Program-made: the position numbers and the translations under genes
Assembly: GCA_001534745.1 (NCBI GenBank)
Contig: CP013997.1
Span: 3,472,001-3,536,000 of the forward strand
Direction: 5' to 3'
Origin: Pseudomonas monteilii
Lineage (GTDB): Bacteria; Pseudomonadota; Gammaproteobacteria; Pseudomonadales; Pseudomonadaceae
Length of the DNA: 64,000 bases
Shown here: positions 1 to 64,000 of the stretch, one piece after another
Layout: each line of letters begins with the position of its first letter
Position numbering within the stretch: position 1 is the stretch's first letter
Notes under the pieces: model-generated
The model's input: the letters and a program-made list of their open reading frames with translations, nothing else
Told to the model about the DNA's origin: nothing
Databases searched by the model: none

Positions 1-36
1 TGGTCAACTTTTTCCGGACACCTTGATCGGTGATTT

Positions 37-1193
<1,157 letters not shown>

Positions 1194-1259
1194 TCAGTAG
1201 GGGTATTTTCACCTATTGAGGTGTCCGGGGCCATTAGACCAGCTCAGGCCTTTCGCGGT

Positions 1260-1290
1260 GGCTTCATCGCGGGCAAGCCCGCTCCCACAC
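1260..1290. repeat. Intact P. putida-type REP sequence
   Basis: Contains the palindrome GCGGGCAAGCCCGC preceded by TTCATC and followed by TCCCACA. It matches the REP sequence split by the IS110 element 200 bases away (1486-1492 joined to 2668-2692). The CT at 1282-1283 is where an IS110 of this type would insert, so this is an unoccupied target copy. Confidence 0.85.
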
Positions 1291-1350
1291 CTGTAGTTGT
1301 ACTCCCACACCCGTAGTTACACCGCGTTGGTGCAGGCTATCTCAGGTCCA

Positions 1351-1385
1351 TGTGGGAGATTCTATGGTTTCTGCTAAGTGCTGAT
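1351..1385 (-). other. Remnant of a second IS110-type right end
   Basis: TGTGGGAG followed by ATTCTATGGT at 1351-1368 repeats exactly the junction between REP flank and IS110 end at 1485-1502. Weaker similarity continues (TTCTGCTAAGTGCT versus AATTGCCAAGCGCT). No transposase follows here. The upstream 40 bases (CACCCGTAG..., GGTGCA...) are also a diverged copy of 1445-1485. This looks like the scar of an earlier related element, or a duplication of the junction. Confidence 0.6.
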
Positions 1386-1397
1386 GTGAACCCTGGC

Positions 1398-1445
1398 GGG
1401 CCCAATCGCGGCCGGTCCGGCGCCCCGGCAGGGGTCGCTCCTACA
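1398..1445. repeat. Scattered palindromic repeat (GCCCAATCGCGG...GCTCCTACA family)
   Basis: Begins GGGCCCAATCGCGGC and ends GGGGTCGCTCCTACA. Related copies lie at 12109-12142, 12228-12261, 20993-21029, 21070-21112 and 21264-21300. It is a dispersed intergenic repeat of the genome, different from the REP with the GCGGGCTTGCCCGC core. Confidence 0.7.
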
Positions 1446-1515
1446 CCCGTAGCTACATCGCAGTGGTGCAAGCGATCGCGGTACTGTGGGAGATTCTATG
1501 GTAATTGCCAAGCGC

Positions 1516-2463
1516 TTAAGCGGCTTTGGGGCGATATTCCTCTCCGCTTCTGATCAGGGCAAAGACCACTCGAGCCAGCTTGCGGGCCAGCATGACCAGG
1601 ACTTGAGTCTTTTTAAAACCGCGGCTCTGCTTGTCTTCGTAAAACGTTTTCCAAGCAGCTGTCCTGCCTGCTGACATCGCCGCGTTGTGCAGCAAACGAC
1701 GGACCTCTGGATCGCCTCGTTTGGTCAACGTCGAGCGTTCTTTTTTCTTGCCCGACTGAGCCACTCGCAGGTCCATTCCTAGAAAGGCGATAAAGGCATC
1801 GGCACTCTTGAACTCGCCTCGCTGGTAGGTGGCGACCAAACGCGCAGCGGTAAGAAAACCAATACCTTCAACTTTCATACACTGCTTTACTAACGGCATC
1901 AGTCCTGCCTGGTCGAGCAGCTTCTTGATCATGTTTTCAATGAGGTCTTCAAGGCGCTTCATCGAGGTGAGCTGGGACTTCAAAAGGTTCTTGAGCAGCG
2001 GCTCACCCTCCCAGCTCAGTCTCAGCGCTGTACGCGTCTGGACGAGCATCGCGCGCCTGCGAAACAGGCTGACAAGGTCGCGATAGAGCGTCGAAGGTGG
2101 GACCCAGGGGGTAAGATTAGCGCCTTCGTTCTTGAGGTACCGGGCCAGTACCCTTGCATCGATCGGGTCAGTCTTGGCGCGTGAACCAATACCTTTTCGG
2201 TAGTGACTCAGGGCATAACCATCCATCAAGTAAAGGGTATGTCCTGCTTCATGGACCATATCGGTAAACAGCAGGTGATAGACATTGGTGGCCTCGATTG
2301 CAATCGAGACCTTGCCGTGCAATGCCTTGATCCATTGCTTGATGGCCGTCTTGTTGTTGGCAATAGTGCTCAACTGTCCGGAGCTGTCTTCGTAAATGAC
2401 GAGCTCAGCCTTAGCAACGTCGACGCCTATGATCGTGCTGTGTTCGGATGATGGCATTGCCAT
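1516..2463 (-). CDS. IS110-family transposase/recombinase (DEDD plus serine type)
   Basis: 315 residues. The N-terminal RuvC-like DEDD domain shows D15 (IGVDVAKAE), E57 (AIEATN), D99 and D102 (KTDPIDARVLARY). The C-terminal Tnp domain has a helix-hairpin-helix segment (VEGIGFLTAARL, about 198-209) and the conserved serine S237 in QSGKKK, followed by GDPEVRRLL. Family knowledge: these enzymes form a tetramer with a bridge RNA and join donor and target DNA at a CT core using the serine. The frame is intact with normal length, so it may be active. The ATG at 2463 reads MAMPSSEHS; a second ATG two codons in is possible. Confidence 0.95.
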   Translation of the reverse strand: MAMPSSEHSTIIGVDVAKAELVIYEDSSGQLSTIANNKTAIKQWIKALHGKVSIAIEATNVYHLLFTDMVHEAGHTLYLMDGYALSHYRKGIGSRAKTDPIDARVLARYLKNEGANLTPWVPPSTLYRDLVSLFRRRAMLVQTRTALRLSWEGEPLLKNLLKSQLTSMKRLEDLIENMIKKLLDQAGLMPLVKQCMKVEGIGFLTAARLVATYQRGEFKSADAFIAFLGMDLRVAQSGKKKERSTLTKRGDPEVRRLLHNAAMSAGRTAAWKTFYEDKQSRGFKKTQVLVMLARKLARVVFALIRSGEEYRPKAA

Positions 2464-2469
2464 GAGCGC

Positions 2470-2651
2470 GTCTCCGCAGGTAAGGTCTAAGGGCTTGAAG
2501 GGCCACCCAGAGGCGCAGGCTTGTACTTTCGTCGGTCAAAACCGGAAGCATTCCTTATCGGCGCTTAGGTGAAGGGAGGAGGGGCGAAATCTCCCACGGT
2601 CTGTACTGCGCGAACAGTCAGAAGCGGATCTAGTCCCTCCTCCTCCCTTCA
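2470..2651 (-). ncRNA. Predicted bridge RNA of the IS110 element
   Basis: Read on the transposase strand. A 12-bp stem (2639-2650 with 2571-2582) closes an internal loop holding TCCGCT (2628-2623) on the 5' side and GTGGGAG (2597-2591) on the 3' side. The loop is capped by a hairpin (2621-2601, arms CTGACTG and CAGTACAG with one bulged base). TCCGCT matches the left target half plus core (CCCGCT, one wobble). GTGGGAG is fully complementary to the core plus right target half (CTCCCAC). A second loop follows: GGAAT (2554-2550) resembles the left donor (AGAAT), a CGGT/ACCG hairpin caps it, and GTACAAG (2526-2520) pairs with the right donor CTTGTAT with one wobble. This is the two-loop plan of the IS621 bridge RNA. 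The ends are estimated. Confidence 0.75.
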
Positions 2652-2665
2652 AGTCCTACCATACA

Positions 2666-2692
2666 AGCGGGCTTGCCCGCGATGAAGGCCCC
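2666..2692. repeat. REP half at the right IS110 junction
   Basis: AGCGGGCTTGCCCGCGATGAAGG follows the IS110 left end directly. Together with CTGTGGG before 1491 it forms the REP that was split by insertion. The GCGGGCTTGCCCGC palindrome itself is intact at this side. Confidence 0.85.
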
Positions 2693-2752
2693 GCGCTGTG
2701 GGCAGGGAAGACAAGCAGGTATGCTGTGCGCTCTTCAACCCATGGCCCTTTC

Positions 2753-3205
2753 ATGCACGCCTCACCCGCCCTGCGCTGTACGCCCCTGACCGGACTCGAA
2801 CGCCGCTTGCTGGATCACTTCTACCGCCAGCACGGCTCACGCATGCGCACGCCAGCCGACGGCCAACCCTGGGTCGCGCGGTCCGTGTCAATCGTGGCCG
2901 GGTTGAGTCTGACGCCCGTGGAAGGCGGTCACTGGTTAACCGGATTGCTGGTAGCCCCCCAGTGGCGGCAACGGGGTGTTGCCTCGAGCCTGATGACGGC
3001 GGCCATGGCCGGGCTGGAAGGGACGGTATGGCTGTTCTGCCACCCTGACCTGCTGCCGTTCTACCGACGGCTGTGCTTCGAACCGGCCGTCGCTCTGCCC
3101 GAGGTCTTGGCGGGGCGCCTGCACCGTTACCAACGGCACAAGCCCCTGATCGCCTTGCAGTCCACCCCGTGCCTACCACCGGCAGGTGTGGGCATCGACA
3201 CCTGA
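2753..3205 (+). CDS. GNAT-family N-acetyltransferase
   Basis: About 150 residues from the ATG at 2753; an in-frame GTG at 2726 with a weak AGGT site could add nine residues. The acetyl-CoA binding motif A of GNAT enzymes is clear: LTGLLVAPQWRQRGVASSLM (R-Q-R-G-V-A). It is followed by WLFCHPDLLPFYRRLCFEP, the usual late region where a Tyr acts near acetyl-CoA. The substrate cannot be told. It is a single gene on the plus strand, convergent with the yihY-like gene, 49 bases away. It lies just outside the mobile patch and its composition matches the chromosome. Confidence 0.75.
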   Translation: MHASPALRCTPLTGLERRLLDHFYRQHGSRMRTPADGQPWVARSVSIVAGLSLTPVEGGHWLTGLLVAPQWRQRGVASSLMTAAMAGLEGTVWLFCHPDLLPFYRRLCFEPAVALPEVLAGRLHRYQRHKPLIALQSTPCLPPAGVGIDT

Positions 3206-3254
3206 GCCACCCCGCTGAAGTGCCCTGCTCTTTCAGGCCAGGGCACCCTCAGCC

Positions 3255-4211
3255 TCAATGGCCGTTGGCGCCGCCTGGCTGCGCGGCAGCGGGTGCAGGC
3301 TCTTCCTTGCCCAAGACCGACTTGGGCTCCGGCGCCGTGGTGCCGTCGAAGTCCTTCTCGCCCTTGTCCTTGCCCTCGGCGGACATGTGCTCGATCACCG
3401 CGTTCATCTCCGCGCCCAGCAACAGCACGGCCGAGGAGATGTAGAAGTACAGCAGCAGCACGATGATGGTCCCGATGCTGCCGTACATGGCGTTGTAGTC
3501 GGCAAAGTTCTTCACGTAGAACCCAAAGCCCAGCGAGGCGACGATCCACACCACCACGGCCAGCACGGAGCCAGGGGTGATGAAGCGAAACTGCTGCTTC
3601 ACGTCGGGCATCAGGTAGTACATCAAGGCCACCGCGATCATCATCAGGATGATGATCACCGGCCACCGCAGCACGGTCCATACAGTGACGATGAAGTCAC
3701 CCAGCCCGACCTGCGAAGCGATCCACTCCATCACCTGTGGCCCCAGCACCATGAGTGCCGCAACCGACAACAGCATGCCGGCGAAGCCTATGGTGTAGAG
3801 CACCGACAGCGGAATGCGCTTCCACACCGGACGGCCTTCCGGCACGTCGTAGGCAGCGTTCATCGCGCTCATCATCAGGCGCACGCCGGCCGAAGCCGTC
3901 CACAGCGCGATGACGATACCCACAGACAGCAACCCGCCCTGGGACTGCTGCAACTGGTCGATCACCGGGTTTACCTGCTCCAGCGCCTGGCCGGGCAAGA
4001 CCAGTTCGGCCTGCAAGCGCAGCCAGGAGAAGAAGTCCGGCAGGTGCAGGAAGCCGATCAGCGCAATGAGAAACAGCAGGAAGGGGAACAGCGAAAACAG
4101 CATCTGGTACGCCAGTGCGGAGGCATACGTGGACATCTCGTCATCGAGAAACTCGTTGACGGTGCGAATCAATACCTTGTGTACAGGCAGGCCCTGCATG
4201 GCTTTGAACAT
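3255..4211 (-). CDS. YihY/BrkB-family inner membrane protein
   Basis: 318 residues from ATG 4211, chosen because GAGGGAG sits about 8 bases upstream; a TTG at 4286 and an ATG at 4244 are in frame without such a site. About six hydrophobic segments are visible, with the family hallmarks DDEMSTYASALAYQMLFSLF near the N-terminus and ALWTASAGVRLMMSAMNAAY in the middle. This family was once called RNase BN, but that is considered wrong; its function is unsettled (perhaps a transporter). The C-terminal tail, about 45 residues, is charged and Pro/Ala-rich and probably cytoplasmic. It is followed on the same strand by no other gene. Confidence 0.85.
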   Translation of the reverse strand: MFKAMQGLPVHKVLIRTVNEFLDDEMSTYASALAYQMLFSLFPFLLFLIALIGFLHLPDFFSWLRLQAELVLPGQALEQVNPVIDQLQQSQGGLLSVGIVIALWTASAGVRLMMSAMNAAYDVPEGRPVWKRIPLSVLYTIGFAGMLLSVAALMVLGPQVMEWIASQVGLGDFIVTVWTVLRWPVIIILMMIAVALMYYLMPDVKQQFRFITPGSVLAVVVWIVASLGFGFYVKNFADYNAMYGSIGTIIVLLLYFYISSAVLLLGAEMNAVIEHMSAEGKDKGEKDFDGTTAPEPKSVLGKEEPAPAAAQPGGANGH

Positions 4212-4352
4212 GGTTAGCGTCTCCCTCGCCGCTTCGACGGTCATCGGTACAGGCCCGACAACGCTTCGGGGCCTACGTGGCTGCAATCTAGTCTAGTAGA
4301 CCACGCTGACCGGCCACCGCTCCCTTGCGAGCCAACAAAAACGACCCCGCAT

Positions 4353-4381
4353 AAAAAACGGCCACTCGAGGTGGCCGTTTT
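4353..4381 (-). terminator. Intrinsic terminator after csbD-like gene
   Basis: Perfect 11-bp inverted repeat (4355-4365 with 4371-4381, AAAACGGCCAC/GTGGCCGTTTT) with a 5-base loop. A run of T follows on the minus strand (TTTTTTAT). It lies 15 bases past the stop of the CsbD gene. Confidence 0.88.
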
Positions 4382-4395
4382 CGCGAAACGGGACC

Positions 4396-4584
4396 TTATG
4401 GCTTGGTCACGTCGTCGACTTTGTTCTTCACATCGCCCTTGACCTGCTGGCCTTCGCCTTTGATCTCTTGGGCCTTGCCTTCGGCTTTCAGCTTGTCGTT
4501 GTCGGTCATGTTGCCGACGCCTTGCTTGACGTTGCCGACCGCTTCGTTAGCCATCCCTTTTACTTTGTCTGTGGTGCCGCTCAT
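4396..4584 (-). CDS. CsbD-family stress-response protein
   Basis: 62 residues, the usual length of the family. The sequence is hydrophilic, Lys/Glu/Asn-rich, and reads KVKGMANEAVGNVKQGVGN, then KLKAEGKAQEIKGEGQQVKG, which are the two helical CsbD repeats. CsbD proteins are general stress proteins induced on entry to stationary phase or by envelope stress; the biochemical role is unknown. AAGGAGAG precedes the ATG. It is monocistronic, with its own terminator downstream and a long upstream region shared with the divergent RHS gene. Confidence 0.9.
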   Translation of the reverse strand: MSGTTDKVKGMANEAVGNVKQGVGNMTDNDKLKAEGKAQEIKGEGQQVKGDVKNKVDDVTKP

Positions 4585-4987
4585 GGGAACTCTCCTTCAA
4601 AGGACACGGGACTGTGTCGTTACTAGATGGAGGGGTAAGCCCGGGTGGAAGTTCCAGATTTTTTGCGCAGCCTTGCCACAAAAACGACGGGCTCAGAACA
4701 CACGGGGCAATGCATGGCCTGTCCGCTGTAGCAGCTTTGCTGCCGCTGCTTTCCCGTTCTGCCCTTGCGACGCCGATTGCGCCCACCCCTCTCTAGGCCG
4801 AAAGCCATGACGACGACGATGGGTCCGACGGCCTGCGCCGGGGAGGCGTGACATGCAAGATGTGAATGTCAGCGGTCTTGGAGTGCGTGCCTTGCATGGA
4901 CACTGATAATTCTGACAGTTGTGCCGATGCCAAAGGTCTGAAATCGTGTGCTCAGCCGTATCTTAACAAGGCAAACGGGAGCCCACC
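4585..4987. other. Divergent intergenic region (csbD-like / mini-RHS)
   Basis: About 400 bases without a convincing gene on either strand. It must hold the promoters of both flanking divergent genes. I could not pick out a clear -35/-10 pair. The only solid sites are the ribosome binding sites AAGGAG (csbD side) and GGGAG (RHS side, 4978-4982). Confidence 0.5.
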
Positions 4988-5941
4988 ATGTCTACTGTGC
5001 TTTTTTTCTACCAAGGGGCTACGCTAACCAGTGAGATTTTGGGCCCAACGAAACGCAGCTTTTTTACACATGGGCGGGATGCATTTGCAGAAATCGTACA
5101 TCTGCCCAGGACATCGAGCACTACGTTGCTAGGGGTTGATAGGCTCGGTTCAATCACCACCGCAGCCCCAACGACGCAACGGTATGGTCCTTATGGATAC
5201 GATCGTGCAACCCTACCCTCACGCTCGACCGTACTGGGTTTTACGGGTGCACGGCGCGGGCCAATGGAAGGAGACTATCTACTAGGCAACGGCTATCGCA
5301 CTTACAAGTCATGGCTCATGCGTTTCAACTCTCCTGACGTCATGAGTCCGTTTCTTGAAGGCGGCATTAATGCCTATGCCTATTGCCAAGGCGACCCTAT
5401 CAATTTCGCTGACCCCACCGGTAAGATAAAGAAAAAAATGTTTGAGAGATACAAGCTATTGCAGCGACAGCAACAGCAACGATCCAGTGCCATCCAGCAT
5501 GCACCTGGAACCAGACGAACACCTCATAACCCTTCAGCTAGCATCCCTGCTTCAAGCCCGCCTGCTACGGGCAGCTCTGCCAACGCAATGCCTGGTTCAT
5601 CGTCTCAAATGACGCGGGGAATCGCCGAGCCCATAACCCCATCAAAACCCATGAAATGGGCAATGACTGCATCGCGCTTTAAAGATAAGAACGCACGTGC
5701 AGAGCGAGTGAAGGAAGTTGTTGATGCGCTTATTATCTCCCCCCCTAGAGACGTCAAACATGCACAGCTGGATGTTCCCCACCCACAAGACGCCTTAAAG
5801 GCTGAACTAGAAGAAACCAAGACAATTGTGTTGCAACAGATGGATCAGCCTTGGTCATCCACACCACGAGGCTACGTTGGAAGAAACACCAGGCCCGAGT
5901 ATCTACGAGGTATTATCGAAAAAGTTCGAAAGGCGTTGTAA
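4988..5941 (+). CDS. Orphan mini-RHS protein (RHS core with variable C-terminal tail)
   Basis: 317 residues. Residues about 50-145 form a short RHS-associated core: LLGVDRLGSI, YGPYGYD, LGFTGARRGPMEGDYLLGNG YRTY, then FNSPDVMSPF and the closing NAYAYCQGDPINFADPTG. Full RHS proteins are over 1000 residues; here the beta-cage repeats are missing. After the DPTG hallmark comes a Gln-rich stretch, a Ser/Pro-rich linker (about 175-220) and a charged tail (about 225-317) that I do not recognise. In the family this tail is where toxin domains sit. No signal peptide and no immunity gene follow. Codon use is less GC-biased than its neighbours, which suggests transfer. It could also be a 3' remnant of a larger RHS gene. 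Confidence 0.75.
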   Translation: MSTVLFFYQGATLTSEILGPTKRSFFTHGRDAFAEIVHLPRTSSTTLLGVDRLGSITTAAPTTQRYGPYGYDRATLPSRSTVLGFTGARRGPMEGDYLLGNGYRTYKSWLMRFNSPDVMSPFLEGGINAYAYCQGDPINFADPTGKIKKKMFERYKLLQRQQQQRSSAIQHAPGTRRTPHNPSASIPASSPPATGSSANAMPGSSSQMTRGIAEPITPSKPMKWAMTASRFKDKNARAERVKEVVDALIISPPRDVKHAQLDVPHPQDALKAELEETKTIVLQQMDQPWSSTPRGYVGRNTRPEYLRGIIEKVRKAL

Positions 5942-6173
5942 TATCAAAAACCTCGCTGACACTACCGTGCGAAGAGCACCTTCATCCCTATGGCTAACCG
6001 CTCACGGACGCATTAACACGTTAGTACTTGCCTGTACGAAGTCTTACTGACTGCTCAAGCTGAAACACGCCTCGAGTAGACATTTTAAATGTGCGGGATC
6101 ATCGTACCGGCCCTATATGGCATCATGACCGGTACTGCCCCAGCTCACGCAAGAGGGTGGTGCCTACGTCAGC

Positions 6174-6875
6174 TTACCGTCCAAGCTCACTGACTACCGA
6201 CGCCAGTGCCACGGCCGGGTCGGATGCCTGCGTAATCGGCCGCCCGATGACCAGATAATCCGACCCTACCTCCAACGCCTGGCGCGGCGTCAGGATGCGG
6301 CGCTGGTCGTCCTGGGCGCTGCCGGCCGGACGGATCCCCGGCGTCACCAGTTGCAAGCCTGGGTAGGTGCCTTTCAGGGCGGGCGCTTCGAGCGCCGAGC
6401 ACACCAGACCGTCCATGCCCGCCTGCTGCGCCAGACCTGCCAGGCGCAGCACCTGCTCCTGCGGCTCGATGTCCAGGCCGATGCCGGCCAGGTCCTCGCG
6501 CTCCATGCTGGTGAGCACGGTCACACCGATCAGCAGCGGCTGCGGGCCGCTGCGCTGGGCGAGCACTTCGCGGCAGGCCGACATCATGCGCAGGCCACCG
6601 GAGCAGTGCACGTTGACCATCCACACACCCATCTCCGCGGCGGCCTTGACGGCCATGGCGGTGGTGTTGGGGATGTCGTGGAACTTGAGGTCGAGGAACA
6701 CTTCGAAGCCCTTGTCGCGCAGCGCCTCGACGATGCCCGATGCGCTGCTGGTGAACAGCTCCTTGCCGACCTTGACCCGGCACAGGGCAGGGTCGAGCTG
6801 GTCGGCCAGGCGCAGGGCGGCTTCGCGGGTCGGGAAATCCAGGGCAACGATCAGGGGCGTCTGGCAGGCGGGCAT
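6174..6875 (-). CDS. pyrF: Orotidine 5'-phosphate decarboxylase
   Basis: 233 residues, standard length. It converts OMP to UMP, the last step of de novo pyrimidine synthesis, in the cytoplasm. The TIM-barrel motifs are all present: IVALDFPT at the N-terminus, the catalytic D-x-K-x-x-D as DLKFHD (residues 62-67), [15 protein letters not shown] and the phosphate-binding VIGRPIT near the C-terminus. It is monocistronic on the minus strand. Its upstream region is shared with the small DUF2897 gene. Confidence 0.97.
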
Positions 6876-7041
6876 GGCAATGGTCTCTAGGCAAGGCGTG
6901 AACGGCGCGCATTGTAAACGAAGTGCCCCGCCGATGGGGCGCGGATCGACGCCAGGGCGTCGCGGTCCGTGGGAACCCCCGCCCTGCCCCAGGCTCGAAC
7001 GTTACAATGGGCCTCGGCCTTCATGAGAGTGGGAGAACATC

Positions 7042-7209
7042 ATGCCGTGGTACGCCTGGTTGATACTGCTGGTGGCGATTGGGTCCATCGTGGGTGGGCT
7101 GCTGATGCTGCGTGACACAGCGAGCAAGCTGCCGTTGAGCGACGAGCAGAAGCAGAAGATCAAGCAACGCAATGCCGAGATGGATGCCAAGGAGGCGCGG
7201 GATCGCTGA
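7042..7209 (+). CDS. DUF2897-family small membrane protein
   Basis: 55 residues. A single N-terminal membrane segment (WYAWLILLVAIGSIVGGLLM) is followed by a charged cytoplasmic helix (LSDEQKQKIKQRNAEMDAKE). This matches the layout of the DUF2897 family found next to pyrF in pseudomonads; its function is unknown. GTGGGAG lies upstream of the ATG. It is divergent from pyrF and 126 bases before kdsA on the same strand. Confidence 0.8.
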   Translation: MPWYAWLILLVAIGSIVGGLLMLRDTASKLPLSDEQKQKIKQRNAEMDAKEARDR

Positions 7210-7320
7210 GGCCTGCGTCATGCCTGGACGGAGGGCACTGCCCAGGCGACGCAAGACGGGAGGAACACGGCCCCCAGGTGGAAGGGGTATACTGACGCCC
7301 TTTCATTTTCCACCGACTAG

Positions 7321-8178
<858 letters not shown>

Positions 8179-8205
8179 GCCCATCGCGCTGAACGAGGGA
8201 CTGAC

Positions 8206-9492
8206 ATGACAGGTACCGAACAACGGGTCGCGATCGTGATCCCGGCGCGCTATGGCTCGACCCGTCTGCCGGGCAAGCCGCTGGCGGACATCCTCGGCAA
8301 GCCGATGGTGCAGCACGTCTACGAGCGCGCCTTGCAGGTCGGCAACGCCGATCAGGTGGTGATCGCCACGGACGATGCCCGTGTGGCGCAGGCCGTGGAG
8401 GCCTTCGGTGGGGTCTGCGTGATGACCTCGCCCGAGCATCCGTCGGGCACCGACCGCCTGGCCGAGGTGATGGGCCAGGTGCAGGCCGATGTGTACATCA
8501 ACCTGCAAGGCGACGAGCCGCTGGTGCGGCCGACCGACATCGAGGCGCTGATCGCCGGCATGCTGGCCGACCCCACGGTCGCCATCGGCACCCTGTGCCA
8601 CGCCATCGACAGCCACGAGGCCAAGCGCCCCGAGGCGGTCAAGGTGGTGCTGGGCCACAACGGCAACGCGCTGTACTTCAGCCGCTCGCCGATCCCCTAT
8701 CCGCGCGATGGGGAGGCTGCCCGCTACCTCAAGCATGTGGGGGTGTACGGTTATCGCCGTCAGGTCCTGGCCGAGTACAGCGCCCTGCCGCAACCGATGC
8801 TCGAACATGCCGAAAAGCTCGAGCAGTTGCGCCTGCTGGCCGCGGGCTACAGCATCCGCGCGTATCACGTCGAGCCGACCGGCCCAGGCGTCGACACGCC
8901 TGAAGGGCTGGAGCAGGTGCGTGCGCTGATGAGTGGCCAGCCAGCACCGGTCCTGCCGACGCTGGCCGACGTGCGCCTGGTGATCACCGACGTCGACGGC
9001 GTGCTGACCGATGGCGGCCTGTTCTACGACGGCAACGGCGAGTGCATCAAGCGCTTCCACGTGCGCGACGGCATGGGCATGCGCCTGCTGGAAGAGAACG
9101 GCGTGCGCGTGGCAGTGCTGTCGGGGCGCGACTCGGCGACCTTGCGCAAGCGCGTCGCCGACCTGGGCATCACGCTGTGCCAGTTCGGGGTCAAGGACAA
9201 GCAGACGGCCTGCGAGCAGTTGATGGACGAAGCGGGCGTCAGCGCCGCGCAGACGGCCTGCCTTGGCGATGACAGCATCGACCTGCCCGCCTTCGCCACG
9301 TGCGGCCTGTCGTTCGCGGTGGCCGATGCTCCGGTGTATGTCAAGGCTGCGGCCTCGGGCGTGCTGAACGCCGCAGGCGGTACGGGCGCGTTCCGCGAGC
9401 TGGCCGATGCCATCCTGATCGCCCAGGGCAAAGCCGAGGTGTTCGAGACGGCGGCGGGCTATTCGCGGGTCATGGGCAAGATGGCCCAGTGA
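8206..9492 (+). CDS. Fused CMP-Kdo synthetase / Kdo-8-phosphate phosphatase (KdsB-KdsC)
   Basis: 428 residues with two enzymes in one chain. Residues about 5-245 are KdsB, which makes CMP-Kdo from CTP and Kdo (PARYGSTRLPGKPL, INLQGDEPLV, LGIKRPEAVKV-like EAKRPEAVKVV, FSRSPIPYPR, KHVGVYGYR). Residues about 255-428 are KdsC, a HAD phosphatase that removes the 8-phosphate (TDVDGVLTDG with D262 and D264, VLSGRDS, GVKDK, GDDSIDLPAF). The usual proteins are separate, about 250 and 175 residues. Both halves keep their catalytic motifs. KdsA acts first, then the KdsC half, then the KdsB half, so the fusion joins consecutive steps. AGGGA precedes the ATG. Confidence 0.95.
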   Translation: MTGTEQRVAIVIPARYGSTRLPGKPLADILGKPMVQHVYERALQVGNADQVVIATDDARVAQAVEAFGGVCVMTSPEHPSGTDRLAEVMGQVQADVYINLQGDEPLVRPTDIEALIAGMLADPTVAIGTLCHAIDSHEAKRPEAVKVVLGHNGNALYFSRSPIPYPRDGEAARYLKHVGVYGYRRQVLAEYSALPQPMLEHAEKLEQLRLLAAGYSIRAYHVEPTGPGVDTPEGLEQVRALMSGQPAPVLPTLADVRLVITDVDGVLTDGGLFYDGNGECIKRFHVRDGMGMRLLEENGVRVAVLSGRDSATLRKRVADLGITLCQFGVKDKQTACEQLMDEAGVSAAQTACLGDDSIDLPAFATCGLSFAVADAPVYVKAAASGVLNAAGGTGAFRELADAILIAQGKAEVFETAAGYSRVMGKMAQ

Positions 9493-9508
9493 CTCCCACT
9501 GCGTGAGC

Positions 9509-9544
9509 GGTCGGCCAGCCCTGCCAGGTGCAGGCTGGCCGACC
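9509..9544 (+). terminator. Hairpin after kdsB-C
   Basis: Perfect 12-bp inverted repeat GGTCGGCCAGCC/GGCTGGCCGACC with a 12-base spacer, 16 bases past the kdsB-C stop and between convergent genes. No T run follows, so it may be a weak or Rho-assisted terminator, or only a stabilising hairpin. Confidence 0.6.
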
Positions 9545-9602
9545 GGCCTTGCCTAACGGCCCCACGGGCCCGAACGCTTCATGGGCCGGACGGGGCGCAG
9601 GC

Positions 9603-9917
9603 TCACTCCAGCGTGAGCTTGTCCCGATTTCGCTCCAGCAGCGCACTGCCGATGCCTTTCACCTCCAACAGCTCATCCACGCTCGTGAATGGGCCGTGCG
9701 CCTCTCGGTAGGCCACGATGGCCTCGGCCTTTGACTTGCCGATACCGGTCAGCTCGCTTTGCAACGTGGCGACATCGGCCTTGTTCACGTCGACCGTGGC
9801 CGCTGTCTGCACCACGGCTGACGGCGTGCCGGGTTGCGTGGCCGAGGCTGCGCTGATGGAGAACGACAGGCTGGCGAACAGGGGCAGCAGCAGGGATTTG
9901 CAGAGGGTCTTGCGCAT
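9603..9917 (-). CDS. ComEA-family helix-hairpin-helix protein, exported
   Basis: 104 residues from ATG 9917, chosen for the AGGAG site 9 bases upstream (a GTG three codons earlier is in frame). A signal peptide covers about residues 1-26 (KSLLLPLFASLSFSISAASA). The mature part carries two helix-hairpin-helix motifs (VDVNKADVATLQSELTGIGKSKAEAIVAYR and FTSVDELLEVKGIGSALLE; together about 40-100), the DNA-binding ComEA domain. In naturally competent bacteria ComEA binds incoming DNA in the periplasm; many pseudomonads have it without proven competence. It is monocistronic and convergent with kdsB-C. Confidence 0.88.
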   Translation of the reverse strand: MRKTLCKSLLLPLFASLSFSISAASATQPGTPSAVVQTAATVDVNKADVATLQSELTGIGKSKAEAIVAYREAHGPFTSVDELLEVKGIGSALLERNRDKLTLE

Positions 9918-10208
9918 GGGGATCACTCCTGTGAATGGTGGACATGGTGCAGCGATTCCAGTGGCTGCCCCGTCACACTAGCCGTTGCCCGGCCCCTCGC
10001 CCAGCCTCGCACGCAGGCCAATGGTTACTGAATCAGACAGCGTAAACAGGGCGTTGCACGCGGCCTTCGCCTGCTTGCCACACGTCCTACAGCCGGCATT
10101 GGAAAGCGCCATTGGGCACGACCATTTGAATTGATCCGCATTGCTTGCCAGACTCGCGTCCCGCTGCGGCCATCGCCGCCGGGATGCACGTCGAAAAGAG
10201 GATCACCG

Positions 10209-10910
10209 TTGAACGAACACACCCTGTCCCAGCGCCTGGAGCGCGTCGCGGCGCACGTGCCTGCCGGCGCACGCCTGGCCGACATCGGCTCGGACCATGG
10301 CTACCTGCCCGTGGCCCTGGTGCGCCGTGGCGTCATCGAAGCTGCCGTGGCTGGCGAAGTGGCGCTGACGCCCTTCCACGCCGCCGAACGCACCGTGCGC
10401 GAGAACGACCTGGCCGACCAAATTACGGTGCGCCTGGCCGATGGCCTGGAGGCGTTGCGACCGGAAGACGGCATCACCACGGTCAGCCTGTGCGGCATGG
10501 GCGGTGAGACCATTCGCGACATCCTCGACCGGGGCAAGGCACGCTTGAATGGGCAGGAGCGTCTGGTGCTGCAGCCCAATGGGGGTGAGCAACCCTTGCG
10601 GGTGTGGCTGATGGAACACGGTTACCGGATCGTGCACGAAGAGGCCTTGCGTGAGCACCGCTTCGACTACGAAATCATCGTCGCCGAACCCACCGGACCG
10701 GTGCAGTACACCGAGCAGGAGCTGTACTTCGGCCCCGTGCAGATGCAGGTGCGCAGCCCGGCGTTCCTGAACAAGTGGCAACGCATGCTGCGCCAGAAAG
10801 AGCAGACGCTGAAGAACCTGGCGCGTGCGCGGCAAGCGGTGCCAGAGGAGAAAGTGCGCGAGATGACCCGCCAGGCCGAGTGGATCACCCACCTGCTGGC
10901 GCAGGCCTGA
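10209..10910 (+). CDS. TrmK-like tRNA (adenine-N1)-methyltransferase
   Basis: 233 residues from a TTG start at 10209 with GAGGA 9 bases upstream; upstream in-frame codons give a Pro-rich extension unlike the family. The SAM-binding Rossmann fold is shown by ADIGSDHGYLPVAL (motif I) and VSLCGMGGETI, and the catalytic region by LVLQPNGG. This is the COG2384 family, whose characterised member methylates adenosine 22 of tRNA. The C-terminal part (about 165-233) is helical and Arg/Lys/Gln-rich, which may bind RNA. It precedes kdsD by 185 bases and has no obvious link to polysaccharide synthesis. Confidence 0.85.
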   Translation: MNEHTLSQRLERVAAHVPAGARLADIGSDHGYLPVALVRRGVIEAAVAGEVALTPFHAAERTVRENDLADQITVRLADGLEALRPEDGITTVSLCGMGGETIRDILDRGKARLNGQERLVLQPNGGEQPLRVWLMEHGYRIVHEEALREHRFDYEIIVAEPTGPVQYTEQELYFGPVQMQVRSPAFLNKWQRMLRQKEQTLKNLARARQAVPEEKVREMTRQAEWITHLLAQA

Positions 10911-11095
10911 GCGCGCCGCCCGGGCGACTTGGTTTACAATGCGCCCGCTCATGCCTGGTCGACGACGGTCTATTCCGTGCAGCGCCAGCCAGGCTGATTT
11001 CCCGTCCCGTGCCACCTCTGCGCACGGTCGTCGTGCCCATCGGCCCTGCCTTTGGCCGACGTGTTTCCCGTTATTTGCGAAGACGAATCCTGCAC

Positions 11096-12028
11096 ATGAA
11101 ACATCTACCGATCGCCCAACAAGCCCTCGCCGCCCAGGCCCAGGCCCTGACCCAGATGGCAGACCGCCTCGATGGCGCCTTTCAGCAGGCCGTGGACCTG
11201 ATACTGGGTTGCCAGGGCCGTACGGTGGTCTGCGGTATCGGCAAGTCCGGCCTGATCGGCAAGAAGATGGTCGCCACCTTCGCCTCCACCGGCACGCCGA
11301 GCTTCTTCCTGCACCCGGCCGAAGCGTTTCACGGTGACCTGGGCATGCTCAAGCCCATCGACGTGCTGGTCCTGATCAGCTACAGCGGCGAGACCGACGA
11401 GCTGATCAAGCTGATCCCGAGCCTGAAGTCCTTCGGCAACCCGATCATCGCCATGACCGGCAACGGCCGCTCGACCCTGGCGCGGCATGCCGACGTCTGG
11501 CTGGACGTGTCGGTCGAGCGCGAGGTGTGCCCGAACAACCTGGCACCGACCACCTCGACCCTGGCGACCATGGCCATGGGCGATGCCCTGGCCGTGGCCC
11601 TGATCGACGCCTTGCAGTTCAAGCCCATGGATTTTGCCCGTTACCACCCCGGCGGCAGCCTGGGCCGCAAGCTGCTGACCCGCGTGCGGGACGTGATGCA
11701 TGCACCGGCGCCGGTCGTGACGCCGCAGACTGCGTTCCACGATTGCCTGCTGGTGATGACGCAGAGTCGGTTGGGGATGGCGGTGGTGATGGAGGGCGAG
11801 ACCCTGGCCGGGATCGTCACCGATGGCGATCTGCGACGGGCGTTGCTGGAGGACCAAGGGGTGGTGAAGGCGTCGGTCGCCGAATTCATGACGACGACAC
11901 CGCGGACCATTCGCAGCGATGCGCAGCTGGCCGAGGCGGAGGCGTTCATGGTGGAGCACAAGATTCGGGTGTTGGCGGTGACGGATGAAGTGGGTGCGGT
12001 GGTGGGGGTGGTTGAGATATTTGATTGA
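11096..12028 (+). CDS. kdsD: D-arabinose 5-phosphate isomerase
   Basis: 310 residues from ATG 11096. It converts ribulose 5-phosphate to arabinose 5-phosphate, the substrate of KdsA. A SIS domain covers about residues 30-175 (VVCGIGKSGLIGKKMVATFA, LISYSGETDEL, PNNLAPTTST), and two CBS domains about 200-310 (VRDVMHAPAPVV, AGIVTDGDLRRALL, VAEFMTTTPRTI), the order of the KdsD/KpsF family. The conserved H in PAEAFHGDLGM is present. Together with kdsA and kdsB-C it supplies CMP-Kdo. It is convergent with wbpM; a large palindrome lies between. Confidence 0.95.
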   Translation: MKHLPIAQQALAAQAQALTQMADRLDGAFQQAVDLILGCQGRTVVCGIGKSGLIGKKMVATFASTGTPSFFLHPAEAFHGDLGMLKPIDVLVLISYSGETDELIKLIPSLKSFGNPIIAMTGNGRSTLARHADVWLDVSVEREVCPNNLAPTTSTLATMAMGDALAVALIDALQFKPMDFARYHPGGSLGRKLLTRVRDVMHAPAPVVTPQTAFHDCLLVMTQSRLGMAVVMEGETLAGIVTDGDLRRALLEDQGVVKASVAEFMTTTPRTIRSDAQLAEAEAFMVEHKIRVLAVTDEVGAVVGVVEIFD

Positions 12029-12097
12029 GAGGTGGGGGCGGTAGAGGACGGTGCTGGTCAGGCGTAGTCATTGATCGGAGACGGCGGGGCTGGGTTG

Positions 12098-12273
12098 TGG
12101 GCCCTGCGGGCCCAATCGCGGCACAGGGGCCGCTCCTACAGGGGACAGTGTCAGCCTGCCAGATCAGCAGCGCGGTCCAAACCTACAGCGGAACAACACA
12201 CCTCTGCCAGATCAGCAACGCGGTCCACCTGTAGGAGCGGCCCCTGTGCCGCGATTGGGCCTGAAAGGCCCAC
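12098..12273. repeat. Large perfect palindrome between convergent kdsD and wbpM
   Basis: A 34-base arm at 12109-12142 is perfectly complementary to 12228-12261 (tip GGCCCAATCGCGGCACAGGG). Outer arms GTGGGCC (12098-12104) and GGCCCAC (12267-12273) extend it. The 85-base loop holds a 24-base direct repeat with one mismatch (12156-12179 and 12204-12227, CTGCCAGATCAGC...GCGGTCCA). It lies between two convergent genes, so it probably stops transcription both ways and belongs to the dispersed repeat family seen at 1398, 20993 and 21264. Confidence 0.85.
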
Positions 12274-12332
12274 AAACCCGCCCCACCGTCTCTGCATGTC
12301 GAGGCGCATCCGAAGCGCCTCACCACCTCGAC

Positions 12333-14327
12333 TCAGGAATCCTGCCGCCGCTGCTGGTAGATCCAATCCACGATCTCCCCCTCCGGCGCATACCCGCACA
12401 CCAGCTCGCGCAGCAGCTTGCGCACCTGTGGGTAATCGTTCGCCTCGACCGAGGCCAGCAAGGCCTCCAGCCGGCCCTTGAGCACGCTCCACGGCAGGCA
12501 ATCCTCGTTCGCCGACATGATCATCGGGTGCCGGGTCGGTTCGACGTTGTCGCCGATCAGCAGCTCTTCGTACAGCTTCTCCCCCGGCCGCAGCCCGGTG
12601 AACTCGATGGCAATGTCGCCCGTCGGGTTGCGCTCGGAGCGCACGCTGAAGCCGGACAGGTGGATCATCTTCTCGGCCAGCTCGACGATCTTCACCGGCT
12701 TGCCCATGTCCAGCACGAACACATCGCCGCCCTGCCCCATGGACCCGGCCTGGATCACCAGCTGCGCCGCCTCAGGAATGGTCATGAAGTACCGCGTGAT
12801 CTTCGGGTGGGTGACCGACAGGGGCCCGCCCGCCTTGATCTGCTTGTGGAACAGCGGAATCACCGACCCCGACGACCCCAGCACGTTGCCGAAGCGCACC
12901 ATGGTGAAGCGGGTCTTGTTGACCTGCGCGACGTTGTGCGGATCTCCCAGCAACACGGGGGCGGTTTCGCCGCTCAGGGCCTGCAGGGTCATCTCGGCCA
13001 GGCGCTTGGTACTGCCCATGACGTTGGTCGGGCGCACGGCCTTGTCGGTGGAGATCAGCACGAAGCTCGACACGCCGGCCTGCAGCGCGGCCTGGGCCGT
13101 GCTGAGCGTGCCCATGACATTGTTCAGCACACCCTCGGCCACGTTGTGCTCGACGATCGGCACGTGCTTGTAGGCGGCGGCGTGGTAGACGGTGTCGACC
13201 CGCCACGCGTTGAGGATGTCCACCAGTTGCGTCTGGTTGCGCACCGAGCCGAGGATGGGCAGCAGCTGCACGGGCCGCGGCTCGCGCCGCAGGGTCGCCT
13301 CCAGCTCGGCATGGATGCAGTAGAGGTTGTACTCGCAGTGATCGAAGAGGATCAGTACCTGGGGCTGCTGCTCCAGAATCTGCCGACACAGCTCCGAACC
13401 GATCGAGCCACCCGCGCCGGTGACCAGCACCACCTGGCCCACGATGCAGCGCTCCAGCAGATCGCTCTGGGCCGGCACCGGATCGCGGCCCAGCAGGTCA
13501 CCGATGTCCACTTCGCGAATGTCGTCGACCTGCACCCGTCCACTGGCCAGGTCCATGATCCCGGGAATACTGCGCACGTGCAGCGCGAAGCCTTCCAGGT
13601 AGCCGAGAATCTCTCGTCGCCGCTCCCGGGCAGCCGAAGGCAAGGCCAGCAGGATCTCTTCGGCACCCGTGGCCTTGATCATGCGCTGGATATCGGCAGG
13701 TTTGTAGACCTGCAGGCCGGAGATCATCCGGTCGGCGATGTCGGGATCGTCGTCGATGAAGGCCACCGGGCGCATGACCTTGCCCATGCGCAGGGCCGCG
13801 ACCAGCTGGTTGCCCGCCGAGCCGGCGCCGTAGATAGCCACCTTGGGCAAGCCATTGTCACGGTTGGCGAACGGCACGTGCTGGGCAGCGGTGAACCAGT
13901 CGCCCAAAAAATACTGGCGCATCGCAAGGCGCAGGCCGCCGACGATCACCATGCTCAACCACCAGTAGTTGAAGATGATCGAGCGCGGGACCACGGGCGG
14001 CGGCGGGCTGTACCAGTAGACGACCAGGGTCAGCAGCAGGGACGACAGGCTGACGGCCTTGACGATGGCGACCAGGGCGTCGTTGCCGAAGTAGCGCATG
14101 ACCGCCCGGTACAGGCCGAAACGAATGAACAGCGGAATCGCCACGATCGGAGCGGCAATGAACAGGAAGGCGTGGACCTTGATCGGGTTGTACATCTCGT
14201 CGTAGCCGAGCCGGATGACGAACGCCAGCCACAGGGCGGCCCACACCAGCATGACGTCGGTGGTCACTTGGATCAGGCGCTTCTGTCGACGCGACAGGTT
14301 CACCAGGAAGGTACGCAGCTTGTCCAT
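12333..14327 (-). CDS. wbpM: WbpM/CapD-family nucleotide-sugar 4,6-dehydratase, membrane-bound
   Basis: 664 residues, the length of WbpM. Four hydrophobic segments lie between about residues 20 and 130. A first nucleotide-binding fold follows (PKVAIYGAGSAG, 161-172), then the catalytic SDR domain (LVTGAGGSIGSEL, 301-313; DHCEYNLY; HAAAYKHVPIVE; STDKAVRPTNVMGSTKR). WbpM makes UDP-4-keto-6-deoxy-GlcNAc, the precursor of QuiNAc, FucNAc and related sugars that start many Pseudomonas O-units. It is the last gene of the gmd operon, 91 bases after wbpL, and normally acts with the epimerase and WbpL encoded just upstream. Confidence 0.93.
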   Translation of the reverse strand: MDKLRTFLVNLSRRQKRLIQVTTDVMLVWAALWLAFVIRLGYDEMYNPIKVHAFLFIAAPIVAIPLFIRFGLYRAVMRYFGNDALVAIVKAVSLSSLLLTLVVYWYSPPPPVVPRSIIFNYWWLSMVIVGGLRLAMRQYFLGDWFTAAQHVPFANRDNGLPKVAIYGAGSAGNQLVAALRMGKVMRPVAFIDDDPDIADRMISGLQVYKPADIQRMIKATGAEEILLALPSAARERRREILGYLEGFALHVRSIPGIMDLASGRVQVDDIREVDIGDLLGRDPVPAQSDLLERCIVGQVVLVTGAGGSIGSELCRQILEQQPQVLILFDHCEYNLYCIHAELEATLRREPRPVQLLPILGSVRNQTQLVDILNAWRVDTVYHAAAYKHVPIVEHNVAEGVLNNVMGTLSTAQAALQAGVSSFVLISTDKAVRPTNVMGSTKRLAEMTLQALSGETAPVLLGDPHNVAQVNKTRFTMVRFGNVLGSSGSVIPLFHKQIKAGGPLSVTHPKITRYFMTIPEAAQLVIQAGSMGQGGDVFVLDMGKPVKIVELAEKMIHLSGFSVRSERNPTGDIAIEFTGLRPGEKLYEELLIGDNVEPTRHPMIMSANEDCLPWSVLKGRLEALLASVEANDYPQVRKLLRELVCGYAPEGEIVDWIYQQRRQDS

Positions 14328-14418
14328 ATCCGCCGACCGGGTCGGCTTGCCCTCATCGTTGTTGTACAGAGGATGCCGCCGGGCATCCGTCAGTGAACAG
14401 GTACACTACACCTGACCG

Positions 14419-15432
14419 TCAGTCGCCGGCCTTTCCGGCATCGTAACGCACGGCCAGCAGCACCAGCGGTACGTAGGCGATCACGGTGCCCAGCACGCCG
14501 TCGAGCCCGGCCAGCACCACGAGGCAGGCGATGGGCAGCAACCAGCCCAGCGTGAGCGCGGCCACGGCCAGGGTGACGGGGCGATGACCGGCCACACGGC
14601 GAGCAGCATGCTGATAGGCATGGCTGCGGTGCGCTTCGTAGACCTTGTCGCCATTGAACAGCCGTCGCAGCAGGGTCACGGTGGCATCGACGATGAACAC
14701 CCCGAGCAGGATCAGCCAGGCCCACAGGTAGTCAGGCGCGACCCAGGCCCCTTGCAGCGATAGCCCACCCAAGGTCACGCCCAGAAAGCCGCTGCCGGCA
14801 TCGCCCATGAAGATCTTGGCCGGCGGGAAGTTCCAGAGCAGAAACCCCATCACTGCCGCGACCAGCACCAGCGGCGCGATCATCGCCTCGGCATGCCCGC
14901 CGGCCAGGTACAGCGCACTCATGGCCAGGCACACGACGACTGCCTCGAGCCCGGCGATGCCATCGATCCCGTCCATGAAATTATAGAGGTTGAGCAGCCA
15001 GACCAGGTACAGCACCGCCAGGGGGACGAGCAGCCAGGGCGCGCTCACGGACAGGCCAGCGACCACCACGGTGGGCAGCCCGCCCAGCCAGGCGAGCAGC
15101 CAGATGGCTGCCAGCCCATGCCCGAGCAACCGCCAGCGCGCGGGGATGTGCTGGTGATCGTCGATGAAACCGACCACGGCGACCAGCAGGCCCGCGCCGC
15201 CCAGGGCGATGACGTCAGCGCTGGCGACCTGGCCGAACGACCAGAGCCCGGCCAGCGCCAGCAGGAAGGCGCACACGATGGCCACGCCACCGCCGCGCGG
15301 GGTCGGCACGCTGTGGGAACTGCGCGCATTGGGAACATCCATCAGGCTGCGCGCCAAGGCATAGCGCCGGATCAGCGCGGTCAACACAAAAGCAGCCAGC
15401 GCGACGGCGGCCAGCAGCCAGACGAAGGACAT
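14419..15432 (-). CDS. wbpL: WbpL-like undecaprenyl-phosphate sugar-1-phosphate transferase
   Basis: 337 residues from ATG 15432; the open frame extends upstream but lies inside the preceding gene. The protein is strongly hydrophobic with about ten membrane segments and belongs to the MraY/WecA family (glycosyltransferase family 4). Motifs include MDVPNARSSHSVPTPRGGG near residue 30, the acidic NFMDGIDGIAGLEA, FLLWNFPPAKIFMGDAGSGF, and the loop RRLFNGDKVYEAHRSHAYQH, which matches the HIHH-type substrate loop. It starts O-chain synthesis by putting an N-acetylated deoxyhexosamine phosphate on the lipid carrier. Its start overlaps the epimerase stop by one base (TGATG). Confidence 0.93.
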   Translation of the reverse strand: MSFVWLLAAVALAAFVLTALIRRYALARSLMDVPNARSSHSVPTPRGGGVAIVCAFLLALAGLWSFGQVASADVIALGGAGLLVAVVGFIDDHQHIPARWRLLGHGLAAIWLLAWLGGLPTVVVAGLSVSAPWLLVPLAVLYLVWLLNLYNFMDGIDGIAGLEAVVVCLAMSALYLAGGHAEAMIAPLVLVAAVMGFLLWNFPPAKIFMGDAGSGFLGVTLGGLSLQGAWVAPDYLWAWLILLGVFIVDATVTLLRRLFNGDKVYEAHRSHAYQHAARRVAGHRPVTLAVAALTLGWLLPIACLVVLAGLDGVLGTVIAYVPLVLLAVRYDAGKAGD

Positions 15433-16412
15433 CAAGGGCGTGACTCCAGGAAAGAAGCGGCAGTGGTACGCAAGGCATGGTCTACCGTGACGACAGGCCG
15501 CCAGCCCAGCAGCCGTCGGTTCTTGTCGATGTCCACCTGCAGCGAGCCGAACAGCCGCTGGGTGATCGACGTGCGCCCGATCAGGTGCGCGGCCAGCGTC
15601 AGCAGGCGCGGGGGGACGGGCAGCAGCCAAGGCCGCCGTCCCAGGGCCAAGCCCAGACGGCGCAGCAGATCGGTGGTGGACAGGTCTTCGCCGTCGCTGA
15701 CCAGAAAGACCTGGTTGGCGGCGTTGGGGTGGTCCAGACAGACGGCGATCAGGTCTACCAGATTGTCCAGGCTCACCAAGCTGCGCCGGTTGCGCACGGC
15801 GCCCAACGGCAGCGGCACCCCGCGCTTCAGCCAGCGCATCAGGCTGGCGAAGTTGGCGCCGACACCAGGGCCATAGACCAGCACGGGGCGGATGATCACC
15901 ACCTCCATGGCCGTGTCGCGGGCCAGACGAAGCAGGCCCTGCTCGGCTTCATGCTTGGAGAGGCCATAGGGGTCGGTGGGCGCGACGGGTTGATCCGCGT
16001 CGAAGGGTCGGCCCGGCGCGGTCTGCTCACCATTGACCTTGATCGAGCTGATGAACACGAAGCGGCGCACACCGGCCCGTGCGGCCTGCTCGGCCAGGGC
16101 CAGGGTGCCCTGGGTGTTGACTCGACGGAACGCGGTGAGCGGGTCGGCTTCGGTCTCGTCCATGACGTGCACACGGGCAGCCGCATGAACGACCTGGTCG
16201 ACACCCGCCAAGGCGTTCGCCCAATCCGCCTCCGGCCCCAGGGTCGGCACGCTCCGAGGCTCGGCACCCGCCGGTACACGGGCGTCGGAGCGCCGTACGC
16301 CTGCGACCACGGTACGGTCATGACGACGCAGCAAGTGGTCGACCAAGGCGTGCCCGACAAAGCCATTGGCCCCGGTCACCAGCACCGTGCCGCCGTTCAG
16401 GGCCTCGCTCAT
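15432..16412 (-). CDS. UDP-sugar 4-epimerase/reductase of the SDR family (O-unit initiation)
   Basis: 326 residues from ATG 16412. The NAD(P)-binding motif is VLVTGANGFVGHAL (about 10-23). HAAARVHVMDE, SSIKVNGEQT and YGLSKHEAEQ (catalytic Tyr/Lys) follow, then RPVLVYGPGV. Genes of this type lie between a glycosyltransferase and wbpL in many Pseudomonas O-antigen loci and reduce or epimerise the 4-keto sugar made by WbpM (WbpV-like); the exact product is not readable from sequence. It overlaps the upstream GT gene by 4 bases and wbpL by one, so it is translationally coupled. Confidence 0.85.
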   Translation of the reverse strand: MSEALNGGTVLVTGANGFVGHALVDHLLRRHDRTVVAGVRRSDARVPAGAEPRSVPTLGPEADWANALAGVDQVVHAAARVHVMDETEADPLTAFRRVNTQGTLALAEQAARAGVRRFVFISSIKVNGEQTAPGRPFDADQPVAPTDPYGLSKHEAEQGLLRLARDTAMEVVIIRPVLVYGPGVGANFASLMRWLKRGVPLPLGAVRNRRSLVSLDNLVDLIAVCLDHPNAANQVFLVSDGEDLSTTDLLRRLGLALGRRPWLLPVPPRLLTLAAHLIGRTSITQRLFGSLQVDIDKNRRLLGWRPVVTVDHALRTTAASFLESRP

Positions 16413-17530
16413 GCCGGACGATCGAGCAGTTGACGGTACAGCTGCACGTAGCTGTCGATCATGGTGGTGGACGCGAACATCGTCTCGAAGCGCCGACGGG
16501 CGTTTTGCCCCATTTCGGCTGCCCGCTGGGGATCGTTCCACAAGGTGCGCATGGCATCGGCCAGGCTGTCGACATCGCGCGGCGCCGCCACCAGGCCGGT
16601 TTCACCGTCCAGGTTGATGTAGGTGGTGCCGCTGCCGATCTCGCAGGAGATCATCGGCTTGCCATACATTGCCGCCTCGAGCAGCGAGATCCCGAAGGCT
16701 TCCGAACGCAGGTGCGAGGGGAAGACGAAACCTTCGCACAGCTTGAGCAGTGCCACCTTGTCGAGATCATCGACGCCGCCGACGAAACGCACCGAATCGG
16801 CGCCGAGGCTGCTGGCCTGGGCGCGCAGTGTCTGCTCGAGGTGGCCATGGCCGACGATGACCACCGGCAGCCCGGTCTTGCTGGCGGCTTCGATCAGGTA
16901 GTTCAGGCCCTTGTAGTAACGCAGCGCACCGACGAAGAGGAAGAACCGAGGGCCGACCTGCTTACGCCAATGGTCCAGGCGCTGTTCGTCCACCGTCGGG
17001 TAGGTCGACTCATCCAGGCCGAAGGGAATCACTTCGACCTTGTTCTCGAAACGCTGCAGCGTCTCGCTGTGCGCCACGTAGTTCGGGGACGAGGCGACGA
17101 TGCGATCGACGCTGCGAAGGAAGCGATGCATCAAGGGCTGGTACAGCTTGAGCAGGGTCTTCTGCTTGACGATATCGGAGTGATACGTGACCACGGTCGG
17201 CTTGTTCAGGCGATTGGCGAAGTGCACCAGGTCCATGAACGGCCAGGGGAAGTGGTAATGGATGATATCGGCCTGCCGGGCCAGCTCGGCGAAGTCCTTG
17301 AACGCCGACGCCGAGAAGCCGGTCGAGGCGACCTGCAGGTCCAGCTTGGAGCGATGGGCCCGGTGATGCCCGACCACCTCGTCACGCCCGGCACCGCGCG
17401 TGCTCAACGACAAGACCTCGGCTTCGATGCCGTGGGCACGCCCCCCCTCGGCCAACTGGAAGATCACCTGTTCGATGCCGCCCATGGTCTCGGGGTAGTA
17501 CGTCTTGAAGAAGTGCAGGACCTTGATCAT
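16409..17530 (-). CDS. GT4-family glycosyltransferase
   Basis: 373 residues with a GT-B fold. The N-terminal domain opens with KVLHFFKTYYPETMGGIEQVI, the typical GT4 start with the GGIE loop. The C-terminal domain has FLFVGALRYYKGLNYLIEA, IVGHGHLEQTL, and the nucleotide-binding E-x7-E motif in SEAFGISLLEAAMYGKPMIS. The sugar donor is probably GDP-mannose or GDP-rhamnose, given gmd and rmd in the same operon (inference). It may be one of the D-rhamnosyl or mannosyl transferases that build the adaptor or main chain. Stop and start codons overlap with both neighbours by 4 bases. Confidence 0.9.
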   Translation of the reverse strand: MIKVLHFFKTYYPETMGGIEQVIFQLAEGGRAHGIEAEVLSLSTRGAGRDEVVGHHRAHRSKLDLQVASTGFSASAFKDFAELARQADIIHYHFPWPFMDLVHFANRLNKPTVVTYHSDIVKQKTLLKLYQPLMHRFLRSVDRIVASSPNYVAHSETLQRFENKVEVIPFGLDESTYPTVDEQRLDHWRKQVGPRFFLFVGALRYYKGLNYLIEAASKTGLPVVIVGHGHLEQTLRAQASSLGADSVRFVGGVDDLDKVALLKLCEGFVFPSHLRSEAFGISLLEAAMYGKPMISCEIGSGTTYINLDGETGLVAAPRDVDSLADAMRTLWNDPQRAAEMGQNARRRFETMFASTTMIDSYVQLYRQLLDRPA

Positions 17531-18672
17531 CGCGAGGCCACCGTGCGGCGATAGACATTGAGGGTGTCGAGCGCGCAGCGCTCCCAGGAGAAACGGGCGG
17601 CATGGGCCAGCCCGGCAGGTACGGCGCGGGCGCGCCAGGCGTCGTCTTCCAGCCCTTTGGCGATCAACGCCGTCAGTACCTCGACATCCATGGCGTCACA
17701 CATCATCGCCGCCTCGCCCGCCACTTCCGGTAGCGACGAGGTGTTGGAGCAGACCACCGGCACGCCGGAGGCCATGGCTTCGAGCACGGGCAGGCCGAAG
17801 CCTTCGTACAGCGAGGGGAAGGTGAACAGCCGTGCTCCTGCGAACAACGAAGGCAGGTCCTGGCTGGGCACGAAGCCCAGGTAGTAGGCCCAGCCCTCGC
17901 GGCGGGCGCTCTCGAGCCGCTGGTGAATGGCTTCGCTGCACCATCCCTGGTAACCGGTCAGCACCAACGGCCAACGGGTGCGCACGGCCAGCGGCAGACG
18001 CTGGTAGGCATCGAGCAGGGTCTGGATGTTCTTGCGCGGCTCGATGGTACCGACGAACAGGCTGTAGCCCCCCGGCTGCAGACCATGCCGGTCGAGCACG
18101 GGGCGAAGCGCTGCCTCGTTGCGCGGGTGGAACTCCGGTGCACTGGCCAGGGGGACGGTGTCGATGCGGTCCAACGGCCAGTCGAAGAACGCCGCCAGTT
18201 CCTGGCGGGTGAACTCCGAGTCGGTGATCAGCCGATCGGCGCGCTTGGTGGTCTGTGTCAGCTCCTTGCGCAGGAAGCGCGCCATCTGCGGCGCATGACA
18301 CTGTGGCCAGGTGAAGGGCGACAAGTCATGAAAGGTCGCCACCCGCGGCCCCTTGAACGGGGGCAGGTAGTAGTTGGGGCTGTGGTAGAGGTAATCAGCG
18401 TGACCTTTCAGGGCGCGGCTCTTGAGCCAGGGCATGAGCACGCGGTAGGCCTCGATGGCGACCGGCATCTTCTGCACCAGGCGCTTGAGGCCATGCCCGC
18501 CACCGGATTGATCCTGGGGGCTGGGCAGCGCGGGCAGGAAACGCCGACCCGCCATGTAGCGCAGCTCGGTGATGTCAGGGCATTGCGCCAGGCGCTGCGC
18601 CAGCTCGTAGGTATAGCGGCCGATGCCCGTCAGCGGAAAGCGGACAGGCTCGACGGAAAGCACGACTTTCAT
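17527..18672 (-). CDS. GT4-family glycosyltransferase
   Basis: 381 residues from ATG 18672, which overlaps the rmd stop. The protein begins [20 protein letters not shown], the start seen in mannosyl and rhamnosyl transferases that act on GDP-sugars. [10 protein letters not shown] and [11 protein letters not shown] lie in the middle, followed by [19 protein letters not shown] and the E-x7-E motif in [21 protein letters not shown]. The closest functional idea is a chain-building transferase using GDP-D-rhamnose or GDP-mannose, since rmd lies directly upstream; the linkage cannot be told. All catalytic motifs are intact. Confidence 0.9.
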
Positions 18673-19567
18673 TATTGCGCATCCAGCATCCAGGCCAAGG
18701 TGTCCCTCAGGGGGGGCGTGCTCCAATCCGGCACCAGACCCCGCAGGCGCGTGTTGTCGCCAGTCAGCGTCTTCACCTCGTTGGCCCGCACGAAGGCCGG
18801 GTTCACGGTCACTTCGATCTGGTGGCCGGTGATCTGCTCGCACAGCGCGATGACGTCGCGCAGCGAATGGGCCACACCAGAGCTGACGTTCACCGTCTGG
18901 CCGACCGGTGCCGCTTCGAGCAGCCCACGGTAGGCGGCCACGACCGCGCGCACGTCACTGAAGTCGCGCCAGACATCGAGGTTGCCCAGTTCGATCACAG
19001 GCGCGCGACGGCGGAAGTGCGACACGATCTTGGACAACAGGAAATTCTCGCCCTGTCCCACACCCGAATAGTTGAACGGGCGTGTGATGACCAGGGGTAG
19101 ATGGTCTTGCCACAAGCGGGCCATGTACTCCATGCCCAGCTTGCTGACTGCATAATCGTTCGCCGGGGCCGGCAGCGTGGCTTCGCTCAGCATCCCGTCG
19201 GAGGCATTGCCGTAGACGTTGGCGCTGCTGGCGAGCAGCACGCAGTCCGGCACCTTGCCACAGGCGGCGATGGCTTCGAGCAGGTTGCGCGTGCCGATCA
19301 GGTTGACCTGATAGAACGCGTCGGCCACGCCATGGCCCACGAAGGCGAGTGCAGCCAGATGCACGACGACATCGGGCTGCAGGTCGGCCAGCAGCGCGCG
19401 CAGCCTGACCGCATCGGTCAGGTCTGCCTGAAAATAGCCTGGCTCATCGGACGGCTGGCTGCCGGTACCGAGCACTTCGAAGCCTTGAGCCCGAAGTTCG
19501 GCAGCCATGTAGCGCCCGGTGAAGCCTTGGATACCGGTGATCAGTGCGCGTTTGCTGGCCTGGGTCA

Positions 19568-19568
<1 letters not shown>
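18672..19568 (-). CDS. rmd: GDP-6-deoxy-D-lyxo-4-hexulose reductase (GDP-D-rhamnose synthase)
   Basis: 298 residues, SDR family. It reduces the keto product of Gmd to GDP-D-rhamnose. The cofactor motif is ALITGIQGFTGRYMAAEL (about 8-25), followed by VVHLAALAFVG, LLASSANVYGN and YAVSKLGMEYMARLW (catalytic Tyr and Lys), then TRPFNYSGVGQ. It directly follows gmd with a one-base TGATG overlap, which supports the assignment over a fucose-forming reductase. The related GDP-6-deoxy-talose reductase cannot be fully excluded. Its product feeds an A-band-like D-rhamnan. Confidence 0.88.
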
Positions 19569-20984
<1,416 letters not shown>

Positions 20985-21309
20985 CGTGGGTCCTGCGGAC
21001 CCAATCGCGGCACTGGGGCCGCTCCCACAGGTGACCGCGATAGCCTGCAACGCCGCGGTGGGGCTACGGGTGTAGGAGCGGCCCCTGCCGGGGCGCCGGA
21101 CCAGCCGCGATGGACCGCAAAGCGATCCCTGAAATCGATCAACGACATATCTTACGAGACCGCCGCCTATCGCCATGTTCTCTGCACAACAGCGCGGCGC
21201 CAAGGCGGCGGGCGGACTCCCATAGAGGATCGCGTTTCCCTCCAACACCATGATGGCACTACGGGTGTAGGAGCGGCCCCTGTGCCGCGATTGGGCCCGC
21301 AGGGCCCAC
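20985..21309. repeat. Cluster of three dispersed palindromic repeats
   Basis: Copy 1 (20985-21029) runs GTGGGTCCTGCGGACCC, AATCGCGGCACTGGGG and ends GCTCCCACAG. Copy 3 (21264-21309) is its inverted partner, GTAGGAGCGGCCCCTGTGCC then GCGATTGGGCCC. Copy 2 (21070-21112) is related to 1398-1445 in reverse. Copies 1 and 3 could form a long-range hairpin. All lie between the divergent-in-function T1SS and gmd operons, both of which are on the minus strand. No gene is visible between them. Confidence 0.75.
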
Positions 21310-21409
21310 AAGACAGTCACTACGCAGGCCCATGGAACAAGGCAAAGACAGCCACCTCCCCATGAAGCCGCAACGGTTTGCGCCCCTGCGCTGTACCTAG
21401 AGACGCAAA

Positions 21410-21437
21410 AGCCGGCTTGTCAACGACAGAGCCGGCT
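21410..21437 (-). terminator. Likely terminator of the T1SS operon
   Basis: AGCCGGCT occurs at 21410-21417 and again at 21430-21437; it is self-complementary, so the two copies pair around a 12-base loop. On the minus strand TTTTGCG follows the hairpin. It lies about 30 bases past the stop of the TolC-family gene. Confidence 0.7.
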
Positions 21438-21465
21438 CAGACTATACCTACCCTACTCTCTCCAC

Positions 21466-22893
21466 TCAGCGCTTGGCCGTAGGCTTGTCATCCACCCTGG
21501 CCAGATCCCCACCCGGCAACCCTTTGTCCGGCTCCGGGCTGAGCCACACGTTCACGCTGTCCACACTCTCCTGGTTCAACTGACCGCTCCAGCGGTTGAG
21601 CATGAACAGGTTGGTGATGAAGTCATACTGCGACTTGAGCAGATCCCGACGGGCCTTGAACTCGTTCTGCACGCTGGTCAGCACGTCCACCGCGTTCACC
21701 ACGCCATAGGCGAACGCCTTCTGCGCCGCGATGCTCGACTGCTGCGCCGAAGACAGCGCATTGCGGTTGGCGCGGATCTTCTCGACGGCCGCCTGGGCGG
21801 TCAGGTAAGAGGTCGTAGTCTCCTTGACGACTTGGCGACGAACACCTTCCAGGTCCTGCTCGGCGGCCAACTGGTCGTTATACAGACCGCGCACCCGCGC
21901 CGAGGTCGAGCCACCGCTGTACAACGGCAGCGAGATCCCGACGCTCGCCACATAGCTGTCACTGCGCGGCGTCTGCGTGTTGTCGTAGCCCACGTCACTG
22001 CGCTGGGCACTCAGGTTCAGGGACACTTGCGGGTAATGCCCGCCCTTCCCTTCACGCACGGCCGCATTGGCGGCTTCGGCGCCATATTCGTAGGACTTGA
22101 GCAACGGGTTGGCGTCGATCGCCTGGGCCACGTAATTGGCCAAGGGACGGGGCGGTGCCTCCAGGGCCACATCGTTACGCACTCGGCTCAACCGCTCGGT
22201 GATCGGCCGCCCGACCAGCTCGGACAACGCCTCACGGCTGACCTGCACCTGATTGCGCGCCTCGACCTCCTGGGCCGCGAGGAAGTCCACGCGCGCCTGG
22301 AGATCGAGCTTGTCGGTGATCTTGGCCATCTGCTGCGCGAACATCATCGTCACGCGATCGAGGTTCTTCTGCGTCGCGCGCCGCTCGGCCTGCACCAGCT
22401 CGAGTTCGTCATCCGCCGCCAGGGCCACGAAGTAGCGCTTGGCCAGCTCGACGGTCGCTTCGGCATGGGCATCCTCGGCCTGCTCGCCACGCTGACGCGT
22501 CACGCTCTTGGACTTCTGCCAGGTTTCCCAAGCCGTCTTGTTGTACAGGTACTGGGTCAGCGTGACCGAGTTGCTTTTGTTGTTGTAGATCTCGCGCGAG
22601 GCTTCGTCCTTGCGCAAGATCCGGTTGCCGCTGCTGTTGGCGGAGAGCTGGGGAAGCAGGCCACCCAACGAGGCACGCTGCTGTTCGACCGCTGACTGCG
22701 CACGCAGGTAGGCGGCCAGTACGCGTGGGTCTTCCAGGCGCGCCTCGCGGTACAGCCCCCCCAGGTCCAACGCATAGGTGGAGGCCGACACCTGCTTGGG
22801 CGGCACGTCCTTGGGCACGACAGGTTCAGCGGCCATGGCTTGCGCCACGGCCAGGCTCAGCAATACACCGGGTAAGAAACGCAACACACTCAT
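21466..22893 (-). CDS. TolC-family outer membrane protein of a type I secretion system
   Basis: 475 residues. A signal peptide covers about residues 1-21 (FLPGVLLSLAVAQAMA). Two OEP/TolC repeats follow, each with long helices: YREARLEDPRVLAAYLRAQS and SLGGLLPQLSANSS in the first, YVAQAIDANPLLKSYEYGAE and GKGGHYPQVSLNLSAQRSD in the second, and FAYGVVNAVDVLTSVQNEF near the C-terminus. It forms the outer membrane channel that works with the HlyD and ABC proteins encoded upstream. It overlaps the HlyD gene by 4 bases. The last ~40 residues after NRWSG are hydrophilic and variable. Confidence 0.93.
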   Translation of the reverse strand: MSVLRFLPGVLLSLAVAQAMAAEPVVPKDVPPKQVSASTYALDLGGLYREARLEDPRVLAAYLRAQSAVEQQRASLGGLLPQLSANSSGNRILRKDEASREIYNNKSNSVTLTQYLYNKTAWETWQKSKSVTRQRGEQAEDAHAEATVELAKRYFVALAADDELELVQAERRATQKNLDRVTMMFAQQMAKITDKLDLQARVDFLAAQEVEARNQVQVSREALSELVGRPITERLSRVRNDVALEAPPRPLANYVAQAIDANPLLKSYEYGAEAANAAVREGKGGHYPQVSLNLSAQRSDVGYDNTQTPRSDSYVASVGISLPLYSGGSTSARVRGLYNDQLAAEQDLEGVRRQVVKETTTSYLTAQAAVEKIRANRNALSSAQQSSIAAQKAFAYGVVNAVDVLTSVQNEFKARRDLLKSQYDFITNLFMLNRWSGQLNQESVDSVNVWLSPEPDKGLPGGDLARVDDKPTAKR

Positions 22894-24215
22894 TCCTCGA
22901 TCATCGATGTGGCAAACATGTTGCGCGCCGGCTTGAGCAGGTACTCGAGCATGGTGCGATCGCCGGCGTTGATCAGCACTTCGGCTGGCATACCCGGCTG
23001 CAGCTTGCGGTTGGCGAGCTTCTTCATGCCGTCGTCGGTGACCTTGACCCGGACCAGGTAGTAAGGGTCGCCCGAACGTTCATCGGTCAAGCGGTCGGCA
23101 GAGATGCGGGTCAGCTTGCCTTCGATGACCGGGGTGGTGGCGTTGTTGAACGCGCTGAAACGAATGTCAGCCGTCTTGCCCAGCTCCAACCGATCAATAT
23201 CGTTCGGCGCTACCTTGGCCTCGACGACCAGGTCGGAGGTGATGGGCACGATGTCCATCAAGGGGGTCGCCGCTTGCACGACACCGCCAATGGTGTGCAC
23301 CTTCATGTCCAGCACCATGCCGCTTTCCGGCGCACGGATCACGATGCGCGACAGGCGATCCTGCAGCGCCGCTTCCTTCTCTTGCAGATCGAACACCTGC
23401 GCCTGGACCTGCGCCAGCTCATCGGCCACATCGGCGCTGAATTTCTTGTCCAGCTGGACGATCTGCAGCTCGGTCTCGCTGATCTGCAATTTGGTCTTGG
23501 CGATGGTCGATTTGTGATCGGCCATTTCGGTGCGCAACATGTCCAGCTTGCGCTGCGACTCCAGCAGGCGCTGGTTATCGACGAAGCCTTGGGCCAGCAG
23601 GTCCTTGAGCTGTTTGATTTCACCGCTGTAGGACTTCTCGAGCCCCTGCTTGGTCCGGATCATCTCTTCCAGACCACCGATCTGCGCCTTGAGCTGGCTG
23701 ATCTGTTCGCGGTGTACCGAGATCTCACCCAGTCGCGATGCCTTGCGGGAGACGAAGACCTGTTGCTCGCCGGCGAGTGCTTCCTTGGCACGATCGGAAT
23801 CGGTGCCTTTGAGTTCCACAGGCGGAATCGTATCGAGCTGGTCCCGCTCCGCACGCAGACGCGCTTCTTTATAACGTGCGACGATCAGTTGGTTACGGGT
23901 GGACTCGTACTCGGCGCTGAGCTGGGATTCGTCCAGAACGATGACGGGGTCACCCTTCTTCACCGAATCACCGTCCCGCACCAGCAGTTCCTTGACGATC
24001 CCGCCTTCCAGGTGCTGGACGGTCTTGCGGTAGCTCTGCACGGTCACGAAACCGGAGCCGTGCACCGCATTGCTCAAGGGCGCGAAGGCAGCCCAGGTGC
24101 CGAAAATGCCAAAGGTCACCAGGACGATGGTCAGGCCGATGCGGCGAATGCCACGATCGGAGGTGGGCATGTCATCGAAGTTGTGGTCGAACTGCGTTAT
24201 GGCTTTGCTGGTCAT
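22890..24215 (-). CDS. HlyD/PrtE-family periplasmic adaptor of type I secretion
   Basis: 441 residues, standard length. A short cytoplasmic N-terminus is followed by one membrane helix (about 25-48, RRIGLTIVLVTFGIFGTWAA). A lipoyl-like half (VQSYRKTVQHLEGGIVKELLV), a long coiled coil (about 130-290, rich in Glu, Lys, Gln and Leu) and the second half of the beta domain (IRAPESGMVLDMKVHTIGGV, then VVEAKVAPNDIDRLELGKTADIRF) come next. It links the inner membrane ABC exporter to TolC. It lies 13 bases after the ABC gene and overlaps the TolC gene. Confidence 0.95.
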   Translation of the reverse strand: MTSKAITQFDHNFDDMPTSDRGIRRIGLTIVLVTFGIFGTWAAFAPLSNAVHGSGFVTVQSYRKTVQHLEGGIVKELLVRDGDSVKKGDPVIVLDESQLSAEYESTRNQLIVARYKEARLRAERDQLDTIPPVELKGTDSDRAKEALAGEQQVFVSRKASRLGEISVHREQISQLKAQIGGLEEMIRTKQGLEKSYSGEIKQLKDLLAQGFVDNQRLLESQRKLDMLRTEMADHKSTIAKTKLQISETELQIVQLDKKFSADVADELAQVQAQVFDLQEKEAALQDRLSRIVIRAPESGMVLDMKVHTIGGVVQAATPLMDIVPITSDLVVEAKVAPNDIDRLELGKTADIRFSAFNNATTPVIEGKLTRISADRLTDERSGDPYYLVRVKVTDDGMKKLANRKLQPGMPAEVLINAGDRTMLEYLLKPARNMFATSMIEE

Positions 24216-24228
24216 CGATGAGGTCCTT

Positions 24229-26079
24229 TCACACGCCGTTGGGGGTTGCTGGTGATGGCGCGGCGGGGTTGCCCCCCGCAGGTGCTACAGGTGGTGTGGG
24301 GGCCGCAGGCGCCCCGGGTGCGGCAGGGCCAGCAGGCGCGGTAGGCGCAGCAGGGCCGGCGGGGGGAGCCGCCTTGGCAACCCGTGGCTGGTTACCCGCC
24401 TGCTGTTGCGCCAATTGGGCGATGACCTTGTCACGCTCGCCATAGAGGGAGATGGTACCGCCAGCCATGACCAGCACACGATCGAGACGCGAGAGGATGT
24501 TCGGACGGTGCGACACGATGAAGACGGTCGCCCCGCTTTCCTTGACCTTCTGAAGCGCGATGCCCAAGGCCTTCTCACCCACATCGTCAAGGTTGGAGTT
24601 GGGCTCGTCGAGCACGATCAGCCGCGGCTTGCCATACAGGGCACGGGCCAGGCCGATACGCTGACGCTGACCACCCGACAGGTTGACCCCCTCACTGCCA
24701 ATGACCGTGTCGTAGCCATCGGGCTGCATGAGGATCATCTCGTGCACGCCGGCCATCTGCGCCGCTTCCACTACCTTTTCAGGGTCGACCTTGTCGAACC
24801 GAGCGATGTTTTCGCTGATGCTGCCTTCGAACAGTTCGATGTCCTGGGGCAGGTAACCCACATAAGGGCCAAGGGCTTGCTTGTCCCAAGTGGCGATGTC
24901 GGCACCATCGAGGCGCACGACGCCATGCTGAGGCGGCCAGATACCCATGAGGGCACGTACCAAGGTGGACTTGCCGGCGGCACTGGGGCCTACGATGCCG
25001 ACGATGGAGCCAGCCGGAGCGACGAAGCTGATGCTGCGCAGGACCGGGGCTTTGGAACCCGGGGGAGCCACAATAAGGTTTTCGACCTGGATGTGGCCTT
25101 CGGGCGCGGGCAGCGGCATGCGCTCGGGCTCGTTTTTCAGGTCGTCCATTACCTTGTTCAGGCGATCATATTGAACCTTGGCCCCAACGAAGCCTTTCCA
25201 GTTGCTGATCATCTGATCAATAGGCGCCAACGCACGACCTAACAACAGCGACCCTGCCATGAGCAAGCCAGGGTTGATTTCGTGAGTGATCACCAGATAA
25301 GCGCCTGTGGCCAGCATGATCGACTGGGACCAGGTGCGGAACGTCTTGGAGGTCGAGCTTACAAGGCCGCCTTTATCGCTGGCGTTCGACTGCAGCAACA
25401 TGACATTGCGCTGGCGTTTGGCCCAGCGGTTCATCAGCGTTTCCAGCATCCCCATCGATTCGATGACTTCGGCGTTGCGCAGGGTCTTGGTGGTCACGAC
25501 ATTGGAAGCGACGTTCTCCTTGTTGGCGGTGGCCAGCGCCTGACCCGTCACCCTATGGTTGACGACCGCCAGTACCGTGAGGACTGCACCACACCCCAGA
25601 GTTATCCAGCCGAACCAGGGGTGGAACAAGAACATCACGATCGTGTAGATGGGGAACCAAGGCGCGTCGAAGAACGCGAACAGCCCTGAACCCGTGAAGA
25701 ACTGCCGAAGGGAGGTCAAATCGCTGAGTGATTGGGCTGTCGCATCGGCACCACCGCTGGAGAGCGCACGCTTGAAGCTGGCTCGATAAACATCCCGGCT
25801 GAGCAGGACATCCAAGCGGTTGCTGATACGCACCATGATGCGAGAGCGCACCCACTCCAGAGCGCCCATGGTCACCACCAGCACCGTCATGATGAGCGTC
25901 AGCATGAGCAGGGTCGAGGTGCTGCTGGATGGTACGACACGACCCGATACCTGGATCATGTAAAAGGTAGGCACCAGCATCAGAGCGTTGACGAAGAAAC
26001 TGAAGAAGCCTACCGAGAGAAAGCTGCTCTTGCAGGCTTTGAGGGCGGCTTGCAGGTTATTGTCGGATTGATAACTCAT
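24229..26079 (-). CDS. Type I secretion ABC permease/ATPase (PrtD/LapB-like without C39 domain)
   Basis: 616 residues from ATG 26079 (MSYQSDNN); ATG 26088 adds three residues. An exporter membrane domain with about six helices (20-300) is followed by an ATPase domain: Walker A GIVGPSAAGKST, Q-loop LPQDIELF, signature LSGGQRQRIGLARAL, Walker B LIVLDEPNSNLDD and switch VSHRP. The N-terminus lacks a peptidase domain, as in PrtD-type exporters of RTX proteins. The last ~55 residues are an unusual Pro/Ala/Gly tail (PPAGPAAPTAPAGPAAPG). It is first in the operon with hlyD and tolC. The divergent gene pair encodes the likely substrate. Confidence 0.94.
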   Translation of the reverse strand: MSYQSDNNLQAALKACKSSFLSVGFFSFFVNALMLVPTFYMIQVSGRVVPSSSTSTLLMLTLIMTVLVVTMGALEWVRSRIMVRISNRLDVLLSRDVYRASFKRALSSGGADATAQSLSDLTSLRQFFTGSGLFAFFDAPWFPIYTIVMFLFHPWFGWITLGCGAVLTVLAVVNHRVTGQALATANKENVASNVVTTKTLRNAEVIESMGMLETLMNRWAKRQRNVMLLQSNASDKGGLVSSTSKTFRTWSQSIMLATGAYLVITHEINPGLLMAGSLLLGRALAPIDQMISNWKGFVGAKVQYDRLNKVMDDLKNEPERMPLPAPEGHIQVENLIVAPPGSKAPVLRSISFVAPAGSIVGIVGPSAAGKSTLVRALMGIWPPQHGVVRLDGADIATWDKQALGPYVGYLPQDIELFEGSISENIARFDKVDPEKVVEAAQMAGVHEMILMQPDGYDTVIGSEGVNLSGGQRQRIGLARALYGKPRLIVLDEPNSNLDDVGEKALGIALQKVKESGATVFIVSHRPNILSRLDRVLVMAGGTISLYGERDKVIAQLAQQQAGNQPRVAKAAPPAGPAAPTAPAGPAAPGAPAAPTPPVAPAGGNPAAPSPATPNGV

Positions 26080-26602
26080 GGCATCCATACTGAGGAATGG
26101 CGAAAGCGGCGGGCAGTGTACCACCGACCAAAGAAGGCGGCGCATCGGACTGCGCCTGCCGTGATTTTGTTCACACAAGACGCCCAGTGTTTCATGAAAT
26201 TTGTCGCCGATCATGAAACCTAGCACCGTCTGGATCAGCATCCTGACGATGCGACCAGTGGCGTCCCCTAATATGATCACGGGAGAGGTGTGTCAAAAAA
26301 ACTGTCCGACTTTGCGGGAAAAATTCTTAAGTCTTCATTCCTATGATTTAAAAGGAATTTTCCTATTGAAAAAGATTCCTACTAGGATACTCGGATATCC
26401 TTGAACCGCCTTCGCGGATCGCAGCGCTAGCGGCTAAGTTCCCACGGAATTCAGAATTTTTTTTTAATTTCTTGGTTGACATCCTTTCCCTCGGACGGCA
26501 TCTTCGCCACTCGCAGGAAGCCTTCAATGGCCGCTTAGTGTATGCACGGGTCTGAGCAAGTTAGCTACCAGTGTTAGTGCTTAAAAGGAGCTTAACAACG
26601 CC
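26080..26602. promoter_or_regulatory. Divergent promoter region of T1SS operon and its likely substrate genes
   Basis: About 520 bases without a supported gene. From 26290 to 26470 it is markedly AT-rich (runs such as GAATTTTTTTTTAATTTC) between GC-rich genes. TTGACA at 26476-26481 with CATCTT 17 bases later is a possible sigma70 promoter for the plus-strand genes, weak at -10. AAGGAG at 26585-26590 is the ribosome binding site for the gene at 26603. The AT tract could bind IHF or H-NS-like (MvaT) proteins, which is inference. Confidence 0.4.
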
Positions 26603-27487
26603 ATGTCTATGCCTTCACAGACCCTCGATGGCCTGAAGATCAGCTCACGGGTCACGCTACTCGAGCCGGGCATGTACATCTTCAGATACGCCTCGCAGCC
26701 CCCCGCTGACAAGCCCGTCTGCATCGCCCTTCAGCAAGCCCCCCTGGGTAAAGGCTCCATCGACTTCTTCCCCGCCGAGGGTGTCAGCAAGAACATGCTG
26801 ACCAAGCTGGGCGACACCATCATCGCCCGCGTCAAGGCCGGTGTCACCACGGTGCTGATCACCGAATACCACATGTTCGACGAAGTGATCGAACCAGTGG
26901 ATCTGCGCATCGACCGCATCGACACCTCGCCCGCCATCATGCGCACTTTTGCCGTGGTGGCCAGCACCGACTCGAACCAAGCCCTCCCGGCCGACACGCC
27001 CCTGCCCCTCACGATCACCGCTCACTTGAACGCGAGTGGCGAAGTCGTTTCTAACGACGGCTACGTGGGTGAACCGGGTGCCGACGAATTCATCGAATCG
27101 TTCGCAATCGACTGGGCCGAGAAACCAATCGGCATCGACCTTGTCTACACCTGCACGGTGGCCGGGTCCGGCCCCTGCCGCAACGTTTCCACAGGCACCG
27201 TTATCGGTGCGCGCGCTCAAGGCTTGCCCTTGATCAGCGCAGGCTTCAGCCTCGTGGGCCCAATGCGCAAGCATTACGAATTGACGGGCGTTGTGGTGTT
27301 CGGTACTGCCGAACCACAACACCTGGTTGCCAATCAGATGATGCATGGCCCCACCGGCAACGAGCCGTTGGTGGCGCTGCACCTCACCGTAACCCCCGCT
27401 ACGAAGATGAACGCTGCCCGCCTTAAGTCTCCGTGGGAAAACTCTGCGTCACAGCAGAACATTATTGCAGCAGGCCACATGGCTTGA
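26603..27487 (+). CDS. Uncharacterised protein linked to the T1SS substrate
   Basis: 294 residues; not recognised. There is no signal peptide or membrane segment. The sequence looks like beta-rich folds: ISSRVTLLEPGMYIFRYASQ at the N-terminus, GVTTVLITEYHMFDEVIEPV and LRIDRIDT in the middle, then QALPADTPLPLTITAHLNASG and PIGIDLVYTCTVAG, SLVGPMRKHYELTGVVVFGT and PLVALHLTVTP at the end. It lies 17 bases before the secreted repeat protein, on the same strand and divergent from the exporter, so it is probably co-expressed. It could be a chaperone, an assembly partner or a co-secreted surface protein; no motif decides. Composition is GC-rich and well adapted. Confidence 0.8.
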   Translation: MSMPSQTLDGLKISSRVTLLEPGMYIFRYASQPPADKPVCIALQQAPLGKGSIDFFPAEGVSKNMLTKLGDTIIARVKAGVTTVLITEYHMFDEVIEPVDLRIDRIDTSPAIMRTFAVVASTDSNQALPADTPLPLTITAHLNASGEVVSNDGYVGEPGADEFIESFAIDWAEKPIGIDLVYTCTVAGSGPCRNVSTGTVIGARAQGLPLISAGFSLVGPMRKHYELTGVVVFGTAEPQHLVANQMMHGPTGNEPLVALHLTVTPATKMNAARLKSPWENSASQQNIIAAGHMA

Positions 27488-27504
27488 AGTAACAGGAATA
27501 CATC

Positions 27505-28947
27505 ATGCAATACGATAGCCCCGTATCGAGCAGCGCTCTTCAATCCGACCTGAACGCCACCAGCGCCAACCTGTCGGAAAGCACCCTGGCAGCAATCAAC
27601 AGCCTGCTGAACCTGGACACCGTCGAGAACGTCGGCATCGCCGGCATCGAAGGCAATGCCGTTCAGCTGCCAACTTCCGGCACCGCTGACATCGTCTTCG
27701 GCGCAGTCGAAGGCGAGCAAGGCGACCAAGTCGTTGTTGACCTGGCTGCTGCTGAAGAAGCTGGCGTCAGCGCTTACGTGCTGCAGAGCGATGCCAACCT
27801 GGTTGTTGACCTGCAAGGTCAAGCAGCTGCTGGCGACGTTCAGACCTTCGCTGCTGCTATCGCTCCAGCTGCAGTCGACACCTCGGCCATCGAACTGGTA
27901 GTTGCTACCGGTAACGGCGACGACGTGATCACCGTTAGCGGCGACCAGAACACCCTGATCGATGCTGGCGCCGGCAACGACACCATCATCACCGGCAACG
28001 GCAACAACACCGTTATCGCTGGCCTGGGCAACAACAACGTCACCACCGGCTCGGGCGATGACACCATCATCCTGAGCGGCTCCAACCACGCTGACATCGT
28101 CAACGCTGGCGAAGGCTACGACGTCGTTCAACTGGACGGCTCGCGTGACGACTACACCGTGACCACCGGCAACAGCTTCAACGTCAACCTGACCGGCAAC
28201 CAAACTGCCGCCATCAGCAACGCTGAATTCCTGTCGTTCGTGAACGGTGACGAAGTCGAGACCATCGCACTGGCTCACAGCGAAGCTGAAGCTTCCGCTC
28301 TGCGCCTGTTCGAAGGCATCCTGGGTCGCGACGCTGACCAGGACGGCGCCAAGTTCTTCGTTGACCAAGTCAACCAAGGCACTACCCTGGACGTGATCGC
28401 CAACCAGTTCCTGAACTCTGCCGAGTTCGCTGGCGTTGCCAACGGCGAGAACATCAACGACCTGTACAACGCCCTGCTGGGTCGTGACGCTGACGAAGAT
28501 GGCACCGCGCTGTTCCAGAACTACCTGGCTACCGGTGGTTCGCTGGCAGACGTTGCTGCGTTCATCTCGGTTTCCGAGGAAGCGCAGGACCGTGACCAGT
28601 CCAACGGCGACTTCGTCCGTGAGCTGTACACCAGCGCACTGGGTCGTGACGCTGACGAAAGCGGTCTGGACACCTATGTCTCGGCACTGTTCAACGGCAC
28701 CAGCCGTGCAGATGTTGCCAAGTACATCGTTGGTTCGGAAGAAGCTGCTCAGAAATCCACCGGCGAGTTCATCGACGCACTGTACAGCTCCGCGCTGGGT
28801 CGTGAAGCTGACACCGCTGGCAAGGCATTCTGGACTGCCCAGCTGGACGGCGGCCTGAACAAAGCCGACGTAGCTATCAGCATCATCGGTTCGCCTGAAG
28901 CTGCTGATCACATCGACAACGTGGTAGTTCTGCACGGTAACGTGTAA
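27505..28947 (+). CDS. Secreted RTX-like/DUF4214 repeat protein, probable T1SS substrate
   Basis: 480 residues, no signal peptide, strongly acidic, with no Cys and apparently no Met after the start. Residues about 130-195 hold Gly/Asp-rich hemolysin-type repeats (GNGDDVITVSGD, GAGNDTIITGNGNN, GSGDDTIILSG), which bind calcium in RTX proteins. Residues about 262-465 contain four DUF4214-type repeats, each with LLGRDAD or ALGRDAD/ALGREAD followed by G-x-x-F and ADVA. The C-terminus ends in a hydrophobic NVVVLHGNV, like type I secretion signals. Codons are extremely uniform (CTG, AAC, GGC, GAC), which points to high expression. Two hairpins follow. It may be a surface-layer-like or adhesin protein. 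Confidence 0.88.
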   Translation: MQYDSPVSSSALQSDLNATSANLSESTLAAINSLLNLDTVENVGIAGIEGNAVQLPTSGTADIVFGAVEGEQGDQVVVDLAAAEEAGVSAYVLQSDANLVVDLQGQAAAGDVQTFAAAIAPAAVDTSAIELVVATGNGDDVITVSGDQNTLIDAGAGNDTIITGNGNNTVIAGLGNNNVTTGSGDDTIILSGSNHADIVNAGEGYDVVQLDGSRDDYTVTTGNSFNVNLTGNQTAAISNAEFLSFVNGDEVETIALAHSEAEASALRLFEGILGRDADQDGAKFFVDQVNQGTTLDVIANQFLNSAEFAGVANGENINDLYNALLGRDADEDGTALFQNYLATGGSLADVAAFISVSEEAQDRDQSNGDFVRELYTSALGRDADESGLDTYVSALFNGTSRADVAKYIVGSEEAAQKSTGEFIDALYSSALGREADTAGKAFWTAQLDGGLNKADVAISIIGSPEAADHIDNVVVLHGNV

Positions 28948-28973
28948 CTAGCACTGTCGTAGTGAAGGATACG

Positions 28974-29037
28974 CCCGGCCGCAAGGCCGGGACGTATACG
29001 AAAAGGGGCGACTTTCGAGTTGCCCCTCTTTTTATTT
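28974..29037 (+). terminator. Tandem hairpins after the secreted repeat protein
   Basis: Hairpin 1 is CCCGGCC-GCAA-GGCCGGG (28974-28991). Hairpin 2 is AGGGGCGAC/GTTGCCCCT (29004-29012 with 29019-29027) followed by CTTTTTATTT, a strong intrinsic terminator. The first hairpin may protect the mRNA 3' end. They separate the GC-rich secretion module from the AT-richer glycosyltransferase block. Confidence 0.88.
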
Positions 29038-29058
29038 ATCTCCCGAATACGCCAGCTT

Positions 29059-31560
29059 ATGTCCAGACAACTCGACCATGGGCGAGAAACGCTCATGGAC
29101 ATTTTCCACCGTTATCAGCAAGCCAATGAGCACGAGGCGGCAGCAGCCGTACTGGAACGTGCTCTACAGGTTCCCGCCTACCGGCCCGAAGCATTAGTGT
29201 GGAAAGGCATCGCGGCTCTGCCGCAAACTCCCAAGCTGGCCTTTTTATTTTTTGCAGAAGCAGCCCAGGCTCTCCCGGAGCGGGCCGATGTACACGCCTT
29301 GGTTGGTCGAAGCCTCTTGGCTCAAGGCAATCCAGCGCTTGCAACACGCTATCTCACGCATGCATGGAAAACTCAACCCAATGACCTTGCACTGCGCCTG
29401 ACCCTTTGGGAAGCCAGAAGCCAGTCTGAGACGCCTGCTGAATTACGCCGCATGATTCTCGCCCACCTTCCCGATATCCACGGGGGCAAGGAGCTTGGGG
29501 TAGTTCTGAAGCTGCTGGCTGCACAAGCCAATGCTCCAAGTACCGTCGGTGTGGTGCGCTACGTCCCAGAGCATAAAGAAATACAGGGTTGGGCGATCAA
29601 TCTGCGGGACCTGCAAACGCCGGTCGCCTTGCAGATAGACGTTGAAGGCAACCGAGTCAATATGGTGGCCAACGCTATTCATCCCCTGCTGAAGGCCGCG
29701 GGTCTGCCAGATACAAATGGCGGGATAAGGATACGCGCGCCCAATCCAACTCCAGCAGTGCATGTACGTTTTGTCGACGGTACGCCCCTGCTTGGGAGCC
29801 CACTCTACGCAATGCCCGCGTTCGTACCGCCCGCTCCCGCCGCTACGCGTGGAGGCAAGAAGGGCTCCGTCGATGTGTTGATCCCTGTCTACGACGGTCT
29901 TGAGGAAACGCTTGAGTGCATCAACAGTGCATTGGAAGCCCGCAAGCTCAACCGTACCCCACACCGGCTGGTGGTGATCGAAGATAAAACGCCTGTATCT
30001 GCGCTGGCAAAAGCCCTGAAAGTGCTTGCAGCCAAAGGCAAGATCACGCTCGTGCAGAACCAGGTGAACCTGGGCTTCATCCGTAGCATGAACCGGGCTA
30101 TGGCCTTGAGCCCTACCAGGGATGTGGTATGGCTTAATGCTGACACCCGAGTGCACGGAGCTTGGCTGGATCGCCTCCATGCGGTGGCCTACAGCGCCAA
30201 CGATATTGCCTCAGTCACACCTTTTACCAACAATGGTGAACTGATGAGCTTTCCACGCAGCCGGTTTAGTCATCCGATGCCCAATGCGGTAGAGCATGCT
30301 CAACTCGATGATCTAGCGCGTCAGGTTGCCAGCTTGCCAGTGGATATAGAAACCGGTTGTGGATTCTGTCTTTACATTAAGCGCGAAGCGATTGAGCAGA
30401 CAGGTTATTTAGATGAAATTTACCTATCACGGGGCTATGGTGAGGAAACCGACTGGTGCCTGCGTGCGCGGATCCTTGGCTGGCGACACGTAGGCGCACC
30501 TAATGTTTTCGTGGCGCACCAAGGCGGGATCTCATTCGGCGCGGAAAAGACATTGCGTGTGGCGCATAATAATGCTGTTCTGCGTAAGCGTTACCCGGAA
30601 GCTTCAGCGCGCTACCAAGACTTTTGTCAGCGTGACCCTATTAAGCCTGCGCGCGATGCCTTGCAGCGCGCTCGCCTCGCTAAGCTTGGGCAATCGACCG
30701 ATGTAGGGCAATCGAAAACATGGCCAACTCAGGGATCTAGGACGCTATACTTGGGTCGCAGCCTTTCGGATGATGATTGCTCTCTTCGTTTGAGCTGGCA
30801 GCATGATAGTCATCGAAGCTGGGTTACTCTCCAAGCGCCAATAAGCGCGTTGTCATTGACGTTGGATTATGAGATGCCGCATGATTTTACCGATCTTGTG
30901 GAATCACTTCGCCTGCTTCCACTAGAAGAACTGGTGTTCGAGCAGCTGGATCATTGCCCTGTTGAGTTATGTGGCTTACCTGCGCTTCTGAACAAGCCAT
31001 ACCACATCCTCCGCTGCGACTCGCGGCTATCTAGTCAAGAAAATTCGTATGATTGGCAGCGCTTCGCTCGCGAGGCTACGAGCATTAATAGGTTTTGGAA
31101 TGCTTTGAAGGAACACGATGTCACCGTGTTGTCAAATAGCTACCTATCGGCTGCTACTACCCTTGCTGCTAATACCCTCTTAGGAGATTCACCTCGCGTA
31201 TTGCTTATCGGCGACTCTCTCCAGGATGCAGATCTCAGCCATCAATGGCTTGTTTTGGCACGTCGCATTGCTCGTGAATGCATATCTTTGATATTAGTAG
31301 CAAAAGATGATAAGCCCTGGCTAAAGGCACTCTGTGCAACAGGCGTCGTTCATCTGCTTCCCAAGCTCGATGAACTGACTTTTGCAGAGACTGTCAAGGC
31401 CATTGGGTGCGATGTCGTGGTCAGCCTTACTGAAAAACCTGATAACAATTGGTTGGCAATCAGTCTGGCTATTGAGTTGGGTTTGCCATTGGATGCCAGA
31501 CCCATATCGACCAATGAAGAGGTCGATACGATGGCAGCTACCCATTTACCCTTATATTGA
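29059..31560 (+). CDS. Large GT2 glycosyltransferase with N-terminal TPR and GW module
   Basis: 833 residues from ATG 29059; ATG 29095 (MDIFHRYQQ) is an alternative, while the ATG at 29020 lies inside the terminator. Residues about 10-120 are TPR-like (LERALQVPAYRPEALVWKG, VGRSLLAQGNPALATRYLTH). About 170-260 is a module with IQGWAINLRDLQTPVALQID. The GT-A catalytic domain is at about 268-510: VDVLIPVYDGLEETLECI, VVWLNADTRVHG (DxD-type), CGFCLYIKREAI and GEETDWCLRARILG. The C-terminal ~300 residues are unrecognised. The G+C content drops after the catalytic domain. The neighbour with a similar plan starts 10 bases downstream. Confidence 0.85.
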   Translation: MSRQLDHGRETLMDIFHRYQQANEHEAAAAVLERALQVPAYRPEALVWKGIAALPQTPKLAFLFFAEAAQALPERADVHALVGRSLLAQGNPALATRYLTHAWKTQPNDLALRLTLWEARSQSETPAELRRMILAHLPDIHGGKELGVVLKLLAAQANAPSTVGVVRYVPEHKEIQGWAINLRDLQTPVALQIDVEGNRVNMVANAIHPLLKAAGLPDTNGGIRIRAPNPTPAVHVRFVDGTPLLGSPLYAMPAFVPPAPAATRGGKKGSVDVLIPVYDGLEETLECINSALEARKLNRTPHRLVVIEDKTPVSALAKALKVLAAKGKITLVQNQVNLGFIRSMNRAMALSPTRDVVWLNADTRVHGAWLDRLHAVAYSANDIASVTPFTNNGELMSFPRSRFSHPMPNAVEHAQLDDLARQVASLPVDIETGCGFCLYIKREAIEQTGYLDEIYLSRGYGEETDWCLRARILGWRHVGAPNVFVAHQGGISFGAEKTLRVAHNNAVLRKRYPEASARYQDFCQRDPIKPARDALQRARLAKLGQSTDVGQSKTWPTQGSRTLYLGRSLSDDDCSLRLSWQHDSHRSWVTLQAPISALSLTLDYEMPHDFTDLVESLRLLPLEELVFEQLDHCPVELCGLPALLNKPYHILRCDSRLSSQENSYDWQRFAREATSINRFWNALKEHDVTVLSNSYLSAATTLAANTLLGDSPRVLLIGDSLQDADLSHQWLVLARRIARECISLILVAKDDKPWLKALCATGVVHLLPKLDELTFAETVKAIGCDVVVSLTEKPDNNWLAISLAIELGLPLDARPISTNEEVDTMAATHLPLY

Positions 31561-31570
31561 GCCAAGTGAA

Positions 31571-33949
31571 ATGTCTCAAAAAGCTTTCGACGTGTCCCAA
31601 GCAGGACAGACATCTACTAAACATACACATATACGTGGCGCGATACTTGGTTTACAAGGCGATGTGCTTCAGGGCTGGGCACTGGACAGCGTGCGACCTG
31701 AACAACGCCTAGTGGTCGAGATATTTGTTGATGGCACCAGTGTAGCTTTAGCTCGCGCCGATCAGTTTGAACCCGAGGCACCAATCGGTGACCTCTTTCA
31801 CGGGTTTGCCGTGCAGTTACGACAAAGTTGGCTGGATGACGCAGCTTTGATCACAGCTCACATTGCCAACCAAGATCTGGTGCTGGACGGCCAAGTGCGG
31901 ATCCCAGCACCCACCACTCAAAATGCTTCTGCCATTACCGCCCAAGTTTGGCATAGCGGCGGTCTGCGTGTTAGTGGCTGGGCATGGGATCCTGCCTTAC
32001 CAACACGACATATGCAGATCAGCGTGCAGGAGGGGAATCGTGTTATTGCCCAAGCCCTGTGCAACGAGCACCATCAGGCTTTGGTGTATCGTACGTCGGC
32101 AAACCATGGTTTCACACTCGACCTGCCTTGGGAAATTGCTGATGGCCAACTCCATATCTTGAATGTAGTGAACGATCTAGGTCAACCGCTGCCTGGAAGT
32201 CCTATCCGTTTGTGCTGTCATCCGGAAGGTATAGAAGGGCTTCTGCAGCGGTTAGATATACCAAAGAACGATCCGACCTTTAAACTACTTGAAGGCGTAG
32301 CCAAAGAACAGGCTGTTAGGTTGCCTAAAAGCGCGGGCTGGCATCTTTATCCTCAATGGTTCAAAGCCTTTCAATCGTTGGATAACGTATCCTCACCTAT
32401 TTTGAAAAGCACATTGGGCATATTGCTGATTAGCGCAGGTGATAAAACACTTGAGGATATCAGCCTCGCAAATGTGAACGATGGGAGTGTATCAGTACAA
32501 GCTGTTGCAATAGCGCCTCCCGAGCAGGTAGCCCCTGCACTCCAAAAACTGCTCAACGCAGGATGTGATCGCATCATTGCGATAACAGCAGGCGATCGGT
32601 TAGCACGCCATGCGCTTCCGCATCTTAGTGCGTTATTGGACGACAAGAGTGCATGGGGCTACGCAGATTGTGACCATGACGACGAATATGGTAATCGTAG
32701 TTATCCGTGGCTAAAGCCTATCTGGGATGTGGATCTGTTTATTGGGGCCGATATTTATACGCCTGGGGCAATTTTTGGCAACGATGTCATCCAACGAGCC
32801 TTGTGCTCAATAGACGAGTATAGTTCCAATAAATCCGTTCATTGGTACGATTTTATCGCGGCCGTTGCATGGATCACGGAGCGCGATAAGCTAGTCGTCT
32901 CCCACCTGCCTCGCGTACTCTATCATAGGCAACATACTGCACCGGTGAGCCCTGAGCAAAGTGTACGCTCTCCGCAGCGTCGGCAAGCAATCAGTTGGCT
33001 TTGCGAGCGACTAGCACCCGGCACGACAGTCAGTGAATTGGCATCGTACCCTGCCTTGTTGAGGGCCCACTGGCCGTTACCTAAAATTCTTCCGCGCGTA
33101 AGCCTGATAGTACCTACAAAGGATCAATATAAGCTGTTATCAACGTGCATAGATGGGCTTATCAACCATACAGATTACCCCAATCTAGAAATCATCATAG
33201 TAGACAATCAATCAACAGACATTGAAACGCTTAACTACTTGGAGCAATTGCAGGAGCAAGGCCTCACTATACTTAGGCACCCTTACCCCTTTAACTATTC
33301 CATTATCAACAACAGAGCGGCTCGTATAGCCACTGGCGATCTAATAGGATTGATAAATAATGATATCGAAATTATTAGTCGTGACTGGTTAAAAGAACTA
33401 GTAACTCAACTACTAAGGCCCTCCGTTGGAGCTGTAGGGGCCAAACTGCTTTGGCCTAACCACATGGTACAGCATGGCGGAGTAGTGGTTGGTATCAATG
33501 GCCTGGCGGCTCATGTGGGCAATAAAATAGCGCGGTGCGATCCTGGTTATCTTGCAACAAACCAACTTACCCGCCGTCTAAGTGCTGTGACGGCAGCCTG
33601 TTTGCTCATGAGAAAATCAGTATTTGAGCAGTTGGATGGACTGGATGAAAATAATTATCCTGTTGCCTTCAACGACGTCGATCTGTGCCTGCGCATCAGA
33701 TCGCTTAATTTGAATATTGTTTGGTGCGCCTCATCGGAACTGATTCATGCAGAATCAGCAAGCCGTGGAAAAGATTTGAGTACGGAAAAGCAATCGCGTG
33801 CGTTACGAGAGCAGCGTAACTTTATCGAAAGTTGGTGTATAACTGGCACAAATGACAAACACTACCATCCAGCTTTAAGCTTGGATTATTTAAGTGAGCC
33901 TTATGGCGGCCTAGCCATTCCATTCAAGTACCCACAGGCGCGTAGCTGA
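31571..33949 (+). CDS. Large GT2 glycosyltransferase with two GW modules and two GT-A-like domains
   Basis: 792 residues from ATG 31571, just after the upstream stop. Two related modules lie at about 25-110 (VLQGWALDSVRPEQRLVVEI) and 120-220 (RVSGWAWDPALPTRHMQIS). Residues about 270-480 resemble the first half of paired GT2 proteins (GYADCDHDDEYGNRSYPW, then PIWDVDLFIGADIYT). The full catalytic domain is at about 507-750: RVSLIVPTKDQYKLLSTCID, GLINNDIEIISRDWLKE (DxD), CLLMRKSVFEQLDGLDE and FNDVDLCLRIRS. This type often makes rhamnose-containing chains. Codon use is AT-richer than the chromosome. Confidence 0.87.
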   Translation: MSQKAFDVSQAGQTSTKHTHIRGAILGLQGDVLQGWALDSVRPEQRLVVEIFVDGTSVALARADQFEPEAPIGDLFHGFAVQLRQSWLDDAALITAHIANQDLVLDGQVRIPAPTTQNASAITAQVWHSGGLRVSGWAWDPALPTRHMQISVQEGNRVIAQALCNEHHQALVYRTSANHGFTLDLPWEIADGQLHILNVVNDLGQPLPGSPIRLCCHPEGIEGLLQRLDIPKNDPTFKLLEGVAKEQAVRLPKSAGWHLYPQWFKAFQSLDNVSSPILKSTLGILLISAGDKTLEDISLANVNDGSVSVQAVAIAPPEQVAPALQKLLNAGCDRIIAITAGDRLARHALPHLSALLDDKSAWGYADCDHDDEYGNRSYPWLKPIWDVDLFIGADIYTPGAIFGNDVIQRALCSIDEYSSNKSVHWYDFIAAVAWITERDKLVVSHLPRVLYHRQHTAPVSPEQSVRSPQRRQAISWLCERLAPGTTVSELASYPALLRAHWPLPKILPRVSLIVPTKDQYKLLSTCIDGLINHTDYPNLEIIIVDNQSTDIETLNYLEQLQEQGLTILRHPYPFNYSIINNRAARIATGDLIGLINNDIEIISRDWLKELVTQLLRPSVGAVGAKLLWPNHMVQHGGVVVGINGLAAHVGNKIARCDPGYLATNQLTRRLSAVTAACLLMRKSVFEQLDGLDENNYPVAFNDVDLCLRIRSLNLNIVWCASSELIHAESASRGKDLSTEKQSRALREQRNFIESWCITGTNDKHYHPALSLDYLSEPYGGLAIPFKYPQARS

Positions 33950-34216
33950 GCATGCCGACATTCAGCGATAGGTCCGCTGCACTCTCAACACCCAACGTTT
34001 ATAAATGTGGTGAGCCTCAGCTTGAACGTCCTGTAATGCTAAGAATCCCCGTAGATCGAAAGAATAGGTGATGCCTACTATGAAAAAAGAAGAGCAAGCT
34101 TTTCATTTTAGATTGCGTTAGCATTTTGACAGCTGCCGTCTCCTTTCAATGCAGAATACTGCACGTCGATATTACAGCATGAATTCAGCCCTCTATTACT
34201 ACTCAGCAGATCAAAA

Positions 34217-36205
34217 ATGACCATCTTCTGTATATCGCCCAATACGCCAAATTCGACCAACCGATTCGAAGCTGCTTTTGCCAATGCTGGGGTTGCTTCT
34301 GCTCAAAGCTCCCACAAAAGCGCTGATATTTCGATACAGCAGTGGCAAACGCGGGTATTAGCACAACACCCACTAAGCTGGAGAGAAAACTTCAGCAAAG
34401 AAAATATTGACAAAAAATCGATAAAACTTGCTATAGAAGTTCTTTCAGCAAATCCTGAAGACCATTGGTTCTGGGCTAGCGAAGACAGTTTGCAATTCAT
34501 TGACTTTTGGAAGGCGATGGATGAGAAAATTAAATTCTTACTGGTCTACACGGACATAAAAGTCTACCTTGCAAACTTATTAGAGCATGGTGAACTCGAC
34601 TCCAACCATCTTTCAGAAATTATTGGCATCTGGGTCGAGCGGACTGAGAAAATTCGGCTATTTCAAAAAGGTGATCCTGAACGTTGCGTTCTTGTGTGGA
34701 ATGAAGAGACGGACGCTCAAGCGAGATCGGTGGTTAAACTGCTAACGGAAAAGAAAAAAAGCAGCAGTGGAAAAGCTACAAGTAAAACCTCGAAAGCTTC
34801 ACCTGTACAAAATGAAGTTCACGCTTATATTGTCGCGCAAATATTGAACGACTATCCGGATGCTGTGCAACTCTCCAACACGATGTCCGCGCTACTGACA
34901 AAGCACATTCCTGATACCCAATTGTCGCCAGTGAAAAATATAGCCAAGATTGTTGACTATATTAGGTCTTCAAAGTACCAAGCAACTGATGAAGCTTTGA
35001 ACAAACGTAAAAAAAGTAACAGAACCTTTTCCGCTGACAACACGGTCAGATTTGACGCGCTCGAGACTGAGAAACTCAGTCTCCAAGAAAGCTTCAGCCA
35101 ATTAGCTGAGGAACACGAACGCCTCAAGACAAATGCCGAAAATCAGCTAGAACAGGTTAGAAGCGAAAACGAATCTATTATGTACCAGCTTCATAACTGC
35201 CAAGAACAGCTCGAAAAGGCATATATCAACTCGCGCGCAGCTCAAAAACATAACGTAAACTTGGCAAAAGCACTTGCCGCCCTTTCAAAAAAACTCCCCG
35301 ATTTTTATCATTTCGAAAGCATACATGTTCTGCCAATAGCTGGAAACGATCACTTGCATACGCAGTGGCACATTGAAAACTGCATTATAAACGGAAAATT
35401 TATTCCGCAGATTCGTTTTCATACTGGCGTCTTCCAGGGCAATTTTGGGATTATCTTTCATCATCCGTTTACCGATTGGCTAACGACCCCTAAAGACGCA
35501 ACACAAGACAATATGCTGCGCTGTATACCTGAAAAGAATACAGTTTACGACGGCAATAATTTGCCTCTTACAAGCCTATCAACATCTTCTTGGAGAAGCC
35601 TGAAGGCGCTATTAGGCAGCCTCGTACAAGAATGGAATAATTCGAATGACTTGAACATGGGTTCAAACATTGAAAATAAAATCTTGAAACCCTATTTTTC
35701 GAATCTCTATCAAACACTCGATGCTTGGCCTAACGTTCTGAGATACGACGACATCGATGTACTTGCTGAAATCGAGACAGAAACTCTTAACCGCCTTGAA
35801 CTCCGACTAAGAAACGCCAGTATCATTAATGATCAGTGGGAGGAGGTTCATTATGCGCTCTCCAGTATTGATAACCCTGGCTCATTTGGGACCCATCCAA
35901 AACTGGAGTTTCCAAAATCCTCTCCAAGCGCGCTAGACAAATGGTACCCGGAAACCATTGATGAGCGTGGGTCGCGTTTAGAGCTACGCTTCAAGCAACC
36001 AAATGTAATGGACACAGAAGTTTGGAATGTGCTTAGTGGGAAAGACCAAATCCTGATCGCCTCTTTGCTTACATCTTTAAAAGCACAGCTCACAGAGCTA
36101 GTACGTGGCGAAAAGATTGACAGAGACGGTTTCCAAAAATGGCACGACCTCAGCACAAAAATCAAAAATATCATGTCCAAGAACTTAAATCCTCTTGCTA
36201 CCTGA
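34217..36205 (+). CDS. Uncharacterised coiled-coil protein in the glycosyltransferase block
   Basis: 662 residues. The N-terminal ~160 residues (WFWASEDSLQFIDFWKAMDE, then KFLLVYTDIKVYLANLLEHG and VWNEE) faintly resemble the C-half of sulfotransferase-like proteins, but no P-loop (the first residues are IFCISPNTPNSTNRFE) and no clear PAPS site is seen, so this is a weak hint. A Lys/Ser-rich linker lies near 175-195. A coiled coil covers about 275-355 (ETEKLSLQESFSQLAEEHER, ENQLEQVRSENESIMYQLHN). The remaining 300 residues are unrecognised. No membrane segment is seen. It lies between two glycosyltransferase genes and is AT-rich, with Lys and Asn codons typical of transferred DNA. Confidence 0.75.
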   Translation: MTIFCISPNTPNSTNRFEAAFANAGVASAQSSHKSADISIQQWQTRVLAQHPLSWRENFSKENIDKKSIKLAIEVLSANPEDHWFWASEDSLQFIDFWKAMDEKIKFLLVYTDIKVYLANLLEHGELDSNHLSEIIGIWVERTEKIRLFQKGDPERCVLVWNEETDAQARSVVKLLTEKKKSSSGKATSKTSKASPVQNEVHAYIVAQILNDYPDAVQLSNTMSALLTKHIPDTQLSPVKNIAKIVDYIRSSKYQATDEALNKRKKSNRTFSADNTVRFDALETEKLSLQESFSQLAEEHERLKTNAENQLEQVRSENESIMYQLHNCQEQLEKAYINSRAAQKHNVNLAKALAALSKKLPDFYHFESIHVLPIAGNDHLHTQWHIENCIINGKFIPQIRFHTGVFQGNFGIIFHHPFTDWLTTPKDATQDNMLRCIPEKNTVYDGNNLPLTSLSTSSWRSLKALLGSLVQEWNNSNDLNMGSNIENKILKPYFSNLYQTLDAWPNVLRYDDIDVLAEIETETLNRLELRLRNASIINDQWEEVHYALSSIDNPGSFGTHPKLEFPKSSPSALDKWYPETIDERGSRLELRFKQPNVMDTEVWNVLSGKDQILIASLLTSLKAQLTELVRGEKIDRDGFQKWHDLSTKIKNIMSKNLNPLAT

Positions 36206-36276
36206 CAAAAAATTTGAATCTATTACGGCTGCTAACAGCTGCAGCACTGCAACCCTGGGTAGAAAGATAAATTTTT

Positions 36277-39200
36277 ATGATGGCCTTTAACATGAATGAA
36301 ATATCTCAACAATCTTCCTTGAGCCTGGGCAATATCGCATTTCGCAACGGCGATTACAGCACAGCAATTGCTTATTATAAAAAAGCCGCTCAGGAAAACC
36401 CTGAAATGGCTGATGCTATTGCTTTTAATATCATAAATTGCGAAGGAAAACTTAAAAAAATTGATTATCCTGAGCTTTCCGAAAAATCAATAAAGAAAAC
36501 GGCCATCAAAACCAAGCCAATAGAAGAGGTAGAGCTCTCTAGCACTTTCGTACCACTTAAATCGCTCAGAAACTGGAATGAGACACAAGACTATCTGAAA
36601 GAGGCAGAGCCCTTAGATGAAAACTTTTCTGCCATTTCCAAAAGCGGCTTATTCGACAAAGAATACTACTATAAAACATACGTCGACGTTGCAAACAGTG
36701 GTATAAATCCTATAGAACACTACTGCAATCACGGGTGGCAAGAGCATCGAAATCCTAGTCCAAACTTTAACAGCCATTATTATCTAGGAAAAAACCAGGA
36801 CGTCGCACAGGCAGGCGTGAACCCTTTTGTTCATTGGATCAAATATGGTCGTCATGAAGGCCGGAAAGCTAACATAATTGAAATCGATACAACATTAAAT
36901 ATCGAACGCCACACACCTACGCTTTTATTTGTTAGCCATGAAGCCTCGCAAACAGGTGCACCAGCAGTTCTCCTGACTTTAATGAAGTGGCTAAAAGAAA
37001 ACACTTCTATCAAATTCTCGATACTAGTAGGTGCAAGCGGCCCTTGGAACGAACGATTCAAACAAATTGCACCATGCTTTTTCTTTGACGACGACCATCC
37101 TCAAGGCTTCGAGGAAGAACTAAAATTCTTTTGCGGGAGTGATGTTAGTACCATCTATATCAACACGATTGCAGCAGGATTATACGCAAAGCATCTTGAC
37201 TATTTGGATGCTGAACTGATTACTCATGTTCACGAGATGGAGAATCTTTTTGAAATATTTGCTGATAGCTTTGATTATATAAAACAGCGATGCAATAAGT
37301 ACATAGCCGTCTCGCAAGGCTCCGTGGATGCCTTGAACAAAAGGTTACCTGCCACAGCCGAGATAAGCTTTCTGAAGCCATTTATCGACAAACGACCAGC
37401 TTATGCAAGCGCTGCTTCAAGGCGAACGTCAAAGTTTACAATTTTTGGATGTGGTGCCGTTGAGAGAAGAAAAGGATTTGATTTATTCTGCGATGTAGCC
37501 GCTCAAATGCTTAAAATGGGATTCCAGGACTTCAAAATGTACTGGATTGGTTCAGCAGAAAATAAAGATCTTATTCCCACAGCTGAAATTCATAAGCACA
37601 ACGTTAGCGGCTATGTTGAGTGGTTGGGACCTCAAGAAAACGTACGTGACCATTTCGTAAACGGTAACGTCTTCCTGCTGCCCTCCCGTGAAGATCCTTA
37701 TCCACTGGTCTGTATGGAAGCAGCTGAATGCCGCATGCCCGTCATTTGCTTTGATGCTGCTGCAGGGGGTATGCATTCTTTTGTGGAAGCGGATGCTGGA
37801 GTAGTCGTGCCCTACTTGGACACTCGAGCTATGGCATCGGCCGTGATTGATATTTACGGCAATAATGAGCTTCGTGACCAGATGGGCAAAATGGCCGCGA
37901 AAAAAGTAGCTGAACGACACTACGTCAGTGTCGTTGCCCCCAAAATCATGACGCTATTTCCCCCTGTAGAAGAAATTCTGGAACCACGTCTATTAAGGTT
38001 TGCTCGCCTAATTGATGAAAGCGAAGCAGTCTCCTTCGATATTTTCGATACGCTCGTGACACGTAGGATAAGTGATCCAGCGGTTGCGTTTGATCTCATT
38101 GAATTCAAACATACGCAGAATGAACCTGCACTCGTCCCATTGTTTCAGGAGCGAATGAACACCGCAGGTCAGGTACTCGCCTCCCACAATGGAAAGGTGG
38201 ACGACATCTCCATCGACGACATTTACAAATCCATGCCATTTTTCAAAGATTCATCACATGAAAAAGGCATTGAAATCGCACTATGCGTACCGCACCCACT
38301 TGGTATAAAGCTTTATAATTACGCTCGAAAAAAGAAGAAAAAGATCTACATTGCAAGCGATATGTATCTTGACCAAACAACTATTGAATCAATACTTAGG
38401 AATTGTGGCATTACCCATTGGGATGAACTCTATCTTTCTTCTTCAATTGGAAAAAAGAAGGATACGGGTAAACTATTCGCTCTGATGATTGAAAAGGCAA
38501 GACGCACAGGAATTTCTGCAAACAAGATTTTTCACATCGGTGATAACTGGACTGGAGACGTTAGACAGCCAAAACTCCAAGGACTGGCTGTCAAGCGTTT
38601 TTCCCCGATTAATGAAACTGTACCGAATTTAATAGCGCTGAATACTGAAATAAAGAAAAGCCTCTCTCAAGCGGGTAAGATCTGGGAGAGTTTTTGCACG
38701 CAATCAAGTAGACTCTGGCATAAATCCAATCCAGGCTCTGCGGTCGACTTTTACACTAAACTCGGCTTTGAACTAACTGGCCCTCTTGCTTCCATGATGG
38801 CAATGCATACTGCCATCGAGGCGAGAAAAGGCAATGTTAAGAAAGTTGTCTTCATGGCTCGTGATGGTCGAATTATAAAGAAAGCATTTGACTCCCTTTA
38901 TAGAGAAGAAATCAGCTGTGGAATTTTTGACTCCTGCTATCTTCATTTGTCACGTGCTACTGTAGTACCTGCCACCTTTTCACATCCTCTTAGTGCAAAC
39001 GACGTAGCTTTTCTAACTGAAGGATTACATCTTGCACAAAAGCCCATCAGCTACTTTATTGAAAAAGCCGGCCTAAGCCCTGACAACAAAGATGTCGCAA
39101 AGGTTGTATATAGCAGATTTGACTCTTTTGAGTATATTCCAACTTGGAATGATTTGGGCAAAATGGGCAGCATGTTTGATGCCCTTTCCCAACAGGTCTT

Positions 39201-40953
39201 TGATGCCAATAAAATTCACCGTGATAACCTACGCGGTTACCTAGAGCATCATGGACTTCTATCTTGTGAAAAAATCATCGTTGTTGATGTAGGATGGCTG
39301 CTTAACATTCATTCACGTTTAAAAAAATTTCTCAAGGCAGAAGGCAGTCATTCAGAAATTATTGGCTGCTATGTAGGTTCACGGGACCGCGCTGATAAGA
39401 GCCTTGCGGTACAGCCGCTTCTTTTCAATGGAGGCGATCCTTACCAATACTCTAGCTTCATTGAGAAGCATACTACTTTGTTTGAAGTATTGTTTTCAGC
39501 TCCAGAAGCCTCAGCCAAAGCGCTTAGCAAAAACGCGCGTAGTGTAAGCCCGCAATTTAAACCGCTGGGCAACCCATTGCCTAATGAAATCCTAGTGGCT
39601 CAAAAACTTCATATGGGGGCTGAAGCCTTCTTTGAGATGCTCACAAGTGCTAGAGAAGACTTTTTCCCTGAAGTCATTTCCAAAGATTACTTCTTCCACA
39701 TTTTTGAAGCACTTGTTAATGTTGATAATGACGCAGCAAAGGCAACATTAGGGTCTTTCGAAGTCCGCTTAGGCGGACATCACGAATTCATTTCATATGA
39801 AAGTCTTATTGCCCAGACGGATCCGACAGTAGATTACGTCACTAAACCACCTCAGGACGAATTCTCTCCAATAACAACCACGTGCCGTAATCCTAAAGCG
39901 AAGGCTGTCATAGTCACTTCTGCAGGGACTTTCAATGGCTCAACACGGTATCGCAGTCTTCACCTTGCTGAAGTGCTGAAAAATATTGAAATTGAGTCCG
40001 TGCTGCTTTATGCATCTCTTAGACCTGAATTCTTTAGCGAAGCTATTCTCGATGCGACTTATGTCATCTTCCAGCGTTGCTTTGAGGAGCAGGGGAACAT
40101 TGGCGAATTCCTTAAACTTGCTAAAGCTGCTGGCAAGATTTGCGTGGGTGAAATGGATGACTTGGTCTTCCCTGAGCATATTGAGACTATTGGATCAGTG
40201 AAAGGAGGAGAATGGAATCTCAAAGAAGCACTTCACGTAGCGTCTGGCTATGAAAAGCTTATCAAAAAAATGGATCAATGCATCGCATCTACGCCTGTAC
40301 TAAAATCCTATATTGAAACCACTTACAAAAAGCCTACATTACTTCTGAGGAATCGCGTTCTTCCTGAAATCCTTCGTTCACCTAAGCAGAAAGAGTATCG
40401 GTCTCTTAATTTACTCTATGCCTCAGGAACTTACTCTCATAAAGCCGACTTCATGATGATTGAAGAGACTTTGTTTGAACTCTTATCACGCGAGCCCCAC
40501 TTGCAGCTTTCCATCTTGGGGGCTGCGCAGGCGTCAGAGCGCATACTGGCTTTGAATAATGTATCAAGCTACCCATTACTACCGTATCACGCCATGCTGG
40601 ACTTCTTTGCAAAGCATGATGTGTTGTTAGTACCGCTCGAAGATACAATTTTCAATAGAGCTAAATCCACAGTTAAATTCATCGAGGCTGCGGCAGTAGG
40701 CTTACCAATCCTCGCTTCGGCAGTGGGCGAGTTCAACTCGTGTATTGCACACAGAAGCAACGGCCTTCTTGCTAAGTCAGTAGATGACTGGAAAAACTTG
40801 CTGAATGAGTTAACTGCTAGACCTAAACAGCTGAAAAACTTAGCAAAAAACGCTAATCAAGCGGTGAGAAGCCACTACCTCACTACTTCCGGCACTGACT
40901 TAGTCAAAAATTTTTTATTTGGCTATGAATCGAACGAGCGCGTAGTTAACTAA
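36277..40953 (+). CDS. Giant GT4-HAD-GT4 fusion glycosyltransferase
   Basis: 1558 residues. Domains in order: a TPR-like start (about 10-50). Then two copies of a short motif with YYKTYVDVANSGINPIEHYC and YYLGKNQDVAQAGVNPFVHW (about 125-195). A GT-B/GT4 domain (about 210-565; LFVSHEASQTGAPAVLLTL, FGCGAVERRKGFDLF, FLLPSREDPYPLVCMEAAEC). A HAD phosphatase-like domain (D588 and D591 in SFDIFDTLVTRR; YIASDMYLD; IFHIGDNWTGDV). A helical region to about 1190. A second GT4 domain (about 1210-1545; SAGTFNGSTRYRSLHLAEVL, ASGTYSHKADF, VKFIEAAAVGLPILAS). It probably adds more than one sugar. ATG 36277 is used; MNEISQQ at 36292 is possible. Confidence 0.85.
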   Translation: MMAFNMNEISQQSSLSLGNIAFRNGDYSTAIAYYKKAAQENPEMADAIAFNIINCEGKLKKIDYPELSEKSIKKTAIKTKPIEEVELSSTFVPLKSLRNWNETQDYLKEAEPLDENFSAISKSGLFDKEYYYKTYVDVANSGINPIEHYCNHGWQEHRNPSPNFNSHYYLGKNQDVAQAGVNPFVHWIKYGRHEGRKANIIEIDTTLNIERHTPTLLFVSHEASQTGAPAVLLTLMKWLKENTSIKFSILVGASGPWNERFKQIAPCFFFDDDHPQGFEEELKFFCGSDVSTIYINTIAAGLYAKHLDYLDAELITHVHEMENLFEIFADSFDYIKQRCNKYIAVSQGSVDALNKRLPATAEISFLKPFIDKRPAYASAASRRTSKFTIFGCGAVERRKGFDLFCDVAAQMLKMGFQDFKMYWIGSAENKDLIPTAEIHKHNVSGYVEWLGPQENVRDHFVNGNVFLLPSREDPYPLVCMEAAECRMPVICFDAAAGGMHSFVEADAGVVVPYLDTRAMASAVIDIYGNNELRDQMGKMAAKKVAERHYVSVVAPKIMTLFPPVEEILEPRLLRFARLIDESEAVSFDIFDTLVTRRISDPAVAFDLIEFKHTQNEPALVPLFQERMNTAGQVLASHNGKVDDISIDDIYKSMPFFKDSSHEKGIEIALCVPHPLGIKLYNYARKKKKKIYIASDMYLDQTTIESILRNCGITHWDELYLSSSIGKKKDTGKLFALMIEKARRTGISANKIFHIGDNWTGDVRQPKLQGLAVKRFSPINETVPNLIALNTEIKKSLSQAGKIWESFCTQSSRLWHKSNPGSAVDFYTKLGFELTGPLASMMAMHTAIEARKGNVKKVVFMARDGRIIKKAFDSLYREEISCGIFDSCYLHLSRATVVPATFSHPLSANDVAFLTEGLHLAQKPISYFIEKAGLSPDNKDVAKVVYSRFDSFEYIPTWNDLGKMGSMFDALSQQVFDANKIHRDNLRGYLEHHGLLSCEKIIVVDVGWLLNIHSRLKKFLKAEGSHSEIIGCYVGSRDRADKSLAVQPLLFNGGDPYQYSSFIEKHTTLFEVLFSAPEASAKALSKNARSVSPQFKPLGNPLPNEILVAQKLHMGAEAFFEMLTSAREDFFPEVISKDYFFHIFEALVNVDNDAAKATLGSFEVRLGGHHEFISYESLIAQTDPTVDYVTKPPQDEFSPITTTCRNPKAKAVIVTSAGTFNGSTRYRSLHLAEVLKNIEIESVLLYASLRPEFFSEAILDATYVIFQRCFEEQGNIGEFLKLAKAAGKICVGEMDDLVFPEHIETIGSVKGGEWNLKEALHVASGYEKLIKKMDQCIASTPVLKSYIETTYKKPTLLLRNRVLPEILRSPKQKEYRSLNLLYASGTYSHKADFMMIEETLFELLSREPHLQLSILGAAQASERILALNNVSSYPLLPYHAMLDFFAKHDVLLVPLEDTIFNRAKSTVKFIEAAAVGLPILASAVGEFNSCIAHRSNGLLAKSVDDWKNLLNELTARPKQLKNLAKNANQAVRSHYLTTSGTDLVKNFLFGYESNERVVN

Positions 40954-40963
40954 TCAAAGAAAT

Positions 40964-41959
40964 ATGAGTAAGACTATGAAAATTTTAGTAGTGGGTGGAG
41001 CTGGGTATATTGGCTCGCATATGGTGCATCTTCTTAACACTTCGGGTTATGAAGCCGTAGTGTTAGATGATTTCAGTGCAGGGCATCGAGATGCAGTGAA
41101 AAATGCACTCGTTATCGAAGGCTCGATAAAAGACCGTGGACTGCTAGATAATTTGTTTACACAGCATAATTTTGAAGCCGTGATGCATTTCGCCTCATCA
41201 ATACAAGTGGGAGAATCGGTTCGCCAACCCGACTTATATTACGAAAACAACTTTAGCAATACTTTGATCTTGCTTAACGCGATGATTAAGGCTGGCATCA
41301 AGAAATTCATATTTTCCTCGACAGCCGCCGTATACGGCGATCCTCTTTATACTCCTATCGATGAAAGTCATCAGAAAGTGCCTGTCAATCCATATGGCCG
41401 AACAAAATGGATGGTAGAGCAAGCGCTTAGTGATTATGACAGCGCTTATGGATTAAAATCGCTGACCTTACGTTATTTCAATGCTGCAGGCGGCATGCCA
41501 CAGCAGGGACTGGGGGAGCGTCATGAACCAGAAACACATCTTATCCCGCTAGTTCTTCAAGCAGCTTCTGGGCGAAGGCAATCTATCTCTGTATTCGGCT
41601 CGGACTATCCTACCCAAGATGGTACGTGCGTCCGTGATTACATTCATGTAGAAGATTTGTGCAGTGCGCATCTATTGGCATTGAAAAAAATTCTGAGCGG
41701 CGCCGACTCAGACCAATATAATTTAGGTAATGGGGAAGGTTTCTCGGTACAAGAAGTAATCAATTGCGCCAAATCTGTGACGGCGCGTGATATTAAAATT
41801 GAGTATTCGCCTAGACGTCCAGGCGATCCTGCAGTTTTGGTGGCCGATTCAACAAAAGCTAAATGCGCTTTAGGATGGGCGCCTCAAAGGGCAGAGCTAT
41901 CTGAAATTATCAAAGATGCTTGGGAGTGGGAAATTAAGCACAACTGGCCTCTGGCATAA
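40964..41959 (+). CDS. galE: UDP-glucose/UDP-GlcNAc 4-epimerase
   Basis: 331 residues. It interconverts UDP-glucose and UDP-galactose, or the N-acetyl forms. Motifs: ILVVGGAGYIGSHMVHLLNT, VLDDFSAGHRDAV, HFASSIQVGESV, FSSTAAVYGDP and YGRTKWMVEQ (Tyr-x3-Lys), then RYFNAAGGMPQQGLGERHEP and QDGTCVRDYIHVEDLC. All are typical of GalE. It follows the giant GT gene by 10 bases, so it is in the same operon and suggests a Gal or GalNAc residue in the glycan of the AT-rich block. The start is ATG 40964; ATG 40976 would remove four residues. Confidence 0.95.
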   Translation: MSKTMKILVVGGAGYIGSHMVHLLNTSGYEAVVLDDFSAGHRDAVKNALVIEGSIKDRGLLDNLFTQHNFEAVMHFASSIQVGESVRQPDLYYENNFSNTLILLNAMIKAGIKKFIFSSTAAVYGDPLYTPIDESHQKVPVNPYGRTKWMVEQALSDYDSAYGLKSLTLRYFNAAGGMPQQGLGERHEPETHLIPLVLQAASGRRQSISVFGSDYPTQDGTCVRDYIHVEDLCSAHLLALKKILSGADSDQYNLGNGEGFSVQEVINCAKSVTARDIKIEYSPRRPGDPAVLVADSTKAKCALGWAPQRAELSEIIKDAWEWEIKHNWPLA

Positions 41960-41982
41960 ATACATCAAATAAATCGAAAATC

Positions 41983-42022
41983 TGCTGGAGTAAAGATGAG
42001 CAAACTCAAAACTACTCCAGCA
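41983..42022. terminator. Bidirectional terminator between galE and the AlgX-like gene
   Basis: Perfect 10-bp inverted repeat TGCTGGAGTA/TACTCCAGCA (41983-41992 with 42013-42022) with a 20-base loop, located between convergent genes. No long T run follows on either side, so efficiency is uncertain. Confidence 0.6.
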
Positions 42023-42032
42023 TTTGGCCTAA

Positions 42033-43253
42033 TTATTCAGAAGGCAATACATTCAAAAAGCGCTCTATACTTTGACAGACAACCAAGTCAGGTCTCACCT
42101 GATTTACTAGATTTGGCAAGTACTCTGGCGACCAGCAAAAATGAAACTCTTTGAATAAACGAGAAAACCACCACGACAGCGTACTTGAAACTTGGCCGCG
42201 CTCGAACGAAGAACCTCCAAAACATAACACACGTTTTTGTATAGGAGCATCGGAACACTTCCACGCGCGCTGCAAACCGATATTGCCCTTTGGGCTATCA
42301 TAAGAATATATAAGAGAAGGCTCTAACAAATTGCCGCTTACATCATATAAACTCGAGTAAAGCGGTGGCTTTTCTATAACCTGGCCATCATCCAAAAAGC
42401 GTGATCCAATATCACCATGTGCTTCACCAAAGCACACCTCACCAGTTCTATAGAGTAAACCCTTGAAGAAAAATTTTTCGAAGAATTTGTCTACAATTAA
42501 CTTAGCCCCATATGTAGACAAATGCGTATCAAAAGATCTGAAAATGCTCTCACAGTGAATCTCGTCCGGCAAATATTCTAAATGACTAAGCGTAATGGCT
42601 GGAAGCAGTTCATCCTGCTTGATTTGCTGCAATAGCTTATTAAAAGCAGGTGATCCCTTTGTTGCCTTAAATGGCACATTCCAATAATTAACCGATGATT
42701 TTTCGGGAATAAACATCTGAATAAAACTAACATCTAACGCATTTGACGTTTTTTTTCTTCGATTTAAAAGCTCAACCCAACCTTCTGTATCTATATTGAA
42801 CTCATCTAAATACATGCCTTCAACATTGTTAGACCCCCCCTTTAAAAAGATATTACCTCCCGCGCCTATTACGGCCGCGCCATCCGATGAAACTCTACCG
42901 AAAGCTATGCCGCTTTTTATACCAATATTAGAATTTAACGCTTGAAGCATCAATTGCGGAGTCACGCATATTGGATACTCTTGAAGGTCATGCGAAATCC
43001 TTAGCTGAATTGAGCATGTTGAAGCTCCCTTGTAAAATCTTTCCGAATCAAAGTCAAACTCTATGTTATATGTGTTCGGAATACGCTCTAAATCTGGACG
43101 ATTGCTCCTTACAACAGTGATTGGCTTGACCCAACTTCTTCTGCCAGACTCAAACACGACCAAGCTCATCTCAGAACCTGTCCATTCATTCTTCATCGAT
43201 ATCCATCCAGAAAAACGATTACCAGCAACTCCTTCGACCCATCCAATAATCAT
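42033..43253 (-). CDS. AlgX/AlgJ-like SGNH acetyltransferase-family protein with GW module
   Basis: 406 residues. The N-terminus (about 1-100) begins GWVEGVAGNRFSGWISM and resembles the module in the two GT2 proteins. The rest follows the AlgX/AlgJ plan: FLKGGSNNVEGMYLDE, FIPEKSS (182-187), the D-x-H motif FDTHLSTYGAKL (D242, H244), FGEAHGDIGSRFLDDG, a nucleophile-like GGSSFERG (S348 or S349, where AlgX has GDSF) and PDLVVCQSIERFLNVLP. AlgX-type proteins O-acetylate polysaccharides in the periplasm, but no signal peptide is seen here, so it may act in the cytoplasm. The changed GDS to GGSS is odd. It is AT-rich and convergent with galE. Confidence 0.72.
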   Translation of the reverse strand: MIIGWVEGVAGNRFSGWISMKNEWTGSEMSLVVFESGRRSWVKPITVVRSNRPDLERIPNTYNIEFDFDSERFYKGASTCSIQLRISHDLQEYPICVTPQLMLQALNSNIGIKSGIAFGRVSSDGAAVIGAGGNIFLKGGSNNVEGMYLDEFNIDTEGWVELLNRRKKTSNALDVSFIQMFIPEKSSVNYWNVPFKATKGSPAFNKLLQQIKQDELLPAITLSHLEYLPDEIHCESIFRSFDTHLSTYGAKLIVDKFFEKFFFKGLLYRTGEVCFGEAHGDIGSRFLDDGQVIEKPPLYSSLYDVSGNLLEPSLIYSYDSPKGNIGLQRAWKCSDAPIQKRVLCFGGSSFERGQVSSTLSWWFSRLFKEFHFCWSPEYLPNLVNQVRPDLVVCQSIERFLNVLPSE

Positions 43254-44044
43254 ACAATTCGTCCCTTCAAAAGGCCATAAATTATCATTAATCCTTTACA
43301 CATGCAATTATATGATTAATATTTAACACGCCCGCTATATAGTTATTGCTCTCTCTGACAAAAGTAAACGAACAGAGCCTTGACCTTCTCAGCCTTGACG
43401 GCTCATGCACAAAAATATTCTACAGCCATTAACCTTAAATTTGATACACATATCACCTTTATAACCTTTGCCAAACATATTTATCGCGCTTCTTGCAAAA
43501 AATAGCCACCAAAACTTCCTTGCTTCGCATCAATTACACCTCATTACTTCATTTCGAATCCATAGAGTTAACCTCTTTAAATAATTTTACAAACAATATT
43601 GCGAACTTTAATATCCACATCAAAATATTAACTCTGACCCATTCGTCGCAAGCCCTCACCCAAACCATTACTTGGCTTCTGAACTATAATAAGGGCGCCC
43701 ATGCAGTTGACATCAGCACGAGCTTAAATTGAACTCAAAAAACCTGAGATAGCGCTATTAATCCGAAATGCGAGGTGATACTCATGTCACACCAATTTTT
43801 TTATATCTGTCGCGCTCTGGTATCAATATTGCTTGACCAAACCTATCACGATAGAGTGTCATTTCCGAGGCCATGCTTATCGGACTAGCAGTTCTCAGCG
43901 CATCTTTTTAAAGCCTTGCATCGTACTAACATTGCGAAGCCTTAAGGTATACTCTCTCCCTCGCATTTCCATGAATGCTATTTCTCACATATTTGGATTT
44001 GCACCACGCTTATCCGCTTTTTCAGAACGCAAGGTAAATTTCTT
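43254..44044. other. AT-rich intergenic region upstream of rmlB
   Basis: About 790 bases, the most AT-rich part of the window, with no supported gene on either strand. It separates the divergent AlgX-like gene and rmlBDAC and must contain their promoters. Composition returns to chromosomal GC at once with rmlB, so the right edge of the acquired block is here. No inverted repeat, tRNA end or IS was found at the edge. Confidence 0.6.
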
Positions 44045-45121
44045 ATGAAGATCTTAGTAACAGGTGGTGCCGGCTTCATAGGCTCGGCAGTCGTGCGACA
44101 CATCATCTCCAACACCACCGACTCGGTCGTCAACGTCGACAAGCTGACGTACGCGGGCAATCTCGAGTCGCTCCAGTCGGTCGATCAGAGCGACCGCTAC
44201 GCCTTCGAACGCGTCGACATCTGTGACCGCGAAGCGCTAGACCGCATGTTCCGTGAACACCAGCCTGATGCCGTCATGCACCTCGCTGCCGAGTCGCATG
44301 TTGACCGTTCGATCAGCGGCCCCTCCGAGTTCATCCACACCAACATCATTGGTACCTACGCGCTGCTGGAAGCGGCACGTAGCTACTGGAGTTCGCTGGA
44401 CGAGAACCGCAAGGCTGCCTTCCGCTTCCACCACATCTCCACCGATGAGGTATATGGCGACCTGGAAGGCCCGGAGGATCTGTTCACCGAGACCACCCCT
44501 TACCAGCCAAGCTCACCCTACTCCGCCAGCAAGGCCAGCTCGGACCACTTGGTCCGCGCCTGGGCACGCACCTATGGGCTGCCTACGCTGGTAACCAACT
44601 GCTCTAACAACTACGGCCCGTTCCACTTCCCCGAGAAGCTGATCCCGCTGGTCATCCTCAATGCCTTGGAAGGCAAACCTCTGCCCATCTACGGCAAAGG
44701 CGACCAGATCCGCGACTGGCTGTACGTCGAAGATCACGCTCGCGCGCTCTACAAGGTCGTTACCGAAGGTGAAGTAGGTGAAACCTACAACATCGGCGGG
44801 CACAACGAAAAACAGAACATCGAAGTGGTACGAACGGTTTGCGCACTGCTTGACGAGCTGCGGCCTGACTCCCAATTCCGCCCACATGTCGACCTGCTGA
44901 CCTATGTACAGGATCGCCCAGGCCACGATCTGCGTTATGCGATCGATGCCAGCAAAATCCAGCGTGAACTGGGCTGGGTGCCGGAAGAAACCTTCGAATC
45001 CGGTATCCGCAAGACCGTGCAGTGGTACCTGGACAACCCCGAGTGGGTCGCTCACGTCAAAAGCGGCAGCTACCAGCAGTGGATCGACAGCAACTACGCC
45101 GAGCGCACGGACCAAGCATGA
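44045..45121 (+). CDS. rmlB: dTDP-glucose 4,6-dehydratase
   Basis: 358 residues. Second enzyme of dTDP-L-rhamnose synthesis. Cofactor motif [18 protein letters not shown] (residues 3-20), catalytic T133-D134-E135 in [10 protein letters not shown]159/K163 in [24 protein letters not shown] and [17 protein letters not shown]. It heads rmlB-rmlD-rmlA-rmlC, all overlapping by 1-4 bases. TATTTTCTTATG-like sequence gives only a weak ribosome site (AAGGT at 44031-44035). It marks the return to GC-rich codon use. Confidence 0.98.
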
Positions 45122-46023
45122 AAATCCTGCTGCTAGGTAAAAATGGCCAGGTGGGTTGGGAGCTGCAACGGGCGCTGAGCGTGCTCGGTGAAGTCGTGGC
45201 ACTCGATCGTCATCGTGCGGCTACGGACCATGGGGATCTGGCAGGTGATTTGTCAGACCTTGACGGCCTACGGGATGCCATCCGCGCTGTCTCGCCTCAG
45301 GTGATCGTCAACGCGGCCGCCTATACAGCCGTCGACAAGGCCGAAAGCGAGCGAGAGATGGCCCACACCGTCAATGCGCTGGCTAGCCAGGTCATGGCCG
45401 AAGAAGCCAAGCGCCTCGATGCTTGGTTGGTTCACTACTCCACCGACTACGTTTTTGACGGTACAGGCTCCACGTCTTGGAAGGAGACCGACGACGTTTC
45501 GCCGGTCAACCACTACGGTGCAACCAAGCTCGAAGGCGAACGACTGATTCAGGCGTCGGGCTGCAAGCATCTGATTTTCCGCACCAGCTGGGTATATGCC
45601 GCACGGGGTAACAACTTCGCGAAAACCATGCTGCGCCTGGCCAAGGATCGCCCCACGCTCAACGTCATCGCCGATCAGGTCGGGGTGCCGACAGGGGCCG
45701 ATCTGCTTGCGGATGTGGCGGTGGCTGCGCTTCAACAAGCCCAGCATAACCCAGCGCTGAGTGGCATCTACCACTTGGCGCCATCGGGCGAGACGAGCTG
45801 GCACGGCTACGCCAGCTACGTTATTCAGTTTGCCCGGAAACATGGCGAAGCGCTTGCGGTCGAAGCGGTGAATCCGATCGCCACGACCGAGTATCCCACC
45901 CCGGCCAGTCGCCCATTGAATTCCCGCTTGGATACCGCCAAGCTTCGTCACTCGTTCGCACTGCACCTGCCCGATTGGCAGTGTGGTGTCACCCGTATGC
46001 TCATGGAAGTTCTGAACAAATGA
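45118..46023 (+). CDS. rmlD: dTDP-4-dehydrorhamnose reductase
   Basis: 301 residues from ATG 45118, overlapping the rmlB stop (ATGA). Last step of dTDP-L-rhamnose synthesis. Motifs: [18 protein letters not shown] at the N-terminus, [43 protein letters not shown] (Tyr-x3-Lys) and [14 protein letters not shown]. Length and order are those of RmlD. Confidence 0.97.
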
Positions 46024-46910
46024 ACGCAACCAATCGTAAAGGGATTATTCTGGCAGGGGGCTCAGGCACCCGTCTTCACCCGGCCACCCTGTCGGTGTCC
46101 AAGCAACTGCTGCCAGTCTACGACAAACCCATGATCTACTATCCGCTGAGCACGCTGCTGCTCGCCGGGATTCGGGACATCCTGATCATCTCCACACCGC
46201 AGGACACCCCGCGTTTCGAACAGTTGTTGGGGAACGGTCACCAGTGGGGCATCAATCTGTCCTATGCCGTTCAACCTAGCCCCGATGGGCTGGCCCAGGC
46301 GTTCACCATTGGTGCTGATTTCATCGGTAACAATCCTTCTGCGCTCGTGCTTGGCGACAACATCTTCTACGGTCACGACTTCCAGTCGCTTCTGCTCAGT
46401 GCAGACAAGCGCTCGTCCGGCGCGTCGGTGTTCGCGTACCACGTGCACGATCCTGAGCGCTACGGCGTCGCCGAGTTCGACGACAGCGGTCGCGTGCTTT
46501 CGTTGGAAGAGAAACCGGCAGTTCCCAAATCGAGCTATGCCGTGACGGGGCTGTACTTCTATGACAACCAGGTGGTCGACCTGGCCCGCGAACTCAAGCC
46601 CTCCGTGCGTGGCGAGCTGGAAATCACCGACCTCAACAACCTTTACCTGCAGCAGCAGCAACTCCAGGTCGAGATCATGGGCCGTGGTTACGCGTGGTTG
46701 GATACCGGTACCCACGACAGTCTGCTCGAAGCCAGCCAGTACATCGCAACCATGGAGCGCCGTCAGGGGCTGAAGGTCGCGTGCCCTGAGGAAATCTGCT
46801 ACCGCGCCGGGTGGATCTCGGCTGAACAGGTAGAGCGTCTGGCACAGCCCATGCTGAAAAATGGCTACGGCAAGTACCTGCAAAATCTGCTGAAAGAAAA
46901 GGTGTTCTGA
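46020..46910 (+). CDS. rmlA: Glucose-1-phosphate thymidylyltransferase
   Basis: 296 residues from ATG 46020, overlapping rmlD by 4 bases. First step of dTDP-L-rhamnose synthesis: dTTP plus glucose 1-phosphate. Motifs: [73 protein letters not shown] and [17 protein letters not shown]. End-product inhibition by dTDP-rhamnose is known for the family. Confidence 0.98.
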
Positions 46911-47458
46911 TGCAGGCCGTTCGCTTGGCTATCCCCGATGTCGTGCTGCTCACCCCGAAAGTCTTCGGCGACGACCGCGGCTTCTTCTACGAGAGCTTCA
47001 ACGCACGCGCCTTCGAAGCCGCCACCGGCCTGAACCCGGACTTCGTGCAGGACAACCACTCCCGCTCGGTCAAGGGCGTGCTCCGTGGCCTGCACTACCA
47101 GCTGGCACCCCACGCCCAGGGCAAGCTCGTGCGCGTGGTGCAGGGCGAGGTCTTCGACGTGGCGGTGGATATCCGCCGCGCCTCGCCGACCTTCGGTCAA
47201 TGGGTCGGTGCCGTGCTGTCCGCCGAGAACAAGAACCAGCTGTGGATCCCGCCAGGGTTCGCGCATGGCTTCGTCACCTTGAGCGACACCGCCGAGTTCC
47301 TCTACAAGACGACGGACGTCTACTCGCCCGAGTGTGAGCGCTGCATCGCCTGGGATGACCCGACCATCGCCATCGACTGGCCCATCGACTACGCGCCCAG
47401 CTTGTCCGGCAAGGACCAGCTAGGCGTGGCGTTGACCGAAGCAGACGTCTTCGATTGA
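46910..47458 (+). CDS. rmlC: dTDP-4-dehydrorhamnose 3,5-epimerase
   Basis: 182 residues, cupin fold, full length. Motifs: DDRGFFYESFNARAFE, FVQDNHSRSVKGVLRGLHYQ with the catalytic His region, GKLVRVVQGEVFDVAVDIR, WIPPGFAHGFVTLSD and EFLYKTTDVYSPECER. It starts on the A of the rmlA stop (TGATG). It is the last intact gene of the rml operon. Confidence 0.98.
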   Translation: MQAVRLAIPDVVLLTPKVFGDDRGFFYESFNARAFEAATGLNPDFVQDNHSRSVKGVLRGLHYQLAPHAQGKLVRVVQGEVFDVAVDIRRASPTFGQWVGAVLSAENKNQLWIPPGFAHGFVTLSDTAEFLYKTTDVYSPECERCIAWDDPTIAIDWPIDYAPSLSGKDQLGVALTEADVFD

Positions 47459-47596
47459 CGAACGGCGGGGTTGTGGCATCTGTCGCAGCCCCGCTTCGTT
47501 GACCACCACACGTTTTCACGCCCCACTCAGACTTGCATTGACAGTGTCTTGCGCAAGGTCCCGGCATTTCGCCTCTACCTCGCCCTGATCCCTCCA

Positions 47597-47770
47597 ATGC
47601 CTGCCGCCTTCTCCTCGACCGAACGGCTCTATACCCTGGATACCCTGTGCGGTCTCGCCGCGCTCAGTGCCGCGTGCTGCCACTGGTGGGTCGAACGGCC
47701 GGCGCAACACTGGTTGCGCAACAGGCGTCTGCCGGACGTTTGTCGAACGCACGGTCAGGCCCTCGTCTAG
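47597..47770 (+). pseudogene. Remnant of an acyltransferase-3 (OafA-like) gene with internal deletion
   Basis: The frame reads FSSTERLYTLDTLCGLAALS, then AACCHWWVERPAQHWLRNRR before a stop at 47770. The first part matches the N-terminal LDTLRGLAALSV motif of acyltransferase-3 proteins and the second matches their far C-terminal FVERPAQRWLR motif. About 300 residues between are missing, so this looks like a gene collapsed by internal deletion. It lies behind rmlC. The intact acyltransferase at 55.6 kb has a different sequence. Confidence 0.65.
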
Positions 47771-48270
47771 CGCTGCGGCGCACCCTGCCCTTGTCGCCAA
47801 GGCCGCGCAGTGCCGGATTGGCCGCTGTCGACGGCCCACGCCGCAGCCCTGCTCGATGAGCGAGCGGCCGCCCGCTCATCCTTCTCCGAACGCACAACGT
47901 TCTCTGGTATCCTCAGGCGTTTTTTCGACAGGCTGCAGGCCGATGTCAGGCAACGGCCTGCAACCGGCTGGGCATGAGTGGCACAGGACCCGTCGGCCTG
48001 GATTCGATGCCCAGTGTCGTGCCCGAGGGTTCTGAAAGAACCATTGCCCGGTCAGTCACCGATCTCATCCTCTGCCTGTCGGCACCGCCCTGTCCCAACC
48101 CTGAATCGGTTGAGGACAGCGGCTACAGCTATCCATGACAAAAACTGTCAAGCTGCCGGATTGGATTCGGCAGCCGTTCAGCGGACGCCGAGCGACCTTG
48201 AGCTGAGCGAAGAACCAACGCACTGAAACAGCGTCTCATGGCGCTCCAGTACCTTAAGAAAGGAGATCAC
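47771..48270. other. Leader and promoter region of wzm-wzt
   Basis: About 500 bases without a supported gene. It holds an 8-bp hairpin (GCAGGCCG at 47935-47942 with CGGCCTGC at 47954-47961). GTTCTCTGGTATCCTCAGGCG just before it looks like a transcription-start region, but no hexamers are convincing. The strong site AAGGAG at 48259-48264 belongs to wzm. Confidence 0.45.
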
Positions 48271-49065
48271 ATGTTTGGATTATTGAGAGGGCTATTCAGC
48301 TATCGCAGCTTTATCGCCACCTCGATCCGCAACGAGTTCGTTTCTCGATTCTCGCGGAGTAGCCTTGGCGGGCTGTGGATGATCATCAACCCCTTGGCGA
48401 ACGTGCTGATCTATGCGCTCATCCTGTCGAACGTGCTGGCGGCGAAGCTGCCGGGCATCGACAACAAATATGCGTATGCCCTGTATCTGATGGCCGGCAC
48501 CCTGGCCTGGAGCCTGTTCTCCGAAATCGTCAACCGGTGCCTGACGCTGTTCATCGAAAACGGCAACCTCATGAAGAAGATGAAGTTTCCCAGGATCACC
48601 CTGCCCTTCATCGTCCTGGGTTCGGCGTTGCTCAACAATTTCCTGCTGCTGCTTTCCGTCCTGGGCGTGTTCATCTGTCTCGGCCATTTGCCGACCTGGC
48701 AGATGCTGTGGGCAGTGCCCCTGATCCTGACCGTGGCTGCGCTGGCGATGGGGTTGGGGCTGGTACTGGGCGTGCTGAACGTCTTCGTCAGGGACATTGG
48801 CCAGGTCGTTCCCATCGTCTTGCAGATTCTGTTCTGGTTCACACCGATCGTGTACCCGATCAACATCATCCCCGAGGACTTGCAGTCGCTGATCGGCTAC
48901 AACCCCATGCTGCCGCTCGTCACCGCCTACCACGACGTGTTCGTCTACGGCCTGTCGCCCAATTTCATGGACTTGACCAGCACCGTTGTCCTGACCCTGC
49001 TGCTGCTGGCATTGGGTCTTTACATTTTCCGCCGCGCGGCGCCTGAAATGGTGGATGCCCTATGA
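48271..49065 (+). CDS. wzm: O-polysaccharide ABC exporter, permease subunit
   Basis: 264 residues from ATG 48271, chosen for AAGGAG 7 bases upstream; an in-frame ATG at 48238 lacks a site. It is an ABC2-type permease with six membrane helices. The typical amphipathic start SFIATSIRNEFVSRFSRSSL is followed by GGLWMIINPLANVLIYALIL, then MKKMKFPRITLPF and VFVRDIGQVVPIVLQILFWF with TPIVYP at the end. It moves undecaprenyl-linked polysaccharide across the inner membrane with Wzt. It overlaps wzt by 4 bases. Confidence 0.95.
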   Translation: MFGLLRGLFSYRSFIATSIRNEFVSRFSRSSLGGLWMIINPLANVLIYALILSNVLAAKLPGIDNKYAYALYLMAGTLAWSLFSEIVNRCLTLFIENGNLMKKMKFPRITLPFIVLGSALLNNFLLLLSVLGVFICLGHLPTWQMLWAVPLILTVAALAMGLGLVLGVLNVFVRDIGQVVPIVLQILFWFTPIVYPINIIPEDLQSLIGYNPMLPLVTAYHDVFVYGLSPNFMDLTSTVVLTLLLLALGLYIFRRAAPEMVDAL

Positions 49066-50279
49066 CTCTGTTGAGCGCCAAAGACCTAGGCAAAGCCTAC
49101 CGTACCTACCGAAGCGAATGGCAGCGTATCGCACGCTGGCTGGGGATCAGGATCGCCCCACGCGAAGAGCACTGGGTGCTGCGGCACATCAATTTCGTGA
49201 TCAACGCGGGCGAAGCGATCGGCATCGTCGGTCAGAACGGCGCCGGCAAGTCGACCCTGCTGAAGATGCTGACCGGCACGCTGCAACCCACCACGGGCGA
49301 GGTGAAGGTCAATGGCCGGATCGCGGCCATCCTGGAACTCGGCATGGGCTTCAACCCGGAGCTGACCGGGCGCCAGAACGTCCGCCACGCTGCCGGCCTG
49401 ATGGGCTTCAATGCCCAGGAGATCGAGGCGTTCATGCCGGAGGTCGAGGCCTTCGCCGAGGTCGGTGAGTACTTCGATCAGGCGGTGCGGACCTATTCCA
49501 GCGGCATGCAGATGCGCGTCGCGTTCGCCGTGGCCACGGCGCGGCGCCCGGAGATTCTGATCGTCGACGAAGCGCTCTCGGTGGGCGACAGCTATTTCCA
49601 GCATAAAAGCTTTGACCGCATACGCGAATTCCAGGAGCAAGGCACCACGCTGCTGATCGTGTCCCACGACCGCAGCTCGATCCAGGCCTTGTGCGATCGC
49701 GTCCTGCTGATCGAAGGCGGCACCGTGATCAAGGATGGCGCGCCTGAAGAGGTGATGGATTTCTACAACGCCATCATCGCCGAAAAAGAAAACGCCACCG
49801 TCCAGGTCCATACATTGGCCGACGGCACCGTGCAGACCCGATCCGGCTCGGGTGAAGCGACCATCGAAAGCCTGGCCCTCTACAACGAGCTCGATGCGCC
49901 GATCGAATTCGTGAGCGTGGGGCAACCTGTGAACCTGAAGATCAAGGTCAAGGTGAACCAGGCGATCCCCGAGCTGGTGGTGGGCTACATGATCAAGGAT
50001 CGCCTGGGTCAGCCCATCTATGGAACCAACACCCACCATCTGGGCAAGAAGATGGAGCACCTGGCTGCCGGCGCCGAGATGGAATACACCTTCACGTTCG
50101 AAGCCAACATCGGTGTGGGCTCCTATTCCATCGCGGTAGCGCTTCATACCGCCGACACCCACCTCAGTGCCAATTACGAGTGGCGGGACCTCGCGCTCGT
50201 GTTCAACGTCATCAATGCTGACAAGGTGCCCTTCGTGGGTTCGGCATGGATCCAGCCCACAGTGGAGTGCGCCCAATGA
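49062..50279 (+). CDS. wzt: O-polysaccharide ABC exporter, ATPase with Wzt C-terminal glycan-binding domain
   Basis: 405 residues. The ATPase (about 1-245) shows Walker A GIVGQNGAGKSTLLKML, GFNPELTGRQNV, signature YSSGMQMRVAFAVA, Walker B ILIVDEALSVGD and SHDRSS. Residues about 265-400 form the Wzt_C beta-sandwich (LALYNELDAPIEFVSVGQPV, GYMIKDRLGQPIYGTNTHH, GSYSIAVALHTADT), which in the O8/O9a systems recognises the modified non-reducing end of the chain. That fits the methyltransferase gene directly downstream (4-base overlap). Presence of this domain points to a chain capped at its end before export. Confidence 0.96.
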   Translation: MTLLSAKDLGKAYRTYRSEWQRIARWLGIRIAPREEHWVLRHINFVINAGEAIGIVGQNGAGKSTLLKMLTGTLQPTTGEVKVNGRIAAILELGMGFNPELTGRQNVRHAAGLMGFNAQEIEAFMPEVEAFAEVGEYFDQAVRTYSSGMQMRVAFAVATARRPEILIVDEALSVGDSYFQHKSFDRIREFQEQGTTLLIVSHDRSSIQALCDRVLLIEGGTVIKDGAPEEVMDFYNAIIAEKENATVQVHTLADGTVQTRSGSGEATIESLALYNELDAPIEFVSVGQPVNLKIKVKVNQAIPELVVGYMIKDRLGQPIYGTNTHHLGKKMEHLAAGAEMEYTFTFEANIGVGSYSIAVALHTADTHLSANYEWRDLALVFNVINADKVPFVGSAWIQPTVECAQ

Positions 50280-51805
50280 GCCAGTTCTATCGCGCTTTCG
50301 AGGATGAACACCGCGGTTCACACGACACCATCAAGCAGCGCCTGCAGGTCTACCTGCCGTTCATCACCCCCCTGTTGAAGCTCTACCCCGAGTGTCGAGC
50401 CGTCGATGTGGGCTGTGGCCGTGGCGAATGGCTGGAGACGCTGATCGAAAACGGTTTCGACGCCACGGGCGTCGACCTGGACGAAGGCATGCTGGAGGCC
50501 TGTCAGGCGCGTTCGTTGCCTGCCGAGAAAGCAGAAGCCGTTTCATACCTGCAGTCACTGCCCGATGAAAGCCTGACCGTCCTGAGCGGTTTTCATATCG
50601 TCGAACATATTCCGTTCGACGCGCTGAAGGCGTTGGTCAGCGAGGCGAACCGGGTGCTCAAGCCCGGTGGGCTGCTGATTCTCGAAACGCCGAATGCCGA
50701 AAACCTGATCGTCGGCACCCAGAATTTCTATCTGGACCCTACCCACGAGCGCCCGATTCCGCACATGCTGCTGGAATTTTTGGTGAAGTTCAGCGGCTTC
50801 CAGCGCTCCAAGCTGATGCGCCTGCAGGAAAGCCCGAGGTTGGTCGAATCGCCTTCACCGACCCTGATGGAGGTGCTCGGTGGCGCCAGCCCCGATTATG
50901 CGATCGTCGCCCAGAAAGCGCCGGCCAACGTCGACCTCTCGGCATTCGACGCCGTGTTCGAGGGCAGCTACGGTCTGAGCCTGGCGGATCTGGCGCAGCG
51001 CTACGAGGCAAGCCTGGCCACCAAGACCGAAGAACAGCGGCAGCGGTGGGACACCGACAATGCAACGGTCAGCCAGCGCCTGGATGCCCTGGAATATGAC
51101 AATGCAGCCCTGCACAAACGTGCGGATTTCGTCGAGCACGAAAACTCAGTGCTTCACAACCGCGTGGACTTCGTCGAGCACGAACATGCGGCGCTGCTCA
51201 CCCAGATGCACGACCTGAAAGCCTCCGTGTCGGACCTGAAATTCGATGAGCTCAAGCTGGCCAACGAAGCGCTTCAGCGCTCGCTGGACGAGTCGCTGAA
51301 AAATGCGCATCACTGGTACACCGAGGCCGTTGCTCATCAGCAGCACATCGCGGCCCTCGGCGATGCCCACGCCTATCAGCATCAGACGGTCAGTGCCCTG
51401 ACGGACCAGATCCAGCAGCTGCGCACCAGTACCTCGTGGCGAGTGACAGCGCCCATGCGGCAGGGCGTCATCGTCACGAGGAAATTGGCCTCCTCACCGG
51501 TACAGACCTCCAAACACCTCGCTCGCACAGCGCTGAAAGGGGTTCTGAACCAGCCAAGACTTCGCACGCTCATCAAGAAGATCCTGGTCCGCCACCCCCC
51601 GACCTACGCCCGCCTGCAAAGGCTGGCGGCGCGCTTGCGCGCTGCACCGGTTGCGCCCTTCCAGAGCGTGCCGTCCACGGCGCCTCAGGCCTTCGCGGCA
51701 ACCGAGGCGGGTCACGCGCCAGCAGCGCCCGCCCATCTCTCGGAAAATGCCAAAGCGATCTACTTGCGGTTGAACAGAAACGAACCACGTAAGGATGTGA
51801 AGTGA
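50276..51805 (+). CDS. SAM methyltransferase with long coiled coil (chain-terminator candidate)
   Basis: 509 residues from ATG 50276, overlapping wzt by 4 bases. The class I methyltransferase domain is at about 35-220 (RAVDVGCGRGEWLETLIENG, DATGVDLDEGML, GFHIVEHIPF, EANRVLKPGGLLILETPN). A coiled coil covers about 235-390, with a near-repeat RADFVEHENSVLHNRVDFVE then HEHAALL. A basic C-terminal part (about 395-509, rich in Arg and Lys) could bind membrane or a partner. The arrangement resembles WbdD of E. coli O8/O9a, in which a coiled coil sets chain length, but no kinase domain is present here. Confidence 0.88.
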   Translation: MSQFYRAFEDEHRGSHDTIKQRLQVYLPFITPLLKLYPECRAVDVGCGRGEWLETLIENGFDATGVDLDEGMLEACQARSLPAEKAEAVSYLQSLPDESLTVLSGFHIVEHIPFDALKALVSEANRVLKPGGLLILETPNAENLIVGTQNFYLDPTHERPIPHMLLEFLVKFSGFQRSKLMRLQESPRLVESPSPTLMEVLGGASPDYAIVAQKAPANVDLSAFDAVFEGSYGLSLADLAQRYEASLATKTEEQRQRWDTDNATVSQRLDALEYDNAALHKRADFVEHENSVLHNRVDFVEHEHAALLTQMHDLKASVSDLKFDELKLANEALQRSLDESLKNAHHWYTEAVAHQQHIAALGDAHAYQHQTVSALTDQIQQLRTSTSWRVTAPMRQGVIVTRKLASSPVQTSKHLARTALKGVLNQPRLRTLIKKILVRHPPTYARLQRLAARLRAAPVAPFQSVPSTAPQAFAATEAGHAPAAPAHLSENAKAIYLRLNRNEPRKDVK

Positions 51806-54800
51806 TGCGCGTAGTCATTGACCTGCAGGGCGCCCAAGCCGAGAACAGAAACCGGGGCATCGGGCGTTACGCGCTTTCCTTCACCAAGGCCTTCATCCAG
51901 AACGCCGGCGACATCGAAGTGTTCGTCGTGCTCAATGGTCTGTTCGGCGAGTCGATCGACGCGATTCGCGACGAGCTGCAAGGCGTTCTGCCTGAACGCC
52001 AGATCCGGGTGTGGACGCCTTGCGGCAAGGTCAGCGCCTTGCCGCCCGAGCACCGGTGGAGCACGCAAGCATCGGAACGGGTGAGAGAGGCTTTCATCGG
52101 CGAACTGCACCCCGACCTGGTGCTGGTCACCAGCCTGTTCGAAGGCTTGGTGGACGACGCCGTGACCAGCATCAAGGCGCTGGACTCGACCGTGCCCACG
52201 GCAGCCATCGTCTATGACCTGATCCCGCACATCAACCCTGAGACCTACCTGAGTTCGGCGCCGGTCCGGCAGTGGTACGAAGCGAAGCTCAAGCACCTGC
52301 GCCGCGCCGATCTGGTACTGGCCATTTCGAATTCGTCTCGCGCCGAGGTGATCGATCACCTGGGCTTCCTGCCCGAGCGCGTGGTCAACATTTCGACGGC
52401 GATCGACACCGACCACTTCAAGCCCACGCCCGATGATCTGCAGGGTGCAGCGCTCAAGGCCCGCCTGGGTATCGACCGCCCGTTCGTGATGTACACGGGC
52501 GGTATCGACCCGCGGAAGAACATCGAAGGGCTGATCAGCGCCTACGCAGCACTCGAGGCACCGCTGCGCCGTGCACACCAGTTGGTCATCGTCTGCAACA
52601 TCCGTCCTGAGGATCGCTCACGGCTCGAAGGCCTTGCCCTTGCCAACGGTTTGAAGAAGGGCGATGTCTGCTTCACCGGTTTCGTCAGTGAAGAAGACCT
52701 GCTCGCGCTCTACAACCTGTGCACGCTGTTCGTCTTCCCCTCCTTGCACGAAGGCTTCGGCCTGCCTGCACTGGAGGCGATGGCCTGCGGCAAGCCCGTG
52801 ATCGGCTCGAACACCTCCAGCCTGCCCGAAGTCATCGGCAATGCCGAGGCGCTCTTCGACCCTTACCAGGTCACGTCCATCACGGCGAAGCTCGAAGCAG
52901 TGCTTGGCGATGAAGCCTTGAGGGCCCAGATGGCGTCGCTGGCGCTCGAGCAGGCGCGTCACTTCAGCTGGGACCAGACAGCGATCACGGCCGTGGAGGC
53001 CGTTCACACGCTCCTCGGTGAACTCACCCGCCGCTCCCACACCCTGCGGTCGACCAGACGCCCTCGTCTGGCGTACGTGTCCCCTCTTCCGCCGGCCCGC
53101 AGCGGCATCAGCGACTACAGCGCAGAGCTGCTTCCCGAGCTTGCCCAGTACTACGAGATCGATGCCATCGTGGCCCAGGAGTCGGTTTCCAGCTCGGATG
53201 CCGGCATCAACTACGCTGTTCGTTCGGTGGCGTGGTTCGAGGAGAATGCGCACCGGTTCGACCGCGTCATCTACCACTTCGGCAACTCCTCCTTCCATGA
53301 ACACATGTTCCGGTTGCTGGAGAAGATTCCGGGAACGGTGGTGCTGCACGACTTCTTCCTGTCAGGTGTCGTGGCAGACATCGACGTCAACAAGGGGCGG
53401 TCAGGCTTCTGGACGGACGCCCTGTACCATAGCCATGGCTACAAGGCCATCGAGGAACGTATCAACGGGCTGGACAGCGCCGATGCCGTCTGGAAATACC
53501 CGTGCAACCTGCGCGTGCTCCAACAGGCCGAGGGCGTCATCGTTCACTCGAACTATTCGATCCGCCTGACGCATGCCTGGTATGGCGAGCATATCGGCCG
53601 CGACTGGAAGGAAATCCCCCTCCTGCGCACGCCGCGGTTCCCCAACGCGCGCAAGCGGGCTGCCGCCCGGGATAAGCTTGGGTTTGGCGAACAGGATTTC
53701 ATCGTCTGCAGCTTCGGCTTGCTCGGCCCTTCCAAACTGAACGACCGCCTGCTCGAGGCCTGGCTCGAGTCGGAGCTGTCGAAAGACGAACGCTGCCACT
53801 TGATCTACGTCGGCCAGAACAACGAAGGTCTGTATGGCGAACGCCTGCTCAAGCGCATCAATGGCAGCCATTGTCGCAACCGTGTAAAGATCACGGGCTG
53901 GACGGACACGGAGCTGTTCAAGGCCTATCTGGACATCGCGGACGCCGCCGTTCAACTGCGCACCTTGTCACGAGGCGAAACGTCGGCCGCCGTGCTGGAC
54001 TGCCTGAACTACGGCATTCCCACGATCGTCAACGCCAACGGCAGCATGGCGGACATTCCCGAAGCCAGCCTCATCATGCTGCCCGACACGTTCGAGGATG
54101 GCGCGCTGTCCGAGGCGCTGAACCTGTTACGCAATGACGTCCCCACGCGCGAACGCTTGAGTGCACAGGCCCAACGCCTGATTCATACCGATCACGCACC
54201 TCGAGCCTGCGCAGCCCTGTACCGCGATGCGATCGAGACCTTCCACGAAGACGCCACCCACTCCATAGCCGGGACGATCGACGCGATCGCGGAGCTGGAC
54301 AAGGCCCACTTCACGTTCGAAGATTCCGTGGCCCTTGCCCAGTCCATCGACGAAAGCCTCACGCCGCCGATGACGAAGCCGCAACTGCTGGTCGATATTT
54401 CCGAACTGGTCAACCGGGATGCCAAGAGCGGTATCCAGCGGGTCGTTCGGAACATCCTGAGCATCTGGCTCTCGACGCCCCCTGCCGGCTACCGTGTGGA
54501 GCCTGTCTACGCGACCGACGACAGCGCAGGTTACCGATATGCTCGGCACTTCACGCTGGGCTTCCTGAACTGCCCTCAGCATCTGCTGCAGGACGAACCC
54601 GTGGTGGTGCGCCAGGGTGACCGTTTCATCGGTCTGGACCTGCAGCCCTCCATCGTGCCGAAACAGCGACACGCGCTGGCAGAAATGAGGCGCCGGGGTG
54701 TGAACGTGCAGTTCGTGGTGTACGACCTGCTGCTGAAGAAGCTCTCGCATTGCTTCGTCGAAGGCGCAGCAGACGCCCTCGACCGCTGGCTGGACGTCGT

Positions 54801-55527
54801 CTCGCAATCGGATGGCGTCGTCTGCATCTCCAAGGCCGTGGCCGATGAAATGGAAGAATGGGTGGCCGAGCACCGGCCATCCAGCAAGCGTCCCTTCTCC
54901 ATCTCCTGGTTCCACCTGGGCGCCGACATCGCTGCGCCTTCGCAGACCAAGGCTGCCAACGTCATTCCAAAGCAGGTGCTCTCGCAACTGCAGGCGCGCC
55001 CTTCTCTGTTGATGGTAGGTACCGTCGAGCCCAGGAAGGGCCACACCCAGGTACTGGATGCGTTCGAACTGCTCTGGGCCGACCAGAAGGACGCGAACCT
55101 GCTCATCGTCGGCAAGCAAGGGTGGATGGTCGAATCGCTCGTGCAGCGCTTGAAGAGTCACCCTGAGCAGGGCAAACGGCTCTTCTGGTTCGAAGGGATC
55201 GACGACGATTACCTGTGCAACCTATACGCACAGGCCGACGCACTGATTGCCGCTTCGTTGGGAGAAGGGTTCGGCTTGCCACTGATCGAAGCCGCGCAAG
55301 CCAACTTGCCGCTGATCGTGAGAGACATCCCCGTGTTCCGCGAGGTGGCAGGCGATCATGCCTTCTACTTTGAAGGCGAACAGCCAGAGGCGCTGTACGA
55401 GTCCCTCGTCACCTGGCTGGACCTGCACAAGGATGGCCGCCATCCCTCGTCCGCTGCGATGCCGTGGATCACCTGGGAGCAGAGTGCGCAGCAGCTGTTT
55501 GCCGCAATCGAGGCAACCGCCAAGTAG
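51805..55527 (+). CDS. Three-domain GT4 glycosyltransferase (WbdA-like polymerase candidate)
   Basis: 1240 residues from ATG 51805 (a GTG at 51802 precedes it), overlapping the methyltransferase stop by one base. Domain 1 (about 1-405) begins RVVIDLQGAQAENRNRGIGR and has E316/E324 in HEGFGLPALEAMACG. Domain 2 (about 415-800) begins RLAYVSPLPPARSGISDYSA, but its E-x7-E position reads R...D (SRGETSAAVLDCLNYGIP, D732). Domain 3 (about 850-1240) begins LLVDISELVNRDAKSGIQRV and has E1154/E1162 in GEGFGLPLIEAAQAN. It probably extends a mannan or D-rhamnan from GDP-sugars. It ends the wzm operon and is convergent with the acyltransferase. Confidence 0.9.
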   Translation: MRVVIDLQGAQAENRNRGIGRYALSFTKAFIQNAGDIEVFVVLNGLFGESIDAIRDELQGVLPERQIRVWTPCGKVSALPPEHRWSTQASERVREAFIGELHPDLVLVTSLFEGLVDDAVTSIKALDSTVPTAAIVYDLIPHINPETYLSSAPVRQWYEAKLKHLRRADLVLAISNSSRAEVIDHLGFLPERVVNISTAIDTDHFKPTPDDLQGAALKARLGIDRPFVMYTGGIDPRKNIEGLISAYAALEAPLRRAHQLVIVCNIRPEDRSRLEGLALANGLKKGDVCFTGFVSEEDLLALYNLCTLFVFPSLHEGFGLPALEAMACGKPVIGSNTSSLPEVIGNAEALFDPYQVTSITAKLEAVLGDEALRAQMASLALEQARHFSWDQTAITAVEAVHTLLGELTRRSHTLRSTRRPRLAYVSPLPPARSGISDYSAELLPELAQYYEIDAIVAQESVSSSDAGINYAVRSVAWFEENAHRFDRVIYHFGNSSFHEHMFRLLEKIPGTVVLHDFFLSGVVADIDVNKGRSGFWTDALYHSHGYKAIEERINGLDSADAVWKYPCNLRVLQQAEGVIVHSNYSIRLTHAWYGEHIGRDWKEIPLLRTPRFPNARKRAAARDKLGFGEQDFIVCSFGLLGPSKLNDRLLEAWLESELSKDERCHLIYVGQNNEGLYGERLLKRINGSHCRNRVKITGWTDTELFKAYLDIADAAVQLRTLSRGETSAAVLDCLNYGIPTIVNANGSMADIPEASLIMLPDTFEDGALSEALNLLRNDVPTRERLSAQAQRLIHTDHAPRACAALYRDAIETFHEDATHSIAGTIDAIAELDKAHFTFEDSVALAQSIDESLTPPMTKPQLLVDISELVNRDAKSGIQRVVRNILSIWLSTPPAGYRVEPVYATDDSAGYRYARHFTLGFLNCPQHLLQDEPVVVRQGDRFIGLDLQPSIVPKQRHALAEMRRRGVNVQFVVYDLLLKKLSHCFVEGAADALDRWLDVVSQSDGVVCISKAVADEMEEWVAEHRPSSKRPFSISWFHLGADIAAPSQTKAANVIPKQVLSQLQARPSLLMVGTVEPRKGHTQVLDAFELLWADQKDANLLIVGKQGWMVESLVQRLKSHPEQGKRLFWFEGIDDDYLCNLYAQADALIAASLGEGFGLPLIEAAQANLPLIVRDIPVFREVAGDHAFYFEGEQPEALYESLVTWLDLHKDGRHPSSAAMPWITWEQSAQQLFAAIEATAK

Positions 55528-55536
55528 CGCTGAAAT

Positions 55537-55571
55537 CGGTGTCTCCCTCCTGGTACAGGAAGGAGACACCG
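55537..55571. terminator. Bidirectional terminator
   Basis: CGGTGTCTCC/GGAGACACCG (55537-55546 with 55562-55571) with inner TCCT/AGGA pairing. It is followed by GGTTTCTT on the plus strand and lies between the convergent three-domain GT gene and the acyltransferase gene. Confidence 0.8.
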
Positions 55572-55577
55572 GGTTTC

Positions 55578-56624
55578 TTACGCCGTTACCTTGGCGCTAG
55601 CGACAGAAAAGTAACGCTTTTTCATGTCGAGCGCAGGCTTCTCGACGAAGTGCCACGAGGCGGCACCGACCAGCGCGGAGAGCGCCAGCGACAGGAACGT
55701 GAAGGCATACACGTCGGTCAGGTCAGGGAACAGACTGACCAGCATCTGCTGGATGACGAAGCCGTACACGTAGATCCCGTACGAGTAGTCGAACCGGTTC
55801 AGGAAGCTCATTTTCTTCGAGAGCACGCAGATCGAGATCAGGCAGTAAGGCCACAGCACCAGGTAGAAACCTGCGGAGAAGTGCCAATCACCGCCGTTGT
55901 TGAAGAAGGCCCAGAGGATGAGGGCCACGGCCGGCACCGTGATGAACCACGACATGTAGACCTTGTCCTTCAGGTGCGCCAGCAGTGCGCCGTACAGGAA
56001 CAGGTAACCCAGCTCGTTCAGGAACAGTTTGGACACGGTGAAGACGTAGCTGTCGCGCATGAACGTATCGTGCAGGTGCAGGGTCAGCATCACCAGCATG
56101 GCCAACAGCACGAACCGCCAGTTGAACGCCTTGGACCAGGCCAGCACCAGGATACCGAGGTAGCACAGCACTTCCAGGGGCAGCGTCCACAGGCATCCAT
56201 TGATCACCTGCACGGGGTTTTCAGTGAACACGCCAGGTATGAACGGATGCAGATCGAAGAGGGTCGCGTTGCGCAGGTATTGCCAGGTTTCGCCTTGCGC
56301 CAGGTACTGCGAGTAGCTGGGCGCGAACAGGCCGACTACCAGCATCGTCGCCAGCACCGAAACGATCAGGCCGGGGAAGATGCGCGTCACGCGATTGGTG
56401 AAGAAGGTGACGAGGCTCTGCCCTCTGAGCATCGACAGCGTCACCAGGTACCCGGAAATAACGAAGAAGGCGTCGACGCCAATCTTGCTGAAACCGATCA
56501 GTCCATTTCGTTCAAAGACGTCGCCGTGGTCCAGGCCAAGCACGACGTACGTATGAGTAATGATTACCAACGATGCGGCAATGAGCCTCACCATAGTAAA
56601 GCCATTTCTCTTGTCAGCAATCAC
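55578..56624 (-). CDS. Acyltransferase-3 (OafA-like) membrane O-acyltransferase
   Basis: 348 residues with about ten membrane segments. The N-terminus KRNGFTMVRLIAASLVIITH is the family's catalytic start (R, then a His about ten residues on). ISKIGVDAFFVISGYLVTLS, RVTRIFPGLIVSVLATMLV and CLWTLPLEVLCYLGILVL are further hallmarks, and HFVEKPALDMKKR closes the domain. Such proteins add acetyl or similar groups to O-antigen sugars. No periplasmic SGNH domain is attached. It is transcribed alone; about 190 bases separate it from manB. Confidence 0.92.
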   Translation of the reverse strand: MIADKRNGFTMVRLIAASLVIITHTYVVLGLDHGDVFERNGLIGFSKIGVDAFFVISGYLVTLSMLRGQSLVTFFTNRVTRIFPGLIVSVLATMLVVGLFAPSYSQYLAQGETWQYLRNATLFDLHPFIPGVFTENPVQVINGCLWTLPLEVLCYLGILVLAWSKAFNWRFVLLAMLVMLTLHLHDTFMRDSYVFTVSKLFLNELGYLFLYGALLAHLKDKVYMSWFITVPAVALILWAFFNNGGDWHFSAGFYLVLWPYCLISICVLSKKMSFLNRFDYSYGIYVYGFVIQQMLVSLFPDLTDVYAFTFLSLALSALVGAASWHFVEKPALDMKKRYFSVASAKVTA

Positions 56625-56816
56625 ATCTCTTCTCCATCGGAAACCCTTAAAGATACCTACCCTGTGGCCATATTTTGACGCATGGCCGTCAACACTCAGG
56701 CGGTGATCTTTATACGCACTTTGGAAGCGTCGGCCAACTGACGACCGACGCAGGGTGACCTAGAGCGCGCCTGAAGCCGCGATGCACCGCGACCTCGTGC
56801 GTCGTTGAGGAAGGGC

Positions 56817-58178
56817 TTAACCTTGAATCAGACGTTCGATTTCAGCGACACGCTGAGCCACCAGGGCCTCGTCACCGCGGCTCTCGACGTTCAGACGCAG
56901 CAACGGCTCGGTGTTGGAGCCGCGCAGGCTGAAGCGCCAATCGGCGAAGGCCACGCTGATACCGTCGGTGCGGTCGACCTCGGGGGCCTGGGGCAGATAG
57001 AAGGCCAGGACCTTTTCCACCGATGCCTTGACGTCGTCGACCTGGTAGTTGATCTCGCCACTGCACGGGAACGCCGCGATGCGCTCGTCCACCAGCTGGG
57101 CCAAGGTCTTGCCGCTGACGCTCATCAGCTCGGCCACCAGCAGCCATGGGATGTTGCCGCTGTCGCAGTAGGCAAAGTCACGGAAGTAATGGTGAGCGCT
57201 CATTTCGCCGCCGTAGACCGCATCCTCGGCGCGCATGCGTTCCTTGATGAAGGCATGGCCGGTCTTGCTCTGGATGGCCTGGCCGCCAGCGGCCTGCACC
57301 TGCTCGATGGTGTTCCAGGTCAGGCGCGGGTCGTGGATGATCTTGCTGCCGGGATGCTTGCGCAGCAGCATTTCGGCCAGCAGGCCGACCAGGTAGTAGC
57401 CTTCGATGAAGCGGCCCTGGCCGTCGAAGAAGAAGCAGCGGTCGAAGTCACCGTCCCAGGCCAGACCCAGATCGGCCTGGCGCTCGAGCACGGCGTTGCG
57501 GGTCAGTTCGCGGTTTTCCGGCAGCAGCGGGTTGGGTACGCCGTTGGGGAATTCACCGTCCGGTTCACCGTTGATGACATCGATGTGCAGCGGCAGGCGC
57601 GCCTTGAGCAGCTCGATCACCGGGCCCACGGCACCGTTGCCGGGATCGGCCAGGACCTTGAGCGGCTTGAGTGCCGAGACGTCGACGTAGGTCAGCAGGT
57701 GGTCGATGTAGGCGGTCTTGTCGAAGGCTTCCTGCACCTGGCCTGGGGTTGCAGCCAGCTCACCCAGACGGCCAGCCTCGACGCGGTCGCGAATGGCGAA
57801 CAGCCCCGAGTCACCGCTGATCGGCTTGGAGTGCTCGCGCACCAGCTTCATGCCGTTGTAACCCTTGGGGTTGTGGCTGGCGGTGATCATGATGCCGCCA
57901 TCGGCCTGCAGGTGGCTGGTGGCGAAGTAGACTTCTTCGGTACCGCACAGGCCGATGTCCAGCACGTCGGCACCCGCCTCGGTCAGGCCGCGGGTCAGGG
58001 CCTGGGCCAGCATGGGGCTTTCCAGACGCATGTCACGGCCGACCACGTAGCGCTTGCCGCCCAGTTCGGCGACCAGCGCACGGCCGATTCGGTAGGCGAC
58101 GTCCTCGTTGAGGTCGGCAGGTACTTGCCCACGGATGTCGTAGGCCTTGAAGCAACGGGTCTGGATAGATGGGTACAT
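56817..58178 (-). CDS. manB: Phosphomannomutase (ManB/AlgC family)
   Basis: 453 residues from ATG 58178 (MYPSIQTRCFKAYDIRGQVP). It turns mannose 6-phosphate into mannose 1-phosphate. The four alpha-D-phosphohexomutase domains are recognised by the phosphoserine loop IMITASHNPKGYNGMKLV, the metal loop DGDFDRCFFFD, the sugar loop KTGHAFIKERMRAEDAVYGG EMSAHHYF and the phosphate loop RGSNTEPLLRLN. It lies 129 bases behind manC and in the same direction. A chromosomal algC elsewhere may overlap in function. Confidence 0.93.
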   Translation of the reverse strand: MYPSIQTRCFKAYDIRGQVPADLNEDVAYRIGRALVAELGGKRYVVGRDMRLESPMLAQALTRGLTEAGADVLDIGLCGTEEVYFATSHLQADGGIMITASHNPKGYNGMKLVREHSKPISGDSGLFAIRDRVEAGRLGELAATPGQVQEAFDKTAYIDHLLTYVDVSALKPLKVLADPGNGAVGPVIELLKARLPLHIDVINGEPDGEFPNGVPNPLLPENRELTRNAVLERQADLGLAWDGDFDRCFFFDGQGRFIEGYYLVGLLAEMLLRKHPGSKIIHDPRLTWNTIEQVQAAGGQAIQSKTGHAFIKERMRAEDAVYGGEMSAHHYFRDFAYCDSGNIPWLLVAELMSVSGKTLAQLVDERIAAFPCSGEINYQVDDVKASVEKVLAFYLPQAPEVDRTDGISVAFADWRFSLRGSNTEPLLRLNVESRGDEALVAQRVAEIERLIQG

Positions 58179-58307
58179 GGTTCTCACTTTGACGAGCCGT
58201 CCGCAGACGGCGATCGATGTGTACGCAGGCCACTCATGGGCAGCCGATGGCAAACGGCCCATGGTACTCGGAAGGAGCACCACGGGCCGCGCGGGAAGCA
58301 TCAGGAC

Positions 58308-59750
58308 TCAGCCGGTGCAGCGACCGTACTTGTCCTCGAAGCGGACGATGTCGTCTTCGCCGAGGTAGTCACCGCTCTGCACTTCGATCAGGACCAGGTC
58401 GATGACGCCCGGGTTTTCCAGTCGGTGCGTATGGCCTGCACGAATGAAGGTGGATTCATTGGTGTGCAGCATCATTTCCTTGTCGTCGTTGACCACGACG
58501 GCGGTGCCGCTGACCACGATCCAGTGCTCGCTGCGGTGATGGTGCATCTGCAGCGACAGCGACGCCTTGGGCTTGACCACGATGCGCTTGATCTTGAAGC
58601 GATCGCCGTTTTCCAAGGTGGTGTAGGTACCCCATGGGCGGTGCACGGTGCGGTGCAGCTGGTGCACGGTGTGGCCCTTGCTCTTGAGCTGGCCGACGAT
58701 GTGCTTGACGTCCTGGGCGTGGTCCTTGTGGGCAATCATCACCGCGTCAGGGGTGTCGATCACCAGCAGGTCCTCGACGCCGACCAGGGCGGTGAGACGG
58801 TCTTCGCTGTTGACGTAGTTGTTGCGCGAGGCATGGGCCAGCACTTCGCCTTCGAAGCGGTTGCCGTCGGCGTCCGCCGGGGTGAGTTCGCTGACCGCGT
58901 TCCACGAGCCGATGTCGCTCCAGCCGATGTCGCACGGGACGGTGGCAACACGCTCGGAGCGCTCCATCAGGGCGTAGTCGATGGAAATGTCCGGGACCTG
59001 GGCGAAGCTGTCGGGGTCGATGCTCAGGCAGCTGTAGCTCTTGCCTTCGGCCAGGCGCGACTGGCGCTTGGCGTGAGCAGCGGCCTGCAGCACGTCGGGG
59101 GAGTGCTTTTCGAACTCTTCCAGGACCGTGCCGACACGGAAGCAGAACATGCCGGAGTTCCAGAAGTAGTTGCCGGCGGCCACATAGGACTCAGCCACTT
59201 GCAGGGTCGGCTTCTCGACGAACCGCGCGACCTTCAGGCCATGCTGCAGCTCGCCCGCCTGGCCGGCCTCGATGTAGCCGAAACCGGTCTCGGGGTACTG
59301 GGGCTTGATACCGAAGGTCACCAGCCAGCCTTGGCTGGACAGCTCGACGGCCTTACTCACGGCTTCGGCGAAAGCCTGTTCGTTCTGGATCAGGTGGTCG
59401 GCTGCCAGCACCAGCATGTGCGCGTCGTCGCCATGGCTGTCGCGCAGTTGCAGGGCGGCCAGCGCGACGGCTGCGGCGGTATTGCGGCCGAAGGGTTCAA
59501 GGATGAAGGCCTGGGCAGGACCAGACTGCTGCACGGCGCGGTATTCGTCTTCGGTCTTGAACAGCAGCTCCCGGTTGGTCACGGTGAGCACTTCCGAGAC
59601 ACCGGCCAGGTTCGAAGCCCGCAGGAAAGTCTTTTGAATCAGGTTCTGGCCATCAGGCAAGGTCATGAAGGGTTTGGGATGAGCCTCGCGGGACACGGGC
59701 CACAGCCGGCTGCCGACGCCGCCTGACAAAATTACGGGTATCAAGTCCAT
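58308..59750 (-). CDS. manC: Mannose-1-phosphate guanylyltransferase / mannose-6-phosphate isomerase
   Basis: 480 residues, the AlgA/ManC bifunctional type. The N-terminal GDP-mannose pyrophosphorylase has PVILSGGVGSRLWPVSRE and FVEKPTLQVAESYVAAGNYF; DIGWSDIGSWNAVSEL follows. The C-terminal type II isomerase cupin (about 345-480) has RPWGTYTTLENGDRFKIKRI and KPKASLSLQMHHHRSEHWIV. It makes GDP-mannose for Gmd and for the mannosyltransferases. The upstream 250 bases are AT-rich for this genome and should contain its promoter. Confidence 0.96.
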   Translation of the reverse strand: MDLIPVILSGGVGSRLWPVSREAHPKPFMTLPDGQNLIQKTFLRASNLAGVSEVLTVTNRELLFKTEDEYRAVQQSGPAQAFILEPFGRNTAAAVALAALQLRDSHGDDAHMLVLAADHLIQNEQAFAEAVSKAVELSSQGWLVTFGIKPQYPETGFGYIEAGQAGELQHGLKVARFVEKPTLQVAESYVAAGNYFWNSGMFCFRVGTVLEEFEKHSPDVLQAAAHAKRQSRLAEGKSYSCLSIDPDSFAQVPDISIDYALMERSERVATVPCDIGWSDIGSWNAVSELTPADADGNRFEGEVLAHASRNNYVNSEDRLTALVGVEDLLVIDTPDAVMIAHKDHAQDVKHIVGQLKSKGHTVHQLHRTVHRPWGTYTTLENGDRFKIKRIVVKPKASLSLQMHHHRSEHWIVVSGTAVVVNDDKEMMLHTNESTFIRAGHTHRLENPGVIDLVLIEVQSGDYLGEDDIVRFEDKYGRCTG

Positions 59751-59999
59751 ATCTTATAATCCTGCTGGCCATTCGCATGGCACGTAGACGAAACGCAAAG
59801 TACTACAGCAACGATATGCCACTTCGCATCTTTAACGATCAAATTCCTTGCTGATCCAGCTGCTTGGCTTCAACGACGCGTGAAGGCAGGCTAACCCCTA
59901 AATTCGAGCGCTCAAGAATATCAGAGAACATTCAGTGAGGCTCGTCCATAGGCGCTGTGCTGGGCGATCCATTGTCGCCCCCTTGGACACCAATGAGAT

Positions 60000-61430
60000 T
60001 CATTCGATCTTCACGGTCAGGCCTTTTTTTGCATAGGCCTCTCGCAGACGCTCTGCCAGGGCCTGACGGGCAGGTGCCTCACCGTGCACCAACCGTATGC
60101 GCGACGGCCACCGCGCCATGCTCGTCACGAACTCGACCAAGCCTGCCTGATCCGCATGGGCCGAATACCCCGGCACGCTGAACACCTTGGCGCGCACGTC
60201 GTACAACTGCCCATCCAGGTCGATGCTAACGAACCCCTCCGCGCCGGCACTCGCCTGAATCACGGCGCCCGGCGTCCCCGGCACCTGATGCCCGACGAAC
60301 ACGACCTCATGGCGCGGATCGCCCAGCATCGCCTTGAGGTACGCGACGATGCGCCCGCCGGAGCACATGCCGTTACCCGCGATGACGATGGCCGGCTTGC
60401 CGGTGCTCTTGAGGTAATTCACCACCCGGGCGTGGTCGGCATGGCGGTCGATGGAAATCAACTGCCCGAACCCCAGCGGTGCGCGTCCTTCGCGCAGGCG
60501 CTGGCTGGCGTCGTCGTTCCAATGGGCATGCAGCTCGCGGTAGACCTGGGTGATGCGCTGGGCCAGCGGCGAGTCGAGGATGACCGGCAGTTGCGACCAG
60601 TCCAGCCTGGACAACGGATCGTCGGGTGCACCACCTTGACTCGACGCACACAGCGCCTTGCGGTGCAGGATGGCTTCCAGATCGAACAGCACTTCCTGCG
60701 TGCGCCCCAGGCTGAATGCCGGAATCAACACGGTGCCCTGGTCGGCGAGCGCGCGCTCTACCACCGCCTCGAGGGCCTGCTGTCGATCGCCGGCGGCGTG
60801 CAGGCGGTCTCCATAGGTGCTTTCGAGCACCAGCAGGTCGGCGTGCTCAGGGGGCTCGACCGCCCGCAACAGGCCACGAGACGGCGCGCCGAGGTCGCCC
60901 GAGAACACGACCCGGGTATGCCGGTCGGTCGCGTGGTCATGGACATCGCATTCGACGTAGGCGGACCCGAGCACATGCCCGGCGCGCTGCAGGCGCACGC
61001 GGCAGGTCAGGCCCTGGCGCTCCACCAGGGTATGCCATTGCGCGAAGGGCAACGGGCGAACGCGGGCCTGGACGAACGCCAGGTAGCGCGCCACGTCGGC
61101 AGGCTCGCTGCTGATGGTCAGCTTGTAGGCGTCTTCGAGTACCAGCGGCAACAGCTTGGCCGAGGGCTCGCTGCAGAAAATGGGCCCACGGTAACCGGCT
61201 GCGAACAACGCCGGCAGTCGGCCGACATGGTCCAGGTGCACATGGGTGACGATGAGCGCTTCGAGGGTATCGAGGGCGACAGTGAGCGAGGCAGGCCCGG
61301 GTGTCGCGTCGGCGCCCTGCTCCAGGCCACAGTCGATCAGCACACTGGAGTGGGCGTCGAGATGCAGTTGGTGGCACGAGCCCGTGACGGTCTGGGCGCC
61401 ACCGTGATGAGTAAGGCTGGGATAGGGCAT
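60000..61430 (-). CDS. Beta-CASP metallo-beta-lactamase-fold RNA-processing-type hydrolase
   Basis: 476 residues. Motif 1 region is VLIDCGLEQGAD; motif 2 is THVHLDHVGRLPALF (zinc ligands HxHxDH). The sequence later has VVFSGDLGAPSRGLLRA, LVLESTYGDRLH, the beta-CASP insertion VLIPAFSLGRTQEVLFDLEA, VIAGNGMCSGGRIVAYLKA and the RMMBL part YSAHADQAGLVEFV. Members include CPSF-73-like exonucleases; bacterial homologues are often annotated only as MBL-fold hydrolases. The gene stands alone. Convergent or overlapping partners are not seen. Confidence 0.93.
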   Translation of the reverse strand: MPYPSLTHHGGAQTVTGSCHQLHLDAHSSVLIDCGLEQGADATPGPASLTVALDTLEALIVTHVHLDHVGRLPALFAAGYRGPIFCSEPSAKLLPLVLEDAYKLTISSEPADVARYLAFVQARVRPLPFAQWHTLVERQGLTCRVRLQRAGHVLGSAYVECDVHDHATDRHTRVVFSGDLGAPSRGLLRAVEPPEHADLLVLESTYGDRLHAAGDRQQALEAVVERALADQGTVLIPAFSLGRTQEVLFDLEAILHRKALCASSQGGAPDDPLSRLDWSQLPVILDSPLAQRITQVYRELHAHWNDDASQRLREGRAPLGFGQLISIDRHADHARVVNYLKSTGKPAIVIAGNGMCSGGRIVAYLKAMLGDPRHEVVFVGHQVPGTPGAVIQASAGAEGFVSIDLDGQLYDVRAKVFSVPGYSAHADQAGLVEFVTSMARWPSRIRLVHGEAPARQALAERLREAYAKKGLTVKIE

Positions 61431-61523
61431 GGGTACGCGCTCTGTAGCGGCAGGGCGCGGTATTACGGCAGAGCGTGAACGCCGGGAAAATCAGATCTCA
61501 GCGTTCATTGTGTAGGACTTTTC

Positions 61524-61787
61524 TTAGCGTTCGGCCAGGGCCGCTTCACGGGCCTTGAGACGAATGCGACGGCGCGACCGCAACACGGCATAGCTGCCCA
61601 GCACGGGCCCGACGGCCAAGCCTATGATCAACGCGGCGAGCACCGGCAAGGCCACCGGCATGGCGGGCGCTGCCCAGCCGAACAGGACCAGGGACACGTC
61701 CTGCTGGTTTTCCAGCACAAAGAACAGGACCACCGCGGCCAACAGCAGTACCAGCAGCGCCACCAGGGCACGTTTGAGATTACGCAT
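61524..61787 (-). CDS. LapA-family lipopolysaccharide assembly-domain protein
   Basis: 87 residues. Two membrane helices (about 5-27, ALVALLVLLLAAVVLFFVLE; about 42-66, MPVALPVLAALIIGLAVGPV) flank the conserved NQQDVSLVLFGW loop. A basic tail with RSRRRIRLKAREAA follows. In E. coli LapA works with LapB in LPS assembly and LpxC control; here no lapB lies adjacent. It follows ihfB by 21 bases, so both are probably co-transcribed. Confidence 0.88.
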   Translation of the reverse strand: MRNLKRALVALLVLLLAAVVLFFVLENQQDVSLVLFGWAAPAMPVALPVLAALIIGLAVGPVLGSYAVLRSRRRIRLKAREAALAER

Positions 61788-61808
61788 CAGACAGTTCCTT
61801 GGGGCACG

Positions 61809-62108
61809 TCAGGCCTGGGCCTCGTGCTCGTCTTCGTTGACCCGGTCGCGCAGTTCCTTGCCGGGCTTGAAGTGCGGCACGAACTTGCCATCCAGGCTGA
61901 CCGACTGGCCAGTCTTGGGGTTACGCCCCACACGGGGGGCACGATAATGGAGAGAAAAGCTGCCGAAGCCCCGGATCTCGATACGATCGCCCGTGGCCAA
62001 GCACTGTGACATCTGTTCAAGCATGGTCTTGATGGCCAGCTCCACGTCTTTGGGGGACAGCAGACCCTGGTGGTTGACAATCCGATCGATCAGCTCCGAC
62101 TTCGTCAT
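61809..62108 (-). CDS. ihfB: Integration host factor, beta subunit
   Basis: 99 residues. It starts [20 protein letters not shown] and has the DNA-bending arm [20 protein letters not shown], then [28 protein letters not shown], typical of IHF-beta. The Pro at the tip of the arm (NPKTG) intercalates into DNA. It sits between the left-handed helix acyltransferase gene and the lapA-like gene. IHF controls many sigma54 promoters in Pseudomonas. Confidence 0.98.
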
Positions 62109-62251
62109 GTTTTTCCCTTCGTTATCAAGCAGCTAGATCATTGCTCAATTGGTTGTAGCACGTCGCGCTGGATTTGAACAGGGTGATGCTTGACTTCGGG
62201 AAAAAATCGAGTTTGAGCAGATTTCAGGATCGGGCCAGGTACCCGCTTGCG

Positions 62252-62821
62252 TCAGACTGTATCCGCCTCACCATCGCGTCTGGGCCGGGTCTTGTAGATG
62301 GCCCGGTGCTCGGTATAGACCACGGTGTCGTCCGGCACGTCCTTGTCCACGTAGGCCTGGGCGCCGATCATGACGTTGTTGCCGATGGTGATCTCACCGA
62401 CGATGCAGGCGTTGGCACCAATGGTCACGTCATCGCCGATGCGGATGTGGCCGTTGATGTCCTTGGAGCCGATGGTGGTGTTCTGGCGCAGGCGCAGGTT
62501 GCGGCCGATGATCGCCCGATGGGTGATCACGATGCCGATACGGTGCGAGAAGCAGATGCCGGGACCGATCTGGGCGGGCAGTCCGATGTCGATGTTGTGC
62601 TCACGGATCAGGCGTCGATTGATGCGCTTGGCCCACTTGCGGTAATTGATCAGCCCACGCGGCTTGTTGTACAGGTACTGCGCGATCCTGAACCAGAACA
62701 CATAGTGGTAGCGCTCCTTGGCCATCACCCGGTTGAACAGGGTGCTGAGCTTGGCGCTGCCATCTTCCTTGGTGGCGATTTCCTCGGTGAGGTAGGCGCG
62801 CAGTTCTTTGAAATCTTTCAC
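62252..62821 (-). CDS. Serine acetyltransferase-like hexapeptide-repeat protein
   Basis: 189 residues. A helical N-terminus (about 1-75) is followed by a left-handed parallel beta helix with hexapeptide repeats (about 80-165): IGPGICFSHRIGIVITHRAI, IGRNLRLRQNTTIG, HIRIGDDVTIGANACIVGE and ITIGNNVMIGAQAYVDKDVP. The layout matches CysE-like acetyltransferases found in polysaccharide loci (EpsC type) rather than the longer CysE. SHRIGIV may supply the catalytic His. It lies between rpsA and ihfB, which are usually adjacent in pseudomonads. The acceptor is unknown; an O-antigen or lipid sugar is possible. Confidence 0.82.
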   Translation of the reverse strand: MKDFKELRAYLTEEIATKEDGSAKLSTLFNRVMAKERYHYVFWFRIAQYLYNKPRGLINYRKWAKRINRRLIREHNIDIGLPAQIGPGICFSHRIGIVITHRAIIGRNLRLRQNTTIGSKDINGHIRIGDDVTIGANACIVGEITIGNNVMIGAQAYVDKDVPDDTVVYTEHRAIYKTRPRRDGEADTV

Positions 62822-62904
62822 GTCTCGTCCCTTGCAGGCTTCAGGGCGTCAGACGGCGCGTGGCCGTGACGAACCGGTACGGTCATGGGGTCAATCGATG
62901 GACG

Positions 62905-62932
62905 AAAAAAAGGGCGACCGAAGTCGCCCTTT
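62905..62932 (-). terminator. rpsA terminator
   Basis: AAAGGGCGAC/GTCGCCCTTT (62909-62918 with 62923-62932) around a CGAA loop. The minus strand then runs TTTTTTTCG. It is 17 bases past the rpsA stop. Confidence 0.9.
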
Positions 62933-62949
62933 TCTTTCGCAAGCCGAAC

Positions 62950-64000
62950 TTAGTTCTGCTTGGCCATCGCTTCGCGCAGCAGCGCAGCCATGGTGGTGTC
63001 GCCAGTGCTTTCCGGAGCGTTGGTTTTCAGGCTCTGGATCGCTTCGCGCTCGTCAGCATCGTCCTTCGACTTGATGGACAGGCTGATGACGCGGCTCTTG
63101 CGGTCGACGCTGATGATCTTGGCTTCGATCTCTTCGCCTTCTTTCAGCACGTTGCGGGCGTCTTCAACGCGGTCGCGGCTGATTTCGGAGGCTTTGAGGG
63201 TCGCTTCGATGTCGTCGGCCAAGGTCACGATGGCGCCTTTGGCGTCAACTTCCTTGACGATGCCCTTGACGATGGCACCCTTGTCGTTCAGGGACACGAA
63301 GTTGGAGAACGGATCGTCTTCCAGCTGCTTGATGCCCAGGGAGATGCGCTCGCGCTCTGGGTCAACCGACAGGATGACGGTTTCCAGCTCGTCGCCCTTC
63401 TTGAAGCGACGCACGGCTTCTTCGCCGGCTTCGTTCCAGGAGATGTCGGACAGGTGAACCAGACCGTCGATGCCGCCTTCCAGACCAATGAAGATACCGA
63501 AATCGGTGATCGACTTGATGGTGCCGGAGATCTTGTCGCCCTTGTTGAACTGGCCAGAGAAGTCTTCCCATGGGTTCGACTTGCACTGCTTGATGCCCAG
63601 GGAGATACGACGACGCTCTTCGTCGATGTCCAGAACCATGACTTCCACTTCGTCGCCAACCTGAACGACTTTCGACGGGTGGATGTTCTTGTTGGTCCAG
63701 TCCATTTCGGACACGTGCACCAGGCCTTCAACGCCTTCTTCCAGCTCAGCGAAGCAGCCGTAGTCGGTCAGGTTGGTGACGCGTGCGGTGACGCGGGTGC
63801 CTTCTGGGTAACGTGCCTTGATAGCAACCCATGGGTCTTCGCCCAGTTGCTTCAGGCCCAGGGAAACACGGTTACGCTCGCGATCGTACTTCAGGACCTT
63901 GACGTCGATCTCGTCGCCAACGTTGACGATCTCGGACGGGTGCTTGATACGCTTCCAGGCCATGTCGGTGATGTGCAGCAGGCCGTCCACGCCGCCCAGG
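62950..64000 (-). CDS. rpsA: 30S ribosomal protein S1, 3' part (truncated at window edge)
   Basis: At least 350 C-terminal residues; the frame stays open to the last base, so the N-terminal part lies outside. Four and a half S1 OB-fold repeats are visible, marked by [60 protein letters not shown] and a degenerate last repeat, each with [12 protein letters not shown] strands. S1 binds mRNA upstream of start codons on the 30S subunit. The tail ends [14 protein letters not shown]. Codon use is that of a highly expressed gene. Confidence 0.97.

Follow-up and report, generated by a model that had tools for sequence, protein, structure and literature searches.

A REP-inserted IS110-type element of Pseudomonas monteilii with a putative bridge RNA and a covarying left target guide

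The element and its insertion sites

The window analyzed here is a stretch of 64,000 nucleotides of Pseudomonas monteilii (GCA_001534745.1, contig CP013997.1, positions 3,472,001–3,536,000). Near its start lies a transposase gene with a long upstream and a short downstream non-coding end (LE and RE), inserted between the two halves of a REP (Table 1). The 315-aa protein scores above the cut-off with both IS110 Pfam models (N-terminal DEDD and C-terminal Transposase_20), and alignments with IS621 and ISCro4, recombinases whose structures have been solved, span its residues 10–310, almost the full length (E values of 1.6e-21 and 6.1e-22, respectively). When positions are counted by eye, residues D15, E57, D99, D102, and S237 face acidic and serine residues of IS621, presumably the catalytic ones. 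Two further traits of the IS110 group are present, namely an LE much longer than the RE (202 nt versus 23 nt) and a short core in a sequence-specific target (CT, with 9/9 copies in a REP). Assignment to the IS1111 group was rejected, as a non-coding RNA region would then be expected downstream of the transposase gene, where only 23 nt are present. Judged from its sequence, the segment 1493–2667 is an intact IS110-type element. Pieces of the transposase are 94–98% identical in contigs of P. entomophila, in line with the Pseudomonas host proposed in an earlier note on this DNA, and in a search of plasmids (3,481 records) every match was below 60% identity. Two adjoining minus-strand frames at 37–1184 look like an OrfB/OrfA pair, which we take to be of the IS3 type.

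Table 1. Positions of the element, its putative RNA features and the adjoining mini insertion within the window
Feature	Position	Strand	Remarks
IS110-type element, 1175 bp including one core dinucleotide	1493–2667	minus	nine copies with the same ends
DEDD transposase/recombinase, 315 aa	1516–2463	minus	Pfam DEDD_Tnp_IS110 and Transposase_20; alignments with IS621 and ISCro4
LE, long non-coding end, 202 nt, upstream of the gene	2464–2665	minus	contains the proposed bridge RNA
RE, short non-coding end, 23 nt, downstream of the gene	1493–1515	minus	
Left donor AGAAT within RE	1493–1497		
Core CT, two occurrences	1491–1492 and 2666–2667		
Right target half of the split REP plus core	1486–1492 (REP half 1486–1490)	plus	
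Left target half of the split REP	2668–2691	plus	
Target-binding stem-loop (predicted)	2571–2650	minus	z -4.7; outer stem around both guides in 29/34 LEs
Left target guide (LTG, predicted), last two bases opposite the core	2623–2632	minus	covaries with the left target
Right target guide (RTG, predicted) GTGGGAG	2591–2597	minus	complementary to core plus right target
Proposed donor-binding stem-loop	2512–2566	minus	GCGC/GCGC stem pairs in 18/18 LEs
Proposed left donor guide (LDG)	2547–2554	minus	GAAT invariant in 18/18 LEs
Proposed right donor guide (RDG) GTACAAG	2520–2526	minus	CAAG invariant in 18/18 LEs
One-ended mini insertion, RE-like right end, no LE	1359–1492 (or 1352–1492)	minus	abuts the element at the right target

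The single-contig genome of 4.71 Mb carries nine copies of the element, all with an open transposase frame, and these are its sole PF01548 matches. The earlier note had claimed that excision of the element leaves a REP, with CT as the core, and had called for a list of all copies; its coordinates are correct, removal of 1493–2667 does leave a REP, and the targeting of REPs holds throughout the genome, as the flanks of 9/9 copies are the two halves of a REP split at the same CT. The left target reads GGGGCCG-CT in seven copies and AAGCCCG-CT in two. For comparison with empty sites, 25 and 27 flank bases were joined and searched in loci from the same genome. The joined flanks were found uninterrupted elsewhere with at most 3 mismatches out of 52 for 7/9 copies, and with 5 and 7 for the other two; a control sequence taken 40 bases further out gave no match within 12 substitutions for any of the nine. 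Paralogous sites were used in this comparison because a right-flank search of 24 genomes, including its own, returned short diverged matches in relatives, none of them shown to span the site.

The upstream RNA and its agreement with the target

On the transposase strand, the computed fold of the region 2562–2652 is a long stem that contains an internal loop and ends in a capped inner stem. The predicted target stem-loop has a folding energy of -45.0 kcal/mol, compared to -28.6 ± 3.5 kcal/mol for shuffled sequences, of which 0/200 were equally stable. This agrees with the stem and the guides on both sides of its loop that had been described before, and the guide letters are likewise in place (TCCGCT at 2623–2628 within the LTG, GTGGGAG, GTACAAG, and GGAAT within the proposed LDG). 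The LTG lies on the 5' side and the RTG on the 3' side of the loop, in the order reported for IS621, and in the minimum-energy fold the two are partly paired to each other. Because RNAalifold on a MAFFT alignment misaligned the G-rich stems, the LEs of relatives were folded one by one. Among 34 distinct LEs, the outer stem around both guides has at least 9 pairs in 29; the other five, all from Methyloversatilis, have 0–3 outer pairs in the minimum-energy fold. Inner pairs number 7–9 in 34/34 LEs, those counted for L069 belonging to another fold. A search of Rfam with 1200–3000 gave four matches, all far below the gathering scores. As a side observation, pairing of CTTGAAGGG (2645–2653) with CCCTTCAAG (2494–2502) could give the entire RNA a single closed, branched fold; alternatively, 2645–2653 can pair inside the target stem.

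The second loop, proposed to hold the donor guides, fared less evenly. Its letters are where the earlier note had placed them and its GCGC stem pairs in all 18 aligned LEs, with a compensatory change at one pair in two of them, but the stability of the hairpin is ordinary (for 2512–2567, 39/200 shuffles fold as well) and the LDG meets AGAAT with one wobble and then in a register one base off relative to the core. The putative donor guides are complementary to the element's ends, but they are invariant, in rows that had been chosen by those same conserved ends.

For the target guides, relatives provided a series of comparisons. A contig scan gave 80 loci and genome searches added more; 88 elements could be parsed, and 85 were kept after dropping one with a non-CT core and two with N. 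These 85 insertions comprise 11 with the guide type of the window element and 74 with other types. The LTG pairs with at least five of the six bases before the core (G-U allowed) in 72/85 rows, compared to 1,013/17,000 for shuffled targets. When the 16 guide types were permuted among the target sets, 0/20,000 permutations reached the observed mean, whether wobble was counted or not; the rows are non-independent (many copies per genome and lineage), and the permutation retains lineage effects. For the guides spelled AAGCCCG, AAGCCGG, AAGCCAG, GGCTCG, AGCTCG, and AATTCG, the same letters stand in the target of most rows. Different LTGs occur in otherwise near-identical LEs, and the RNA around the LTG is conserved. 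A genome outside the 85 rows (G101), missed by the parser as its anchor differs, has AAGCCGCC in both guide and target of 6/6 copies, or 9/9 matching bases when one more is counted; its RTG has one mismatch. The remaining 13 of the 85 rows pair at no more than 4/6 positions, among them L020 and L057. In these two, the left flank has no REP look.

The right target is readable in 78 of the 85 rows, and in 77 of them GTGGGAG pairs with CCCAC, the parser having accepted two RTG forms only. The single change is found in the Nevskiaceae element L080, with GTAGGAG and CCTAC. In the genome of the window, the RTG is fully complementary to the core plus right target at 9/9 sites, as had been claimed for the one site.

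Agreement between LTG and target is greater than chance, and guide and target covary over the relatives. The earlier note had named guides that do not covary with insertion sites as a result that would speak against it; for the left target guide, covariation is what was found, in line with the claim of RNA guidance. The lineage forms a natural re-targeting series, in which near-identical RNAs with different left guides match the REP types of different hosts, and this makes the guide rule testable without design.

The window element is an exception in this series. Its LTG pairs at a mean of 4.0/6 positions over 11 rows, a poorer fit than in any other of the 16 types except one read off register (the LTG of L163 in G005, which the anchor placed one base off and which was retained in the count). 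Of eight positions, seven pair at AAGCCCG sites and four or five at GGGGCCG sites, and 7/9 copies are in the latter class, fitted at only 4/6 positions. The match of TCCGCT with a single wobble, described from this copy, is correct for it, but does not extend to the seven copies in the class that mismatches there. Similarly, the idea that specificity can be read directly from the RNA is borne out by the right guide, which fits all nine sites fully, but not by the left guide at 4/6 in the commonest site class. The GGGGCCG class accounts for 76 of 333 intact GTGGGAGCGG sites (reversed-letter controls 47 and 11), so that 7/9 copies in the poorer-matching class has a binomial probability of 7e-4 if all counted sites are equal. 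None of the 206 GTGGGAGCTGG sites (control 27) holds a full copy (chance 0.013); these sites have mismatches to the guide close to the core. The skew to GGGGCCG may come from the duplication of sites already occupied or from a rule that goes beyond pairing. Being loose, this guide is an exception that offers a way to measure how much each guide position counts.

The sequences show that the element inserts precisely at CT within REPs, that a target stem-loop carries two guides and that the left guide covaries with its target. On the evidence of nucleotide and protein comparisons, the window element is a bridge-RNA element, and we consider it very probable that it moves into REPs by site-specific recombination guided by the upstream RNA. 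By analogy with IS621, the element would leave as a circle in which RE is joined to LE across the CT core, and an RNA transcribed from LE would bind the DEDD recombinase. One internal loop would pair with both REP halves, one strand each, and the other, again as in IS621, with the element's own ends through the donor guides; CT would be exchanged and the element would enter the REP.

If the REP were read by the transposase protein alone, the upstream RNA would be a structured leader or regulator, a role described for Asr9 and the 5'-UTR of ISPpu9, and the poor match of the window LTG to most of its sites would suit this. We regard it as very unlikely, because across relatives the LTG changes with the left target within conserved surrounding RNA, and a mere leader has no reason to covary. 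Least credible of all is that guide and target agree merely through inheritance in the same host lineage: the rows are non-independent and permuting types leaves lineage effects in, but the guide lies inside the element and the target outside it, near-identical LEs carry different LTGs, and in DTU12.3 four of five rows are in the REP type spelled by the guide, with one (L048) in another type there, a thin case from one genome.

One-ended mini insertions

The right end of the element is more frequent in the genome than the element itself. A 16-base right-end pattern occurs 31 times (18 exact and 13 with one mismatch; control 0), and as there are nine copies, 22 right ends are without the rest of the element. 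One of these is the mini insertion next to the window element, whose end at 1486–1492 is the same sequence as the right REP half of the element. Among the other 21, 16 have a recognizable core-CCCAC upstream and five do not. Fourteen of the 16 minis are units of 108–135 bp; the two others, of about 200 bp, are possibly misread. Five of the 16 (L104, L109, L121, L122, and L248) have joined flanks that recur at a different locus with no more than 4/52 mismatches, and those of the rest match worse, only themselves, or nothing; matches of minis to themselves or to overlapping loci (L099, L110, L119, L120, L126, and L127) were excluded as empty sites. L125 and L126 (G000, near 3780600) are two mini units in tandem that share a core.

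Of 199 genomes from the same genus, 53 contain the right-end pattern and 35 the left-end one. The counts are equal in 16 of the 53, right ends are more numerous in nine and fewer in four, and 24 have no left end by pattern, some of which carry the element with a variant left end (G009, G018, and G101). Right ends without a left end number 91 in G210, 32 in G176, 13 in G089, 10 in G071, and 2 in G129. None of these five genomes has a PF01548 match; G176 has a weak match of 70 residues to the transposase protein. Of 20 of the 91 sites in G210, 15 begin with CAG-CT-CCCACAG with at most two substitutions, and 13 of the 20 have, by eye, the inverted REP partner beyond the insert, which places these 13 within REP pairs. 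When the 52 flank bases were joined, only 2/15 had a match at another locus of G210 with at most 4 mismatches, the spacers between REPs being variable.

Several units have a structure of their own. In G210 (L217–L236), two unrelated interiors share the same ends (by eye) and many contain REP pairs. Two of three units in G071 (L237 and L239) are about 36 bp long and run from core-CCC(A/T)C to AGAAT-core (by eye). A palindromic unit in G129 (L244, about 2.0 kb into the locus) has two right ends face to face.

Two origins of the minis were weighed. In the first, to which we give slightly less than an even chance, the minis (only) are REPIN-like units with an acquired IS right end, moved by RAYT (Y1) transposases. 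A Y1_Tnp match of the RAYT type is present in 6/6 genomes tested, G210 has its 91 right-end sites with no PF01548 match, units in G000 and G210 contain REP pairs, and the palindromic unit of G129 would fit as well. Against this, the units are found within REPs of several classes, which they split at the same CT as the IS does, and movement of whole REPINs, as presented in the available part of PMC3116915, would not be expected to split REPs in this way.

The second, which we propose tentatively and hold to be possible though less likely than not, is that the minis are spawned by IS110, excised as circles and inserted in trans by the RNA-guided recombinase, and outlive the element. A mini would be a stretch bounded by the right half of a REP (core-CCCAC) and by a right end (AGAAT-core) that it has borrowed. 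Its movement in trans would be explained by the fit of three of its four half-sites to the bridge RNA; for the full element's own excision, two of four half-sites fit. Minis would then spread REP by REP and reshape REP/REPIN populations. Their pattern is what recombination at CT would leave, yet the recombinase is missing in those five genomes. Should the element prove to move the minis, RNA-guided recombination would gain a single-ended passenger class that links IS110 to the spread of REPs. Among the matches listed in a search of open-licence literature (titles and the starts of abstracts), none concerned one-ended IS110 minis, and the available parts of PMC3718332, PMC2817692, and PMC3116915 describe none.

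Comparison with known systems

Insertion of IS110-type elements in REPs was reported in 2006, with 7/7 copies of ISPpu10 and 7/7 of ISPpu9 in REPs (PMC1525189). ISPpu10 is described there as an IS110 family element of Pseudomonas putida KT2440 whose insertions have a direct repeat of 2 bp. The report of bridge RNAs followed in 2024, and one of its figure legends lists ISPpu10 with predicted LTG, RTG, LDG, and RDG (PMC11208160). ISPpu10 likewise combines IS110 family membership, insertion in REPs and a predicted four-guide bridge RNA, a likeness drawn from its description only. The interpretation of the earlier note stands as to an RNA-guided, REP-targeting element, but its novelty is lower than implied, as the ISPpu10 guides had already been predicted.

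IS621 of E. coli is described, in the same report, as having a REP target, a CT core and a DEDD and serine recombinase, and a bridge RNA in LE with the target loop followed by the donor loop, the consensus of which has a 5' stem-loop (PMC11208160). The window element shares with it the REP target, the order of the LE bridge RNA, the CT core, a DEDD plus serine recombinase and a near end-to-end protein alignment, although the protein is distant. Fifteen aligned Pseudomonas-type LEs are without a segment (alignment columns 21–37) that is present in Nevskiaceae and Methyloversatilis LEs and folds there as a separate 5' stem-loop.

The seekRNA study, as far as its available text goes, describes an upstream non-coding RNA of ISEc21 in which the bottom-strand match comes before the top-strand match, and natural redirection for one ISEc21 relative (PMC11187229). 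The guide order in the upstream RNA is alike in the window element, whereas the target of ISEc21 lies within IS3-family transposase genes rather than REPs. For ISPpu9, regulation and short orphan ssr9 units without a transposase gene are described in the accessible part of PMC8450116. ISPpu9 is a REP-inserted IS110 element with short transposase-less units elsewhere, like the minis here; the orphan ssr9 units have both end boxes and sites unrelated to REPs, while the minis have no LE and are mostly in REPs. Both the bridge RNA and the REP-inserting IS110 element are already known, and the window element joins that kind.
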